This document shows positions 1-64,000 of a stretch of 64,000 bases of DNA, in pieces. A model generated the notes under the pieces. That model was given only the letters and a program-made list of their open reading frames with translations, was not told where the DNA came from and searched no databases. The DNA comes from Ridgeia piscesae (lineage: Eukaryota > Annelida > Polychaeta > Sabellida > Siboglinidae). A program made the position numbers and the translations under genes. The stretch lies in NCBI GenBank assembly GCA_025642075.2, contig JAODUO010001195.1, forward strand, positions 35,001 to 99,000, given 5' to 3'. Positions within the stretch are counted from its first letter, which is position 1. Every line of letters begins with the position of its first letter.

Positions 1-1037
1 AAATACAGACACGCATACAAACATGCATATTCAGCACACATGGCTTGTTAATGTCTCTAATAGAGTGAACTACCATCCAGATAACAATCACACAGGATAA
101 AAGACCATCGGGTGAATTTGAAAATTACGAAACATTCTACAGGAATTTACTTGTAAGATCCGAGCCACGAGGCACCAAGCATCCACAGATTAGAGTAGCT
201 TGGCATGGCTCACACAAATCATATAGATAATAGTATTTGCATTCATAGAAACAGTAATAGGTATATTGGAGTGACGGTCAATAAATCTATGGCTTTAAGG
301 ATCCATTGCTGGGTTTTTGTCAATGATAGCCAGTCCAAAAGGCGACTGGGCATTTGTTTAATTTGTATAAATCCTACATGGCCGCCTTCACATTACTGTT
401 TTTGTCATATAATTACATTTCTTACGTGATTCTAAGTAACTGTTTACTTTGTGAATACTTAAGACCTCTTCGGCTGCAACAAATGCCATAATTGAGGGAA
501 TTTGTCATTTACCTGAATAAATCCAATATGGTCACTTTCTTAGTGATACAATAAAATTATACTACCCACAATCTAGAAATGGTGCACTGAATTAAACAAA
601 TTTCATTATCTTATCTGTATGATTTGATGAAAAAACAATAATGATGTTAATAGAAAGTTCCTGCAAGGAGACAGCTGGCTGTAACATTACAATGAGATAT
701 TATTGAGGTCACTTAAGACATCTAAATAACAAACACACATTTATATATTATAATATATATATACATGCCAATACACTCTACAGGGTGTATATAAATGTAT
801 ACACTCTACAGGGTGTATATAAATGTATATATATACATACATATATATATATATACACATAAATATATATATTTCTATGTATATTCTATATATCCCAAAT
901 TTACCTATGCATTCATATCCATAAGTGAGAATCCTCCTACCATAAACACGGCCTTCCTACTTCCCAATATGCCAGCTGGCCTAACACTGAAAGATAAATT
1001 GTTGAAGAGTAAAATATAACTATGCAACATGTTGTAG
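1..1037. other. Non-coding, AT-rich stretch
   Basis: I see no convincing exon on either strand. It may be intron of the plus-strand gene whose last exon begins at 1038. It holds the small tandem duplication and AT microsatellite listed at 772-882. Confidence 0.5.
772..882. repeat. 28-bp tandem duplication followed by (AT)n/(TA-CA)n microsatellite
   Basis: The sequence from 772 to 799 is repeated perfectly at 800-827. An alternating A/T tract with scattered C follows, to about 882. It is low-complexity sequence with no gene. Confidence 0.85.
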
Positions 1038-1428
1038 ACATCAACCCTTGATCAAAGTGAGCGGGTATCGAAATGACTACAACGTCACTGCCATCGTTGA
1101 TGTGAACAACGCCACCTGCCAGCCAGTGACAAGTCCACATTCCGACAAGTCGTTCCGTCTAGAGGTTGAGTTGCCGACTCGCCATGACAGCCTCACTCTG
1201 ACCGCCGTGCTGGGAGAGTGTCTCGACTTCCCGGCGACAATTGTGTACACTGAGCGTGATCACTCAGTCATGCTCCCCTACCACAGCAACCCTGCATTCT
1301 GTGACAATGAGCCAGGGAAATGTGTCTTCAAGTGCGACTGCAGTGACACCAAATGTCATCGCGTGGTTCTCATCATCCTCAGTGCACCAACAGGGCCGCG
1401 CGGGTTGTGTGAAATATTTGTTGATTAG
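1038..1428 (+). CDS. Terminal exon of an unrecognised plus-strand protein
   Basis: An open frame on the plus strand ends at a TAG (1426-1428). A plausible acceptor (gttgtag, AG at 1036-1037) would start the exon at 1038 in phase 2, giving about 129 codons. The peptide looks like real protein: mixed composition, an IKVSGYRNDYNVTAIVDV strand-like stretch, a CVFKCDC cysteine cluster and a C-terminal LCEIFVD. I do not recognise the family. The alternating beta-like pattern and paired cysteines suggest an extracellular beta-sandwich C-terminus, which is inference only. It lies convergent to, or inside, the large minus-strand gene. No upstream exon is visible in the first 1,037 bases. A dispersed repeat begins about 15 bases after the stop and would form part of its 3' UTR. 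Confidence 0.55.
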
Positions 1429-1442
1429 AATGGAACCGAGTT

Positions 1443-1808
1443 GCTTGTGTTGTTTCTGTCGAAGCGAGACGAGGACTATATTACTGCTTCCTTCATATAC
1501 TGGTTATACTCTATGATGCACTTGCTTAAACCATCCTGGACAAAGTAACTCGACTGACTTATGTTCCAGAAGAAAATCTGATTGCTAGACGTTACTGAAT
1601 CCCATATGTTGTAGGTAATCCACCTGAGATACCTGACGTTCTACCTTAAAATCACACTCTCCATCCCAGAGCTTACTTAAAGGCAGCGTGTCGCCTGTTT
1701 GCATATTTATTTTTTATTGTGCAGTTATTTTATACAGTATAATCTATCATCAGGTACTGAAAACACAAATAGGTTTTAATTATGCAGAACAAATGTCAGA
1801 ATTTAACC
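1443..1808 (+). repeat. Interspersed repeat, copy A
   Basis: About 365 bp aligns along its whole length with 4623-4990 in the same orientation. Shared blocks include cttccttcatatactggtta, gatacctgacgttctacctt and ggtactgaaaacacaaatag, with scattered substitutions and small indels. It has no coding capacity. The family is unknown; a non-autonomous transposable element is the simplest reading. Confidence 0.8.
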
Positions 1809-3485
1809 GTTCAATGTTTATAATATTGCCATTCAAATCGCCATGTTGTCACTCAAATTCCCGCATTGCAAGCTCAGATAATTTTCAGGATGGCATACAT
1901 GTTAAGTTTTGGAAATGCCAATGTGGGAGATTTATACGTAAATCGGAGGGTCTCGGGGGGGAAAACGGTATTTTATACGTAAATCGGAGGAAAATGGGGC
2001 TATTATATATAAATTAGGTTTTTAACCATAAATGCAAAGAATATAATACAAAAAGGAATAAATTCCACTGATTAAGATATTGACATAGATATTGTTATAT
2101 GAATTAACTTACTCTGGAGCAAAACCATTCTTGGAGCCATGAACAATATTCAATATTAACATATATGTTTTATTATCACTATATAATACCACAAATATAA
2201 TAAATTCCCTGGTAATCTCATATAAAAAATGATGTGTTGCTTTTTGGCCCTCGTGAATTAAAAAGAAGGCTTAGCCTTGGTGATAGAACAATAAATATTA
2301 TAATGTTCAGTAATTTACTTCTTGTGTTCTAACACTGGCATATTTGTTCAGCTTCTGATATGTATCATAGGTTGCAAAGAATCCCTTGCATGAAAAGCAG
2401 CAGCATCTACATGATATTTTGTTACACAACTAACATAATCTTTACATGTAAAACTTGAATATGGAATTCATTTTCATGAGCTGGACTGAGCCATGGTGAC
2501 ACAGGCCCGACTGGAGATATTTAAATAAGCATGTTTTCGTCTGTTAAGGATGTTTTTCATTTACATGTCAAATGTACTCAAATAATAAAGCGCTTAGCAA
2601 AGGTACATACATTTACAAACATGCACATGTAATGTAGATGTATGGATGGACATTATTTGTATAGATGTAAACGGATTGCAGTTTGTTCTACAAGACTGGA
2701 ACGTACACAATGGGCGATAATATGGTATCGAAGCGACTCGCGGCATTTCTATAAAGCTGATAAACAATGTCAGCGACAGGCAAGGTGTAGGTCTTGTTCA
2801 GTCATCACAGTAAGACGTGATTTAAATAATTCCAATACAGGTCATTGTTCAAATCGTTGTCCGCGCCTGCGAGCGCCCGGCGGTGTCTGTGAGCATTAGC
2901 TCAGACTCGATTGCAATTAGTTAACTGGCATTGCTATTCATTGTGAGGCGACTCTGAAAAACACTTGAGACAATGTCCAGCCAGAAATAAGCCAATTATC
3001 CGCACCCAGTAAGGTAAATTATGTACAATTTGTTTGGTTTGGGTGAACTGAAAACCGGAAAGAGCCGGATGCTCCCGCAATTTTTTTCACTTATGTTTCT
3101 ATGAAATTGCGGGAGATTGTTTCTCCCGCGCGGGAGATCGGGAGATTTCCTGTAATTGCGGGAGTCTCCCGCTGAATGCGGGAGACTTAACATGTATGGG
3201 ATGGTCGTTACCTAACAGGGGCGAAGCTACAAATGTCAACATTACGCAGTCAATATGGCTTTCACCGTTCACGCCGAAGATTCTTCTGAGTGTAGACAAT
3301 TAATTCTTCATGACACATACAATTTCAACAACCAAAAATGGTTCATTAAATCATATTTCGGCTGTCAGTACAACACAACATATTTAATTGATATTGTATG
3401 ACATTATGGTATTATAATAAAAAACAGAAAACACACTCCCTTTAAATAATATCACTAGCAAGTCATGAATCAACCAATGACATAC
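1809..3485. other. Non-coding stretch, no exon recognised
   Basis: AT-rich sequence on both strands with no EGF-like or other recognisable exon, so the next exon of the minus-strand gene after 3486 probably lies beyond position 1. The only structured part is the inverted-repeat cluster at 3072-3187. Confidence 0.5.
3072..3187. repeat. Cluster of cgggag/ctcccg inverted repeats
   Basis: Three nested palindromes built on the same hexamer. Twelve-bp perfect arms lie at 3072-3083 and 3104-3115. A perfect 14-bp palindrome, ctcccgcgcgggag, lies at 3123-3136. Ten-bp arms lie at 3163-3172 and 3178-3187 around a 5-nt loop. It stands out as a GC-rich island in AT-rich sequence. It may be the remnant of a foldback or MITE-like element. 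Confidence 0.7.
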
Positions 3486-3737
3486 CGACGCATGCTGTGA
3501 GGTTGTGCTGGATGTAGCCGTCGTGACAGTCACAGCGGAAGGTACCAACTGTATTGGTACAGTTGGCATTGGCCCCACACGGGTGGTCAAGACATTCATC
3601 TTTGTCTTTGTAACAGTCGCCCCCCGAGAAGCCGGGGGGACAGTCAGAGCAGCCTGAGGCTGGGGCGCAGGGGGTTGTAGCACTGGCACAGTTGCATAGG
3701 CGGGAACATTGCAGCCCCCACTTGCCATCAGGGCAAC
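3486..3737 (-). CDS. Exon 21: laminin-type EGF plus calcium-binding EGF
   Basis: 84 codons, phase 1 at both ends; acceptor ctctag at 3743-3738, donor gtatgt starting at 3485. The first module runs from [16 protein letters not shown] to [10 protein letters not shown] and has eight cysteines, as in laminin/MEGF-type EGF. The second begins [15 protein letters not shown] and has six cysteines, with the D-E-C and tyrosine pattern of calcium-binding EGF. The phase-1 donor means the protein continues, but no further exon is visible toward position 1. Confidence 0.92.
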
Positions 3738-6198
3738 CTAGAGTCAACAAAACCACAGCACACATACAAATCAAACATACGTCTTGTCATGTTTTAGCAC
3801 ACTGTGTATTGACAATGCTCAGTGCGATTTTATGTTGCTATTTATGACGTGTCTGTTGACAGCATCTATGCAGACAAGTGGTACAGTTGTTACAATAAAG
3901 TTACCTCTGATTCTCATACACAGTTACACACGCACACACACATACATGCACACACGCACGTGCACACGCACACGCACACACACACATTATGTATGTATGT
4001 TCCTAATATGAGTTTAGCAAATATGCTGACTCTATTCTGTCTGCATTCTTACATTTGCTAAGCATGAAACAATGTCTGCAGTTTGAATGTTGTTTTCATA
4101 TTGTAAACACAAGATATGCCTGCATAATGTTAATATTGTAAACACAATATTTCAATATTAAAGATTTGCTTCTGCATGTAATTGACACCTATAAGAGGAT
4201 CGTGATCTATCAATACCTTTGAAATCCTATACGTCACACGACAAGCAAAGTATAACTGATTCAACTGACTTCCGCCTAAAAAAACATGGTTTCTGCAGAG
4301 TTGATAATCTCCCTGTAAGTAGGTGATTCTGCTTCACAGTGGACATGTGTCTCACCTGTACACGTCCGGCCGTCCTGCTGAAGTAGGTAGCCATCTGGAC
4401 AGCTGCAGTTGTAGCCACTGTGCACATTGTGACACGTGTGTGAGCAGGTGTTTGTCTCATTGCTCGCACACTCGTCCTCATCTGTCAAGTAACAATGACA
4501 TGTCTACATATGACACACAGTGTCTTCCTGCTGCAGGTTTATGTGTACATGGACCTCAACATCACAGTCCTAGCGGCCACACAGATAAACCCCTTGCCCC
4601 ACATTCCAGGATTCATGCATATGCTTGTGTTGTTTTTGTTGAAGCGAGCCGAGGATTAATATTACCACTTCCTTCATATACTGGTTATATTCTACGACGC
4701 ACTTGTTGAAATCGTCCCAGAATAAATAACTCAACTGACTTACGTTCCAGAAAAACATCTGGATTACCAGATTGCTAGACATTACTGAATCCCATGTGTT
4801 GGTAATCTGTCTGAGATACCTGACGTTCTACCTTAAAATACACCCTCCATCCCAGAGCTATAGTGTTCGCCTGTTTTTTTAATTGATTTTTATTGTGCAG
4901 TTATGTTACACAGTATAACTTACATCTATTATAAGGTACTGAAAACACAAATAGGTTTTAATGAGGCAGAACCAATATTAGAATTTAACCTCCTTCATCC
5001 TGTTTTATATCCTTCATCCTGTTTTGTATCCTTCATCCTGTTTTGTATCCTTCATCCTGTTTTATATCTTTCATCCTGTTTTATATCCTTCATCCTGTTT
5101 TGTATCCTTCATCCTGTTTTATATCCTTCATCCTGTTTTATACCCTTCATCCTGTTTTATATCCTTCATCCTGTTTTATATCCTTCATCCTGTTTTATAT
5201 CCTTCATCCTGTTTTATATCCTTCATCCTGTTTTATATCCTTCATCCTGCTTTATATCCTTCATCCTGTTTTATATCCTTCATCCTGTTTTATACCCTTC
5301 ATCCTGTTTTTTACTATTCATCCTGGTTTATATCCTTCATCCTGTTTTTTATCCTTCATCCTGTTTTTTACTATTCATCCTGTTTTATATCCTTCATCCT
5401 GTTTTATATCCTTCATCCTGTTTTATATCCTTCATCCTGTTTTATATCCTTCATCCTGTTTTATATCCTTCATCCTGTTTTATATCCTTCATCCTGTTTT
5501 ATATCCTTCATACTGTTTTATATCCTTCATCCTGTTTTATATCCTTCATCCTGTTTTATATCCTTCATCCTGTTTTATATCCTTCATCCTGTTTTATACC
5601 CTTCATCCTGTTTTTTACTATTCATCCTGGTTTATATCCTTCATCCTGTTTTACATCCTTCATCCTGTTTTATATATCCTTCATCCTGTTTTATATCCTT
5701 CGTCCTGTTTTATATCCTTCATCCTGTTTTATACCCGACTCTGTGACTCTGTGAGAGCTGATGCACCATCAGGTGTATACGGCCCTTAACAATAACAACA
5801 AGACGTCTTCTACTGCACCTGAGTCCTGGCAACCAAGCTCAGAGGCACATCAATACAAAAAGGTGTTCATATTGTAAACAAAATCTGAAGGGAATGCTAG
5901 GACATTGCATAAAGGCATCACATGTAACATTGGCAACAGTCTTTTAACCAATTTATAACCATCTTAGATTCCGCGTCATTTTCATTTGTTTTACATATCT
6001 TAACACAACTTGTCGTTTCAACCAAGATACAGAAAATATTTCTTATTACGTAAATTTATCTACTCTCAGTATGTAAAACAAAAAATCAGGGTTAACAGTT
6101 TTTTTCCTTCCAAGGCCTATTTTCCCCATCCATCCTTCTCTTAAATAAACTCCTGAGATAACAATAAAATTCAATTTTAAATTGTGATATATATATAT

Positions 6199-6246
<48 letters not shown>

Positions 6247-9200
6247 GACAAATGTAGTCAACAATACTCTGTGAACTGAAAGAACTCCAGATATTTAGAC
6301 TCATCAATTAACCAAGATCAATTAACAACAAATATATCTACCTTCACAGTCAATGTTGTTGGCTGCAAGTTTCAGTCCAACAGGACAGAAACAAGCAACG
6401 GTTCCACTGGAATCATTCTGACACCCGTACGAACAGTTCAGCGATGCTCTCTCACAAAGGTTTAGCACTGAAAGCACAGTGAAGATACTTGAATGGACAG
6501 AAGATCTGGACACCATTTCACTGTTGTTGTTAAAAGCTCTTCAACCCAATTTTGCTCCTTAAAATCAATTTTGATCCTCAGTCATAACCAGTGTTTCTCT
6601 GGGTAAAATTATGAGTGAGGTGGTAGGGTGAGTGAGGAGGTAGGGTGAGTGAGGTGGTAGGGTGAGTGAGGTGGTAGTGGTGAGGGAGGTGGTAGGGTGA
6701 GTGAGGTGGTAGGGTGAGTGAGGTGGTAGGGTGAGTGAGGTGGTAAGGTGGTAGGGTGAGGGGAAGTGGTGAGATGAATGTATGGTGATTGGGGGCATAC
6801 ATTGAGCGAGTGGTAGATAATAATGTGGTAGTGATGAGTGGTTTATATATTGGTAGGGGGAAAGATATTAAGTTAGTGTAAATGTGTGTGTAGCATTGGT
6901 AAGTATGAGGTGGAATGTTGGATTATGTGGGAAGGTGGTAGAAAAAGGAGGTGACTGGTATATGAGTGGAATGGTATAGTGAGTGAGTGGTATGAGTGTG
7001 AGGAGCAGAGGTGGTAGGTGGTGAGGTGGTAGGAAGGTCAGAGGTGATGTCATGATGGGGTCATGGAAAGTGAGGTATGTATGAGGTGTAGGAAGTAGGG
7101 TACAGTATGAGTGTATGGAAGGGGTAGGAGGTACTTAGGTGCACTGAGGTGGTACGTGATGGACAGGAGGTCAGGGGGTAGCAGTCATGAGTGTGGTATG
7201 GATGAGGTGGTAGGGTGAGTGAGGTGGTAGGGTGAGTGAGGAGGTAGGGTGAGTGAGGTGGTAGGGTGAGTGAGGTGGTATGGTGAGTGAGGTGGTAGGG
7301 TGAGTGAGGTGGTAGGGTGAGTGAGGTGGTAAGGTGGTAGGGTGAGCCGAGCAAGTGTTGAACGCACAATGCAATGCTATGGTGATCTGGGGGCATACCC
7401 ATTGGAGCAACTTTTTTAAACTACCATAAATGTGTACAATATGAAGTGTGCTTTAACCTATTATCTGGCATACAGTGGGGAAAGATATTACAAGTTAGCC
7501 TGTAAATGTGTTTGTAGCATTCAGGAAACAGCTAAGAGGTGGCAATTTTGGCATATTTTGGGCAAGGTGGCTTAGAAAAACAGCGAGGTGGCCCACCTCG
7601 CTCATCACATAACAGTAGGAACACTGGTTATAACAATGATGTTGAATACATAAAAACTATTAACACTAGGACAAGCCACATGTACACTGTCACTGATGTG
7701 TCATGGACAAGTCAGAGGTACACTGTCACTGATGTGTCATGGACAAGTCAGAGGTACACTGTCACTGATGTGTCATGGACAAGTCAGAGGTACACTGTCA
7801 CTGATGTGTCATGGACAAGTCAGAGGTACACTGTCACTGATGTGTCATGGACAAGTCAGAGGTACACTGTCACTGGTGTGTCATGGACAAGTCAGAGGTA
7901 CACTGTCACTGGTGTGTCATGGACAAGTCAAGGGGGTACACTGTCACTGGTGTGTCATGGACAAGTCAAGGAAAACACTGTCACTGGTGTGTCATGGACA
8001 AGTCAGAGGTACACTGTCACTGGTGTGTCACGGACAAGCCAGAGGTACACTGTCACTGGTGTGTCATGGACAAGTCAGAGGTACACTGTCACTGATGTGT
8101 CATGGACAAGTCAGAGGTACACTGTCACTGATGTGTCACGGACAAGTCAGAGGTACACTGTCACTGGTGTGTCACGGACAAGTCAGAGGTACACTGTCAC
8201 TGATGTGTCACGGACAAGTCAGAGGTACACTGTCACTGATGTGTCATGGACAAGTCAGAGGTACACTGTCACTGATGTGTCATGGACAAGTCAGAGGTAC
8301 ACTGTCACTGGTGTGTCATGGACAAGTCAGAGGTACACTGTCACTGATGTGTCACGGACAAGTCAGAGGTACACTGTCACTGGTGTGTCATGGACAAGTC
8401 AGAGGTACACTGTCACTGATGTGTCATGGACAAGTCAGAGGTACACTGTCACTGATGTGTCATGGACAAGTCAGAGGTACACTGTCACTGATGTGTCTTG
8501 GACAAGTCAGAGGTACACTGTCACTGATGTGTCACGGACAAGTCAGAGGTACACTGTCACTGATGTGTCACGGACAAGTCAGAGGTACACTGTCACTGTG
8601 TGTCCGGACAATCAGAGGTACACTGTCACTGGTTTTGTCACGGACAAGTCAGAGGTACACTGTCACTGGTGTGTCATGGACAAGTCAGAGGTACACTGTC
8701 ACTGATGTGTCGTGGACAAGTCAGAGGTACACTGTCACTGATGTGTCATGGACAAGTCAGAGGTACACTGTCACTGATGTGTCATGGACAAGTCAGAGGT
8801 ACACTGTCACTGGTGTGTCATGGACAAGTCAGAGGTACACTGTCACTGATGTGTCACGGACAAGCCAGAGGTACACTGTCACTGATGTGTCATGGACAAG
8901 CCAAGAGGTACACTGTCACTGATGTGTCATGGACAAGTCAGAGGTACACTGTCACTGATGTGTCATGGACAAGTCAGAGGTACACTGTCACTGATGTGTC
9001 ATGGACAAGTCAGAGGTACACTGTCACTGATGTGTCGTGGACAAGTCAGAGGTACACTGTCACTGATGTGTCATGGACAAGTCAGAGGTACACTGTCACT
9101 GATGTGTCATGGACAAGTCAGAGGTACACTGTCACTGGTGTGTCATGGACAAGTCAGAGGTACACTGTCACTGATGTGTCACGGACAAGCCAGAGGTACA

Positions 9201-12200
9201 CGGTCACTGATGTGTCACGGACAAGCCAGAGGTACACTGTCACTGATGTGTCATGGACAAGTCAGAGGTACACTGTCACTGGTGTGTCATGGACAAGTCA
9301 GAGGTACACTGTCACTGGTGTGTCACGGACAAGTCAGAGGTACACTGTCACTGGTGTGTCATGGACAAGTCAGAGGTACACTGTCACTGATGTGTCACGG
9401 ACAAGCCAGAGGTACACTGTCACTGATGTGTCATGGACAAGTCAGAGGTACACTGTCACTGATGTGTCACGGACAAGTCAGAGGTACACTGTCACTGGTG
9501 TGTCATGGACAAGTCAGAGGTACACTGTCACTGATGTGTCTTGGACAAGTCAGAGGTACACTGTCACTGATGTGTCATGGACAAGTAGAGGTACACTGTC
9601 ACTGATGTGTCATGGACAAGTCAGAGGTACACTGTCACTGATGTGTCATGGACAAGTCAGAGGTACACTGTCACTGGTGTGTCTTGGACAAGTCAGAGGT
9701 ACACTGTCACTGATGTGTCATGGACAAGTCAGAGGTACACTGTCACTGGTGTGTCATGGACAAGTCAGAGGTACACTGTCACTGGTGTGTCATGGACAAG
9801 TCAGAGGTACACTGTCACTGGTGTGTCATGGACAAGTCAGAAGGGACACTGTCACTGATGTGTCATGGACAAGTCAGAGGTACACTGTCACTGGTGTGTC
9901 ATGGACAAGTCAGAGGTACACTGTCACTGATGTGTCCTGGACAAGTCAGAGGTACACTGTCACTGATGTGTCATGGACAAGTCAGAGGTACACTGTCACT
10001 GATGTGTCATGGACAAGTCAGAGGTACACTGTCACTGATTTGTCGTGGACAAGTCAGAGGTACACTGTCACTGATGTGTCATGGATAAGTCAGAGGTACA
10101 TTGTCACTGATGTGTCATGGACAAGTCAGAGGTACACTGTCACTGATGTGTCATGGACAAGTCAGAGGTACACTGTCACTGGTGTGTCATGGACAAGTCA
10201 GAGGTACACTGTCACTGATGTGTCATGGACAAGTCAGAGGTACACTGTCACTGATGTGTCATGGACAAGTCAGAGGTACACTGTCACTGATGTGTCATGG
10301 ACAAGTCAGAGGTACACTGTCACTGATGTGTCATGGACAAGTCAGAGGTACACTGTCACTGGTGTGTCATGGACAAGTCAGAGGTACACTGTCACTGGTG
10401 TGTCATGGACAAGTCAGAGGTACACTGTCACTGGTGTGTCACGGACAAGCCAGAGGTACACTGTCACTGGTGTGTCACGGACAAGTCAGAGGTACACTGT
10501 CACTGGTGTGTCATGGACAAGTCAGAGGTACACTGTCACTGATGTGTCAAGGGCAAGCCCGAGGTAACCCCTGGGGTGTCACGGACAAGTCAGAGGTACA
10601 CTGTCACTGGTGTGTCACGGACAAGCCAGAGGTACACTGTCACTGATGTGTCACGGACAAGTCAGAGGTACACTGTCACTGATGTGTCACGGACAAGTCA
10701 GAGGTACACTGTCACTGGTGTGTCACGGACAAGTCAGAGGTACACTGTCACTGATGTGTCATGGACAAGTCAGAGGTACACTGTCACTGGTGTGTCACGG
10801 ACAAGTCAGAGGTACACTGTCACTGATGTGTCATGGACAAGTCAGAGGTACACTGTCACTGGTGTGTCGTGGACAAGTCAGAGGTACACTGTCACTGATG
10901 TGTCATGGACAAGTCAGAGGTACACTGTCACTGGTGTGTCATGGACAAGTCAGAGGTACACTGTCACTGGTGTGTCATGGACAAGTCAGAGGTAAATGTC
11001 ACTGGTGTGTCACGGACAAGCCAGAGGTACACTGTCACTGGTGTGTCATGGACAAGTCAGAGGTACACTGTCACTGATGTGTCACGGACAAGTCAGAGGT
11101 ACACTGTCACTGATGTGTCACGGACAAGTCAGAGGTACACTGTCACTGATGTGTCATGGACAAGTCAGAGGTACACTGTCACTGGTGTGTCATGGACAAG
11201 TCAGAGGTACACTGTCACTGGTGTGTCGGGGGACAAGTCAGAGGTACACTGTCACTGGTGTGTCATGGACAAGTCAGAGGTACACTGTCACTGATGTGTC
11301 ATGGACAAGTCAGAGGTACACTGTCACTGATGTGTCATGGACAAGTCAGAGGTACACTGTCACTGATGTGTCACGGACAAGTTAGAGGTACACTGTCACT
11401 GATGTGTCATGGACAAGTCAGAGGTACACTGTCACTGATGTGTCACAGACAAGCCAGAGGTACACTGTCACTGATGTGTCATGGACAAGCCAAACACTGT
11501 CACTGATGTGTCATGGACAAGTCAGAGGGACACTGTCCTGATGTGTCATGGACAAGTCAGAGGTACACTGTCACTGATGTGTCATGGACAAGTCAGAGGT
11601 ACACTTTTCACTGATGTGTCGTGGACAAGTCAGAGGTACACTGTCACTGATGTGTCATGGACAAGTCAGAGGTACACTGTCACTGATGTGTCATGGACAA
11701 GTCAGAGGTACACTGTCACTGGTGTGTCATGGACAAGTCAGAGGTACACTGTCACTGATGTGTCACGGACAAGCCAGAGGTACACGGTCACTGATGTGTC
11801 ACGGACAAGCCAGAGGTACACTGTCACTGGTGTGTCATGGACAAGTCAGAGGTACACTGTCACTGGTGTGTCATGGACAAGTCAGAGGTACACTGTCACT
11901 GGTGTGTCACGGACAAGTCAGAGGTACACTGTCACTGGTGTGTCATGGACAAGTCAGAGGTACACTGTCACTGATGTGTCACGGACAAGCCAGAGGTACA
12001 CTGTCACTGATGTGTCATGGACAAGTCAGAGGTACACTGTCACTGATGTGTCATGGACAAGTCAGAGGTACACTGTCACTGGTGTGTCATGGACAAGTCA
12101 GAGGTACACTGTCACTGATGTGTCTTGGACAAGTCAGAGGTACACTGTCACTGATGTGTCACGGACAAGTCAGAGGTACACTGTCACTGATGTGTCATGG

Positions 12201-15200
12201 ACAAGTCAGAGGTACACTGTCACTGATTGTCATGGACAAGTCAGAGGTACACTGTCACTGGTGTGTCCGGACAAGTAGAGGTACACTGTCACTGATGTGT
12301 CATGGACAAGTCAGAGGTACACTGTCACTGGTGTGTCATGGACAAGTCAGAGGTACACTGTCACTGGTGTGTCATGGACAAGTCAGAGGTACACTGTCAC
12401 TGGTGTGTCATGGACAAGTCAGAGGTACACTGTCACTGATGTGTCATGGACAAGTCAGAGGTACACTGTCACTGGTGTGTCATGGACAAGTCAGAGGTAC
12501 ACTGTCACTGATGTGTCATGGACAAGTCAGAGGTACACTGTCACTGATGTGTCATGGACAAGTCAGAGGTACACTGTCACTGATGTGTCATGGACAAGTC
12601 AGAGGTACACTGTCACTGATTTGTCGTGGACAAGTCAGAGGTACACTGTCACTGATGTGTCATGGATAAGTCAGAGGTACATTGTCACTGATGTGTCATG
12701 GACAAGTCAGAGGTACACTGTCACTGATGTGTCATGGACAAGTCAAGGGACACTGTCACTGGTGTGTCATGGACAAGTCAGAGGTACACTGTCACTGATG
12801 TGTCATGGACAAGTCAGAGGTACACTGTCACTGATGTGTCATGGACAAGTCAGAGGTACACTGTCACTGATGTGTCATGGACAAGTCAGAGGTACACTGT
12901 CACTGGTGTGTCATGGACAAGTCAGAGGTACACTGTCACTGGTGTGTCATGGACAAGTCAGAGGTACACTGTCACTGGTGTGTCATGGACAAGTCAGAGG
13001 TACACTGTCACTGGTGTGTCACGGACAAGGAGGTACACTGTCACTGGTGTGTCACGGACAAGTCAGAGGTACACTGTCACTGGTGTGTCATGGACAAGTC
13101 AGAGGTACACTGTCACTGATGTGTCATGGACAAGTCAGAGGTACACTGTCACTGGTGTGTCACGGACAAGTCAGAGGTACACTGTCACTGGTGTGTCACG
13201 GACAAGCCAGAGGTACACTGTCACTGATGTGTCATGGACAAGTCAGAGGTACACTGTCACTGATGTGTCATGGACAAGTCAGAGGTAAATGTCACTGGTG
13301 TGTCACGGACAAGTCAGAGGTACACTGTCACTGATGTGTCATGGACAAGTCAGAGGTACACTGTCACTGGTGTGTCGTGGACAAGTCAGAGGTACACTGT
13401 CACTGGTGTGTCACGGACAAGTCAGAGGTACACTGTCACTGGTGTGTCGTGGACAAGTCAGAGGTACACTGTCACTGATGTGTCGTGGACAAGTCAGAGG
13501 TACACTGTCACTGATGTGTCATGGACAAGTCAGAGGTACACTGTCACTGATGTGTCATGGACAAGTCAGAGGTACACTGTCACTGATGTGTCATGGACAA
13601 GTCAGAGGTAAATGTTTACTGATGTGTCATGGACAAGTCAGAGGTACACTGTCACTGATGTGTCATGGACAAGTCAGAGGTACACTGTCACTGATGTGTC
13701 GTGGACAAGTCAGAGGTACACTGTCACTGATGTGTCATGGACAAGTCAGAGGTACACTGTCACTGATGTGTCGTGGACAAGTCAGAGGTACACTGTCACT
13801 GGTGTGTCACGGACAAGTCAGAGGTACACTGTCACTGATGTGTCATGGACAAGTCAGAGGTACACTGTCACTGATGTGTCATGGACAAGTCAGAGGTACA
13901 CTGTCACTGATGTGTCGTGGACAAGGCAACTTCTACTGCACCCGAGTCCATGGTAATATTGGAATTTTGAAAAACTCCTAAAATTTAACAACGGATTTTG
14001 CTTAAGGATGAATTTTCCTTAAGAGCTCTTATGTTAGTGAAATGATCCACATATTTCTCTGGTGTATACGTATACACATTTACCTCTCAAGAAACTTGTT
14101 TTTGGTCTACATATAAAAAAGACAAGCTTTTTGAGAGGTAAATATGTACATATTGAATATAGTTCATCAATCACAAAAACACTAGTAAAGATGATGACAA
14201 CTACCCCTTTTTGTGTAAATAATTATAATTAAATAATTACATATGTGCCCCCACCATTTTTAAAATGAAGTTTTGTATACACTCAAACACATTAAATATG
14301 TACATCAGATTAATGTAATATTTAAGAATAATTTACTCGTGTATTAAATATGCACAGTTAGTAATGCAATACTTAATAATAATTATACTTGTGCAATACT
14401 AATTAGTTTGGAAATGTCTATGGAGCAGGCAGTTGACTTACTGTCTGTACAGGTCTTATTATCCGTGTTTAGTTCGTAGCCAGGCATACACGAGCACACG
14501 TAGTGGCCAGGCTTGTTGGTGCAAATCTGTTGGCAGTCGGATAATTTCTCTCCACATTCATCCACGTCTGCAAAAAGCGCAATTGTTTTTAAAAAATTAC
14601 AATAATCAAGCTAGCATGCACAGGATTGTTAGTTTCAACAACTCACCACTCATGATATTAACAGTTTCCTTCAGAATGTCTTTTTGAAGTATCTGCAGTT
14701 ATTTTTATCCTAAAAGGGGGTTTGCTTTGTACAGTTCATGACTATGGATGTTCATATACCTTTAGTTCCAGTTCAGAAAGTTTTCGCTCGCTGACTAGTA
14801 CTGATATCAGTCAGACTGCTGGTGATGTTCTTTCATAACTATTTTACATCTCATTTACCAGAGGTATTTTTATCATTTAAAAATGTTGATGTGACGTTAA
14901 CAGAGTTCACACAGACTCAGTGTTGGTTTGTATGCAGCCTAAACTTTTATTTAGGTTTATGCCTCCTCAAAAGTTTACTACTTCAATCATTACAGCTTCA
15001 GTGTTGGTCTAAGTGTAGATATGGAGTGATCAAAACAAGATTCTTTGGAATATATTCCTCCTTCCTGTGACACTCGCCTGTGCAAGTCTTGCCGTCCCCT
15101 GTGAGTCTGTAGCCAGGGTCACAGTCACACACGAAGCCCGGCTGGACAGTGACAAACCCTGGCACCTTGTTGATGCAACGTTGGGTACAGTCATGTAGAG

Positions 15201-18200
15201 GGTGGGTCTTGTCACACTCATTCACATCTAGGCAACAACAAAGTCATGTAGAGGGTGGGTCTTGTCACACTCATTCACATCTAGGCAACAACAAAGTCAT
15301 GTAGAGGGTGGGTCTTGTCACACTCATTCACATCTAGGCAACAACAAAGTCATGTAGAGGGTGGGTCTTGTCACACTCATTCACATATAGGCAACAACAA
15401 AGTCATGTAGAGGGTGGGTCTTGTCACTCATTCACATATAGGCAACAACAAAGTCATGTAGAGGGTGGGTCTTGTCACACTCATTCACATCTAGGCAACA
15501 ACAAAGTCATGTAGAGGGTGGGTCTTGTCACACTCATTCACATCTAGGCAACAACAAAGTCATGTAGAGGGTGGGTCTTGTCACACTCATTCACATCTAG
15601 GCAACAACAAAGTCATGTAGAGGGTGGGTCTTGTCACACTCATTCACATCTGGGCAACAACAAAGTCATGCAGAGGGTGGGCCTTGTCACACTCATTCAC
15701 ATCTGGGCAACAACAAAGTCATGTAGAGGGTGGGCCTTGTCACACTCATTCACATCTGGGCAACAACAAAGTCATGCAGAGGGTGGGCCTTGTCACACTC
15801 ATTCACATCTGGGCAACAACAAAGTCATGCAGAGGGTGGGCCTTGTCACACTCATTCACATCTGGGCAACAACAAAGTCATGTAGAGGGTGGGTCTTGTC
15901 ACACTCATTCACATCTGGGCAACAACAAAGTCATGTAGAGGGTGGGCCTTGTCACACTCATTCACATCTGGGCAACAACAAAGTCATGTAGAGGGTGGGC
16001 CTTGTCACACTCATTCACATCTAGGCAACAACAAAGTCATGTAGAGGGTGGGCCTTGTCACACTCATTCACATCTAGGCAACAACAAAGTCATGTAGAGG
16101 GTGGGTCTTGTCACACTCATTCACATCTAGGCAACAACAAAGTCATGTAGAGGGTGGGCCTTGTCACACTCATTCACATCTAGGCAACAACAAAGTCATG
16201 TAGAGGGTGGGCCTTGTCACACTCATTCACATCTAGGCAACAACAAAGTCATGTAGAGGGTGGGTCTTGTCACACTCATTTACATCTGGGCAACAACAAA
16301 GTCATGTAGAGGGTGGGCCTTGTCACACTCATTCACATCTGGGCAACAACAAAGTCATGTAGAGGGTGGGCCTTGTCACACTCATTCACATCTGGGCAAC
16401 AACAAAGTCATGTAGAGGGTGGGCCTTGTCACACTCATTCACATCTGGGCAACAACAAAGTCATGTAGAGGGTGGGCCTTGTCACACTCATTCACATCTG
16501 GGCAACAACAAAGTCATGTAGAGGGTGGGCCTTGTCACACTCATTCACATCTGGGCAACAACAAAGTCATGTAGAGGGTGGGCCTTGTCACAGACATTCA
16601 CATCTGGGCAACAACAAAGTCATGTAGAGGGTGGGCCTTGTCACAGCATTCACATCTGGGCAACAACAAAGTCATGTAGAGGGTGGGCCTTGTCACACGC
16701 ATTCACATCTGGGCAACAACAAAGTCATGTAGAGGGTGGGCCTTGTCACACGCATTCACATCTGGGCAACAACAAAGTCATGTAGAGGGTGGGTCTTGTC
16801 ACACTCATTCACATCTGGGCAACAACAAAGTCATGTAGAGGGTGGGCCTTGTCACAGTCATTCACATCTGGGCAACAACAAAGTCATGTAGAGGGTGGGC
16901 CTTGTCACAGTCATTCACATCTGGGCAACAACAAAGTCATGTAGAGGGTGGGTCTTGTCACACTCATTCACATCTGGGCAACAACAAAGTCATGTAGAGG
17001 GTGGGCTTGTCACACTCATTCACATCTGGCAACAACAAAGTCATGTAGAGGGTGGGCCTTGTCACACTCATTCACATCTGGGCAACAACAAAGTCATGTA
17101 GAGGGTGGGTCTTGTCACACTCATTCACATCTGGGCAACAACAAAGTCATGTAGAGGGTGGGCCTTGTCACACTCATTCACATCTGGGCAACAACAAAGT
17201 CATGCAGAGGGTGGGCCTTGTCACACTCATTCACATCTGGGCAACAACAAAGTCATGCAGAGGGTGGGTCTTGTCACACTCATTCACATCTGGGCAACAA
17301 CAAAGTCATGCAGAGGGTGGGCCTTGTCACAGTCATTCACATCTGGGCAACAACAAAGTCATGCAGAGGGTGGGCCTTGTCACACGCATTCACATCTGGG
17401 CAACAACAAAGTCATGTAGAGGGTGGGCCTTGTGACACGCATTCACATCTGGGCAACAACAAAGTCATGTAGAGGGTGGGCCTTGTCACAGCATTCACAT
17501 CTAGGCAACAACAAAGTCATGTAGAGGGTGGGCCTTGTCACACGCATTCACATCTAGGCAACAACAAAGTCATGTAGAGGGTGGGCCTTGTCACACTCAT
17601 TCACATCTAGGCAACAACAAAGTCATGTAGAGGGTGGGTCTTGTCACACTCATTCACATCTAGGCAACAACAAAGTCATGTAGAGGGTGGGTCTTGTCAC
17701 ACTCATTCACATCTAGGCAACAACAAAGTCATTAGAGTGGGTCTTTCACATCATTTACATCTAGGCAACAACAAAGCTACATCTACAGCTTCATACCCAT
17801 GCCACATTACATTTCACCTACAGTACACTTCATCACGGCCACAATACACTTCACCCACACCTACACTACACTTCACCCATGGCCACACTACATTTCACCT
17901 ACAGTACACTTCATCCACGGACACAATACACTTCACCCACAGCTACACTACACTTCACCCATGGCCACACTACATTTCACCTACAGTACACTTCATCCAC
18001 GGACACAATACACTTCACCCACAGCTACACTACACTTCACCCATGGCCACACTACATTTCACCTACAGTACACTTCATCACGGCCACAATACACTTCACC
18101 CACAGCACTGTCATACACTCACTGTCCGGTGCTCTCTAACATTCACCACAGTAACTCATCTGAGGCCACACAAACATCCACCAAGCCACTCATTCACACA

Positions 18201-21200
18201 GCGTAAGTGACCGAACTAATGCAATTGAGAGAGAGTGGGGAGGGAGAGAAAAGGGAGGGGGAGATGGAAAGGCGGGGGAGAGAGAAGGAAAGGGAGGCAG
18301 AGGGAGATGTGAAACGAGGGGGAGAGATTTAAGCAATGAGAACAGAGGAGAGGTTCAGGAGGCGGGGAAGTTGAAAGTGAGAGGGAGTGGGAGACAGACG
18401 TGTGGCGACCATGAGGGGAGAGAGTTAGGAACAGGGAGAGAGTACTTGCAGTCGACCTGATGCAGTAACTATTCAATCTCTCCGTTGTGACATCAGTTGC
18501 TCTGTGACACCCACCTACACACACTCCGTCACTGTACTCATAGCCTGGTGGACACTGGCTACAGTTGAAGGCGGTGCCCTGGTCAGCCTCTCCTGAGGCA
18601 CAATACACTTCACCCACAGTACAGTACCGTCTCACCCATGGCCACACTAAATTTCACCTACAGTACACTTCATCCACGGACACAATACACTTCACCCACA
18701 GCTACACTACACTTCACCCATGGTCACACTAACATTTCACCTACAGTACACTTCATCCATGCACACAATACACTTACCCACAGCTACACTACACTTCCCC
18801 ATGGCCACACTAAAATTTCACCTACAGTACACTTCATCACGGCACAATACACTTCACCACAGCTAACTACATTCACCCATGGCACACTACATTTCACCTA
18901 CAGTACACTTCATCCACGGCCACAATACACTTCACCCACAGCTACACTTCACTTCACCCATGGCCACACTACATTTCACCTACAGTACACTTCATCACGG
19001 CCACAATACACTTCACCCACAGCTACACTACACTTCACCCATGGCCACACTACATTTCACCTACAGTACACTTCATCTACGGCCACAATACACTTCACCC
19101 ACAGCTACACTTCACTTCACCCATGGCCACACTAACATTTCACCTACAGTACACTTCATCCACGGCCACAATACACTTACCCACAGCTACACTACACTTC
19201 ACCCATGGCCACACTACATTTCACCTACAGTACACTTCATCCACGGACACAATACACTTCACCCACAGCTATACTACACTTCACCGTTGGCCACACTAAC
19301 ATTTCACCTACAGTACACTTCATCCACGGACACAATACACTTCACCCACAGCAAATCTGCTCAGTTGAACACTCAGCTGTCTCGGTGCTTCTCTGGAAAG
19401 CATTCAGCCACACTGTAATAATACTGAGGCTAATCTTACACAAACATCCACCAATGCCACTCATTCACACAGCGTAAGTGACCGAACTAATGCAATTGAG
19501 AGAGAGTGGGGGAGGGAGAGAAAAGGGAGGGGGAGATGGAAAGGCGGGGGAGAGAGAAGGAAAGGGAGGCAGAGGGAGAGTGTGAAACGGAGGGGGAGAG
19601 AGTGGTTAAGGGCGAGATGAGAGAGAGAGGGAGGGGAGAAGGTTCAGGAGGGGGGAAGTTGGAAAGTGAGAGGGATGGGAGACAGAGACAGTGTGGCAGA
19701 GGGATTGAGGGGAGAGAGTTAGGAAGCAGGGAGAGAGTTACTTGCCAGTCGATACCTGACCCTGCATTGTTCGTAACTAATTCAATCTCTCCGTTGTGAC
19801 ATCAGTTGCTCTGTGACACCCACCTACACACACTCCGTCACTGTACTCATAGCCTGGTGGACACTGGCTACAGTTGAAGGCGGTGCCCTGGTCAGCCTCT
19901 TCCTGAGGGGTCAAGTCAGTGCAGTTCGTCCCTGCAGTACAGGGACCGTCTCCACAACCATCAAAGTCCTCGGTACAATGTGCTCCTGAAACATGTCAAT
20001 GAATGTGTCACCATGATCCTGGAATCATTGCTAATATCAATATTATTAGTAGTACTGAACCAACGTTGTTTGTAGTTTTTAATAATATGCTCTAGTACAA
20101 TAAACAATTTGAATATTTTCAGAATGAAAGGCCATTAATTAGTTTTAATGTGCCACACATCCAGTGACCTCATCTCCAAGACAACGTACTCAATCATCAG
20201 AATTCCTGCATCAATGACCACCCAGGTTGTCATGTCGACCAGGTAATCTAATACACAATTTCATTTAAATAACTGTTTGAAATACCAAAAAACCAACACA
20301 AATGGAACAAGTGATCCACCGACTATGTAAATATCATCAGTGTAGATGTTTAACAACAGACAAACATGACAGAAAGGCGGGTTACAAAAGGAAAACCAAA
20401 TCCTGGGTCCTCGTTCAGCCGAAGCGTTCCTCGTTCCATTATTAACTATCTCAGTTCCTCACCTGTCCACCCAGTGGTGCAGTTGCAGGCAACGACTCTG
20501 AACATGGCCGACACTTTCTGTCCACTGGCTCTCTTGCCGAACAGACAGTCACCTCGAATTGAGCAGTGGCACATGTTGATGAGGACACTGGCAGATGGCG
20601 CCACTGCTCCTTTTGCATCAGTCGCAGCGAATCTGCATCGGTGTCGAAACTTTAACTCAATTCCCCATTCTAAATTAATTGAAATATTTCGGTGTATTAA
20701 TATGTATCATTTATACACTTTAATGAAATTTACATTTTTGGTTTATTAGTGATAAGGAGTAAGAGCAATAGTGATAGGGAGTAAGAGCAATAGTGATAGG
20801 GAGTAAGAGCAATAGTGATAGGGAGTAAGAGCAATAGTGATAGGGAGTAAGAGCAATAGTGATAGGGAGTAAGAGCAATAGTGATAAGGAGTGAGAACAA
20901 TAGTAATAGTGATAGGGACTAATTATGATAGGGAGTAAGGTTGATAGGGACTAATTGTGTTAGGGAGTAAAGTTGATAGGGACTAATTGTGTTAGGGAGT
21001 AAGGTTGATAGGGACTAATTGTGATAGGGAGTAAGGTTGATAGGGACTAATTGTGTTAGGGAGTAAGGTTGATAGGGACTAATTGTGTTAGGGAGAGAGA
21101 ACAACAGTAATAGTGATAAGGACTAATTGTGATAGGAGTGAGGTTGATAGGGACTAATTGTGTTAGAGAGTAAGGTTGATAGGGACTAATTGTGTTAGGG

Positions 21201-24200
21201 AGTAAGGTTGATAGGGACTAATTGTGTTAGGGAGTAAGGTTGATAGGGACTAATTGTGTTAGGGAGTATTTAGTTGATAGGGACTAGGGGTAATTGTGTT
21301 AGGGAGGGAGAACAATAGTAATAGTAATAGGGACTAATTGTGATAGGGAGTAAGGTTGATAGGGACTAATTGTGTTAGGGAGTAAGGTTGATAGGGACTA
21401 ATTGTGTTAGGGAGTAAGGTTGATAGGGACTAATTGTGATAGGGAGTAAGGTTGATAGGGACTAATTGTGTTAGGGAGTAAGGTTGATAGGGACTAATTG
21501 TGTTAGGGAGAGAGAACAACAGTAATAGTGATAAGGACTAATTGTGATAGGAGTGAGGTTGATAGGGACTAATTGTGTTAGAGAGTAAGGTTGATAGGGA
21601 CTAATTGTGTTAGGGAGTAAGGTTGATAGGGACTAATTGTGTTAGGGAGTAAGGTTGATAGGGACTAATTGTGTTAGGGAGTATTTAGTTGATAGGGACT
21701 AGGGGTAATTGTGTTAGGGATGGAGAACAATGTAATATAATAGGGACTAATTGTGATAGGGAGTAAGGTTGATAGGGACTAATTGTGTTAGGGAGTAAGG
21801 TTGATAGGGACTAATTGTGTTAGGGAGTAAGGTTGATAGGGACTAATTGTGATAGGGAGTAAGGTTGATAGGGACTAATTGTGTTAGGGAGTAAGGTTGA
21901 TAGGGACTAATTGTGTTAGGGAGAGAGAACAACAGTAATAGTGATAAGGACTAATTGTGATAGGAGTGAGGTTGATAGGGACTAATTGTGATAGGGAGTA
22001 AGGTTGATAGGGACTAATTGTGTTAGGGAGTAAGGTTGATAGGGACTAATTGTGTTAGGGAGTAAGGTTGATAGGGACTAATTGTGTTAGGGAGTAAGGT
22101 TGATAGGGACTAATTGTGTTAGGGAGTAAGGTTGATAGGGACTAATTGTGATAGGGAGTAAGGTTGATAGGGACTAATTGTGTTAGGGAGTAAGGTTGAT
22201 AGGGACTAATTGTGTTAGGGAGTAAGGTTGATAGGGACTAATTGTGTTAGGGAGTAAGGTTGATAGGGACTAATTGTGTTAGAGGAAGGTAAGGGCCATG
22301 TCTTGATAGTGAGGACTAATTGTGTTAGGGAGTAAGGTTGATAGGGACTAATTGTGTTAGGGAGAGAGAACAACAGTAATAGTGATAGGGACTAATTGTG
22401 ATAGGAGTAAGGTTGATAGGGACTAATTGTGTTAGGGAGTGAGAGCAATAGGGAAAGGCTACAGACACTCAGAGCATTGTAAATGAGAGTGCTGGGGAGT
22501 AAGAACTGTTTTAGAACTTGTGAACATATAAATATGTTGACATAATCATAAACACCGTTTGAATACACAACCGTATCAGTCGGCAAGTAAGCCTAGCCTA
22601 CATACGTGATGTTGACGGGGGTCGTGTCAACTGGGGTCCATGTTAACACCCCAGTGACATTGTCAAAGTTGGCACCAGAGGGCAGGTCAGTCCTGAGCGT
22701 CAGCGACACGCTGTCACCATCGGGGTCTGTGACATTCACCACCAGGGAACTTTTCTCATTCACTGTCACATTGAAGACAGTCTGCACTTGGATCTTTGGA
22801 CTGCCATTGGCTGTAATGTGAAAATGAAAGTATTTCATAACGGCAAAGAAAATGAAAGTGACCAATGTTAAACACAGCAACAAGTAGTCTGACCTCAAGA
22901 TATCTTGATCAAGGGTACGTTTGCTTATTTTAATTTATTATTGCATCAGTGCGAGAAGTAAAGAAAAATAACAAAACATCAAGGATTAGTATCAAGGTCA
23001 GACTCGCTTCTAATGTAGAGGGAAAGAGGAGAAAAAAATCCTCCCCATAATTTCTTAGCAATTACATCCACCTGTTGACATCTCCTTCATTGTACATGAG
23101 AATAAGGTGCTTAATGTGAGGATGCCAGCTCCTTGGTTTTATTTTATTAACTACAACATGCAACTTGAAGGTTTACTGCCTGCCAATTTGTGTTTTGTTA
23201 CTCTATTGAGCTTGGGCCAATGTTCGCAATGTGAAAGATTCTGCCTGCAACATCTTCAAATGGTAAGTAAAATATCCAGTTTCAAAACAAACCTGATTGG
23301 CAATAATGCAGAGCTGACAAGAATTAACAGCTAGACCCTTTGATGTTTAACTTTCCCATGTTCTTGACAGCAGACTTATCATTAAAAGTTACCGTCGGCC
23401 AAATCTTGGCAGAGGAGCGGGAATCCTTTGGTTTTTTCCAAATGAGCTCGGATGATTCCAGGATATTGGTGCTAAAGAGGTAGTTTTGCTCTAACTATGT
23501 TTTCTCACTCACCCATTGTCTCTGCAGTCTGTGTGTTTTTGGTGTTTGTGTCGAGGGTTGCAGCAGCCGCCGCAGCATTGCCTGTAACGTCATATCACAG
23601 ATTTTTATATGTGTGCCGATTTATTCAAATATCCTTTAAACAGCAGTTTGCGTACAAATATTAGTCAGTAAAGGAACAACAGCTGTTAGGCTTCTGTCAA
23701 AAGTACCAACATATCTGAAACTTACAAAGAAGCGTTTTGATATCATAAGTCCAACTTAGGGGCCAAAATATTTGCAGATGTGTAAATAATAGTAATAAAA
23801 CGTGATTTTAAAACCATCAATCCGATCAACTGTCCCGTTCATGGGTGTGTACATGTAAATAACTAAACGTTGTGATGATAAATATTCATATACTGATATA
23901 ATAATAATTATAATCATAATAATCTATATAGTAATCCTACGCTGTGATAAAAACCGTATAAAATATGCTATGTATAAATTATATCATATATGTATTTACA
24001 GATTAAATTATATTCTTTAAAATGATTATTATAAACAAGACACTAATACCATACTGCAGTGATAGTAATAAAATAATTAAGATTAATAATATAAAGGAAA
24101 TAATTACCTTACTTAGTTTCACTATCATGCATACATGACTAATGATTATGTAACAAAACTGCCCCCAGAAAAAACTAACAAGAAAATATGAATATTCAAC

Positions 24201-27200
24201 CATAAATGTACCTACAGGGAAGACACAAATAGGCCCCAAAACAACTGGAGATCCACAGCCAATGAACTCAAGGGGTCGATCAGTAGTACACAGTTAATTT
24301 TCCCATTGACCACCATGTTAACGATTTGCAGGATTAATAAAAAACAGACACAGGAAAATACAAAAATGTATTGTCTGTTGTCATCATCTCAATGACATGA
24401 TGGTCGAATTTAGTCAAATTCCAAAATTCCGTTCTCTCATAAAATGCTGCTATGTATGACACCCATCAATATTTACATATGAATGCAGGCAGTAATACAG
24501 CAGTGGGGTCAACAAGCCAAATCACTGCCAAGTACCCATCCGCTTAGTAAAATCAGCTAAAAACGTACCATTTCACTGTCAACAGCTTCTACAGTCACAC
24601 ATGGAAATCTGACTGCTCAAATGCACTTAATTATGTCACAGAAGGTGAATGTTGAAACAAAATAATTTCAAAACAATATACTGTACTATATAAACAGGAG
24701 GTCTAACTGTGTCATGACCCCTAAAGACACATGGATCCAACCAACTGGGACAAATCGAATGACACAGCGGACTGTAAAGGTATTGGTTTTGCTCGATGCT
24801 CTACAAATAGGAGTAAATGATAAGTAAAAGAAACAATGAAAGACATTGGGATTTCTATGTAAGGACCTTTTTGCAACGGACATTATATTTTAGCTCAGTT
24901 AAAAATCTTATTTATTGTTATTAATATTATTGTAGTATAGCTGGTATTAGTGTTTTGTTTTTAATTTGACATGTCTAAAAATTCTTTTAAAGAATAGTTT
25001 CACCCCCATAAATATGATTTAATATAATTTATGAGTAGCATATTTAATGATATTTACACAATTATTATCATGTTTTACAGCATATCAGTATTATGTATTA
25101 TTATTACTATTTAATCAGCATACACAGACTTATTATCACAACGTTTAGCTATTTAGAATGAGCATGCATGTACACATCAGTGATCAGGACACCCGTCCCA
25201 GATTTGATGGTGTCAAAATATTTGTTTATAGTAATTATTGATTATTGTACAAGACTGACCGGTGACGACATAATCAAAGAGACACTCGCGGTTGTCTCCA
25301 CAAGTCTTCTCTGCCTCGGCCCTCTCTGTCTTAGTCATGTTGCCAAGCACCTCGTCCAGGAACAGAGGGGTGAAGTCAAGGATGTTGTAGGTGGTGTACG
25401 TGTCCCCGGCGTAGTAGAACAGCGACTCCGTCTGACTGATTCTCCCTGGGAAATAAACCCGTGTGTCTGTGACATTGATGGACATCACTCAGTATGTGAC
25501 AGGGAGTTAGCGAAGTGGAACATGGCACCAACAGCGTAACATCACTCAGAATGTTACAGGGACTTAGTGAAGTAGAACATGGCACCAACAGCGTAACATC
25601 ACTCAGTATGTGACAGGGACTTAGTGAAGTAGAACATGGCACCAACAGCGTAACATCACTCAGTATGTGACAGGGACTTAGCGAAGTGGAACATGGCACC
25701 AACAGCGAAACATCACTCAGTATGTGGCAGGGACTTAGTGAAGTAGAACATGGCACCAACAGCGTAACATCACTCAGAATGTTACAGGGACTTAGTGAAG
25801 TAGAACATGGCACCAACAGCGTAACATCACTCAGTATGTGACAGGGACTTAGCGAAGTGGAACATGGCACCAACAGCGAAACATCACTCAGTATGTGGCA
25901 GGGACTTAGTGAAGTAGAACATGGCACCAACAGCGTAACATCACTCAGAATGTTACAGGGACTTAGTGAAGTAGAACATGGCACCAACAGCGTAACATCA
26001 CTCAGTATGTGACAGGGACTTAGCGAAGTGGAACATGGCACCAACAGCGTAACATCACTCAGAATGTTACAGGGACTTAGTGAAGTAGAACATGGCACCA
26101 ACAGCGTAACATCACTCAGTATGTGACAGGGACTTAGTGAAGTAGAACATGGCACCAACAGCGAAACATCACTCAGTATGTGGCAGGGAGTTAGCGAAGT
26201 GGAACATGGCACCAACAGCATAACATCACTCAGAATGTTACAGGGACTTAGTGAAGTAGAACATGGCACCAACAGCGTAACATCACTCAGTATGTGACAG
26301 GGACTTAGCGAAGTGGAACATGGCACCAACAGCGAAACATCACTCAGTATGTGGCAGGGACTTAGTGAAGTAGAACATGGCACCAACAGCGTAACATCAC
26401 TCAGAATGTTACAGGGACTTAGTGAAGTAGAACATGGCACCAACAGCGTAACATCACTCAGTATGTGACAGGGACTTAGCGAAGTGGAACATGGCACCAA
26501 CAGCGTAACATCACTCAGAATGTTACAGGGACTTAGTGAAGTAGAACATGGCACCAACAGCGTAACATCACTCAGTATGTGACAGGGACTTAGTGAAGTA
26601 GAACATGGCACCAACAGCGAAACATCACTCAGTATGTGGCAGGGAGTTAGCGAAGTGGAACATGGCACCAACAGCGTAACATTACTCAGTATGTGACAGG
26701 GACTTAGTGAAGTAGAACATGGCACCAACAGCGTAACATCACTCAGTATGTGACAGGGACTTAGTGAAGTAGAACATGGCACCAACAGCGTAACATCACT
26801 CAGTATGTGGCAGGGACTTAGTGAAGTAGAACATGGCACCAACAGTGTAACATCACTCAGTATGTGGCAGGGACTTAGTGAAGTAGAACATGGCACCAAC
26901 AGTGTAACATCACTCAGTATGTGGCAGGGACTTAGTGAAGTGGAACATGGCACCAACAGCGTAACATCACTCAGTATGTGACAGGGACTTAGCGAAGTGG
27001 AATATGGCACCAACAGCGTAACATCACTCAGTATGTGACAGGGACTTAGTGAAGTAGAACATGGCACCAACAGCGTAACATTACTCAGTATGTGGCAGGG
27101 ACTTAGCGAAGTGGAACATGGCACCAACAGTGTAACATCACTCAGTATGAGGCAGGGACTTAGTGAAGTAGAACATGGCACCAACAGCGTAACATCACTC

Positions 27201-30200
27201 AGTATGTGACAGGGACTTAGCGAAGTGGAACATGGCACCAACAGCGTAACATCACTCAGTATGTGACAGGGACTTAGTGAAGTGGAACATGGCACCAACA
27301 GTGTAACATCACTCAGTATGTGGCAGGGACTTAGCGAAGTAGAACATGACGCCAACAGCGTAACATCACTCAGTATGTGGCAGGGACTTAGTGAAGTGGA
27401 ACATGGCACCAACAGTGTAACATCACTCAGTATGTGGCAGGGACTTAGTGAAGTAGAACATGGCACCAACAGCGTAACATCACTCAGTATGTGACAGGGA
27501 CTTAGTGAAGTAGAACATGGCACCAACAGTGTAACATCACTCAGTATGTGGCAGGGACTTAGTGAAGTGGAACATGGCACCAACAGTGTAACATCACTCA
27601 GTATGTGGCAGGGACTTAGTGAAGTGGAACATGGCACCAACGGCGTAACATCACTCAGTATGTGACAGGGACTTAGCGAAGTGGAATATGGCACCAACAG
27701 CGTAACATCACTCGGTATGTGACAGGGACTTAGTGAATTAGAACATGGCACCAACAGTGTAACATCACTCAGTATGTGGCAGGGACTTAGTGAAGTGGAA
27801 CATGGCACCAACAGTATAACATCACTCAGTATGTGGCAGGGACTTAGTGAAGTGGAACATGGCACCAACCGCGTAACATCACTCGGTATGTGACAGGGAC
27901 TTAGCGAAGTGGAATATGGCACCAACAGCGTAACATCACTCGGTATGTGACAGGGACTTAGTGAATTAGAACATGGCACCAACAGTGTAACATCACTCAG
28001 TATGTGGCAGGGACTTAGTGAAGTGGAACATGGCACCAACAGTATAACATCACTCAGTATGTGGCAGGGACTTAGTGAAGTGGAACATGGCACCAACCGC
28101 GTAACATCACTCAGTATGTGACAGGGACTTAGTGAAGTGGAACATGGCACCAACCACGTAACATCACTCGGTATGTGACAGGGACTTAGTGAAGTGGAAC
28201 ATGGCACCAACAGTAACATCACTCAGTATGTGGCAGGGACTTAGTGAAGTGGAACATGGCACCAACAGCGTAACATCACTCCGTATGTGACAGGGACTTA
28301 GCGAAGTAGAACATGACGCCAACAGCTAACATCACTCAGTATGTGGCAGGGACTTAGTGAAGTAGAACATGGCACCAACAGCGAACATCACTCAGTATGT
28401 GCAGGGACTTAGTGAAGTGGGAAAATGGCACCAACAGGTAACATCACTCAGTATGTGCAGGGACTTAGTGAAGTAGAACATGGCACCAACAGCGTAACAT
28501 CACTCAGTATGTGGCAGGGACTTAGGAAGTGAACATGGCACCAACAGCGAACATCACTCAGTATGTGGCAGGGACTTAGGAAGTGAACATGGCACCAACA
28601 GCGTAACATCACTCAGATGTCAGGGACTTAGGAAGTGGGAAAATGGCACCAACAGCGTAACATCACTCAGTATGTGACAGGGACTTAGCGAAGTGGAACA
28701 TGGCACCAACAGCGTAACATCACTCAGATGTACAGGGACTTAGGAAGTGGGAAAATGGCACCAACAGCGTAACATCACTCGTATGTGACAGGGACTTAGT
28801 GAAGTGGGAAAATGGCACCAACAGCGAACATCACTCGTATGTGCAGGGATTAGGAAGTGGAACATGGCCCAACAGGTTTAAAATCACTCAGATGTCAGGG
28901 ACTTAGGAAGTAGAACATGCCCAACAGCGTAACATCACTCCGTATGTGGCAGGGACTTAGGAAGTGGAACATGGCACCAACAGGAACATCACTCGTATGT
29001 GGCAGGGACTTAGTGAAGTGGGAAAATGGCACCAACAGCGTAACATCACTCGATGTACAGGGACTTAGTGAAGTGGGAAAATGGCACCAACAGCGTAACA
29101 TCACTCGGGATGTGACAGGGGCTTAGGAAGTGGAACATGGCACCAACAGCGTAACATCACTCAGATGTCAGGGACTTAGGAAGTGAACATGGCACCAACA
29201 GGTAACATCACTCAGTATGGGCAGGGACTTAGTGAAGTAGAACATGGCACCAACAGCGAACATCACTCAGTATGTGCAGGGATTAGGAAGTGGGAAAATG
29301 GCACCAACAGCGTAACATACTCAGTATGTGACAGGGACTTAGTGAAGTGGGAAAATGGCACCAACAGGTAACATCACTCAGTATGTGGCAGGGACTTAGG
29401 AAGTAGAACATGCCCAACAGCGTAACATCACTCAGTATGTGGCAGGGACTTAGTGAAGTGGGAAAATGGCACCAACAGTGTAACATCACTCAGTATGTGG
29501 CAGGGACTTAGTGAAGTAGAACATGGCACCAACAGGTAACTCACTCAGTATGTGCAGGGACTTAGTGAAGTGAACATGGCACCAACAGGTAACATCACTC
29601 AGTATGTGGCAGGGACTTAGGAAGTGGAAATGGCACCAACAGGTAACATCACTCAGTATGTGGCAGGGACTTAGGAAGTGGAACATGGCACCAACGGGTA
29701 AATCACTCAGTATGTGACAGGGACTTAGCGAAGTGGAATATGGCACCAACAGCGTAACATCACTCGGTATGTGACAGGGACTTAGTGAATAGAACATGGC
29801 ACCAACAGTGTAACATCACTCAGTATGTGGCAGGGACTTAGTGAAGTGGAACATGGCACCAACAGTATAACATCACTCAGTATGTGGCAGGGACTTAGTG
29901 AAGTGGAACATGGCACCAACCCGTAACATCACTCGGGATGTGACAGGGACTTAGGAAGGAAATGGCACCAACAGGTAACATCACTCGGGATGTGGCAGGG
30001 ACTTAGTGAATTGGGAAAATGGCACCAACAGTTAACATCACTCAGTATGTGGCAGGGACTTAGTGAAGTGGAACATGGCACCAACAGTTTAAAATCACTC
30101 GGGATGTGGCAGGGACTTAGTGAAGTGGAACATGGCACCAACCGCGTAACATCACTCGGGATGTGACAGGGACTTAGTGAATTGGGAAAATGGCACCAAC

Positions 30201-33200
30201 CCGGGAACATCACTCGGGATGTGGCAGGGACTTAGTGAAGTGGAACATGGCACCAACAGTTTAAAATCACTCAGTATGTGGCAGGGACTTAGTGAAGTGG
30301 AACATGGCACCAACAGCGTAACATCACTCCGTATGTGACAGGGACTTAGGAAGTGGGAAAATGGCCCAACAGCGTAACATCACTCGGGATGTGGCAGGGA
30401 CTTAGGAAGTGGAACATGGCACCAACAGGTAACATCACTCAGTATGTGGCAGGGACTTAGTGAAGTGGAACATGGCACCAACAGGTAACATCACTCAGTA
30501 TGTGGCAGGGACTTAGGAAGTGGAAATGGCACCAACAGCGTAACATCACTCGGGATGTGACAGGGACTTAGTGAAGTGGAACATGGCACCAACAGCGTAA
30601 CATTACTCAGTATGTGGCAGGGACTTAGCGAAGTGGAACATGGCACCAACAGGTAACATCACTCAGTATGTGGCAGGGACTTAGTGAAGTAGAACATGGC
30701 ACCAACAGGTAACATCACTCAGTATGTGGCAGGGACTTAGTGAAGTAGAACATGGCACCAACAGCGTAACATCACTCAGTATGTGACAGGGACTTAGGAA
30801 GTGGGAAAATGGCACCAACAGGAAAAATCACTCAGTATGTGGCAGGGACTTAGTGAAGTAGAACATGGCACCAACAGCGTAACATCACTCAGAAAGTTAC
30901 AGGGACTTAGTGAAGTAGAACATGGCACCAACAGCGTAACATCACTCAGTATGTGACAGGGACTTAGGAAGTGGAACATGGCACCAACAGGAAAAATCAC
31001 TCAGTATGTGGCAGGGACTTAGTGAAGTAGAACATGGCACCAACAGCGTAACATCACTCAGAAAGTTACAGGGACTTAGTGAAGTAGAACATGGCACCAA
31101 CAGCGTAACATCACTCAGTATGTGGCAGGGACTTAGCGAAGTGGAACATGGCACCAACAGCGTAACATCACTCAGAAAGTTCAGGGACTTAGGAAGTGGG
31201 AAAATGGCACCAACAGCGTAACATCACTCAGTATGTGACAGGGACTTAGGAAGTGGGAAAATGGCACCAACAGCGTAACATCACTCAGTATGTGGCAGGG
31301 ACTTAGCGAAGTGGAACATGGCACCAACAGCGTAACATCACTCAGAAAGTTACAGGGACTTAGTGAAGTGGAACATGGCACCAACAGCGTAACATCACTC
31401 AGTATGTGACAGGGACTTAGCGAAGTGGAACATGGCACCAACAGCGAAAAATCACTCAGTATGTGGCAGGGACTTAGTGAAGTGGAACATGGCACCAACA
31501 GGTAACATCACTCAGAAAGTTCAGGGACTTAGTGAAGTAGAACATGGCACCAACAGCGTAACATCACTCGTATGTGACAGGGACTTAGTGAAGTGGAACA
31601 TGGCACCAACAGCGTAACATCACTCGGAAAGTTACAGGGACTTAGTGAAGTGGGAAAATGGCACCAACAGCGTAACATCACTCAGTATGTGACAGGGACT
31701 TAGTGAAGTGGGAAAATGGCACCAACAGGAACATCACTCAGTATGTGGCAGGGACTTAGGAAGTGGAACATGGCACCAACAGCGTAACATTACTCAGTAT
31801 GTGGCAGGGACTTAGGAAGTGGAACATGGCACCAACAGCGTAACATCACTCAGTATGTGACAGGGACTTAGTGAAGTAGAACATGGCACCAACAGCGTAA
31901 CATCACTCAGTATGTGGCAGGGACTTAGGAAGTAGAACATGGCACCAACAGGTAACATCACTCAGTATGTGGCAGGGACTTAGTGAAGTGGAACATGGCA
32001 CCAACAGTGTAACATCACTCAGTATGTGGCAGGGACTTAGTGAAGTGGGAAAATGGCACCAACAGCGTAACATCACTCAGTATGTGACAGGGACTTAGGA
32101 AGTGGAAATGGCACCAACAGGTAACATCACTCAGTATGTGGCAGGGACTTAGGAAGTGGAAAACCAAAGGCACCAACAGCGTAACATCACTCAGTATGTG
32201 ACAGGGACTTAGTGAAGTGGAACATGGCACCAACAGCGTAACATCACTCGGTATGTGACAGGGACTTAGTGAAGTAGAACATGGCACCAACAGTGTAACA
32301 TCACTCAGTATGTGGCAGGGACTTAGTGAAGTGGAACATGGCACCAACAGTATAACATCACTCAGTATGTGGCAGGGACTTAGTGAAGTGGAACATGGCA
32401 CCAACCGCGTAACATCACTCGGTATGTGACAGGGACTTAGCGAAGTGGAATATGGCACCAACAGCGTAACATCACTCGGTATGTGACAGGGACTTAGTGA
32501 ATTAGAACATGGCACCAACAGTGTAACATCACTCAGTATGTGGCAGGGACTTAGTGAAGTGGAACATGGCACCAACAGTATAACATCACTCAGTATGTGG
32601 CAGGGACTTAGTGAAGTGGAACATGGCACCAACCGCGTAACATCACTCAGTATGTGACAGGGACTTAGTGAAGTGGAACATGGCACCAACCACGTAACAT
32701 CACTCGGTATGTGACAGGGACTTAGTGAAGTGGAACATGGCACCAACAGCGTAACATCACTCAGTATGTGGCAGGGACTTAGTGAAGTGGAACATGGCAC
32801 CAACAGCGTAACATCACTCAGTATGTGACAGGGACTTAGTGAAGTAGAACATGGCACCAACAGCGTAACATCACTCAGTATGTGGCAGGGACTTAGTGAA
32901 GTGGAACATGGCACCAACAGCTGTAACATCACTCAGTATGTGGCAGGGACTTAGTGAAGTGGAACATGGCACCAACAGTGTAACATCACTCAGTATGTGG
33001 CAGGGACTTAGTGAAGTGGAACATGGCACCAACAGCGTAACATCACTCAGTATGTGACAGGGACTTAGTGAAGTGAACATGGCACCAACAGCGTAACATC
33101 ACTCGGGATGTGACAGGGACTTAAGGGGGGAACATGGCACCAACAGCGTAACATCACTCAGTATGTGCAGGGACTTAGTGAAGTAGAACATGGCACCAAC

Positions 33201-36200
33201 AGGTAACATCACTCAGTATGTGGCAGGGACTTAGTGAAGTGAACATGGCACCAACAGCGTAACATCACTCAGTATGTGACAGGGACTTAGTGAAGTGGGA
33301 AAATGGCACCAACAGGTAACATCACTCAGTATGTGACAGGGACTTAGTGAAGTAGAACATGGCACCAACAGCTAACATCACTCAGTATGTGCAGGGACTT
33401 AGTGAAGTAGAACATGGCACCAACAGCGTAACATCACTCAGTATGTGACAGGGACTTAGTGAAGTGGAACATGGCACCAACAGCGTAACATCACTCAGTA
33501 TGTGACAGGGACTTAGTGAAGTAGAACATGGCACCAACAGCGTAACATCACTCAGTATGTGGCAGGGACTTAGTGAAGTAGAACATGGCACCAACAGCGT
33601 AACATCACTCAGTATGTGGCAGGGACTTAGTGAAGTGGAACATGGCACCAACAGCGTAACATCACTCGGTATGTGACAGGGACTTAGTGAAGTGGAACAT
33701 GGCACCAACAGCGTAACATCACTCGGTATGTGACATGGACTTAGTGAAGTGGAACATGGCACCAACAGCGTAACATTACTCAGTATGTGGCAGGGACTTA
33801 GCAAAGTGGAACATGGCACCAACAGTGTAACATCACTCAGTATGAGGCAGGGACTTAGTGAAGTAGAACATGGCACCAACAGCGTAACATCACTCAGTAT
33901 GTGACAGGGACTTAGCGAAGTGGAACATGGCACCAACAGCGTAACATCACTCAGTATGTGACAGGGACTTAGTGAAGTGGAACATGGCACCAACAGTGTA
34001 ACATCACTCAGTATGTGGCAGGGACTTAGCGAAGTAGAACATGACGCCAACAGCGTAACATCACTCAGTATGTGGCAGGGACTTAGTGAAGTGGAACATG
34101 GCACCAACAGTGTAACATCACTCAGTATGTGGCAGGAACTTAGTGAAGTAGAACATGGCACCAACAGCGTAACTTCACTCAGTATGTGACAGGGACTTAG
34201 TGAAGTAGAACATGGCACCAACAGTGTAACATCACTCAGTATGTGGCAGGGACTTAGTGAAGTGGAACATGGCACCAACAGTGTAACATCACTCAGTATG
34301 TGGCAGGGACTTAGTGAAGTGGAACATGGCACCAACGGCGTAACATCACTCAGTATGTGACAGGGACTTAGCGAAGTGGAATATGGCACCAACAGCGTAA
34401 CATCACTCGGTATGTGACAGGGACTTAGTGAAGTAGAACATGGCACCAACAGTGTAACATCACTCAGTATGTGGCAGGGACTTAGTGAAGTGGAACATGG
34501 CACCAACAGTATAACATCACTCAGTATGTGGCAGGGACTTAGTGAAGTGGAACATGGCACCAACCGCGTAACATCACTCGGTATGTGACAGGGACTTAGT
34601 GAAGTAGAACATGGCACCAACAGTGTAACATCACTCAGTATGTGGCAGGGACTTAGTGAAGTGGAACATGGCACCAACAGTATAACATCACTCAGTATGT
34701 GGCAGGGACTTAGTGAAGTGGAACATGGCACCAACCGCGTAACATCACTCGGTATGTGACAGGGACTTAGCGAAGTGTAATATGGCACCAACAGCGTAAC
34801 ATCACTCGGTATGTGACAGGGACTTAGTGAATTAGAACATGGCACCAACAGTGTAACATCACTCAGTATGTGGCAGGGACTTAGTGAAGTGGAACATGGC
34901 ACCAACAGTATAACATCACTCAGTATGTGGCAGGGACTTAGTGAAGTGGAACATGGCACCAACCGCGTAACATCACTCAGTATGTGACAGGGACTTAGTG
35001 AAGTGGAACATGGCACCAACCACGTAACATCACTCGGTATGTGACAGGGACTTAGTGAAGTGGAACATGGCACCAACAGCGTAACATCACTCAGTATGTG
35101 GCAGGGACTTAGTGAAGTGGAACATGGCACCAACAGCGTAACATCACTCCGTATGTGACAGGGACTTAGCGAAGTAGAACATGACGCCAACAGCGTAACA
35201 TCACTCAGTATGTGGCAGGGACTTAGCGAAGTGGAACATGGCACCAACAGTGTAACATCACTCAGTATGTGGCAGGGACTTAGTGAAGTGGAACATGGCA
35301 CCAACAGTGTAACATCACTCAGTATGTGGCAGGGACTTAGTGAAGTGGAACATGGCACCAACAGCGTAACATCACTCGGTATGTGACAGGGACTTAGTGA
35401 AGTGGAACATGGCACCAACAGCGTAACATCACTCGGTATGTGACAGGGACTTAGTGAAGTGGAACATGGCACCAACAGCGTAACATCACTCAGTATGTGA
35501 CAGGGACTTAGTGAAGTAGAACATGGCACCAACAGTGTAACATCACTCAGTATGTGGCAGGGACTTAGTGAAGTGGAACATGGCACCAACAGCGTAACAT
35601 CACTCAGTATGTGACAGGGACTTAGTGAAGTAGAACATGGCACCAACAGTGTAACATCACTCAGTATGTGACAGGGACTTAGTGAAGTAGAACATGGCAC
35701 CAACAGCATAACATCACTCAGTATGTGGCAGGGACTTAGTGAAGTAGAACATGGCACCAACAGCGTAACATCACTCAGTATGTGACAGGGACTTAGTGAA
35801 GTGGAACATGGCACCAACAGTGTAACATCACTCAGTATGTGACAGGGACTTAGTGAAGTAGAACATGGCACCAACAGCGTAACATCACTCAGTATGTGGC
35901 AGGGACTTAGTGAAGTAGAACATGGCACCAACAGCGTAACATCACTCAGTATGTGGCAGGGACTTAGCGAAGTGGAACATGGCACCAACAGCGTAACATC
36001 ACTCAGTATGTGGCAGGGACTTAGCGAAGTGGAACATGGCACCAACAGCGTAACATCACTCAGTATGTGACAGGGACTTAGCGAAGTGGAACATGGCACC
36101 AACAGCGTAACATCACTCAGTATGTGACAGGGACTTAGCGAAGTGGAACATGGCACCAACAGCGTAACATCACTCAGTATGTGACAGGGACTTAGTGAAG

Positions 36201-39200
36201 TGGAACATGGCACCAACAGCGTAACATCACTCAGTATGTGACAGGGACTTAGTGAAGTGGAACATGGCGCCAACAGTGTAACATCACTCAGTATGTGGCA
36301 GGGACTTAGCGAAGTAGAACATGACGCCAACAGCGTAACATCACTCCGTATGTGGCAGGGACTTAGTGAAGTGGAACATGGCACCAACAGTGTAACATCA
36401 CTCGGTATGTGGCAGGGACTTAGTCAAGTGGAACATGGCACCAACAGCGTAACATCACTCGGTATGTGACAGGGACTTAGTGAAGTGGAACATGGCACCA
36501 ACAGCGTAACATCACTCGGTATGTGACATGGACTTAGTGAAGTGGAACATGGCACCAACAGCGTAACATTACTCAGTATGTGGCAGGGACTTAGCAAAGT
36601 GGAACATGGCACCAACAGTGTAACATCACTCAGTATGAGGCAGGGACTTAGTGAAGTAGAACATGGCACCAACAGCGTAACATCACTCAGTATGTGACAG
36701 GGACTTAGCGAAGTGGAACATGGCACCAACAGCGTAACATCACTCAGTATGTGACAGGGACTTAGTGAAGTGGAACATGGCACCAACAGTGTAACATCAC
36801 TCAGTATGTGGCAGGGACTTAGCGAAGTAGAACATGACGCCAACAGCGTAACATCACTCAGTATGTGGCAGGGACTTAGTGAAGTGGAACATGGCACCAA
36901 CAGTGTAACATCACTCAGTATGTGGCAGGAACTTAGTGAAGTAGAACATGGCACCAACAGCGTAACTTCACTCAGTATGTGACAGGGACTTAGTGAAGTA
37001 GAACATGGCACCAACAGTGTAACATCACTCAGTATGTGGCAGGGACTTAGTGAAGTGGAACATGGCACCAACAGTGTAACATCACTCAGTATGTGGCAGG
37101 GACTTAGTGAAGTGGAACATGGCACCAACGGCGTAACATCACTCAGTATGTGACAGGGACTTAGCGAAGTGGAATATGGCACCAACAGCGTAACATCACT
37201 CGGTATGTGACAGGGACTTAGTGAAGTAGAACATGGCACCAACAGTGTAACATCACTCAGTATGTGGCAGGGACTTAGTGAAGTGGAACATGGCACCAAC
37301 AGTATAACATCACTCAGTATGTGGCAGGGACTTAGTGAAGTGGAACATGGCACCAACCGCGTAACATCACTCGGTATGTGACAGGGACTTAGTGAAGTGG
37401 AACATGGCACCAACCACGTAACATCACTCGGTATGTGACAGGGACTTAGTGAAGTGGAACATGGCACCAACAGCGTAACATCACTCAGTATGTGGCAGGG
37501 ACTTAGTGAAGTGGAACATGGCACCAACAGCGTAACATCACTCCGTATGTGACAGGGACTTAGCGAAGTAGAACATGACGCCAACTGCGTAACATCACTC
37601 AGTATGTGGCAGGGACTTAGCGATGTGGAACATGGCACCAACAGTGTAACATCACTCAGTATGTGGCAGGGACTTAGTGAAGTGGAACATGGCACCAACA
37701 GTGTAACATCACTCAGTATGTGGCAGGGACTTAGTGAAGTGGAACATGGCACCAACAGCGTAACATCACTCGGTATGTGACAGGGACTTAGTGAAGTGGA
37801 ACATGGCACCAACAGCGTAACATCACTCGGTATGTGACAGGGACTTAGTGAAGTGGAACATGGCACCAACAGCGTAACATCACTCAGTATGTGACAGGGA
37901 CTTAGTGAAGTAGAACATGGCACCAACAGTGTAACATCACTCAGTATGTGGCAGGGACTTAGTGAAGTGGAACATGGCACCAACAGTGTAACATCACTCA
38001 GTATGTGGCAAGGACTTAGTGAAGTGGAACATGGCACCAACAGCGTAACATCACTCAGAATGTGACAGGGACTTAGTGAAGTGGAACATGGCACCAACAG
38101 CGTAACATCACTCAGTATGTGACAGGGACTTAGTGAAGTAGAACATGGCACCAACAGCGTAACATCACTCAGTATGTGACAGGGACTTAGTGAAGTAGAA
38201 CATGGCACCAACAGCGTAACATCACTCAGTATGTGGCAGGAACTTAGTGAAGTAGAACATGGCACCAACAGCGTAACATCACTCAGTATGTGGCAGGGAC
38301 TTAGTGAAGTAGAACATGGCACCAACAGTGTAACATCACTCCGTATGTGACAGGGACTTAGTGAAGTGGAACATGGCACCAACAGCGTAACATCACTCAG
38401 TATGTGGCAGGGACTTAGTGAAGTAGAACATGGCACCAACAGTGTAACATCACTCCGTATGTGACAGGGACTTAGTGAAGTGAACATGGCACCAACAGTG
38501 TAACATCACTCAGTATGTGACAGGGACTTAGTGAAGTGGAACATGGCGCCAACAGCATAAAGTACAACAGTATAGCAGTAGCAGCAATCACCTCACATTG
38601 TGCCATCAGCTACAGACACATTAATATCCCCCGGGGTGAATTTATCTTAAACATACATGTTGTACATGCAGTAGGGTATAAAATATAGTCCAAGTTGTAA
38701 CTGTTTGGAGGAAACCACATGAGTCCTGAGAAAAGAACAATACATGTGTCTGATGCACACATGGACATGCAATATAATTTATGTGTTTATAATTTAAAAT
38801 ATAAAAACAACAGTAATAAAAGTTACATATTTTAAATAAGCTAAATAAATTAATTGAATAAATAAAAACAAATAATAAAAATTGATTAATTAAATGAATA
38901 CACTAAATACATAATAAAAAGATGTTGCCAAAATGTGTCATGATGAAATTACCAAAACATTAAAAATGCTTTACTTAATTTACAGTAATATACAGTTTGA
39001 ACAACATATGTATTACATAGGACTAGCCCATATGTAGGGATTGTAAATTATTTTGCATTCAAAACTACATATTCTCTAATATGTTATAAACAAAAACATG
39101 TTTTCTCTCATATAAATTATAATACATATTATAACTGTCTGACAACAGATTATGGTGTTCTATATTCAATATTGGTCAATGTAGCAGTTTTTTTACTCCA

Positions 39201-40111
39201 AACTATTAAAACTGAGCAAATCTATAACCATAACTTACAAGTTTCACCAAACTCGTGAAATATCATCTTTTCGGTTGCGGTTGTGGTATTGAGGGGTGGT
39301 GCCCCATTGGCAGGTGTGAGGTCATCTGAGGGGTCTTTGTTAAACACCCCCAGTAGACCCACGGTCAGGTTAAGGAACTTGTCTGGGGCGGCCACCGTGA
39401 TGTCCAGTTGAGACGCATTCAACCCCACTGTGATAGAAAACCCTGAAATGAGAAAATAAAATGTGAAGGAGAGGCTGATTGACTAATAACACAAATGAAG
39501 TACATAATTTCATATTCAGATGTTATAAAATCACAGTCAGCTACTCATTGTATTGTGGTAAATGCAACAATATATTTAAGTGGTTGTGAAATAACTATCA
39601 TTCAGGTGTTTACAATAGTAGCTAGAGCAGTTGTGCAGTAGCTACTAGCTACAGCTTCAGACTCTTGGTTACGTTCACTCAGCTGTATGAGTACCTGGTT
39701 ATAGATACAGGTGGACATTTGTGTACGAATAGTCTTCACACATTAACTGCAGTGTGGCTGGATGATTCCCATAGAAACCAACATGGTGTCTGATTGGACA
39801 GGTCTGCCAGGGAGTAAAGTCTAAAGTGCTCTGAACAATCCTGAGGATTGGGTGCTGCGCTATATAAGAATTTGCCTTTACCTTTTACATATGGCAAGTT
39901 GATTGTCAACCAACTGACGGATGCTGCTTTTCAATGTGTTCAAGCTGACATTGCACACATGGGGTATCACAACTATGCTTCGATATAAACATAACAGTCA
40001 TCTAATTGGTAACAAATCCATCATTCTGATGTCGTACATGACGGAAACAATTCTCAAATAAGGAAGATAAAATGACAAGAGGACCTGAACATAAATAAAG
40101 AAGCAGTGTAG

Positions 40112-40162
<51 letters not shown>

Positions 40163-41094
40163 AAGTTATAATTTTCACAGAGGATTCTAAGTGAATGGAA
40201 CATACATGTATTATCTGCCAATTGTGTGGGTGCTTGTAGTGTAAATATGGTTACAATTTAATTGATCCATACCTTTGAAGGATAAGATACACAGATAAAA
40301 AGGGGTTGGACTCTCCATAAGCCAAAAGGCTTCCTTGTCCACCTGCCAACTAGAGCTCATTCTCTGGGTGTCAATTGTTTAAATCATAGACAGGGTGGAG
40401 GGTTGACATATCACTAAACATAATATGTCAAGGCGGGCTTTGTAAACCTCTGGAATTATCCACAATACATACATCTGTAATAAAATATTTCTTACCACTC
40501 TTAAAAACAGCACCAACGGAATTGGTCTTGTCTTTGTAAATACTGACTCCATCAAAATCGACCTCATCAGAAATGTTTGCTCTGGCGAACCAATCAGTCT
40601 TGTCATCTTGGTCAACTAGAATGACAAATCCTACAACAGACAAGCTATGTCCTTACAGAGCATATTCTTGTGTATATTTTAAATTGTTTTTAAATTCATA
40701 TTGCTATAACTATGCCAGCTCTGCAATTAAATAAGTATAATGTTGGTATCTATTGAAATAAATATTAAACAATGCAGACATCAAATTGTATATCTTAAAC
40801 ATCATCATTGTTATAAACATAGGCTTTAATATACACCAATAAGCATTAACTAATTATTAATAATAATAATTTTTTATTTGTAAAATGTTTCTGCTCAGAG
40901 GCGCATACATAAAACATTTGTAACATATAAATGTATAAAATATGACTACCGGTAATCAATTTAAAAGTCAAGTTGTTTAAATGATAATAAATAAATAATT
41001 AAATAATTATAGTTTCTAAAACTCAAAGTGTATAAGCTAAGCTTATCAGCAATAAATAAATATATAAATAAATAATTAATAAAAATAATCTATA

Positions 41095-41173
<79 letters not shown>

Positions 41174-44100
41174 CTTTTGTGTCTTTAAATTCGACTTAAA
41201 AAGTTCAAGTCTCTTAATGGCTATCATTTCAAACAGCATTTAATAAAAACTACGTGACACAATTAACAAATACATCTGAGCGCCATTCAATCCCAAAAAT
41301 GGAACACACTGAAGAATGTACAAATCACACACAGCAGTGTAAAAATAAAAACATGCACCACTCATGCATGTTGACAGCAAAAATGAAAACATATTTTGGG
41401 GCGTTTAGTTGCAACTTGCATGTTGTTAGGCACTTGTTGTGACTTGAGACACGTACCGCTGCGGGAACTGTTCATGGCGATGTAGACTCTGTCAGAATCA
41501 GCATCCGACGCCGCAAACGCACTGAACACGGTGGCTGCAGTTTCTACCCCTTTCTCATCAAGGGCTTTTACAGTTCGCCCCTGTAGGGTGAAGTTACCAC
41601 CGTCTGTCTTAATAAGTGTGTACTCCCCCAGCCCATTGAAGGTGTATTGGAAGTTGTCGAGGGTGTGAATGTGAGGGTCACCAACAAACCACGCTGAAAC
41701 ATGCAGATTGGTGAACAGGCAGAATCATGCTGGCTCTAGTGTTCGTATCATGTAGTCAACAGGCACTCATTTAGTCAACAGGCACACTCATTTAGTCAAC
41801 AGGTACACTCATTTAGTCAACAGGCGCACTCATTTAGTCAACAGGCGCACACATTTAGTCAACAGGCACACTCATTTATTCAACAGGCACAGTCATTTAG
41901 TCAACAGGCGCACTCATTTAGTCAACAACCAAACTGTACTTAATCGACAGGTATACATACTCGTTAAGTTGACAGGCACACTGATTTCGTCATCAGGCAC
42001 TCTCGTTTAGTCAACAAGCACACTCATTTAATCACCAGGCAAACTGTTTGGTCAACGTGCACATTCGTTAAGTGGTTACCAGGCAGACTGTTTAGTCAAC
42101 AAACACGCTTGTTAGCCAATCGGCACACCTTTCAAGCTGACAGACACACTCACTTTATCAGCAGGAATACTCGCTTAGTCAACAGTCACACTTATTTACC
42201 TGACAGGCACACTTGCTTAGTCAATAGATACTCACTTAGTCAACAGGACAATCATTTACTCAACAGGCACAACAGGATAAGCAATCAATTTTAATATTTC
42301 AGAATTCATGCAAGAGTTTTTTTTATATATAATGTGTATTTTATTTCAATTAAAATACACTGTACTTAAAATGACAAGAAGAAAAACTTTGTATACAAAT
42401 TTAAAATACATTCTGGGGCACGGTGGTATAGTAGTTAGAACATTCAACTCTTGATAAAGAAATTCCAGGTTGAAGAGTTTCCGGAGATCACTCAACTGTA
42501 TAAATGAGTACCAGAAAACTCTGGTGGATATGTTCTAGTCTTCATGCAGTAATTGCATAGTGCCTGAATGCTTCCCAGAGAAGTCAAGTTGGTTAGTGTT
42601 TACCAATCCGTTCAATGGTACAGGTGCGTCAGGAATAAAACGTAAAGTGGTCTCAGCAGTGCTGAGGACTTAAACCTGTTATATAAAAACCTAATTTGCT
42701 AAGGTTCAATTGAAATACTCTACACCAGACATGCTGTATATAAAATGTTGGTAATTTGTGGAAATTACTGAAACTTATTTGGGGAAGAATTGGTCAGATA
42801 GGCAACAATTTACCAAACTATCAGTGCATATTTATGCATATCAAATACACCAAATCGAAGTAGCTGTGGGTATATTAAAGTAGACAGTGTCACATAAAGC
42901 AGACAGAAGACACTGACCTAGGAAGGGTGCAACATAACCCCAGCATGCATCCAAGGGCCGTGCGTCATAGAAGATGTTACAGTTGTCAGACTTGTCACAG
43001 CACCAGTCCTTGGGGTCTATGTCAGTCTCTATGTGGGCCTGTCCATAGCGGGGGTGTAGGTAGAAGGTCTGCCCTCCGCTCCCGTCCCGCCGGCCAATCA
43101 GGGAGCCGTACTCATAGCAACACAACTGTAAAAATGCAGTGACGCAGAATGTTGATGTTTGATAACATGTTGTCTTACTTTCACCTGCTCTCTGTCTTCC
43201 GTCCCTCACTCAGATGTTGTTGTCCTCTCGTTGTCCCTGTCATCAGGGGTGAGGTACCTAGGTCATGGTTACTGTCATATTTTCTTAGTCTTTTCTTTCC
43301 TCTCCTCATTTTTCTCTCACTGCATTCTCTATATACAGTCTCCAATCCTTCTATCTGTTGCTGTTGGTCTCCATTCTCCTCCCACTCTTTCCAGATCCCT
43401 CTTTACACTGTCCTCCCACTGCAGTCTCCGTCTTCCTCGCCTTCCTTTTTCCGTTCACTTTCTGGGAATCTGATTTCTTCGCCAATTTTTCATCTCCCAT
43501 TCTTTCCACATGTCCGGCCCATTTCAGCCCACTCCTCACAAGTTTCTTCTTAGCATTTTCCTTCACTCCAACCTCCTCTCTCAGTTCATCCATTCTTTTC
43601 TTATCCGTTCTCTTCGCTCCACCATTCTTCTTACCCAGCAGTTTTCACAAACCTGCGCCTTCTGTTGCTTCTCTGTTAGTGCCATTGTTTCTAAGCCATA
43701 CATGTATGAAAGTTTGTAAACATTGATATGATTAATAGTTTCAGTCTGAAGGGTAAAATATCTGTCTGACAGCAGCAGACACTGCCTCTCTCCCCCTACC
43801 CAAAACAAAAGTAATGTTGTCTCATATCAGACCTCAACATTCTTAGATGATTCCTTAGAGAGTTGGTGACATTTGTTATAACAGTAACAGGCAACTGTAG
43901 ACACTTGGTATTTGAAGGTTACGTTTACAATTTCATCAATTTATTGAACAATTTATTTTATACATTTTTATAGTGCATTAATTGGTGCCACAATTTCAAC
44001 AATAAAAAGTGACACAATATCTAAACACCACACTGCTAATCTGTATCAATATTGTTTTACCTGATGGACCTTACTGCTACGCAAACAAACAAACAAACAA

Positions 44101-47100
44101 ACTAGATAAAACAAACAAACAAACAAACAAACAAACAAACAAACATACTACCTAATGCATGCACACAATAAGTACTAAAAAATCCTATGTTAGCCCAAGT
44201 TTGGGGTGTTTGGAGGAAACCACCTGAGACACAATAGGTCATGTGATGAAATAGCCAAGTCTCACAGAAGTAGACGTATAAGTGAGAATAGGCCATGCAT
44301 CAGCAGTGGTCCAAACACTACATCTAATATGGTTCAGTACCACCGTCAAAACCATACATAAAACTACATCTTTATACCAACAGGGATATATGCTTGTGAA
44401 ACTAAATGTATTCCAAAGGTGATGCCACTGCTTCATGTTAGGTTCATGGAGAGACACGTCACCAATGAACTTGTAATGAGAACAGCAGACATAGACTGTC
44501 GACATGACATCATCAAGTGTTGATGATGGAGACTAGCTGGGCATATTCTATGTTTATGGAGAGATCGAGTGGCACATATTGCGATGGAGTGGGTGCCTGG
44601 AGAATTGAAAGTGGATGTAACACCTGGCGCAAGACATTTAAGGAAGATCTGGCAAAAATGGAAAGCGACTGGAATTATGCCAAACCAAATGCGAATGATC
44701 ATTCCAGATGGCAAAAGATCGTCACCTGATATCCTGAAAGGAACAGGAACTAAGTCTAAGTACCGGTAAGTGTTACTTTCAGCAAGACCAACAATACATC
44801 AACAGGAACATCGTCTCCCTACCTGTGTTGACCAGCCCCAGGGCATTCTCTCATAGTAGCACACACGCTCTTCGAAGCTGCTCACAAACTCGATGAAGTC
44901 AAACTTCCAGCGACGGTCGTTGATCACCTGGCGCTGGTCACATGGACAGACGAGGGTCATGGACCAGCCCCAGCGCACGAGCCACCAGATGCCTTGCTGC
45001 TGCCAGTACCAGGAGAGACACATCAACTCGTAGTTGGGCCTCGAGTCACCCTCCGACACCCGGAAGTAGAACCGGCCCACTTCATCTGTAACCAGTAGTC
45101 TGTGTCAACTGGCTGGTTGTTGTGTGTGTTGTTTGGTTGTGTGTATTGTGTGGTTGTGTTTATTGCTTGGTTGTGTTTATTGCTTGGTTGTGTGTGTTGT
45201 GTGGTTGTGTTTATTGCTTGGTTGTGTGTTTTGTGTGGTTGTGTGTATTGTGTGGTTGTGTGTATTGTGTGGTTGTGTGTATTGTGTGGTCGTGTTTATT
45301 GCTTGGTTGTGTGTATTGTGTGGTTGTGTTTATTGCTTGGTTGTGTGTTTTGTGTGGTTGTGTGTATTGTGTGGTTGTGTGTATTGTGTGGTTGTGTGTA
45401 TTGTGTGGTTGTGTGTATTGTGTGGTTGTGTGTATTGTGTGGTTGTGTGTTTGTGTGGTTGTGTGTTTGTGTGGTTGTGTGTATTGTGTGGTTGTGTGTA
45501 TTGTGTGGTTGTGTTATTGTGTGGTTGTGTGTATTGTGTGGTTGTGTGTATTGTGTGGTTGTGTGTATTGTGTGGTTGTGTTTATTGTGTGGTTGTGTGT
45601 ATTGTGTGGTTGTGTGTATTGTGTGGTTGTGTGTATTGTGTGGTTGTGTGTATTGTGTGGTTGTGTGTATTGTGTGGTTGTGTGTATTGTGTGGTTGTGT
45701 GTATTGTGTGGTTGTGTGTATTGTGTGGTTGTGTGTTTTGTGTGGTTGTGTGTATTGTGTGGTTGTGTGTATTGTGTAGTTGTGTTTATTGCTTGGTTGT
45801 GTGTTTTGTGTGGTTGTGTGTATTGTGTGGTTGTGTGTATTGTGTAGTTGTGTTTATTGTGTGGTTGTGTGTATTGTGTGGTTGTGTGTATTGTGTGGTT
45901 GTGTGTATTGTGTGGTTGTGTGTTTTGTGTGGTTGTGTGTATTGTGTGGTTGTGTATATTGTGTAGTTGTGTTTATTGCTTGGTTGTGTGTTTTGTGTGG
46001 TTGTGTGTATTGTGTGGTTGTGTGTATTGTGTAGTTGTGTTTATTGTGTGGTTGTGTGTATTGTGTGGTTGTGTGTATTGTTTGGTTGTGTGTATTGTGT
46101 GGTTGTATGTATTGTGTGGTTGTGTGTATTGTGTGGTTGTGTGTTTTGTGTGGTTGTGTGTATTGTGTGGTTGTGTGTATTGTGTAGTTGTGTTTATTGC
46201 TTGGTTGTGTGTTTTGTGTGGTTGTGTGTATTGTGTGGTTGTGTGTATTGTGTAGTTGTGTTTATTGTGTGGTTGTGTGTATTGTGTGGTTGTGTGTATT
46301 GTTTGGTTGTGTGTATTGTGTGGTTGTATGTATTGTGTGGTTGTGTGTATTGTGTGGTTGTGTGTATTGTGTGGTTGTGTGTATTGTGTGGTTGTGTGTA
46401 TTGTGTGGTAGTGTGTAGCTGGATTGTGCATATTGTTCTGTACATGTGTAGTTATGTAAGCTTGTAAGTGATGACTAGTGTAACCCTTAAAACCAAACAA
46501 TTAAATAACCATGAACATACCAAAACAATCGTGCCAAACAGTACACATTAACAATAATCTAATTATCAGATCACAGTGATTTCCAGGTTTTTATGACACT
46601 ACAACGTGTCAGTGACAATTGTGTTACTATAATGACTGTTTACAACAAGGTTCGTAGCATACCTGTATTTCCAACAATATCTGCCATTTCAAAGGCGCTG
46701 GACTTCCCCGACTGAGCCAGAGTCCTAGAGTCTTCCTGTCCATTCTGTGTCACATAGAAGCCAATGAGACTGTCTCTCACTGTCCAGTAGCGGTCCCAGC
46801 CTGTCCTTTCATACAGGAACATGACAGACATACGCCACTGGGCTGGGTCATAGATCAACACCAGCTGGAACGTGTTCGGCTGAAACAATTACTGCAAACT
46901 TTAAACATACATGTGTCAAACCATTATACTTAGTGGTTGGTCATAATTGTGAACATTTTCTGATACAAACCGTACACTAGGATGCTTCCGTACACAACAT
47001 TTATTTTATTAACACTCATACGACTTTGTGACTTCGCTGGGAAGAGAATGAGGGGTGAGAAAGTGTTGCCACCCCATGGCACATGGGTAACCATCTAACC

Positions 47101-50100
47101 AAGGCCAGTGCTGGAAGTGAGTTTTCAAGACGAGTGCATCTTGTGTGCGGCGACAGACTTCTGTGTTTTAACCTGTATATTTCAAAAACAATTAATGTAG
47201 GACTGTTACAGGTGTGTATTCGTCACAACAATCAACATATTCACTGGGGGGAGGGGGTCAAGAAAAGCGTACTCTTTGTACGCTTCTACAAATTTGGACA
47301 ATTATGAAGACAGTGGTTGTGATGGCAAAACAAGATAGTAAAGGTTTGCAAACAATAATTGTAGTTCTAGTTGTTTCCAGTGCTCTGCAACATTGTGTTA
47401 ATTGATTGAGTGACTGGTCTGAATATATATCGTCGTTACTATGTTAACGTCTTACATGATCACATTCAACTGGTCAGCCTTTTTTCAGAAAAATTATAAC
47501 CAAGCCAACTAACCATTCTATGCTGGCACTGAGGGTGGTCACAATTTCTTTCCTATGCACGACAGCCATAACATTTTATGTCCTTTAATTAAATGTTAAT
47601 TAAACTTATCAGCAACAGTTCCTCAATAATTTGAATTTCCTGGAATATATTTCCAGACATACCTGTTCATAGAATTCATTGTAGTACATGCGTGGCGTGC
47701 TGTCTATCCAGGATATCACCATCACCCACGAGGGATCGATTGCAGACGACCCACCATAATCCACAGTGTCTCTCTTTGCGAGTTGCAAGGCATGTTTCAA
47801 TCGATACTTCTCAGTTATGCTCAGACCACTTTTGGTGCGATCATAAATGTGGTACGTCACTTGTCCAGCTTGAAAGTTGGCATCCGTCCATAGCGGTGCA
47901 AACATCGCAAATCCATTGTCATAAGCTGACCGTTTCTTGCTGCTTGACACAGTGAAGAAATCTGTCGGCATGCGTCGGTTGTACGACTGACCCATGGTGA
48001 TGTAGCCATTGGAGTAGATCTGTGAGTCGCAGAAAACACTTCATTAACAAAATCAACATGAATGATCAAGAGAGTGTGTGAGAACAACTTTACTGCACAC
48101 ACATACACTGTGTCCAATGCCAGAGTTCAGATACCTGTGAGATTACAAAGGTACTAACCTGTCATGACATGATGTCTATATGCAAACGACCTTTTGTAAA
48201 AGTGGCAGATGATAAGTTAATACATTTTGAGATCTCCAAATTACATACTTTTGTTATGCCTGATAATCAACACTGTGTACATTACTGAATAATGGGTGAA
48301 AGCAATGATCTTGAACTTAATCCAAATATACCCTAAGCCACTGCCTCCCAACTGTAAGCCACTGTCTCCCAGCTGTAAGCCACTGCCTCCCATCTGTAAA
48401 CCACTCCCTCCTAACTGTAAGCCACTCCCTTCCAACTGTAAACCACTCACTCCTAACTGTAAGCCACTCCCTCCCAACTGTAAGCCACTCCCTCCCAACT
48501 GTAAGCCACTGCCTTCCAATTGTAAAACACTCAGTCCTAACTGAAAGCCACTCCCTCCCAACTGTAAGTCACTCCCTCCCAACTGTAAACCATTCCCTCC
48601 CAACTGTAAGCCACTGCCTTCCAACTGTAAACCACTCCCTCCGAACTGTAAGCCACTCCCTCCCAACTGTAAGCCACTCCATCCGAACTGTAAACCACTT
48701 CCTCCCAACTGTAAACCACTCCCTCCCAACTGTAAACCACTCCCTCCCAACTGTAAACCACTTCCTCCCAACTGTAAGCCACTCCCTCCCAACTGTAAGC
48801 CACTGTCTTGCAACTGTTAGTCACTGCCTGTCAAGTGTAAGCCACTCCCTGCCAACTGTAAGCCACTCCCTGCCAACTGTAAGCCACTTCCTGCCAACTA
48901 AAAGCCACTTCCTCCAAACTGTAAGCCACTCCCTCCCAACTGTAAACCACTCACACCTAACTGTAAGCCACTCCCTCCCAACTGTAAGCCATTCCCTCCC
49001 AACTGTAAGCCACTCCCTCCCAACGGTAAACCATTTCCTCCCAACTGTATGCCACTCCATCCCAACTGTATACCACTCCCTCCCAAATCTAAACCACTCC
49101 CTCCCAACCGTAAGCCACTCCCTCCTAACTGTAAGCCACTCCCTCCCACCTGTAAGCTACTCCCTCCAACTGTTCAGTTATGTAATCTTCATCAAATGTC
49201 TGGTACGAACCTGGTGTGCAGCTAGAGCTCTTTACAAACAACATACCTCCTCTGGAGTGAGGGTACCGTACTTGTTTTATTAAGCATATGGTATGCTTAA
49301 GAAAACATTCTTAATTAAACACACTTCTTTTATGACAAAATGGTGGTGCCACCTAGCATAGGTTAACTGTTTCCACAATTAGTAATTTGCTTCCTTCTAA
49401 AGTTAGAACAGTTGAAAGTATTGTTAAATTCCGCCATAATTTTAAAACATACCATTACAACCTTGCCTATCCACCATAGCTCCCTAGTGTATCAATCAAT
49501 CTGTTGACAACTGGAATTTTTAATGACTCCGAGATCGATTAACCTTTGTCATTGATGCGCTTCTGAGCTTGGTTTCCAATGATTTTGGTGCAATAAATGT
49601 TATCTACTGGTATTATTAAATTTGCTGTCTCTGTTGTAAACTAACATGGTGCCGCTGATGTAAATTCAAGCTGGAATGGCAAATGGTAATATAAATTGTC
49701 TAGAAATGATTTATTCATCCAGACGTGTGTTTATGTAGTCAAAGGGATGCAGAGGCTGCTGATGCAGGTGGAACTTTGTGATGTTGTCATTGGGTCAGTG
49801 GTTCAGGTTACTGTAGTAACTGCAATCAATGATGAATCTGATGTGTTCGTTATTTAGGGAACGCACGCTTAATATAATTAATATAGTATCTGCATGCGGC
49901 TAACCTTAATGTCCGTGAACTCGGATGAGAATATCTTCATTCGAGGTGTTCCGATGAACCCTGAGGAGCAACTCTTGCCAGCCCAGTCACAGCTAAGGGT
50001 TGTAGTTCCCCAGTCGAGGGTCACATCCCCCTGCTGGGAGCCATAGGGATACAGACGCCTCATCACCACTGAACACACAAATAAAACAACAAACTCCATT

Positions 50101-53100
50101 ACCTCACACAAGATAAGGTAAAGGTAATTTCTTATATGTATAGCGCAACACCCAATCCTAAGGATTGGGTGTTGCGCTATTATTGTTACTCCCTGGCAAA
50201 CTTGTTCAATCAAAACACCATCTCTGCAATTACTCCGCGAACACTATTCGTACACAAATATACACCTATGTCTATAGCTAGGTACTCATTTATACAGATG
50301 AGTGAACTGGAGCAATGTAGAGGGAAAAGAACTGCCCAAAGTTTGACACTACAGCCCAGGAGTTCAAGTCTGGATCTCTTAGTTGAGTCAAAGGTTCTAG
50401 CCACTGCACTACTAAAATTACGCAACAAACTGGCTGTAGCAATTATTACAAACACAGTACTTTGAACTTCAATTAATTCTTATTGGCTGCATAATATGTT
50501 CAATCACCAGGCAGTGGCACGATTTTCTGGTAAACCAAACATAACAGGACAACACTGCCCTCTGGAGGGTATAAAACTTATCACTCAACTGGTTGACTGT
50601 TTCCCATGTGGGCATTGATCACGTCACTTAATTACTCTAAATAATGAGATATGCATTTTCTTAACGCATCACCAACTGGTAGGTGCTAGGCCAATGATCT
50701 AAGGAAGTGACACAATACAGGAAATGGCGAGTGGAACTTGGCACACCCCATGGTGTCTGGGGGAGGGTTACACCCAGTGGTGCCTGGAGGAGGGTTACAC
50801 CCAGTGGTGTCTGGAGGAGGGTTACACCCAGTGGTGTCTGGGGGAGGGTTACACCCAGTGGTGTCTGGAGGAGGGTTACACCCAGTGGTGTCTGGGGGAG
50901 GGTTACACCCAGTGGTGTCTGGAGGAGGGTTACACCCAGTGGTGTCTGGGGGAGGGTTACACCCAGTGGTGTCTGGAGGAGGGTTACACCCAGCGGTGTC
51001 TGGGGGAGGGTTACACCCAGTGGTGTCTGGGGGAGGATTACACCCAGCAGTGTCTGGAGGAGGGTTACACCCAGCAGTGTCTGGAGGAGGGTTACACCCA
51101 GCGGTGTCTGGGGAGGGTTACACCCAGCGGTGTCTGGGGGAGGGTTACACCCAGCGGTGTCTGGGGGAGGGTTACACCCAGCAGTGTCTGGGGAGGGTTA
51201 CACCCAGCGGTGTCTGGGGGAGGGTTACACCCAGCGGTGTCTGGGGAGGGTTACACCCAGCGGTGTCTGGGGGAGGGTTACACCCAGTGGTGTCTGGGGG
51301 AGGGTTACACCCAGCAGGTGTCTGGGGGAGGGTTACACCCAGCGGTGTCTGGGGAGGGTTACACCCAGCAGTGTCTGGGGGAGGGCTACACCCAGCGGTG
51401 TCTGGGGGAGGGTTACACCCAGCAGTGTCTGGGGGAGAGGTACACCCAGCGGTGTCTTTGGGATGGTTACACCCACCAGCGATGTCTAGGGGAGAGTTAC
51501 ACCCAGTGGTGTCTTGGGGAGGGTTGCACCCAACAGTGTCTGGGGGAGGGTTACACCCAGCAGTGTCTGGGGGAGGGTTACACCCAGCAGTGTCTGGGGG
51601 ACGGCTACACCCAGCAGTGTCTGGGGAGGGTTACACACAGCAGTGTCTGGGGGAGGGTTACACCCAAAGATGTCTGGGGAGGGCTACACCCAGCAGTGTC
51701 TGGGGGACGGCTACACCCAGCAGTGTCTGGGGAGGATTACACCCAGCAGTGACTGGGAGAGGGTTACACCCAGCAGTGTCTGGGGAGGGTTACACCCAGC
51801 GGTGTCTGGGGGAGGGTCACACCCAGTGGTGTCTGGGGGAGGTTTACACCCAGCGGTGTTTGGGGAGGGTTACACCCAGCAGTGTCTGGGGGAGGGTTAC
51901 ACCCAGCAGTGTCTGGGGGAGGGTTACACCCAGCAGTGTCTGGAAGAGGGTTACACCCAGCGGTGTCTGGAGAAGGGTTACACCCAGCGATGTCTGGGGG
52001 ATGGTTACCCCTCAGCAGTGTCTGGGGGAGGGTTACACCCAGCAGTGTCTGGGGGAGGGTTACACCCAGCGGTGTCTGGGGGAGGGTTACACCCAGTGGT
52101 GTCTGGGGGAGGGTTACACCGAGTGGTGTCTGGCGATCATTTCACTAACGTTTTTTAAACCCGATTTTACCCTTTAAAATCAATTTTGATCCATAACAAT
52201 GATCTTGAATACCCGAAAACTGTCAACATAATGACGCGCCAGCGGGACATTGTCACTGGTGTGTCACAAAAATTGTGTTCTCAGTAATATGGCAATGGAT
52301 ATTTGCATTTTGAAAAAATATTTACTTCAACAACCTATTTTGTTTAAGTATGAATTTTCATTAAGAACTCTTCATCTTAGTGAAACTGTCCCCTGGACAA
52401 GATCTTTGTGAAAGCGGCACATCTATGACATACCTGTCTGACAGTTGACTCCTGTGTAGAGGTCAGGCAGACAACTACAGCTGTAGCCACTGACCAGGTC
52501 CATACAGCTACCTCCATTCTCACAGGGACCACTTTCACACTCGTCTATGTCTACAAACAGAATAAACATCAGTTTTTACTTTAAAATAATAAGTAAGTAA
52601 GTTCTTATATAGCGCAGTGTCCAGTCCTCAGGACTGCTCAAAGCGCTTTACACATTACTTCCCTGACAGACCTGTTCAACCATACACCGTCTCACCTTAT
52701 CTATGCATACAAACATCCACCACTATTTATAACCAGGTACTCATTCATACAGCTGAGTGAGCAATGTCGAGTGAAAAAAACTTGCCCAAGGTTTCGCACA
52801 ACTGCACAGGATTTGAACTCAGGTTCTCTTAGTCGAGAGACCAAAGCTCTACCTCTGAGCCACTCCACTCTATGCAATATATATTTCTTAGGACTGCTCA
52901 AAGTGCTTTTCACCTTACTCCCTAGCAAACATGTTCTCTCAAACACCACCTTGACTTCTCATATATAGCTTTGGTACAATTACAGCAAGGATATTATCTG
53001 TACATAAATTTCTGAAATAAAAAGGTTAAAATTTCCCCCCTAAAAAAATAAAGTAAAAAAAACCCCCAAAACAACTTTAAAAACAAACTATTCCTTTTTT

Positions 53101-56100
53101 TTGCCTCCCGTGAAACGTTTTTTCAATGACGACACCACACCTATGGGATGGCCTGCTGAACTGTGTGTGCCTTCTAGACCCACTTGAAGTTTTCAAGTCT
53201 CATTTAAAAAACAATTTATAAGGCTGCATTTGATGCTATCAGGATATTAAAGAAAAAATTGAAATAATAATTTGGCAGAGCAGTATTTTTCAGGAGCAGT
53301 TTCATATATTATATATGACACGCGTATACGACACATATAATACATATCTGACACGACATAATAACCATGCATGAGACAGACAATCACCCAATGCCCCATG
53401 CATAGAGTGTATCTTAACCAGAATTATAGTTTCTAAACATATTTTAGTATCTTACTCTATCAGTAATTATTAACTTCTTAATTAATTTTATTACAAATGT
53501 AATATTACATTTTTATTCTATCTATTACTGTATTGTCGATAAGCTTAGGTTATAATTTATAATTTTTAGAAGCTTTATTTATTTATTTATTATTATAATG
53601 AAACATTTTGTTTACCGTGCAAGCTTAATTTATCATGAATATTTTATATATTCAAGTTGTATTTTATGTGTCTCTGAGCGGAATTATATTCTGGAAATTC
53701 AACACTTTATAAATAATTTGTTTTATTATTACCATAATATTCTGCAGCAATTTCAATTTGACTTTTTCTGAAAGAATTCTCTAGAGACGTATCTGTGCTG
53801 TAGTCTTCTGTTTCCCGTCCAGTGTGCCTGATATAAGATGTGTTTGCACCAGACTTACCTGTTTCACAGCTCTCCCCAGTGAAGCCAGACACACAGGAGC
53901 ACAAGTACAACTCTCTGCCGCCACTAGAGCAGTTGGCACCATGCTGACATGGACTCGATGAACAGCCATCTCCCACTGAAACAAAATTTCAATGTCGTAT
54001 TTGGACAGAATGTTACAGGACAACATCAATATACCTCTAAGCTTGTTTTCTAAAAGGAGTTAGGCGCAATAGAAGTTATCTAATTATTATTATTATGTCC
54101 CCAATCCATCTCGAGTGGGTCACCAGGAGTCCAAACTATATGTCCCACTAAACTACACCAAATAATTAAAGACATACAGTAGACTCTCACAGGTATTCCA
54201 CATGATCTGGAAAGAAAGATCTCTCATGGGTCAATGGATACTTTATAACTTAAAGGTGTTTGGCCATGGCTTCTCTTGGGAAAAGCTGTGCAACGACTTC
54301 AGTATGGAAACCTGATATACAATTTCTTCTAACACTTAACTACCAGCTGAGCACTAGTATCGCATCACAAGCCGAGGAACTCAATCGAATTTGGAATTTA
54401 CTCGCATGGATTAGGGTAAATAATGATCGCTCATTCTCAAGGACAGGTGACAGTGCTGACACATGTCTCGAAGCCATTCCTTATCAATTCAAACTATGTT
54501 GATGTCTCAGAATATTTTTTTTTTAAACAAGTAAAAAAGTCATGATGCTATCAGAATATTAAAGAAAAAATTGAAATAATAATTTGGCAGCAGTATTTTT
54601 AAGGAGCAGTTTCATATATGATATATGACATGCGTATACGACACGTATATATACATATCTGACACGACATAATAACCATGCATGAGACAGACAATCACCC
54701 AATGCCCCATGCATGTAAGAAGACTAGATGGGATGGCTAATATGAAGCAACTAAACAAAAACATGCAAAACACATGTTAACTAACATACATTTCAATGGA
54801 ATTGTCTTGAATCAGGTTGAATCAGTTACTCACTCGTTCATGCCAAACTGTAAGTCTGAGTATATTATATTAAGGCATTTACTAGTAAGGAAAACATTTA
54901 GCAAATCTCAACAGAATCATTTAATAGAACTGCTTTGCAACACATTGCGCAAATCATTCTATCCAGTACATGGTGCACGATGGTTCTAGCTAGCTGGTAG
55001 TCCCTTGTTATAGACAACTAGTCCTGGATATGTTTTTCCTATGTAAAAGGAACAGCTCTGACAAGTCCGAGCTCTAAAACTACTTGTCCCAGACGATCAG
55101 ACCAGCCTTATTTCGCACCCTGCATTACAGATGACTTGATCATTTCGTCCATGTATCTACATGTGCTATTCTTATTCGACATGAGGGGATCCAATGGCCG
55201 ATGGAAACAGCCCCACCTAGGTGTAACAGGGAGACTCAGAAAGTGCATAGTGCAGGCTGCCTGTATTGTTTAGATAAGGGACTTGATGCTGCCTGTATTG
55301 TTTAGATAAGGGACTTGATGCTGCCTGTATTGTTTAGATAAGGGACTTGATGCTGCCTGTATTGTTTAGATAAGGGAATTGATGCTGCCTGTATTGTTTA
55401 GATAAGGGACTTGATGCTGCCTGTATTGTTTAGATAAGGGACTTGATGCTGCCTGTATTGTTTAGATAAGGGACTTGATGCTGCCTGTATTGTTTAGATA
55501 AGGGACTTGATGCTGCCTGTATTGTTTAGATAAGGGACTTAATGCTGCCTGTATTGTTTAGATAAGGGACTTGATGCTGCCTGTATTGTTTAGATAAGGG
55601 ACTTGATGCTGCCTGTATTGTTTAGATAAGGGACTTGATGCTGCCTGTATTGCTTTAGATAAGGGACTTGATGCTGCCTGTATTGTTTAGACAAGGGACT
55701 TGATGCTGCCTGTATTGTTTAGATAAGGGAATTGATGCTGCCTGTATTGTTTAGATAAGGGACTTAATGCTGCCTGTATTGTTTAGATAAGGGACTTGAT
55801 GCTGCCTGTATTGTTTAGACAAGGGACTTGATGCTGTCTGTATTGTTTAGATAAGGGACTTGATGCTGCCTGTATTGTTTAGATAAGGGACTTGATGCTG
55901 CCTGTATTGTTTAGACAAGGGACTTGATGCTGCCTGTATTGTTTAGATAAGGGACTTGATGCTGCCTGTATTGTTTAGATAAGGGACTTGATGCTGCCTG
56001 TATTGTTTAGACAAGGGACTTGATGCTGCCTGTATTGTTTAGATAAGGGACTTGATGCTGCCTGTATTGTTTAGATAAGGGACTTGATGCTGCCTGTATT

Positions 56101-58468
56101 GTTTAGATAAGGGACTTGATGCTGCCTGTATTGTTTAGATAAGGGAATTGATGCTGCCTGTATTGTTTAGATAAGGGACTTGATGCTGCCTGTATTGTTT
56201 AGATAAGGGAATTGATGCTGCCTGTATTGTTTAGATAAGGGACTTGATGCTGCCTGTATTGTTTAGATAAGGGACTTGATGCTGCCTGTATTGTTTAGAT
56301 AAGGGACTTGATGCTGCCTGTATTGTTTAGATAAGGGACTTGATGCTGCCTGTATTGTTTAGATAAGGGACTTGATGCTGCCTGTATTGTTTAGATAAGG
56401 GACTTGATGCTGCCTGTATTGTTTAGATAAGGGACTTGATGCTGCCTGTATTGTTTAGATAAGGGACTTGATGCTGCCTGTATTGTTTAGATAAGGGACT
56501 TGATGCTGCCTGTATTGTTTAGATAAGGGACTTGATGCTGCCTGTATTGTTTAGATAAGGGACTTGATGCTGCCTGTATTGTTTAGATAAGGGACTTGAT
56601 GCTGCCTGTATTGTTTAGATAAGGGACTTGATGCTGCCTGTATTGTTTAGACAAGGGACTTGATGCTGCCTGTATTGTTTAGATAAGGGACTTGATGCTG
56701 CCTGTATTGTTTAGATAAGGGACTTGATGCTGCCTGTATTGTTTAGATAAGGGACTTGATGCTGCCTGTATTGTTTAGATAAGGGACTTGATGCTGCCTG
56801 TATTGTTTAGATAAGGGACTTGATGCTGCCTGTATTGTTTAGATAAGGGACTTGATGCTGCCTGTATTGTTTAGATAAGGGACTTGATGCTGCCTGTATT
56901 GTTTAGATAAGGGACTTGATGCTGCCTGTATTGTTTAGATAAGGGACTTGATGCTGCCTGTATTGTTTAGATAAGGGACTTTGGATGCTGTCCTGTATTG
57001 TTTAGATAAGGGACTTGATGCTGCCTGTATTGTTTAGATAAGGGACTTGATGCTGCCTGTATTGTTTAGATAAGGGACTTGATGCTGCCTGTATTGTTTA
57101 GATAAGGGACTTGATGCTGCCTGTATTGTTTAGATAAGGGACTTGATGCTGTCTGTTTTTAGATCACGGGACTTATTCATTGTAGCTGACATTGCCTCAT
57201 TGTATTTGTCATCCCAGGGTTTATTCATTGTAGCTGACATTGCCTGTATTGTTTTGATCCAGTTTTATTGTTTGTCCCTGACATTGTTTGAAAAGGGTTG
57301 TCTGCCTGTGTTTTTAGAAAAGCTGACATTGCCTCATTGTTTTGATCCAGGGATTGTTTGTCCCTGACATTGTTTGAAAAGGGTTGTCTGCCTGTGTTTT
57401 TATTGAAAGCTGACATTGCCTCATTGTATTTGTCATCACTGGGTTTATTCATTGTAGCTGACATTGCCTCGTTGTATTTGTCATCCCAGGCTGACTACTT
57501 TGCCACTGGTCAGTCAGAAAGTATAGGTGAACTATAAGCTGTGGAACTTTACCAAATGTTTGGAACTGCTGAAAGTGCATTCCACTTTTAACTGGTGGCA
57601 GAGAAGCTAGATTCCAAACAGAGAAATAAAACCTGTCAGGGAATCACTGATTTGGGATCACATTCTATACACTCCTATTAACATTAACATCTAATAATGT
57701 CCCACTCAAACTGAGAGTGCCAACTCCTTGGTTTTTAATTTTTTCATTTAATATTACATCCTTATGACTAACATGCATGTTGAAGGTTTATGACCTGCCA
57801 ATTTGTGTTTAGTTAATTTATTAAGCTCAGAACAATGTTTGCAATTTGAAAGATTCCACCTGCAACATATTCAAATGATAAACAAAACCCTTGATGTTTT
57901 ATTTCCCACGTTCTTAGAGCAGACTTCCACTTACAAATCACTGCTCCGCCAATTGGGGTCAGAGGAGCTGGCACCCTCCTTTTAATAGTAGAAAATGGAC
58001 AATTGTTGGACTCTCGATTAGCCTTAGGCTTCCTACTTCGTAGTCAACTTGATATCTGATGTGTGAAGATCCTGATGACAACCAGGTTAAATCTGGTTAA
58101 ACCACTTCACCATGAAACTCTTCTGAAATCCATCTTCACGTCTTTAGAGATAATTCAGCCATATTGCAATTACTACACATGGATTGTAGTTTACACTGAA
58201 TTCTCCACAGCTTAATGAACTGATACAATTTGCAGTAAAAAGATTCCAATGTTTCACACACTGTGCTACGGTACCCCACAAAGAACATGCCTCACTCAGT
58301 ACGTACTTCTGCAGTCGTCCTGTGAGGTCTTGCCTGTCCCGTCCGTGCCCCAGTGGGAGGGGTCTCCACATGATGTACAGTTGCCCACCCCATCAAGGCT
58401 GTAAGTACCCAGTGGACAGTCTTCACATCTGTCTTGACCCATGCGGAACTGACCAGCTGGACATATCA
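3486..58468 (-). CDS. NIDO-AMOP-VWFD-EGF mucin-like extracellular protein gene (21 exons, partial at both ends)
   Basis: Twenty-one minus-strand exons were assembled by eye from coding character, splice consensus and phase. Joined, they give 3,753 nt (about 1,251 residues) with no internal stop and frame kept at every junction. Approximate residue layout: ephrin-receptor-like Cys repeat 1-54; EGFs 55-132; NIDO 133-378; AMOP 379-535; VWFD 536-727; post-VWFD linker 728-812; Ig/cadherin-like domain and CxC linker 813-937; EGF-like module 938-991; EGFs 992-1167; laminin-type EGF plus EGF_CA 1168-1251. NIDO-AMOP-VWFD in this order is characteristic of MUC4 and of invertebrate 'mucin-like' matrix proteins, so a secreted or membrane-tethered extracellular adhesive/mucosal role is inferred. 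All donors are GT except a GC donor at 15077-15076. Introns are mostly minisatellite. No start codon, signal peptide, membrane segment or stop codon was found, so the gene runs off both edges. An extra exon between 58307 and 53975 cannot be excluded. Confidence 0.9.
3923..3988. repeat. (CA)n-type microsatellite
   Basis: Imperfect CA/CG dinucleotide run in the intron between exons 20 and 21. Confidence 0.85.
4356..4481 (-). CDS. Exon 20: calcium-binding EGF
   Basis: 42 codons, phase 1-1. The acceptor reads ttgacag ending at 4482 and the donor is gtgaga from 4355. With the preceding exon's last G it reads [13 protein letters not shown] followed by [16 protein letters not shown]. It has six cysteines and the acidic N-terminal calcium-ligand motif. 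An Asn-X-Thr sequon (NET) lies between cysteines 1 and 2. Confidence 0.93.
4623..4990 (+). repeat. Interspersed repeat, copy B
   Basis: Full-length partner of the element at 1443-1808, in the same orientation and ending at the same gaatttaacc. Copy A runs into unrelated sequence at this point. Copy B runs directly into the 19-bp minisatellite. Confidence 0.8.
4991..5735 (+). repeat. 19-bp minisatellite, about 39 copies
   Basis: The unit is ttcatcctgttttatatcc. The variant group with 'ttttactattcatcctgg' occurs twice, 304 bp (16 units) apart at 5291 and 5595, so blocks of units have been duplicated. The unit has no stop in any plus frame, which creates long but meaningless reading frames of the [16 protein letters not shown] type. 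Confidence 0.95.
5736..6341. other. Intron sequence with (TA)n tract
   Basis: No exon seen. A (TA)n microsatellite spans about 6187-6242. A 20-bp block at 5807-5826 (cttctactgcacctgagtcc) recurs with one mismatch at 13930-13949, at the end of the 36-bp array. Confidence 0.6.
6342..6467 (-). CDS. Exon 19: EGF-like
   Basis: 42 codons, phase 1-1; acceptor ctttcag, donor gtagat. It reads [12 protein letters not shown] (M formed across the junction) to [16 protein letters not shown]. Six cysteines have EGF spacing, but the usual D-[IV]-[DN]-E-C calcium motif is replaced by D-M-L-N-L-C, so calcium binding is doubtful. Confidence 0.9.
6546..7680. repeat. Left flank of a minisatellite-bearing interspersed element, with two 17-bp arrays
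   Basis: The start (ccttaaaatcaattttgatc near 6558) matches 52172-52191. The end (ggttataacaatgatgttgaatac..., from about 7625) matches 52190-52240. In between lie two blocks of the 17-bp unit gtgagtgaggtggtagg, at 6612-6760 and 7201-7346. Each is followed by related downstream sequence (ggtgat..gggggcatac, then gggaaagatatta.. agtta..gtaaatgtgt). The first copy is far more degraded. A palindrome, gcgaggtgg-c-ccacctcgc, lies near 7583-7601. Confidence 0.6.
7681..13926 (+). repeat. 36-bp minisatellite, about 173 copies
   Basis: The unit runs acactgtcactgatgtgtca followed by tggacaagtcagaggt, with gat/ggt and atg/acg/gtg as the main variable sites. A higher-order duplication of about 2,584 bp is marked by shared rare variants: gtgtcgtgg at 9033/11617, acggtcactg at 9200/11784, and gatttgtcgtgg at 10037/12618. 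The unit length is a multiple of three and the plus strand lacks stops, so 12-residue frames ([12 protein letters not shown]) appear. On the gene strand every frame has a stop per unit, so the array is intronic and non-coding. Confidence 0.97.
13927..14441. other. Right flank of the minisatellite element, then AT-rich intron
   Basis: 13953-14072 aligns with 52280-52400 (gtaatat..ttttgaaaaa...atgaatttt...cttagtgaaa). It contains the hairpin cttaagga-tgaattt-tccttaag. From about 14080 to 14441 it is AT-rich intron with no feature seen. Confidence 0.6.
14442..14567 (-). CDS. Exon 18: calcium-binding EGF
   Basis: 42 codons, phase 1-1; acceptor gcag ending at 14568, donor gtaagt from 14441. It reads [16 protein letters not shown], then [18 protein letters not shown]. 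Six cysteines, a canonical D-V-D-E-C calcium motif, and a Y in the C5-C6 loop. Its C-terminal D plus the ATG formed across the junction leads into exon 19. Confidence 0.94.
14568..15077. other. Intron, no feature
   Basis: This is the intron between exons 17 and 18; its 5' end uses the GC splice donor. I see no repeat or exon inside it. Confidence 0.6.
15076..15077 (-). other. Non-canonical GC splice donor
   Basis: The exon 17 end reads TGCACAG|GCGAGT on the transcript strand, where sister EGF exons read TGTACAG|GTGAG. GC-AG introns are a known minor class and favour a strong CAG|GCRAGT context, as here. Any nearby GT would break phase 1. Confidence 0.8.
15078..15227 (-). CDS. Exon 17: calcium-binding EGF whose 5' edge seeded a minisatellite
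   Basis: 50 codons, phase 1-1. It reads [18 protein letters not shown], a long loop, then [16 protein letters not shown]; six cysteines with a D-V-N-E-C calcium motif. The acceptor gcctag is followed on the genomic upstream side by about 48 tandem copies of this acceptor plus the first 38 exon bases (15191-17777). The donor is GC, not GT. Only this outermost copy continues into the rest of the EGF domain, so it is the functional one. Confidence 0.93.
15191..17777 (-). repeat. 53-bp minisatellite copied from the exon 17 splice-acceptor boundary, about 48 copies
   Basis: Each unit contains, on the transcript strand, ttgttgttgcctag (or ..cccag) followed by the first 38 bases of exon 17. The first unit is the exon boundary itself (15191-15243). 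AG is retained in both the ctag and ccag variants, so nearly every unit keeps a 3' splice site. The coding continuation in a repeat copy is [17 protein letters not shown] and then a TAG (or, in ccag copies, two residues later a TGA). Unit length is not a multiple of three. Internal variants (tgcagag for tgtagag; cacgc or cagtc for cactc) cluster between 15.65 and 17.48 kb. Confidence 0.95.
17790..18115. repeat. 82-bp composite minisatellite, block 1 (about 4 copies)
   Basis: The unit is 82 bp, made of three related 22-bp subunits (acttcacccaYRGcYacactac type) and one 16-bp subunit (atttcacctacagtac). The same repeat resumes at 18599. The two blocks are separated by a duplicated exon segment. 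Confidence 0.9.
18133..18514. repeat. Duplicated intron segment with polypurine tract (copy 1)
   Basis: Matches 19408-19823: acaaacatccacca, then actcattcacacagcgtaag, then a GA/GGGA-rich polypurine tract (18226-18440 here, 19497-19740 there), then the caatctctccgttgtgacat stretch that ends at the exon donor. The first copy carries more single-base losses. Confidence 0.85.
18515..18636 (-). pseudogene. Broken duplicate of exon 16
   Basis: The 3' part of exon 16 (to the residues [21 protein letters not shown] and the donor) is duplicated here with near identity. It lacks one T near 18591, which shifts frame. At about 18599 the coding sequence is replaced by about 18 bases of the 82-bp satellite, then a short exon-like scrap (agtacag..accgtctc), then satellite again. 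No acceptor-side sequence remains, so it cannot act as an intact exon. Confidence 0.8.
18599..19355. repeat. 82-bp composite minisatellite, block 2 (about 9 copies)
   Basis: Same 82-bp unit as 17790-18115, with several one- or two-base losses (for example 18775-18880). It lies between the broken and intact copies of exon 16, in the intron upstream of exon 17. Confidence 0.9.
19408..19823. repeat. Duplicated intron segment with polypurine tract (copy 2)
   Basis: Partner of 18133-18514, ending at the true exon 16 donor. The polypurine run (pyrimidine on the transcript strand) spans about 19497-19740. Confidence 0.85.
19824..19985 (-). CDS. Exon 16: cysteine-rich EGF-like module
   Basis: 54 codons, phase 1-1; acceptor tttcag ending at 19986, donor gtgggt. 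It reads from [14 protein letters not shown] through [13 protein letters not shown] to [15 protein letters not shown]. The C-x-DLTP...G...C-x-x-CP-x-GY pattern is a recurrent extended EGF-like module in invertebrate mucin-like/EGF matrix proteins. It follows directly the CNCTTGWTG end of exon 15. Confidence 0.92.
19986..20462. other. Intron, no feature
   Basis: Short intron between exons 15 and 16. No repeat or exon seen. Confidence 0.6.
20463..20632 (-). CDS. Exon 15: end of beta domain and CxC linker
   Basis: 170 nt, entering in phase 2 and leaving in phase 1; donor gtgagg. It reads [20 protein letters not shown], then [11 protein letters not shown], and ends [12 protein letters not shown]. 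The first strand completes the domain started in exon 14 (NIT joined to FAATDAKGA). The acceptor gatgcag ending at 20633 has a weak pyrimidine tract. It is chosen because it alone fits the phase-2 donor of exon 14. An alternative AG at 20671-20670 would add 12 residues but needs a phase-1 donor. Confidence 0.85.
20749..22455 (+). repeat. 22-bp then 32-bp minisatellite with about 414-bp higher-order period
   Basis: 20749-20905 is a 22-bp unit (agtgatagggagtaagagca type). It passes into a 32-bp unit (gttgatagggactaattgtg + ttagggagtaag) to 22455. The marker gggagagagaacaacagtaa recurs at 21091, 21506, 21919 and 22360, giving intervals of 415, 413 and 441 bp. Confidence 0.93.
22606..22810 (-). 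CDS. Exon 14: Ig/cadherin-like beta domain
   Basis: 205 nt, entering in phase 1 and leaving in phase 2; acceptor attacag, donor gtatgt. It reads [20 protein letters not shown], then [30 protein letters not shown] and VNIT. The DPDGD turn and the G-x-L-x-W-x-P motif are typical of cadherin-like/Ig-like beta-sandwiches of the dystroglycan type. Several N-glycosylation sequons (NVT, NIT) are present. Confidence 0.9.
23107..23420 (+). repeat. Interspersed repeat of unknown family, copy A
   Basis: Aligns with 57715-57975 in the same orientation: gccagctccttggtttt, gcctgccaatttgtgttt, gaaagattctgcctgcaaca, gatgtttaactttcccatgttctt-like blocks and gcagaggagc. No coding potential. It lies just downstream, in transcript order, of exon 13. 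Confidence 0.75.
23513..23581 (-). CDS. Exon 13: short post-VWFD linker micro-exon
   Basis: Only 69 nt (23 codons), phase 1-1; acceptor gttacag ending at 23582, donor gtgagt from 23512. It reads [20 protein letters not shown], continuing exon 12's FDYVVT. FDYAVTGN followed by an Ala/Thr/Gln-rich stretch and then NxSP is the usual sequence after VWFD in this family. That context, the phase and the strong splice sites support an exon this small. Confidence 0.85.
23582..25259. other. AT-rich intron, no feature
   Basis: No exon on either strand and no strong repeat, only AT-rich runs around 23880-24110. Confidence 0.55.
25260..25445 (-). CDS. Exon 12: post-VWFD conserved segment
   Basis: 62 codons, phase 1-1; acceptor tttatttcccag ending at 25446, donor gtcagt. 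It reads [20 protein letters not shown] (W formed across the junction from T|GG), then PLFLDEVLG, and ends [14 protein letters not shown]. The FGETW / SLF-Y / CLFDY-VT signature follows VWFD in MUC4/SUSD2/mucin-like proteins. A 57-bp satellite begins only about 35 bases upstream of the acceptor. Confidence 0.93.
25482..38559 (-). repeat. 57-bp minisatellite, about 229 copies (13.1 kb)
   Basis: The unit begins gtaacatcactcagtatgtg and ends gaacatggcaccaacagc, with a small set of recurring variants. A 49-unit (2,793-bp) higher-order duplication links about 33.4-35.7 kb and 36.4-38.4 kb: gacatgga at 33732/36525, tatgaggcag at 33841/36634, gaacatgacgcc at 34037/36830. A third related block starts at 27146. 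On the minus strand the stop-free 57-bp unit gives 19-residue frames ([19 protein letters not shown]) of up to 1,000 residues. These are out of frame with exon 12, and exons 11 and 12 join perfectly without them. Between 28.2 and 33.4 kb the units are riddled with one- to three-base losses. Confidence 0.97.
38560..39238. other. AT-rich intron, no feature
   Basis: No exon or strong repeat seen, only A/T-rich low-complexity sequence around 38.8-38.95 kb. Confidence 0.55.
39239..39442 (-). CDS. Exon 11: VWFD C-terminal part
   Basis: 68 codons, phase 1-1; acceptor tctcatttcag, donor gtaagt. It reads [20 protein letters not shown], then [19 protein letters not shown], and ends [12 protein letters not shown]-x-FN-x-DP-x-DD is the hallmark C-terminal motif of von Willebrand factor type D domains. 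The closing FGETW is completed in exon 12 across a 13.8-kb intron. Confidence 0.95.
39655..39893 (+). mobile_element. SINE fragment (tail portion)
   Basis: Shares with the copies at 42415, 50108 and 52588 the body (actcagctgtatgagtacctg) and the tail (gccagggagtaaa...agtgctctgaacaatcctgaggattgggtgctgcgctatataa). The tRNA-like head is not recognisable here. Confidence 0.7.
40113..40160. repeat. (AT)n microsatellite
   Basis: Pure AT dinucleotide run in the intron between exons 10 and 11. Confidence 0.95.
40496..40630 (-). CDS. Exon 10: VWFD middle part
   Basis: 45 codons, phase 1-1; acceptor gttgtag, donor gtaaga. It reads [20 protein letters not shown] and ends VGAVFKSG, which continues with FSITVG in exon 11 (typical VWFD 'FxSGxSIxV'). 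Confidence 0.93.
40631..41456. other. AT-rich intron with (TA)n
   Basis: No exon seen. A long (TA)n microsatellite spans about 41093-41170. Confidence 0.6.
41457..41693 (-). CDS. Exon 9: VWFD N-terminal part with GDPH motif
   Basis: 79 codons, phase 1-1; acceptor tgtttcag, donor gtacgt. It reads [20 protein letters not shown], then [19 protein letters not shown]. The G-D-P-H tetrapeptide (41682-41671) starts the VWFD domain. In MUC4 and MUC2-type VWFD domains this motif is an autocatalytic Asp-Pro cleavage site. The exon follows AMOP directly ([11 protein letters not shown]), as in MUC4/SUSD2. Confidence 0.96.
41757..42270 (+). repeat. Degenerate 21-bp minisatellite
   Basis: The unit is close to cactcatttagtcaacaggc(a). 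It is regular at 41757-41930 and strongly diverged after that, so it is an older array than the others. Confidence 0.85.
42415..42705 (+). mobile_element. tRNA-derived SINE
   Basis: It starts ggcacggtggtatagtagtt, a tRNA-like A-box context, with a decayed B-box (ccaggttgaag) about 45 bases on. The shared body follows, and the tail is gtgctgagga...ttatataaaaacc. Same family as 39655, 50108 and 52588. Confidence 0.7.
42918..43125 (-). CDS. Exon 8: AMOP C-terminal part
   Basis: 208 nt, entering in phase 0 and leaving in phase 1; acceptor tttttacag, donor gtcagt. It reads [20 protein letters not shown], then [13 protein letters not shown] and [11 protein letters not shown]. Paired cysteines, the CC-Y motif and the D-A-C-W-G-Y-x-x-P end are AMOP hallmarks. 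Confidence 0.95.
43420..43725 (-). mobile_element. LINE reverse-transcriptase C-terminal fragment (frameshifted)
   Basis: The minus strand reads [20 protein letters not shown]...[14 protein letters not shown]. After a frame change near 43590 it reads DELREEVG...[18 protein letters not shown]. The order 'LLYGSETWTLTKRQ.. / RRxxRIRNEE / KWFGHVxRMxxxRLxKK' is the standard C-terminal region of many LINE reverse-transcriptase ORFs. It is degenerate and non-functional. It sits in the intron between the two AMOP exons. Confidence 0.75.
44081..44146. repeat. (CAAA)n microsatellite
   Basis: Two caaa runs interrupted by ctagataaaa. Confidence 0.9.
44425..44760 (+). mobile_element. Second LINE C-terminal fragment, plus strand
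   Basis: The plus strand reads [20 protein letters not shown], then after stops/frame changes [17 protein letters not shown], then [20 protein letters not shown] followed by SRWQKIVT. This matches the 'RRLRWLGHVxRM ... TWRRxxExDLKxMxxxWxxA...RWRxxV' C-terminus of LINE elements. It is opposite in strand to the fragment at 43420-43725 in the same intron, so two insertions are implied. Confidence 0.75.
44823..45085 (-). CDS. Exon 7: AMOP N-terminal part
   Basis: 263 nt, entering in phase 1 and leaving in phase 0; acceptor ggttacag, donor gtaggg. It reads [13 protein letters not shown], then [20 protein letters not shown] and [16 protein letters not shown]. The C-x-x-W...CPC-x-x-R-Q pattern is the N-terminal half of AMOP. 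Only 27 bases separate its acceptor from the 45.1-46.4 kb satellite. Confidence 0.95.
45112..46412 (+). repeat. 17-bp GT-rich minisatellite, about 76 copies
   Basis: The unit is ttgtgtggttgtgtgta, with variants gcttgg, ttttgt and tagttg. The marker tagttgtgtttattgctt recurs at 45778, 45965 and 46186, spaced by 187 and 221 bp (11 and 13 units). On the transcript strand it is a CA-rich tract (ACAACCACACAATACAC). The long cysteine/valine-rich and Thr/His-rich reading frames on both strands are a by-product of the stop-free unit. Confidence 0.96.
46663..46879 (-). CDS. Exon 6: NIDO domain, C-terminal part
   Basis: 217 nt, entering in phase 0 and leaving in phase 1; acceptor attgtttcag, donor gtatgc. 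It reads [20 protein letters not shown], then [12 protein letters not shown] and [16 protein letters not shown]-x-x-L followed by F-x-Y and G-F is the conserved core of the nidogen-type NIDO domain. Confidence 0.94.
46880..47662. other. Intron, no feature
   Basis: No exon or tandem repeat recognised between NIDO exons 5 and 6. Confidence 0.55.
47663..48019 (-). CDS. Exon 5: NIDO domain, central part
   Basis: 119 codons, phase 0-0; acceptor gactcacag, donor gtatgt. It reads [14 protein letters not shown], then [20 protein letters not shown] and [20 protein letters not shown]. The I-x-S-N-G-x-I, APLW-x-D and W-x-x-x-x-Y(N) pattern is diagnostic for NIDO. It is the largest exon of the gene. Confidence 0.96.
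48337..49173 (-). repeat. 21-bp minisatellite, about 40 copies
   Basis: The plus-strand unit is ccactccctcccaactgtaa(g). The transcript strand reads cttacagttgggagggagtg(g), so every unit contains a TTACAG motif and two GGG runs. The seven-residue frame GSGLQLG on the minus strand comes from the 21-bp stop-free unit. Confidence 0.95.
49174..49904. other. Intron, no feature
   Basis: No exon or repeat recognised. Confidence 0.55.
49905..50068 (-). CDS. Exon 4: NIDO domain, N-terminal part
   Basis: 164 nt, entering in phase 1 and leaving in phase 0; acceptor tgtgttcag, donor gttagc. It reads [20 protein letters not shown] and ends [11 protein letters not shown], continuing IYSNGYI in exon 5. 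The L-x-P-[YF]-G...G-D motif marks the start of NIDO domains. Confidence 0.93.
50108..50432 (-). mobile_element. tRNA-derived SINE, minus orientation, with 39-bp palindrome in its tail
   Basis: The tail (ggtaaaggtaatttcttata..tagcgc) is at the left and the head is reversed at the right. On the minus strand the head reads gtagtgcagtggctagaac, then about 30 bases to gacttgaactcctg, i.e. decayed A- and B-boxes. Positions 50141-50179 form a perfect palindrome: 19-bp arms around one base. Confidence 0.75.
50751..52132 (+). repeat. 27-bp minisatellite, about 51 copies
   Basis: The unit is gggggagggttacacccagt + ggtgtct. In the first part (50751-51000) ggggga and ggagga variants alternate, giving a 54-bp dimer. 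Later copies switch between cagtgg, cagcgg and cagcag, and 26-bp units occur. Reading frames of up to 479 residues are by-products. Confidence 0.96.
52150..52405 (+). repeat. Compact, unexpanded copy of the minisatellite-bearing element
   Basis: It contains in order: ctttaaaatcaattttgatc (as at 6558), cataacaatgatcttgaata (as at 7627), a single gtcactggtgtgtcac (the 36-bp array unit's core), and gtaatat...ttttgaaaaa...atgaattttc..cttagtgaaa (as at 13953-14072). The 36-bp array is present here only as one partial unit. Confidence 0.65.
52434..52550 (-). CDS. Exon 3: calcium-binding EGF
   Basis: 39 codons, phase 1-1; acceptor tttgtag, donor gtatgt. It reads [16 protein letters not shown], then [13 protein letters not shown]. 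Six cysteines, the D-I-D-E-C calcium motif and the hydroxylation-type C-x-[DN]-x4-[YF] neighbourhood ([10 protein letters not shown]). Confidence 0.94.
52588..52872 (-). mobile_element. tRNA-derived SINE, minus orientation, best-preserved head
   Basis: On the minus strand it starts agtggctcagaggtagagct (A-box), and gagttcaaatcctg (B-box) follows about 30 bases later. The tail is agcgctttgagcagtcctga...gcgctatataagaa. A second partial tail (ggactgctcaaagtgctttt...) abuts at about 52889-53010, a nested or tandem SINE fragment. Confidence 0.8.
53105..53404 (+). mobile_element. LINE 3' end: reverse-transcriptase C-terminus and 3' UTR
   Basis: The plus strand reads LWDGLL followed by [14 protein letters not shown] and a TAA at 53219-53221. 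This matches the 'LWNxLP..xxxxSLxxFKxxLKxxL' end of many LINE ORFs. The sequence after it (53232-53404) recurs at 54544-54714 and is taken as 3' UTR. Confidence 0.6.
53859..53975 (-). CDS. Exon 2: EGF-like
   Basis: 39 codons, phase 1-1; acceptor ttgtttcag, donor gtaagt. It reads [16 protein letters not shown] (M formed across the junction), then [12 protein letters not shown]. Classic six-cysteine EGF of the Notch/Delta type (C-x-x-G-F-x-G-x-x-C). Confidence 0.93.
53976..55256. other. Intron with one LINE 3' UTR copy
   Basis: No exon recognised. 54544-54714 is a second copy of the putative LINE 3' UTR. The rest is unremarkable. Confidence 0.5.
54544..54714 (+). mobile_element. Second copy of the putative LINE 3' UTR
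   Basis: About 171 bp, nearly identical to 53232-53404 (gatgctatcagaatattaaa to caatgccccatgcat), in the same orientation. It lacks the preceding coding part, so it is a 5'-truncated copy or a local duplication. Confidence 0.75.
55257..57172 (+). repeat. 32-bp minisatellite, about 60 copies
   Basis: The unit is gatgctgcctgtattgttta + gataagggactt. Homogeneous, with scattered acaagg, gaatt and ctttag variants. Degenerate units appear at the right edge (from 57150). Confidence 0.97.
57173..57490 (+). repeat. Degenerate composite repeat at the array edge
   Basis: Mosaic of ttattcattgtagctgacat, gcctcattgtatttgtcatc and tttgtccctgacattgtttg blocks, each present two or three times. The tgcctgtattgttt core of the 32-bp unit appears inside it (57241), so it may be an older part of the same array. 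Confidence 0.75.
57715..57975 (+). repeat. Interspersed repeat of unknown family, copy B
   Basis: Partner of 23107-23420, in the same orientation. Confidence 0.75.
58307..58468 (-). CDS. Exon 1 (first in window): ephrin-receptor-like cysteine-rich repeat
   Basis: 54 codons, phase 1-1; acceptor tctttatttag, donor gtacgt. It reads [20 protein letters not shown], then [13 protein letters not shown] and TGKTSQDDC. The C-P-x-G-x(n)-C-x-x-C-P-x-G-T-Y...C-x-x-C...D-C pattern is the GCC2/GCC3 (ephrin-receptor-like) module. The phase-1 acceptor shows that earlier exons exist beyond the satellites to the right. Confidence 0.92.
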
Positions 58469-58516
58469 CTAAATAAAGATGAGAATACAGAACACAAGAC
58501 ATGACACTTTGAGAAT

Positions 58517-59380
58517 ATAACACAGGAATACATGATGTGACACAGGATGTGACACAGGATATGACACAGGATGTGACACAGGAATACATGAGGATGTGAC
58601 ACAGGAATACATGAGGATGTGACACAGGAATACATGAGGATGTGACACAGGAATACATGAGGATGTGACACAGGAATACATGAGGATGTGACACAGGAAT
58701 ACATGAGGATATGACACAGGAATACATGAGGATATGACAGGAATACATGAGGATATAACACAGGAATACATGAGGATATAACACAGGAATACATGAGGAT
58801 ATGACACAGGGATACATGAGGATATAACACAGGAATACATGAGGATATGACACAGGAATACATGAGGATATGACACAGGAATACATGAGGATGTGACACA
58901 GGAATACATGAGGATGTGACACAGGAATACATGAGGATGTGACACAGGAATACATGAGGATATGACACAGGAATACATGAGGATGTGACACAGGAATACA
59001 TGAGGATATGACACAGGAATACATGAGGATGTGACACAGGAATACATGAGGATATGACACAGGACTACATGAGGATATGACAGGAATACATGAGTATATA
59101 ACACAGGAATACATGAGGATATAACACAGGAATACATGGGGATATGACACAGGGATACATGAGGATATAACACAGGAATACATGAGGATATAACACAGGA
59201 ATACATGAGGATATGACACAGGAATACATGAGGATATACCACAGGAATACATGAGGATATAACACAGGAATACATGAGGATATGACAGGAATACATGAGG
59301 ATATGACACAGGAATACATGAGGATGTGACACAGGAATACATGAGGATATGACAGGAATACATAAGGATATGACACAGGG
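58517..59380 (-). repeat. 23-bp minisatellite, about 37 copies
   Basis: The plus-strand unit is acacaggaatacatgaggat + atg/gtg. It decays into loose aaggatatgacacatgaaga-like copies to about 59640. The long minus-strand frames (HVFLCHILMYSCVTSSCIPV type) come from the stop-free unit. Confidence 0.95.
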
Positions 59381-59679
59381 AGTACAACACATGAAGACGT
59401 CAGGATGTGATACATGAATATGTAAGCATTTGACACAAGAAGATATTAGGACTATGACATGAGGAATGACATGAGGATACATGACACATAGAAGTACATG
59501 AAGGATAGACACAGGAAACATGTAAGGATATGACACATGAAGAGATAAGGATGCCACATGAAAATGTGAGGATATGACACAAGAAGAGATGAGGATATGA
59601 ATAGTTGAGGACATGACACAAAGTGCCCATGAGATACTAATGGAAAATATTCCTAACACCAATGCGCATGTCACTCATC

Positions 59680-62600
59680 TTCACTCGGTGACAATCTTGG
59701 AACTGACCAAGACAGTGTTCACTCGGTGACAATCTTGGAACTGACCAAGATAGTGTTCACTCGGTGACAATCTTGGAACTGACCAAGACAGTGTTCACTC
59801 GGTAACAATCTTGGAACTGACCAAGACAGTCTTCACTCGGTGACAATCTTGGAACAGACCAAGACAGTGTTCACTCGGTGACAATCTTGGAACTGACCAA
59901 GACAGTGTTCACTCGGTGACAATCTTGGAACTGACCAAGAAGTGTTCACTCGGTGACAATCTTGGAACTGACACAAGACAGTGTTCACTCGGTGACAATC
60001 TTGGAACTGAACAAGACAGTGATCACTCGGTGAACAATCTTGGAACTGACAAGTCATGACAGACGAGAGTGATCACTCGGTGAAAATCTTGGAACTGACC
60101 AAGACAGTGTTCACTCGGTGACAATCTTGGAACTGACCAAGACAGTGTTCAGTCGGTGACAATCTTGGAACTGACCAAGACAGTGTTCACTCGGTGACAA
60201 TCTTGGAATTGACCAAGACAGTATTCACTCGGTGACAATCTTGGAACTGACCAAAAAAGTGTTCACTCTGTGACAATCTTGGAACTGACCAAGACAGTGT
60301 TCACTCGGTGACAATCTTGGAACTGACCAAGAAGTGTTCACTCGGTGACATCTTGGAACTGACCAAGACAGTGTTCACTGGGACAATCTTGGAACTGACC
60401 AAGAAGTGTTCACTGGTGACAATCTTGGAACTGACCAAGAAGTGTTCACTCGGTGACATCTTGGAACTGAACAAGACAGTGTTCACTCGTGGAACTGACC
60501 AAGAAGTGTCACTGGTAAAATCTTGGAACTGACCAAGACAGTGTTCACTCGGTGACAATCTTGGAACTGACCAAGACAGTGTTCATGGGACAATCTTGGA
60601 ACTGACCAAGAAGTGTTCACTCGGTGACAATCTTGGAATTGACCAAGACAGTATTCACTCGGTGACAATCTTGGAACTGACCAAAAAAGTGTTCACTCTG
60701 TGACAATCTTGGAACTGACCAAGACAGTGTTCACTTGGTGACAATCTTGGAACTGACCAAAAAAGTGTTCACTCGGTGACAATCTTGGAACTGACCAAGA
60801 CAGTGTTCACTCGGTGACAATCTTGGAATTGACCAAGACAGTTTCACTCGGTGACCAAAAAAGTGTTCACTTGGTGACAATCTTGGAACTGACCAAGATA
60901 GTGTTCACTTGGTGACAATCTTGGAACTGACCAAAAAAGTGTTCACTCGGTGACAATCTTGGAACTGACCAAGATAGTGTTCACTTGGTGACAATCTTGG
61001 AACTGACCAAGACAGTGTTCACTTGGTGACAATCTTGGAACTGACCAAAAAAGTGTTCACTCGGTGACAATCTTGGAACTGACCAAGACAGTGTTCACTC
61101 GGTGACAATCTTGGAACTGACCAAGACAGTGTTCACTTGGCGACAATCTTGGAACTGACCAAGATAGTGTTCACTCGGCGACAATCTTGGAACTGACCAA
61201 GATAGTGTTCACTCGGTGACAATCTTGGAACTGACCAAGACAGTGTTCACTCTGTGACAATCTTGGAATTGACCAAGACAGTGTTCACTCGGTGACAATC
61301 TTGGAACTGACCAAGACAGTGTTCACTCGGTAACAATCTTGGAACTGACCAAGACAGTGTTCACTTGGTGACAATCTTGGAACTGACCAAGACAGTGTTC
61401 ACTTGGCGACAATCTTGGAACTGACCAAGATAGTGTTCACTTGGTGAAAATCTTGGAACTGACCAAGACAATGTTCACTCTGTGACAATCTTGGAACTGA
61501 CCAAGAAAGTGTTCACTCGGTGACAATCTTGGAACTGACCAAGACAGTGTTCACTCGGTGACAGTCTTGGAACTGACCAAGACAGTGTTCACTCGGTGAC
61601 ATCTTGGAACTGACCAAGACAGTGTTCACTGGTACAATCTTGGAACTGACCAAGACAGTGTTCACTCGGTGACAATCTTGGAACTGACCAAGACAGTGTT
61701 CACTCGGTGACATCTTGGAACTGACCAAGACAGTGTTCACTCGGTGACAATCTTGGAACTGACCAAGACAGTGTTCACTCGGTGACAATCTTGGAACTGA
61801 CCAAGACAGTGTTCACTCGGTGACAATCTTGGAACTGACCAAGACAGTGTTCATGGGACAATCTTGGAACTGACCAAGAAGTGTTCACTGGTGAAATCTT
61901 GGAATGACCAAGACAGTTTCACTCGGTGACAATCTTGGAACTGACCAAAAAAGTGTTCACTCGGTGACAATCTTGGAACTGACCAAGACAGTGTTCACTT
62001 GGTGACAATCTTGGAACTGACCAAAAAAGTGTTCACTCGGTGACAATCTTGGAACTGACCAAGACAGTGTTCACTCGGTGACAATCTTGGAATTGACCAA
62101 GACAGTTTCACTCGGTGACAATCTTGGAACTGACCAAAAAAGTGTTCACTTGGTGACAATCTTGGAACTGACCAAGATAGTGTTCACTTGGTGACAATCT
62201 TGGAACTGACCAAAAAGTGTTCCGGTGACAATCTTGGAACTGACCAAGAAGTGTTCACTGGTGACAATCTTGGAACTGACCAAGACAGTGTTCACTTGGT
62301 GACAATCTTGGAACTGACCAAAAAAGTGTTCACTCGGTGACAATCTTGGAACTGACCAAGACAGTGTTCACTCGGTGACAATCTTGGAACTGACCAAGAC
62401 AGTGTTCACTTGGCGACAATCTTGGAACTGACCAAGAAGTGTTCACTTTGGAACTGACCAAGAAGTGTTCACTCGGTGACAATCTTGGAACTGACCAAGA
62501 AGTGTTCACTCGGTGACAATCTTGGAATGACCAAGACAGTGTTCACTCGGTGACAATCTTGGAACTGACCAAGACAGTGTTCACTCGGTAAATCTTGGAA

Positions 62601-64000
62601 CTGACCAAGACAGTGTTCACTCGGTGACAATCTTGGAACTGACCAAGACAGTGTTCACTGGGACAATCTTGGAACTGACCAAGAAGTGTTCACTGGTGAA
62701 TCTTGGAACTGACCAAGACAATGTTCACTCGTGACAATCTTGGAACTGACCAAGAAGTGTTCACTCGGTGACAATCTTGGAACTGACCAAGACAGTGTTC
62801 ACTCGGTACAATCTTGGAACTGACCAAGACAGTGTTCACTGGGACAATCTTGGAACTGACCAAGAAGTGTTCACTTGGGAAATCTTGGAACTGACCAAGA
62901 AGTGTTCACTCGGTGACATCTTGGAACTGACCAAGAAGTGTTCACTCGGTGACAATCTTGGAACTGACCAAGACAGTGTTCACTCGGTGACAATCTTGGA
63001 ACTGACCAAGAAGTGTTCACTCGGTACAATCTTGGAACTGACCAAGACAGTGTTCACTCGGTGACAATCTTGGAACTGACCAAGACAGTGTTCATGGGAC
63101 AATCTTGGAACTGACCAAGAAGTGTTCACTGGTGAATCTTGGAACTGACCAAGACAGTGTTACCGTGCAATCTTGGAATGACCAAGAAAGTGTTCACTCG
63201 TGACAATCTTGGAACTGACCAAGACAGTGTTCACTGGTGACAATCTTGGAACTGACAACAGTGTTCACTCGGTGACAATCTTGGAACTGACCAAGACAGT
63301 GTTCACTCGGTGACAATCTTGGAACTGACCAAGACAGTGTTCACTCGGTGACAATCTTGGAACTGACCAAGACAGTGTTCACTCGGTAACAATCTTGGAA
63401 CTGACCAAGACAGTGTTCACTCGGTGACAATCTTGGAACTGACCAAGACAGTGTTCACTCGGTGACAATCTTGGAACTGACCAAGACAGTGTTCACTCGG
63501 TGACAATCTTGGAACTGACCAAGACAGTGTTCACTCGGTGACAATCTTGGAACTGACCAAGACAGTGTTCACTCGGTAACAATCTTGGAACTGACCAAGA
63601 CAGTGTTCACTCGGTGACAATCTTGGAACTGACCAAGACAGTGTTCACTTGGCGACAATCTTGGAACTGACCAAGACAGTGTTCACTCGGTGACAATCTT
63701 GGAACTGACCAAGACAGTGTTCACTCGGTGACAATCTTGGAACTGACCAAGAGAGTGTTCACTCGGTGACCATCTTGGAACTGAACAAGACAGTGTTCAC
63801 TCGGTGACAATCTTGGAACTGACCAAGACAGTGATCACTCGGTGAAAATCTTGGAACTGACCAAGACAGTGTTCACTCGGTGACAATCTTGGAACTGACC
63901 AAGACAGTGTTCACTCGGTGACAATCTTGGAACTGACCAAGACAGTGTTCACTCGGTGACATCTTGGAACTGACCAAGACAGTGTTCACTCGGTGACAAT
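59680..64000 (+). repeat. 38-bp minisatellite, about 114 copies, running off the window
   Basis: The unit is ttcactcggtgacaatcttg + gaactgaccaagacagtg. Subfamilies carry aaaaaagtg, gatagtg or ttggtgac. The block at about 60188-60283 is repeated at about 60613-60710. Between 60.0 and 63.25 kb many units have lost one to five bases. The array reaches the last base of the window. Confidence 0.97.

Follow-up and report, generated by a model that had tools for sequence, protein, structure and literature searches.

The 3' splice site of an EGF_CA exon in a mucin-like gene of the annelid Ridgeia piscesae is repeated in tandem within the intron that precedes it, forming a minisatellite whose last unit carries the real acceptor and the start of the exon. 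The structure lies in a 64,000-nucleotide stretch of contig JAODUO010001195.1, which is referred to here as the window. With good confidence, the array can be regarded as a mirage, the name given to boundary-spanning minisatellites in amphioxus, that was born by chance and expanded by turnover and whose upstream copies are tolerated as intron. It is probably a tolerated structure and not a regulatory device. Boundary-spanning arrays are already a published class, and the Ridgeia array is a recurrence of that class in an annelid. The added value of the case lies in this recurrence, in a series of arrays that runs from fresh to decayed-looking, and in signs of exon exchange between paralogs.

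The mucin-like gene runs along the minus strand, and Pfam recognizes NIDO, VWD, and EGF_CA domains in its joined exons; an AMOP domain was also assigned to it by reading. The gene's own product is absent from the 31 protein matches listed, the best of which are from siboglinid tubeworms, and amphioxus was accordingly rejected as the host. Among matches above 85%, one R. piscesae protein agrees with three exons of contig C1272 at 100, 98, and 100%, and another agrees with one exon of contig C1274 at 100%. The seed of the array is exon 17 (numbered as in the original prediction), which is flanked by other exons of the same gene and aligns over its full length (150 bp) with two paralogs (91% and 89%), and its proposed status as an exon therefore stands. 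Two features had gone unmentioned in the original prediction. First, exon 17 has a GC donor, a feature more likely to weaken exon definition than to strengthen it. Second, the tail and donor of exon 16 are duplicated within the same intron, in a block (17.8–18.6 kb) that contains many small indels. The window's giant arrays of 57-bp and 36-bp units contain no splice junction of the modelled exons. The coordinates of all features are collected in Table 1.

Table 1. Features of the array-bearing intron and of related arrays. Positions without a prefix refer to the window; C5 and C1942 are paralog loci.
Feature	Position	Strand	Details
Exon 17	15078..15227	-	EGF_CA domain, phase 1, seed of the array
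Presumed real 3' splice site AG of exon 17	15228..15229	-	From sequence; exon start conserved in paralogs
Exon 17 donor, GC (CAG|GCGAGT)	15076..15077	-	GT in the C5 and C1942 paralogs
53-bp minisatellite, 49 units	15189..17776	-	14 intron bases (TTGTTGTTGCC[C/T]AG) and first 39 bases of exon 17
Two neighbouring decoys, AG to AT	15387-15388, 15438-15439	-	Units starting at 15403 and 15454
Other arrays, 82/164-bp units	17777..19352	-	Exon 16–17 intron, TRF; without the exon 17 junction
Extra copy of exon 16 tail and donor	18515..18599	-	Inside the exon 16–17 intron; part of a ~1.3 kb duplicated block
Exon 16 (upstream exon)	19824..19985	-	Ends in phase 1 at donor GTGGGT (19823)
Acceptor array	C5:933747-934351		11 x 55 bp
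Acceptor array	C5:934890-936288		21 x 66 bp
Acceptor array, TAG|GTAATG	C5:930306-930954		10 x 64 bp
Acceptor array	C1942:85583-88932		59 x 57 bp
Acceptor array	C1942:62593-63388		TRF 17.4 x 46 bp; decoy AGs, no exon bases
Donor array, ACAG|GTAAGAT	C1942:75130-77998		TRF 62 x 46 bp, doubled 23-bp unit

The array makes up the 3' end of the exon 16–17 intron, and TRF reports a period of 53, 97% matches, and 49.0 copies, the copy number being that of one draft assembly. Together with a unit-by-unit listing, this analysis confirms the prediction that the 53-bp unit lies over the 3' splice site of exon 17 itself, and the boundary that the unit spans belongs to an exon backed by its paralogs. The original division of the unit into about 15 intron and 38 exon bases was correct in placing the junction inside it, but the exact split is 14 and 39. 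Likewise, the approximately 48 decoy AGs that had been proposed correspond to 48 upstream copies, 46 of which hold an intact decoy AG while two read AT. When the real site is included, the 49 acceptor positions comprise 30 CAG, 17 TAG, and 2 broken (TAT) sequences, and intact AG is found at 47 of the 49, made up of 46 decoys plus the true acceptor. An exact copy of the exon's first 39 bases is present in 14 of the 48 upstream units. Full-length units account for 42 of these 48 and represent 15 distinct types. The AG is no better kept than other positions of the unit, as it is lost at 2 of the 49 sites and contains one of the 8 positions out of 53 that vary among the 42 full-length units.

Homologs of exon 17 were sought in the 628 Mb genome, and five others were recovered, a number that is a lower bound; a published Illumina assembly of R. 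piscesae spans 574.96 Mb (PMC9921365). Near copies of the acceptor occur within 1.5 kb upstream in two of the six exon 17 copies, the window's included. The second is the C5 paralog, in which 4.5 units (about 3 decoys), with a diverged unit sequence, cover the exon 17 junction. The C1942 paralog has a single acceptor at this exon and no array, and the remaining three homologs have no near copy of the acceptor within 1.5 kb upstream. The exon breakpoint of the C5 array (CATGACT|TTGTTG, read by eye) is the same as that of the window array, which suggests either a single seeding event, with the array lost from C1942, or a transfer. Exon identities group C5 with C1942 and leave the window gene outside this pair. 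The intron beside the exon 17 homolog in C1942 also contains many small indels.

Arrays of this kind recur at other junctions of the genome. Six further arrays (five at acceptors and one at a donor) span or reach a junction in the C5 and C1942 loci; three of the exons concerned were read by eye and lie outside the tblastn models. The 57-bp units of C1942 appear, by eye, to match the C5 junction better than the adjoining C1942 exon. A genome-wide pattern for a tandem pair of EGF_CA acceptor starts gave 134 matches, compared with 0 for the reversed pattern, so the match between unit and exon is unlikely to be a product of chance. Among the 100 of these 134 matches that were listed, 3 are in C5, 74 in C211, 1 in C612, and 22 in C699. 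The array units are 37 bp in C211 (at least 74 tandem pairs) and 57 bp in C699 (at least 22 pairs), with at least one pair in C612, and translation of the array ends places the beginning of an EGF exon at the acceptor in all three cases.

The frequency of such arrays was also estimated from a rank-ordered sample of 40 EGF_CA exons, comprising the first 41 of 150 entries listed from 3072 candidates, with one entry that has a very long open frame skipped. The acceptor rule is passed by 38 of these exons, and for 3 of the 40 the upstream sequence contains near copies of the exon's acceptor: four 70-bp copies in C123, decayed-looking copies in C312, and one weak, decayed-looking copy (23/30 bases) in C454. 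When the centres are fixed and the threshold is unchanged, 2/40 pass, compared with 1/1560 in a cross-locus comparison. As judged from these sequences, the arrays of this genome range from fresh to decayed-looking, and this series may be useful for the idea, raised in the amphioxus globin paper, that such duplications seed new introns (PMC3087553).

The possibility that mirages occupy most junctions was considered and rejected. Across 71 exon models from three paralog loci, a near copy of the junction-centred 50 bp was found at just 2 acceptors and 3 donors, one of the donor positions being the exon 16 duplicate at 18514, in a scan that misses arrays with few exon bases. On the acceptor side, near copies are present at 2/71 junctions and in 7–12 of 71 windows placed 40–400 bp into the intron, indicating that acceptor-side arrays are rarer at the junction and that spanning arrays are a minority. 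On the donor side there is no clear drop, with 3/71 at the junction and 10, 6, 4, 2, and 1 of 71 in windows from 400 to 40 bp.

Results from a comparison of synonymous sites point to gene conversion, as exon 17 of the window gene is much closer to its C5 and C1942 counterparts than the 16 other exons are. Exon 17 has 9/34 synonymous differences to C5 and 8/35 to C1942, compared with 419/691 and 423/685 (61–62%) for the other exons (Fisher p = 1.1e-4 and 8.8e-6, respectively), and it has the lowest value of the 17 exons in both comparisons. Between C5 and C1942 themselves, exon 17 is no outlier (8/33 vs 232/676, p = 0.26). These values cover 17 of the 20 window models; the three omitted are the 18516 duplicate and two EGF-like matches, at 52441 and 53818. 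Exon spans were taken from tblastn matches and so extend a few codons into the flanks, and the span labelled 49902 corresponds to the matched window model with the same label. Exon 17 is best read as having been converted between paralogs, probably with its array, although constraint on synonymous sites offers an alternative explanation.

It is conceivable, though doubtful, that this exchange reflects a more general activity, in which an array swaps sequence with its exon and between paralogs, such that the copies in the intron become a source of coding changes and a vehicle by which the exon passes between genes. In addition to the low synonymous differences just described, this proposal would account for a codon variant (Ala/Thr) at position 21 of the exon, where 16 of the full-length units carry A and 26 carry G; the window exon 17 has A at this position, and C5 and C1942 have G. 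The 57-bp units of C1942, whose matches to the C5 junction extend to as many as 59/59 bp, are also consistent with it. In contrast, the VWD and AMOP exons of C5 carry arrays but are not unusually close to C1942 in the synonymous comparison, leaving exon 17 as the one clear case, and one to which synonymous constraint might still apply. Were the proposal correct, mirages would be exchange points at which an exon and its decoys are moved or rewritten as a block, and it may tentatively be suggested that exon 17 was transferred in this manner and either acquired its Ala-to-Thr change from its own decoys or spread it through them.

The consequences of decoy use can be predicted from the reading frame. 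When entered from exon 16 in phase 1, as originally proposed, all 46 decoys run into a stop after 9–29 codons, leaving no less than 153 nt between the stop and the end of the exon. The predicted stop thus holds throughout, but the exact peptide that had been given for the decoys fits only 9/46; for most CCAG decoys the predicted peptide ends in VVAQM followed by the stop. A rough acceptor matrix, built from the 57 sites retained out of 66 that an automatic rule had placed, assigns 2.86 bits to the real site and −3.5 to 12.2 to the 48 upstream sites, 46 of which score at least as high as the real site. Consequently, the sequence around each site probably does not distinguish the real acceptor from the decoys, and the likely cue is its position beside the remainder of exon 17 and its donor, in line with one of the two original suggestions. 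The nearest decoys would extend exon 17 merely to 203 or 256 nt, and exon definition alone may therefore not exclude them.

These properties bear on the suggestion that the array is a tunable attenuator, wherein decoy use rises with copy number, the resulting premature stops lead to nonsense-mediated decay, and array length sets the output of the gene. The stops found behind every decoy, the scores of the upstream sites under the rough matrix, and the wide variation in copy number at this acceptor across paralogs (49, 4.5, and none) are consistent with such a device, but the remaining evidence makes it unlikely. The AG shows no sign of being kept above other positions of the unit, one of the three close paralogs (C1942) is without an array, two of the three arrays among the 40 sampled EGF exons look decayed, and the amphioxus cases are said to splice normally (PMC3087553). 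Given the turnover of arrays across loci and the lack of preferential AG retention, arrays that arise and decay because they are tolerated are favoured over an attenuator that is maintained. It is highly improbable that the repeat or its copy number was made by long-read misassembly, for although small indels abound in the exon 16 duplicate block and in the C1942 intron and COX1 is broken by frameshifts in this assembly, the full-length units are of 15 distinct types, an independent contig (C5) has the same array with a diverged unit, and the same kind of structure is present in other genes.

The reading of the array as a tolerated mirage suggests the following sequence of events. First, a tandem duplication would have happened to span the exon 17 acceptor, giving birth to the minisatellite. 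Next, unequal exchange would have expanded it, and the uniformity of the units would stem from this turnover and not from selection for decoys. Through exon definition, splicing would mostly pick the copy that continues into the remainder of exon 17 and on to its donor, while the upstream copies would remain intron at low cost, with some decoy use and nonsense-mediated decay being tolerated. The locus consequently provides a natural test of splice-site choice, as 46 near-identical acceptors compete with one and paralogs have about 3 or none.

Poison exons and alternative acceptors coupled to nonsense-mediated decay are sites whose use gives a premature stop. Use of the exon 17 decoys would have the same result, but, unlike poison exons, the decoys show no sign of conservation by selection, given the C1942 paralog without an array, the ordinary retention of the AG, and the decayed-looking arrays at other exons. 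A second comparison is with the dual-specific splice-site arrays of human UBC and VCX3A, in which each tandem unit likewise holds a splice site; there, a single site acts in either role, as donor or as acceptor, and splicing removes coding units (PMC10809524). The exon 17 unit reads AG|ATGTGA and not AG|GT, and is thus not dual-specific, whereas the donor array of C1942 (ACAG|GTAAGAT) and the 64-bp array of C5 (TAG|GTAATG) would fit this idea better. Within the open-licence literature, no annelid mirage was found, the nearest case being the minisatellites of earthworm metallothionein introns, for which the available text describes no array that spans a splice site (PMC12783039).

The closest known system is that of amphioxus, the sole animal for which searches of open-licence literature found mirages. 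The term is used for minisatellite-like tandem duplications of an intron-exon boundary, with Adh3 cited as its source in the globin paper (PMC3087553) and TnC and PGBD5 added to Adh3 and the globin genes BflGb6 and BflGb9 by the PGBD5 paper (PMC3902484). The exon 17 array is of the same type. The amphioxus units are 10–160 bp long, many contain AG or GT, and they occur on both acceptor and donor sides (PMC3087553, PMC3902484). Adh3 data and globin RT-PCR suggest that they leave regular splicing normal (PMC3087553), and mirages are likewise said not to disturb splicing in PMC3902484. Copy number differs between haplotypes in amphioxus (PMC3087553, PMC3902484), and in Ridgeia the known difference is between paralogs. 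Accordingly, the original description of such an array as unusual holds in part, as the class has been published (PMC3087553) and recurs within this genome. Compared with the amphioxus cases, the Ridgeia array is distinguished by its annelid host, by its 49 units (compared with 6 and 3 in two BflGb6 haplotypes), by its recurrence in a paralog as well as in further EGF genes, with decayed-looking examples among them, and by an exon that looks transferred. Mirages are thereby extended beyond amphioxus.

Acceptor arrays at two other EGF exons, on contigs C211 (fetched stretch L037) and C612 (fetched stretch L038), have exon breakpoints at similar positions (GATGAGTGT). This agreement suggests that a short GT-rich similarity between the end of the intron and the start of the exon may seed the duplication. 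Two paralogs of the window gene, on contigs C5 and C1942, carry acceptor arrays at one and the same exon; the units of these arrays differ, and the arrays were perhaps born independently. C1942 also holds an array that spans a donor at the end of an EGF exon, with the unit GGCAGGACATGTACAG|GTAAGAT containing an AG|GT site; TRF reports 62 copies with a doubled 46-bp unit.

Features in the window and the paralog loci
Feature	Location	Description
Exon 17 donor	window 15076-15077	GC donor (CAG|GCGAGT); GT in C5 and C1942
Exon 16 block	window 17800-19905	tandem duplication, block of ~1.3 kb; exon 16 tail, exon 16 donor, following intron and 82/164-bp repeats
Acceptor array	C1942:62593-63388	
Acceptor array	C5:930306-930954	
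Donor-spanning array	C1942:75130-77998 (fetched stretch L021:5130-7998)	

Small indels are found throughout the downstream copy of the exon 16 block, so this copy has either decayed or been poorly polished. The reading frame of COX1 on C3158 (fetched stretch L034), a 15.6-kb contig, shifts along the gene, which may point to uncorrected reads in the assembly. Tandem arrays with a period of at least 9 (27 arrays) make up ~59% of the window (positions 1-64000), compared with 10% and 25% of the two paralog loci.
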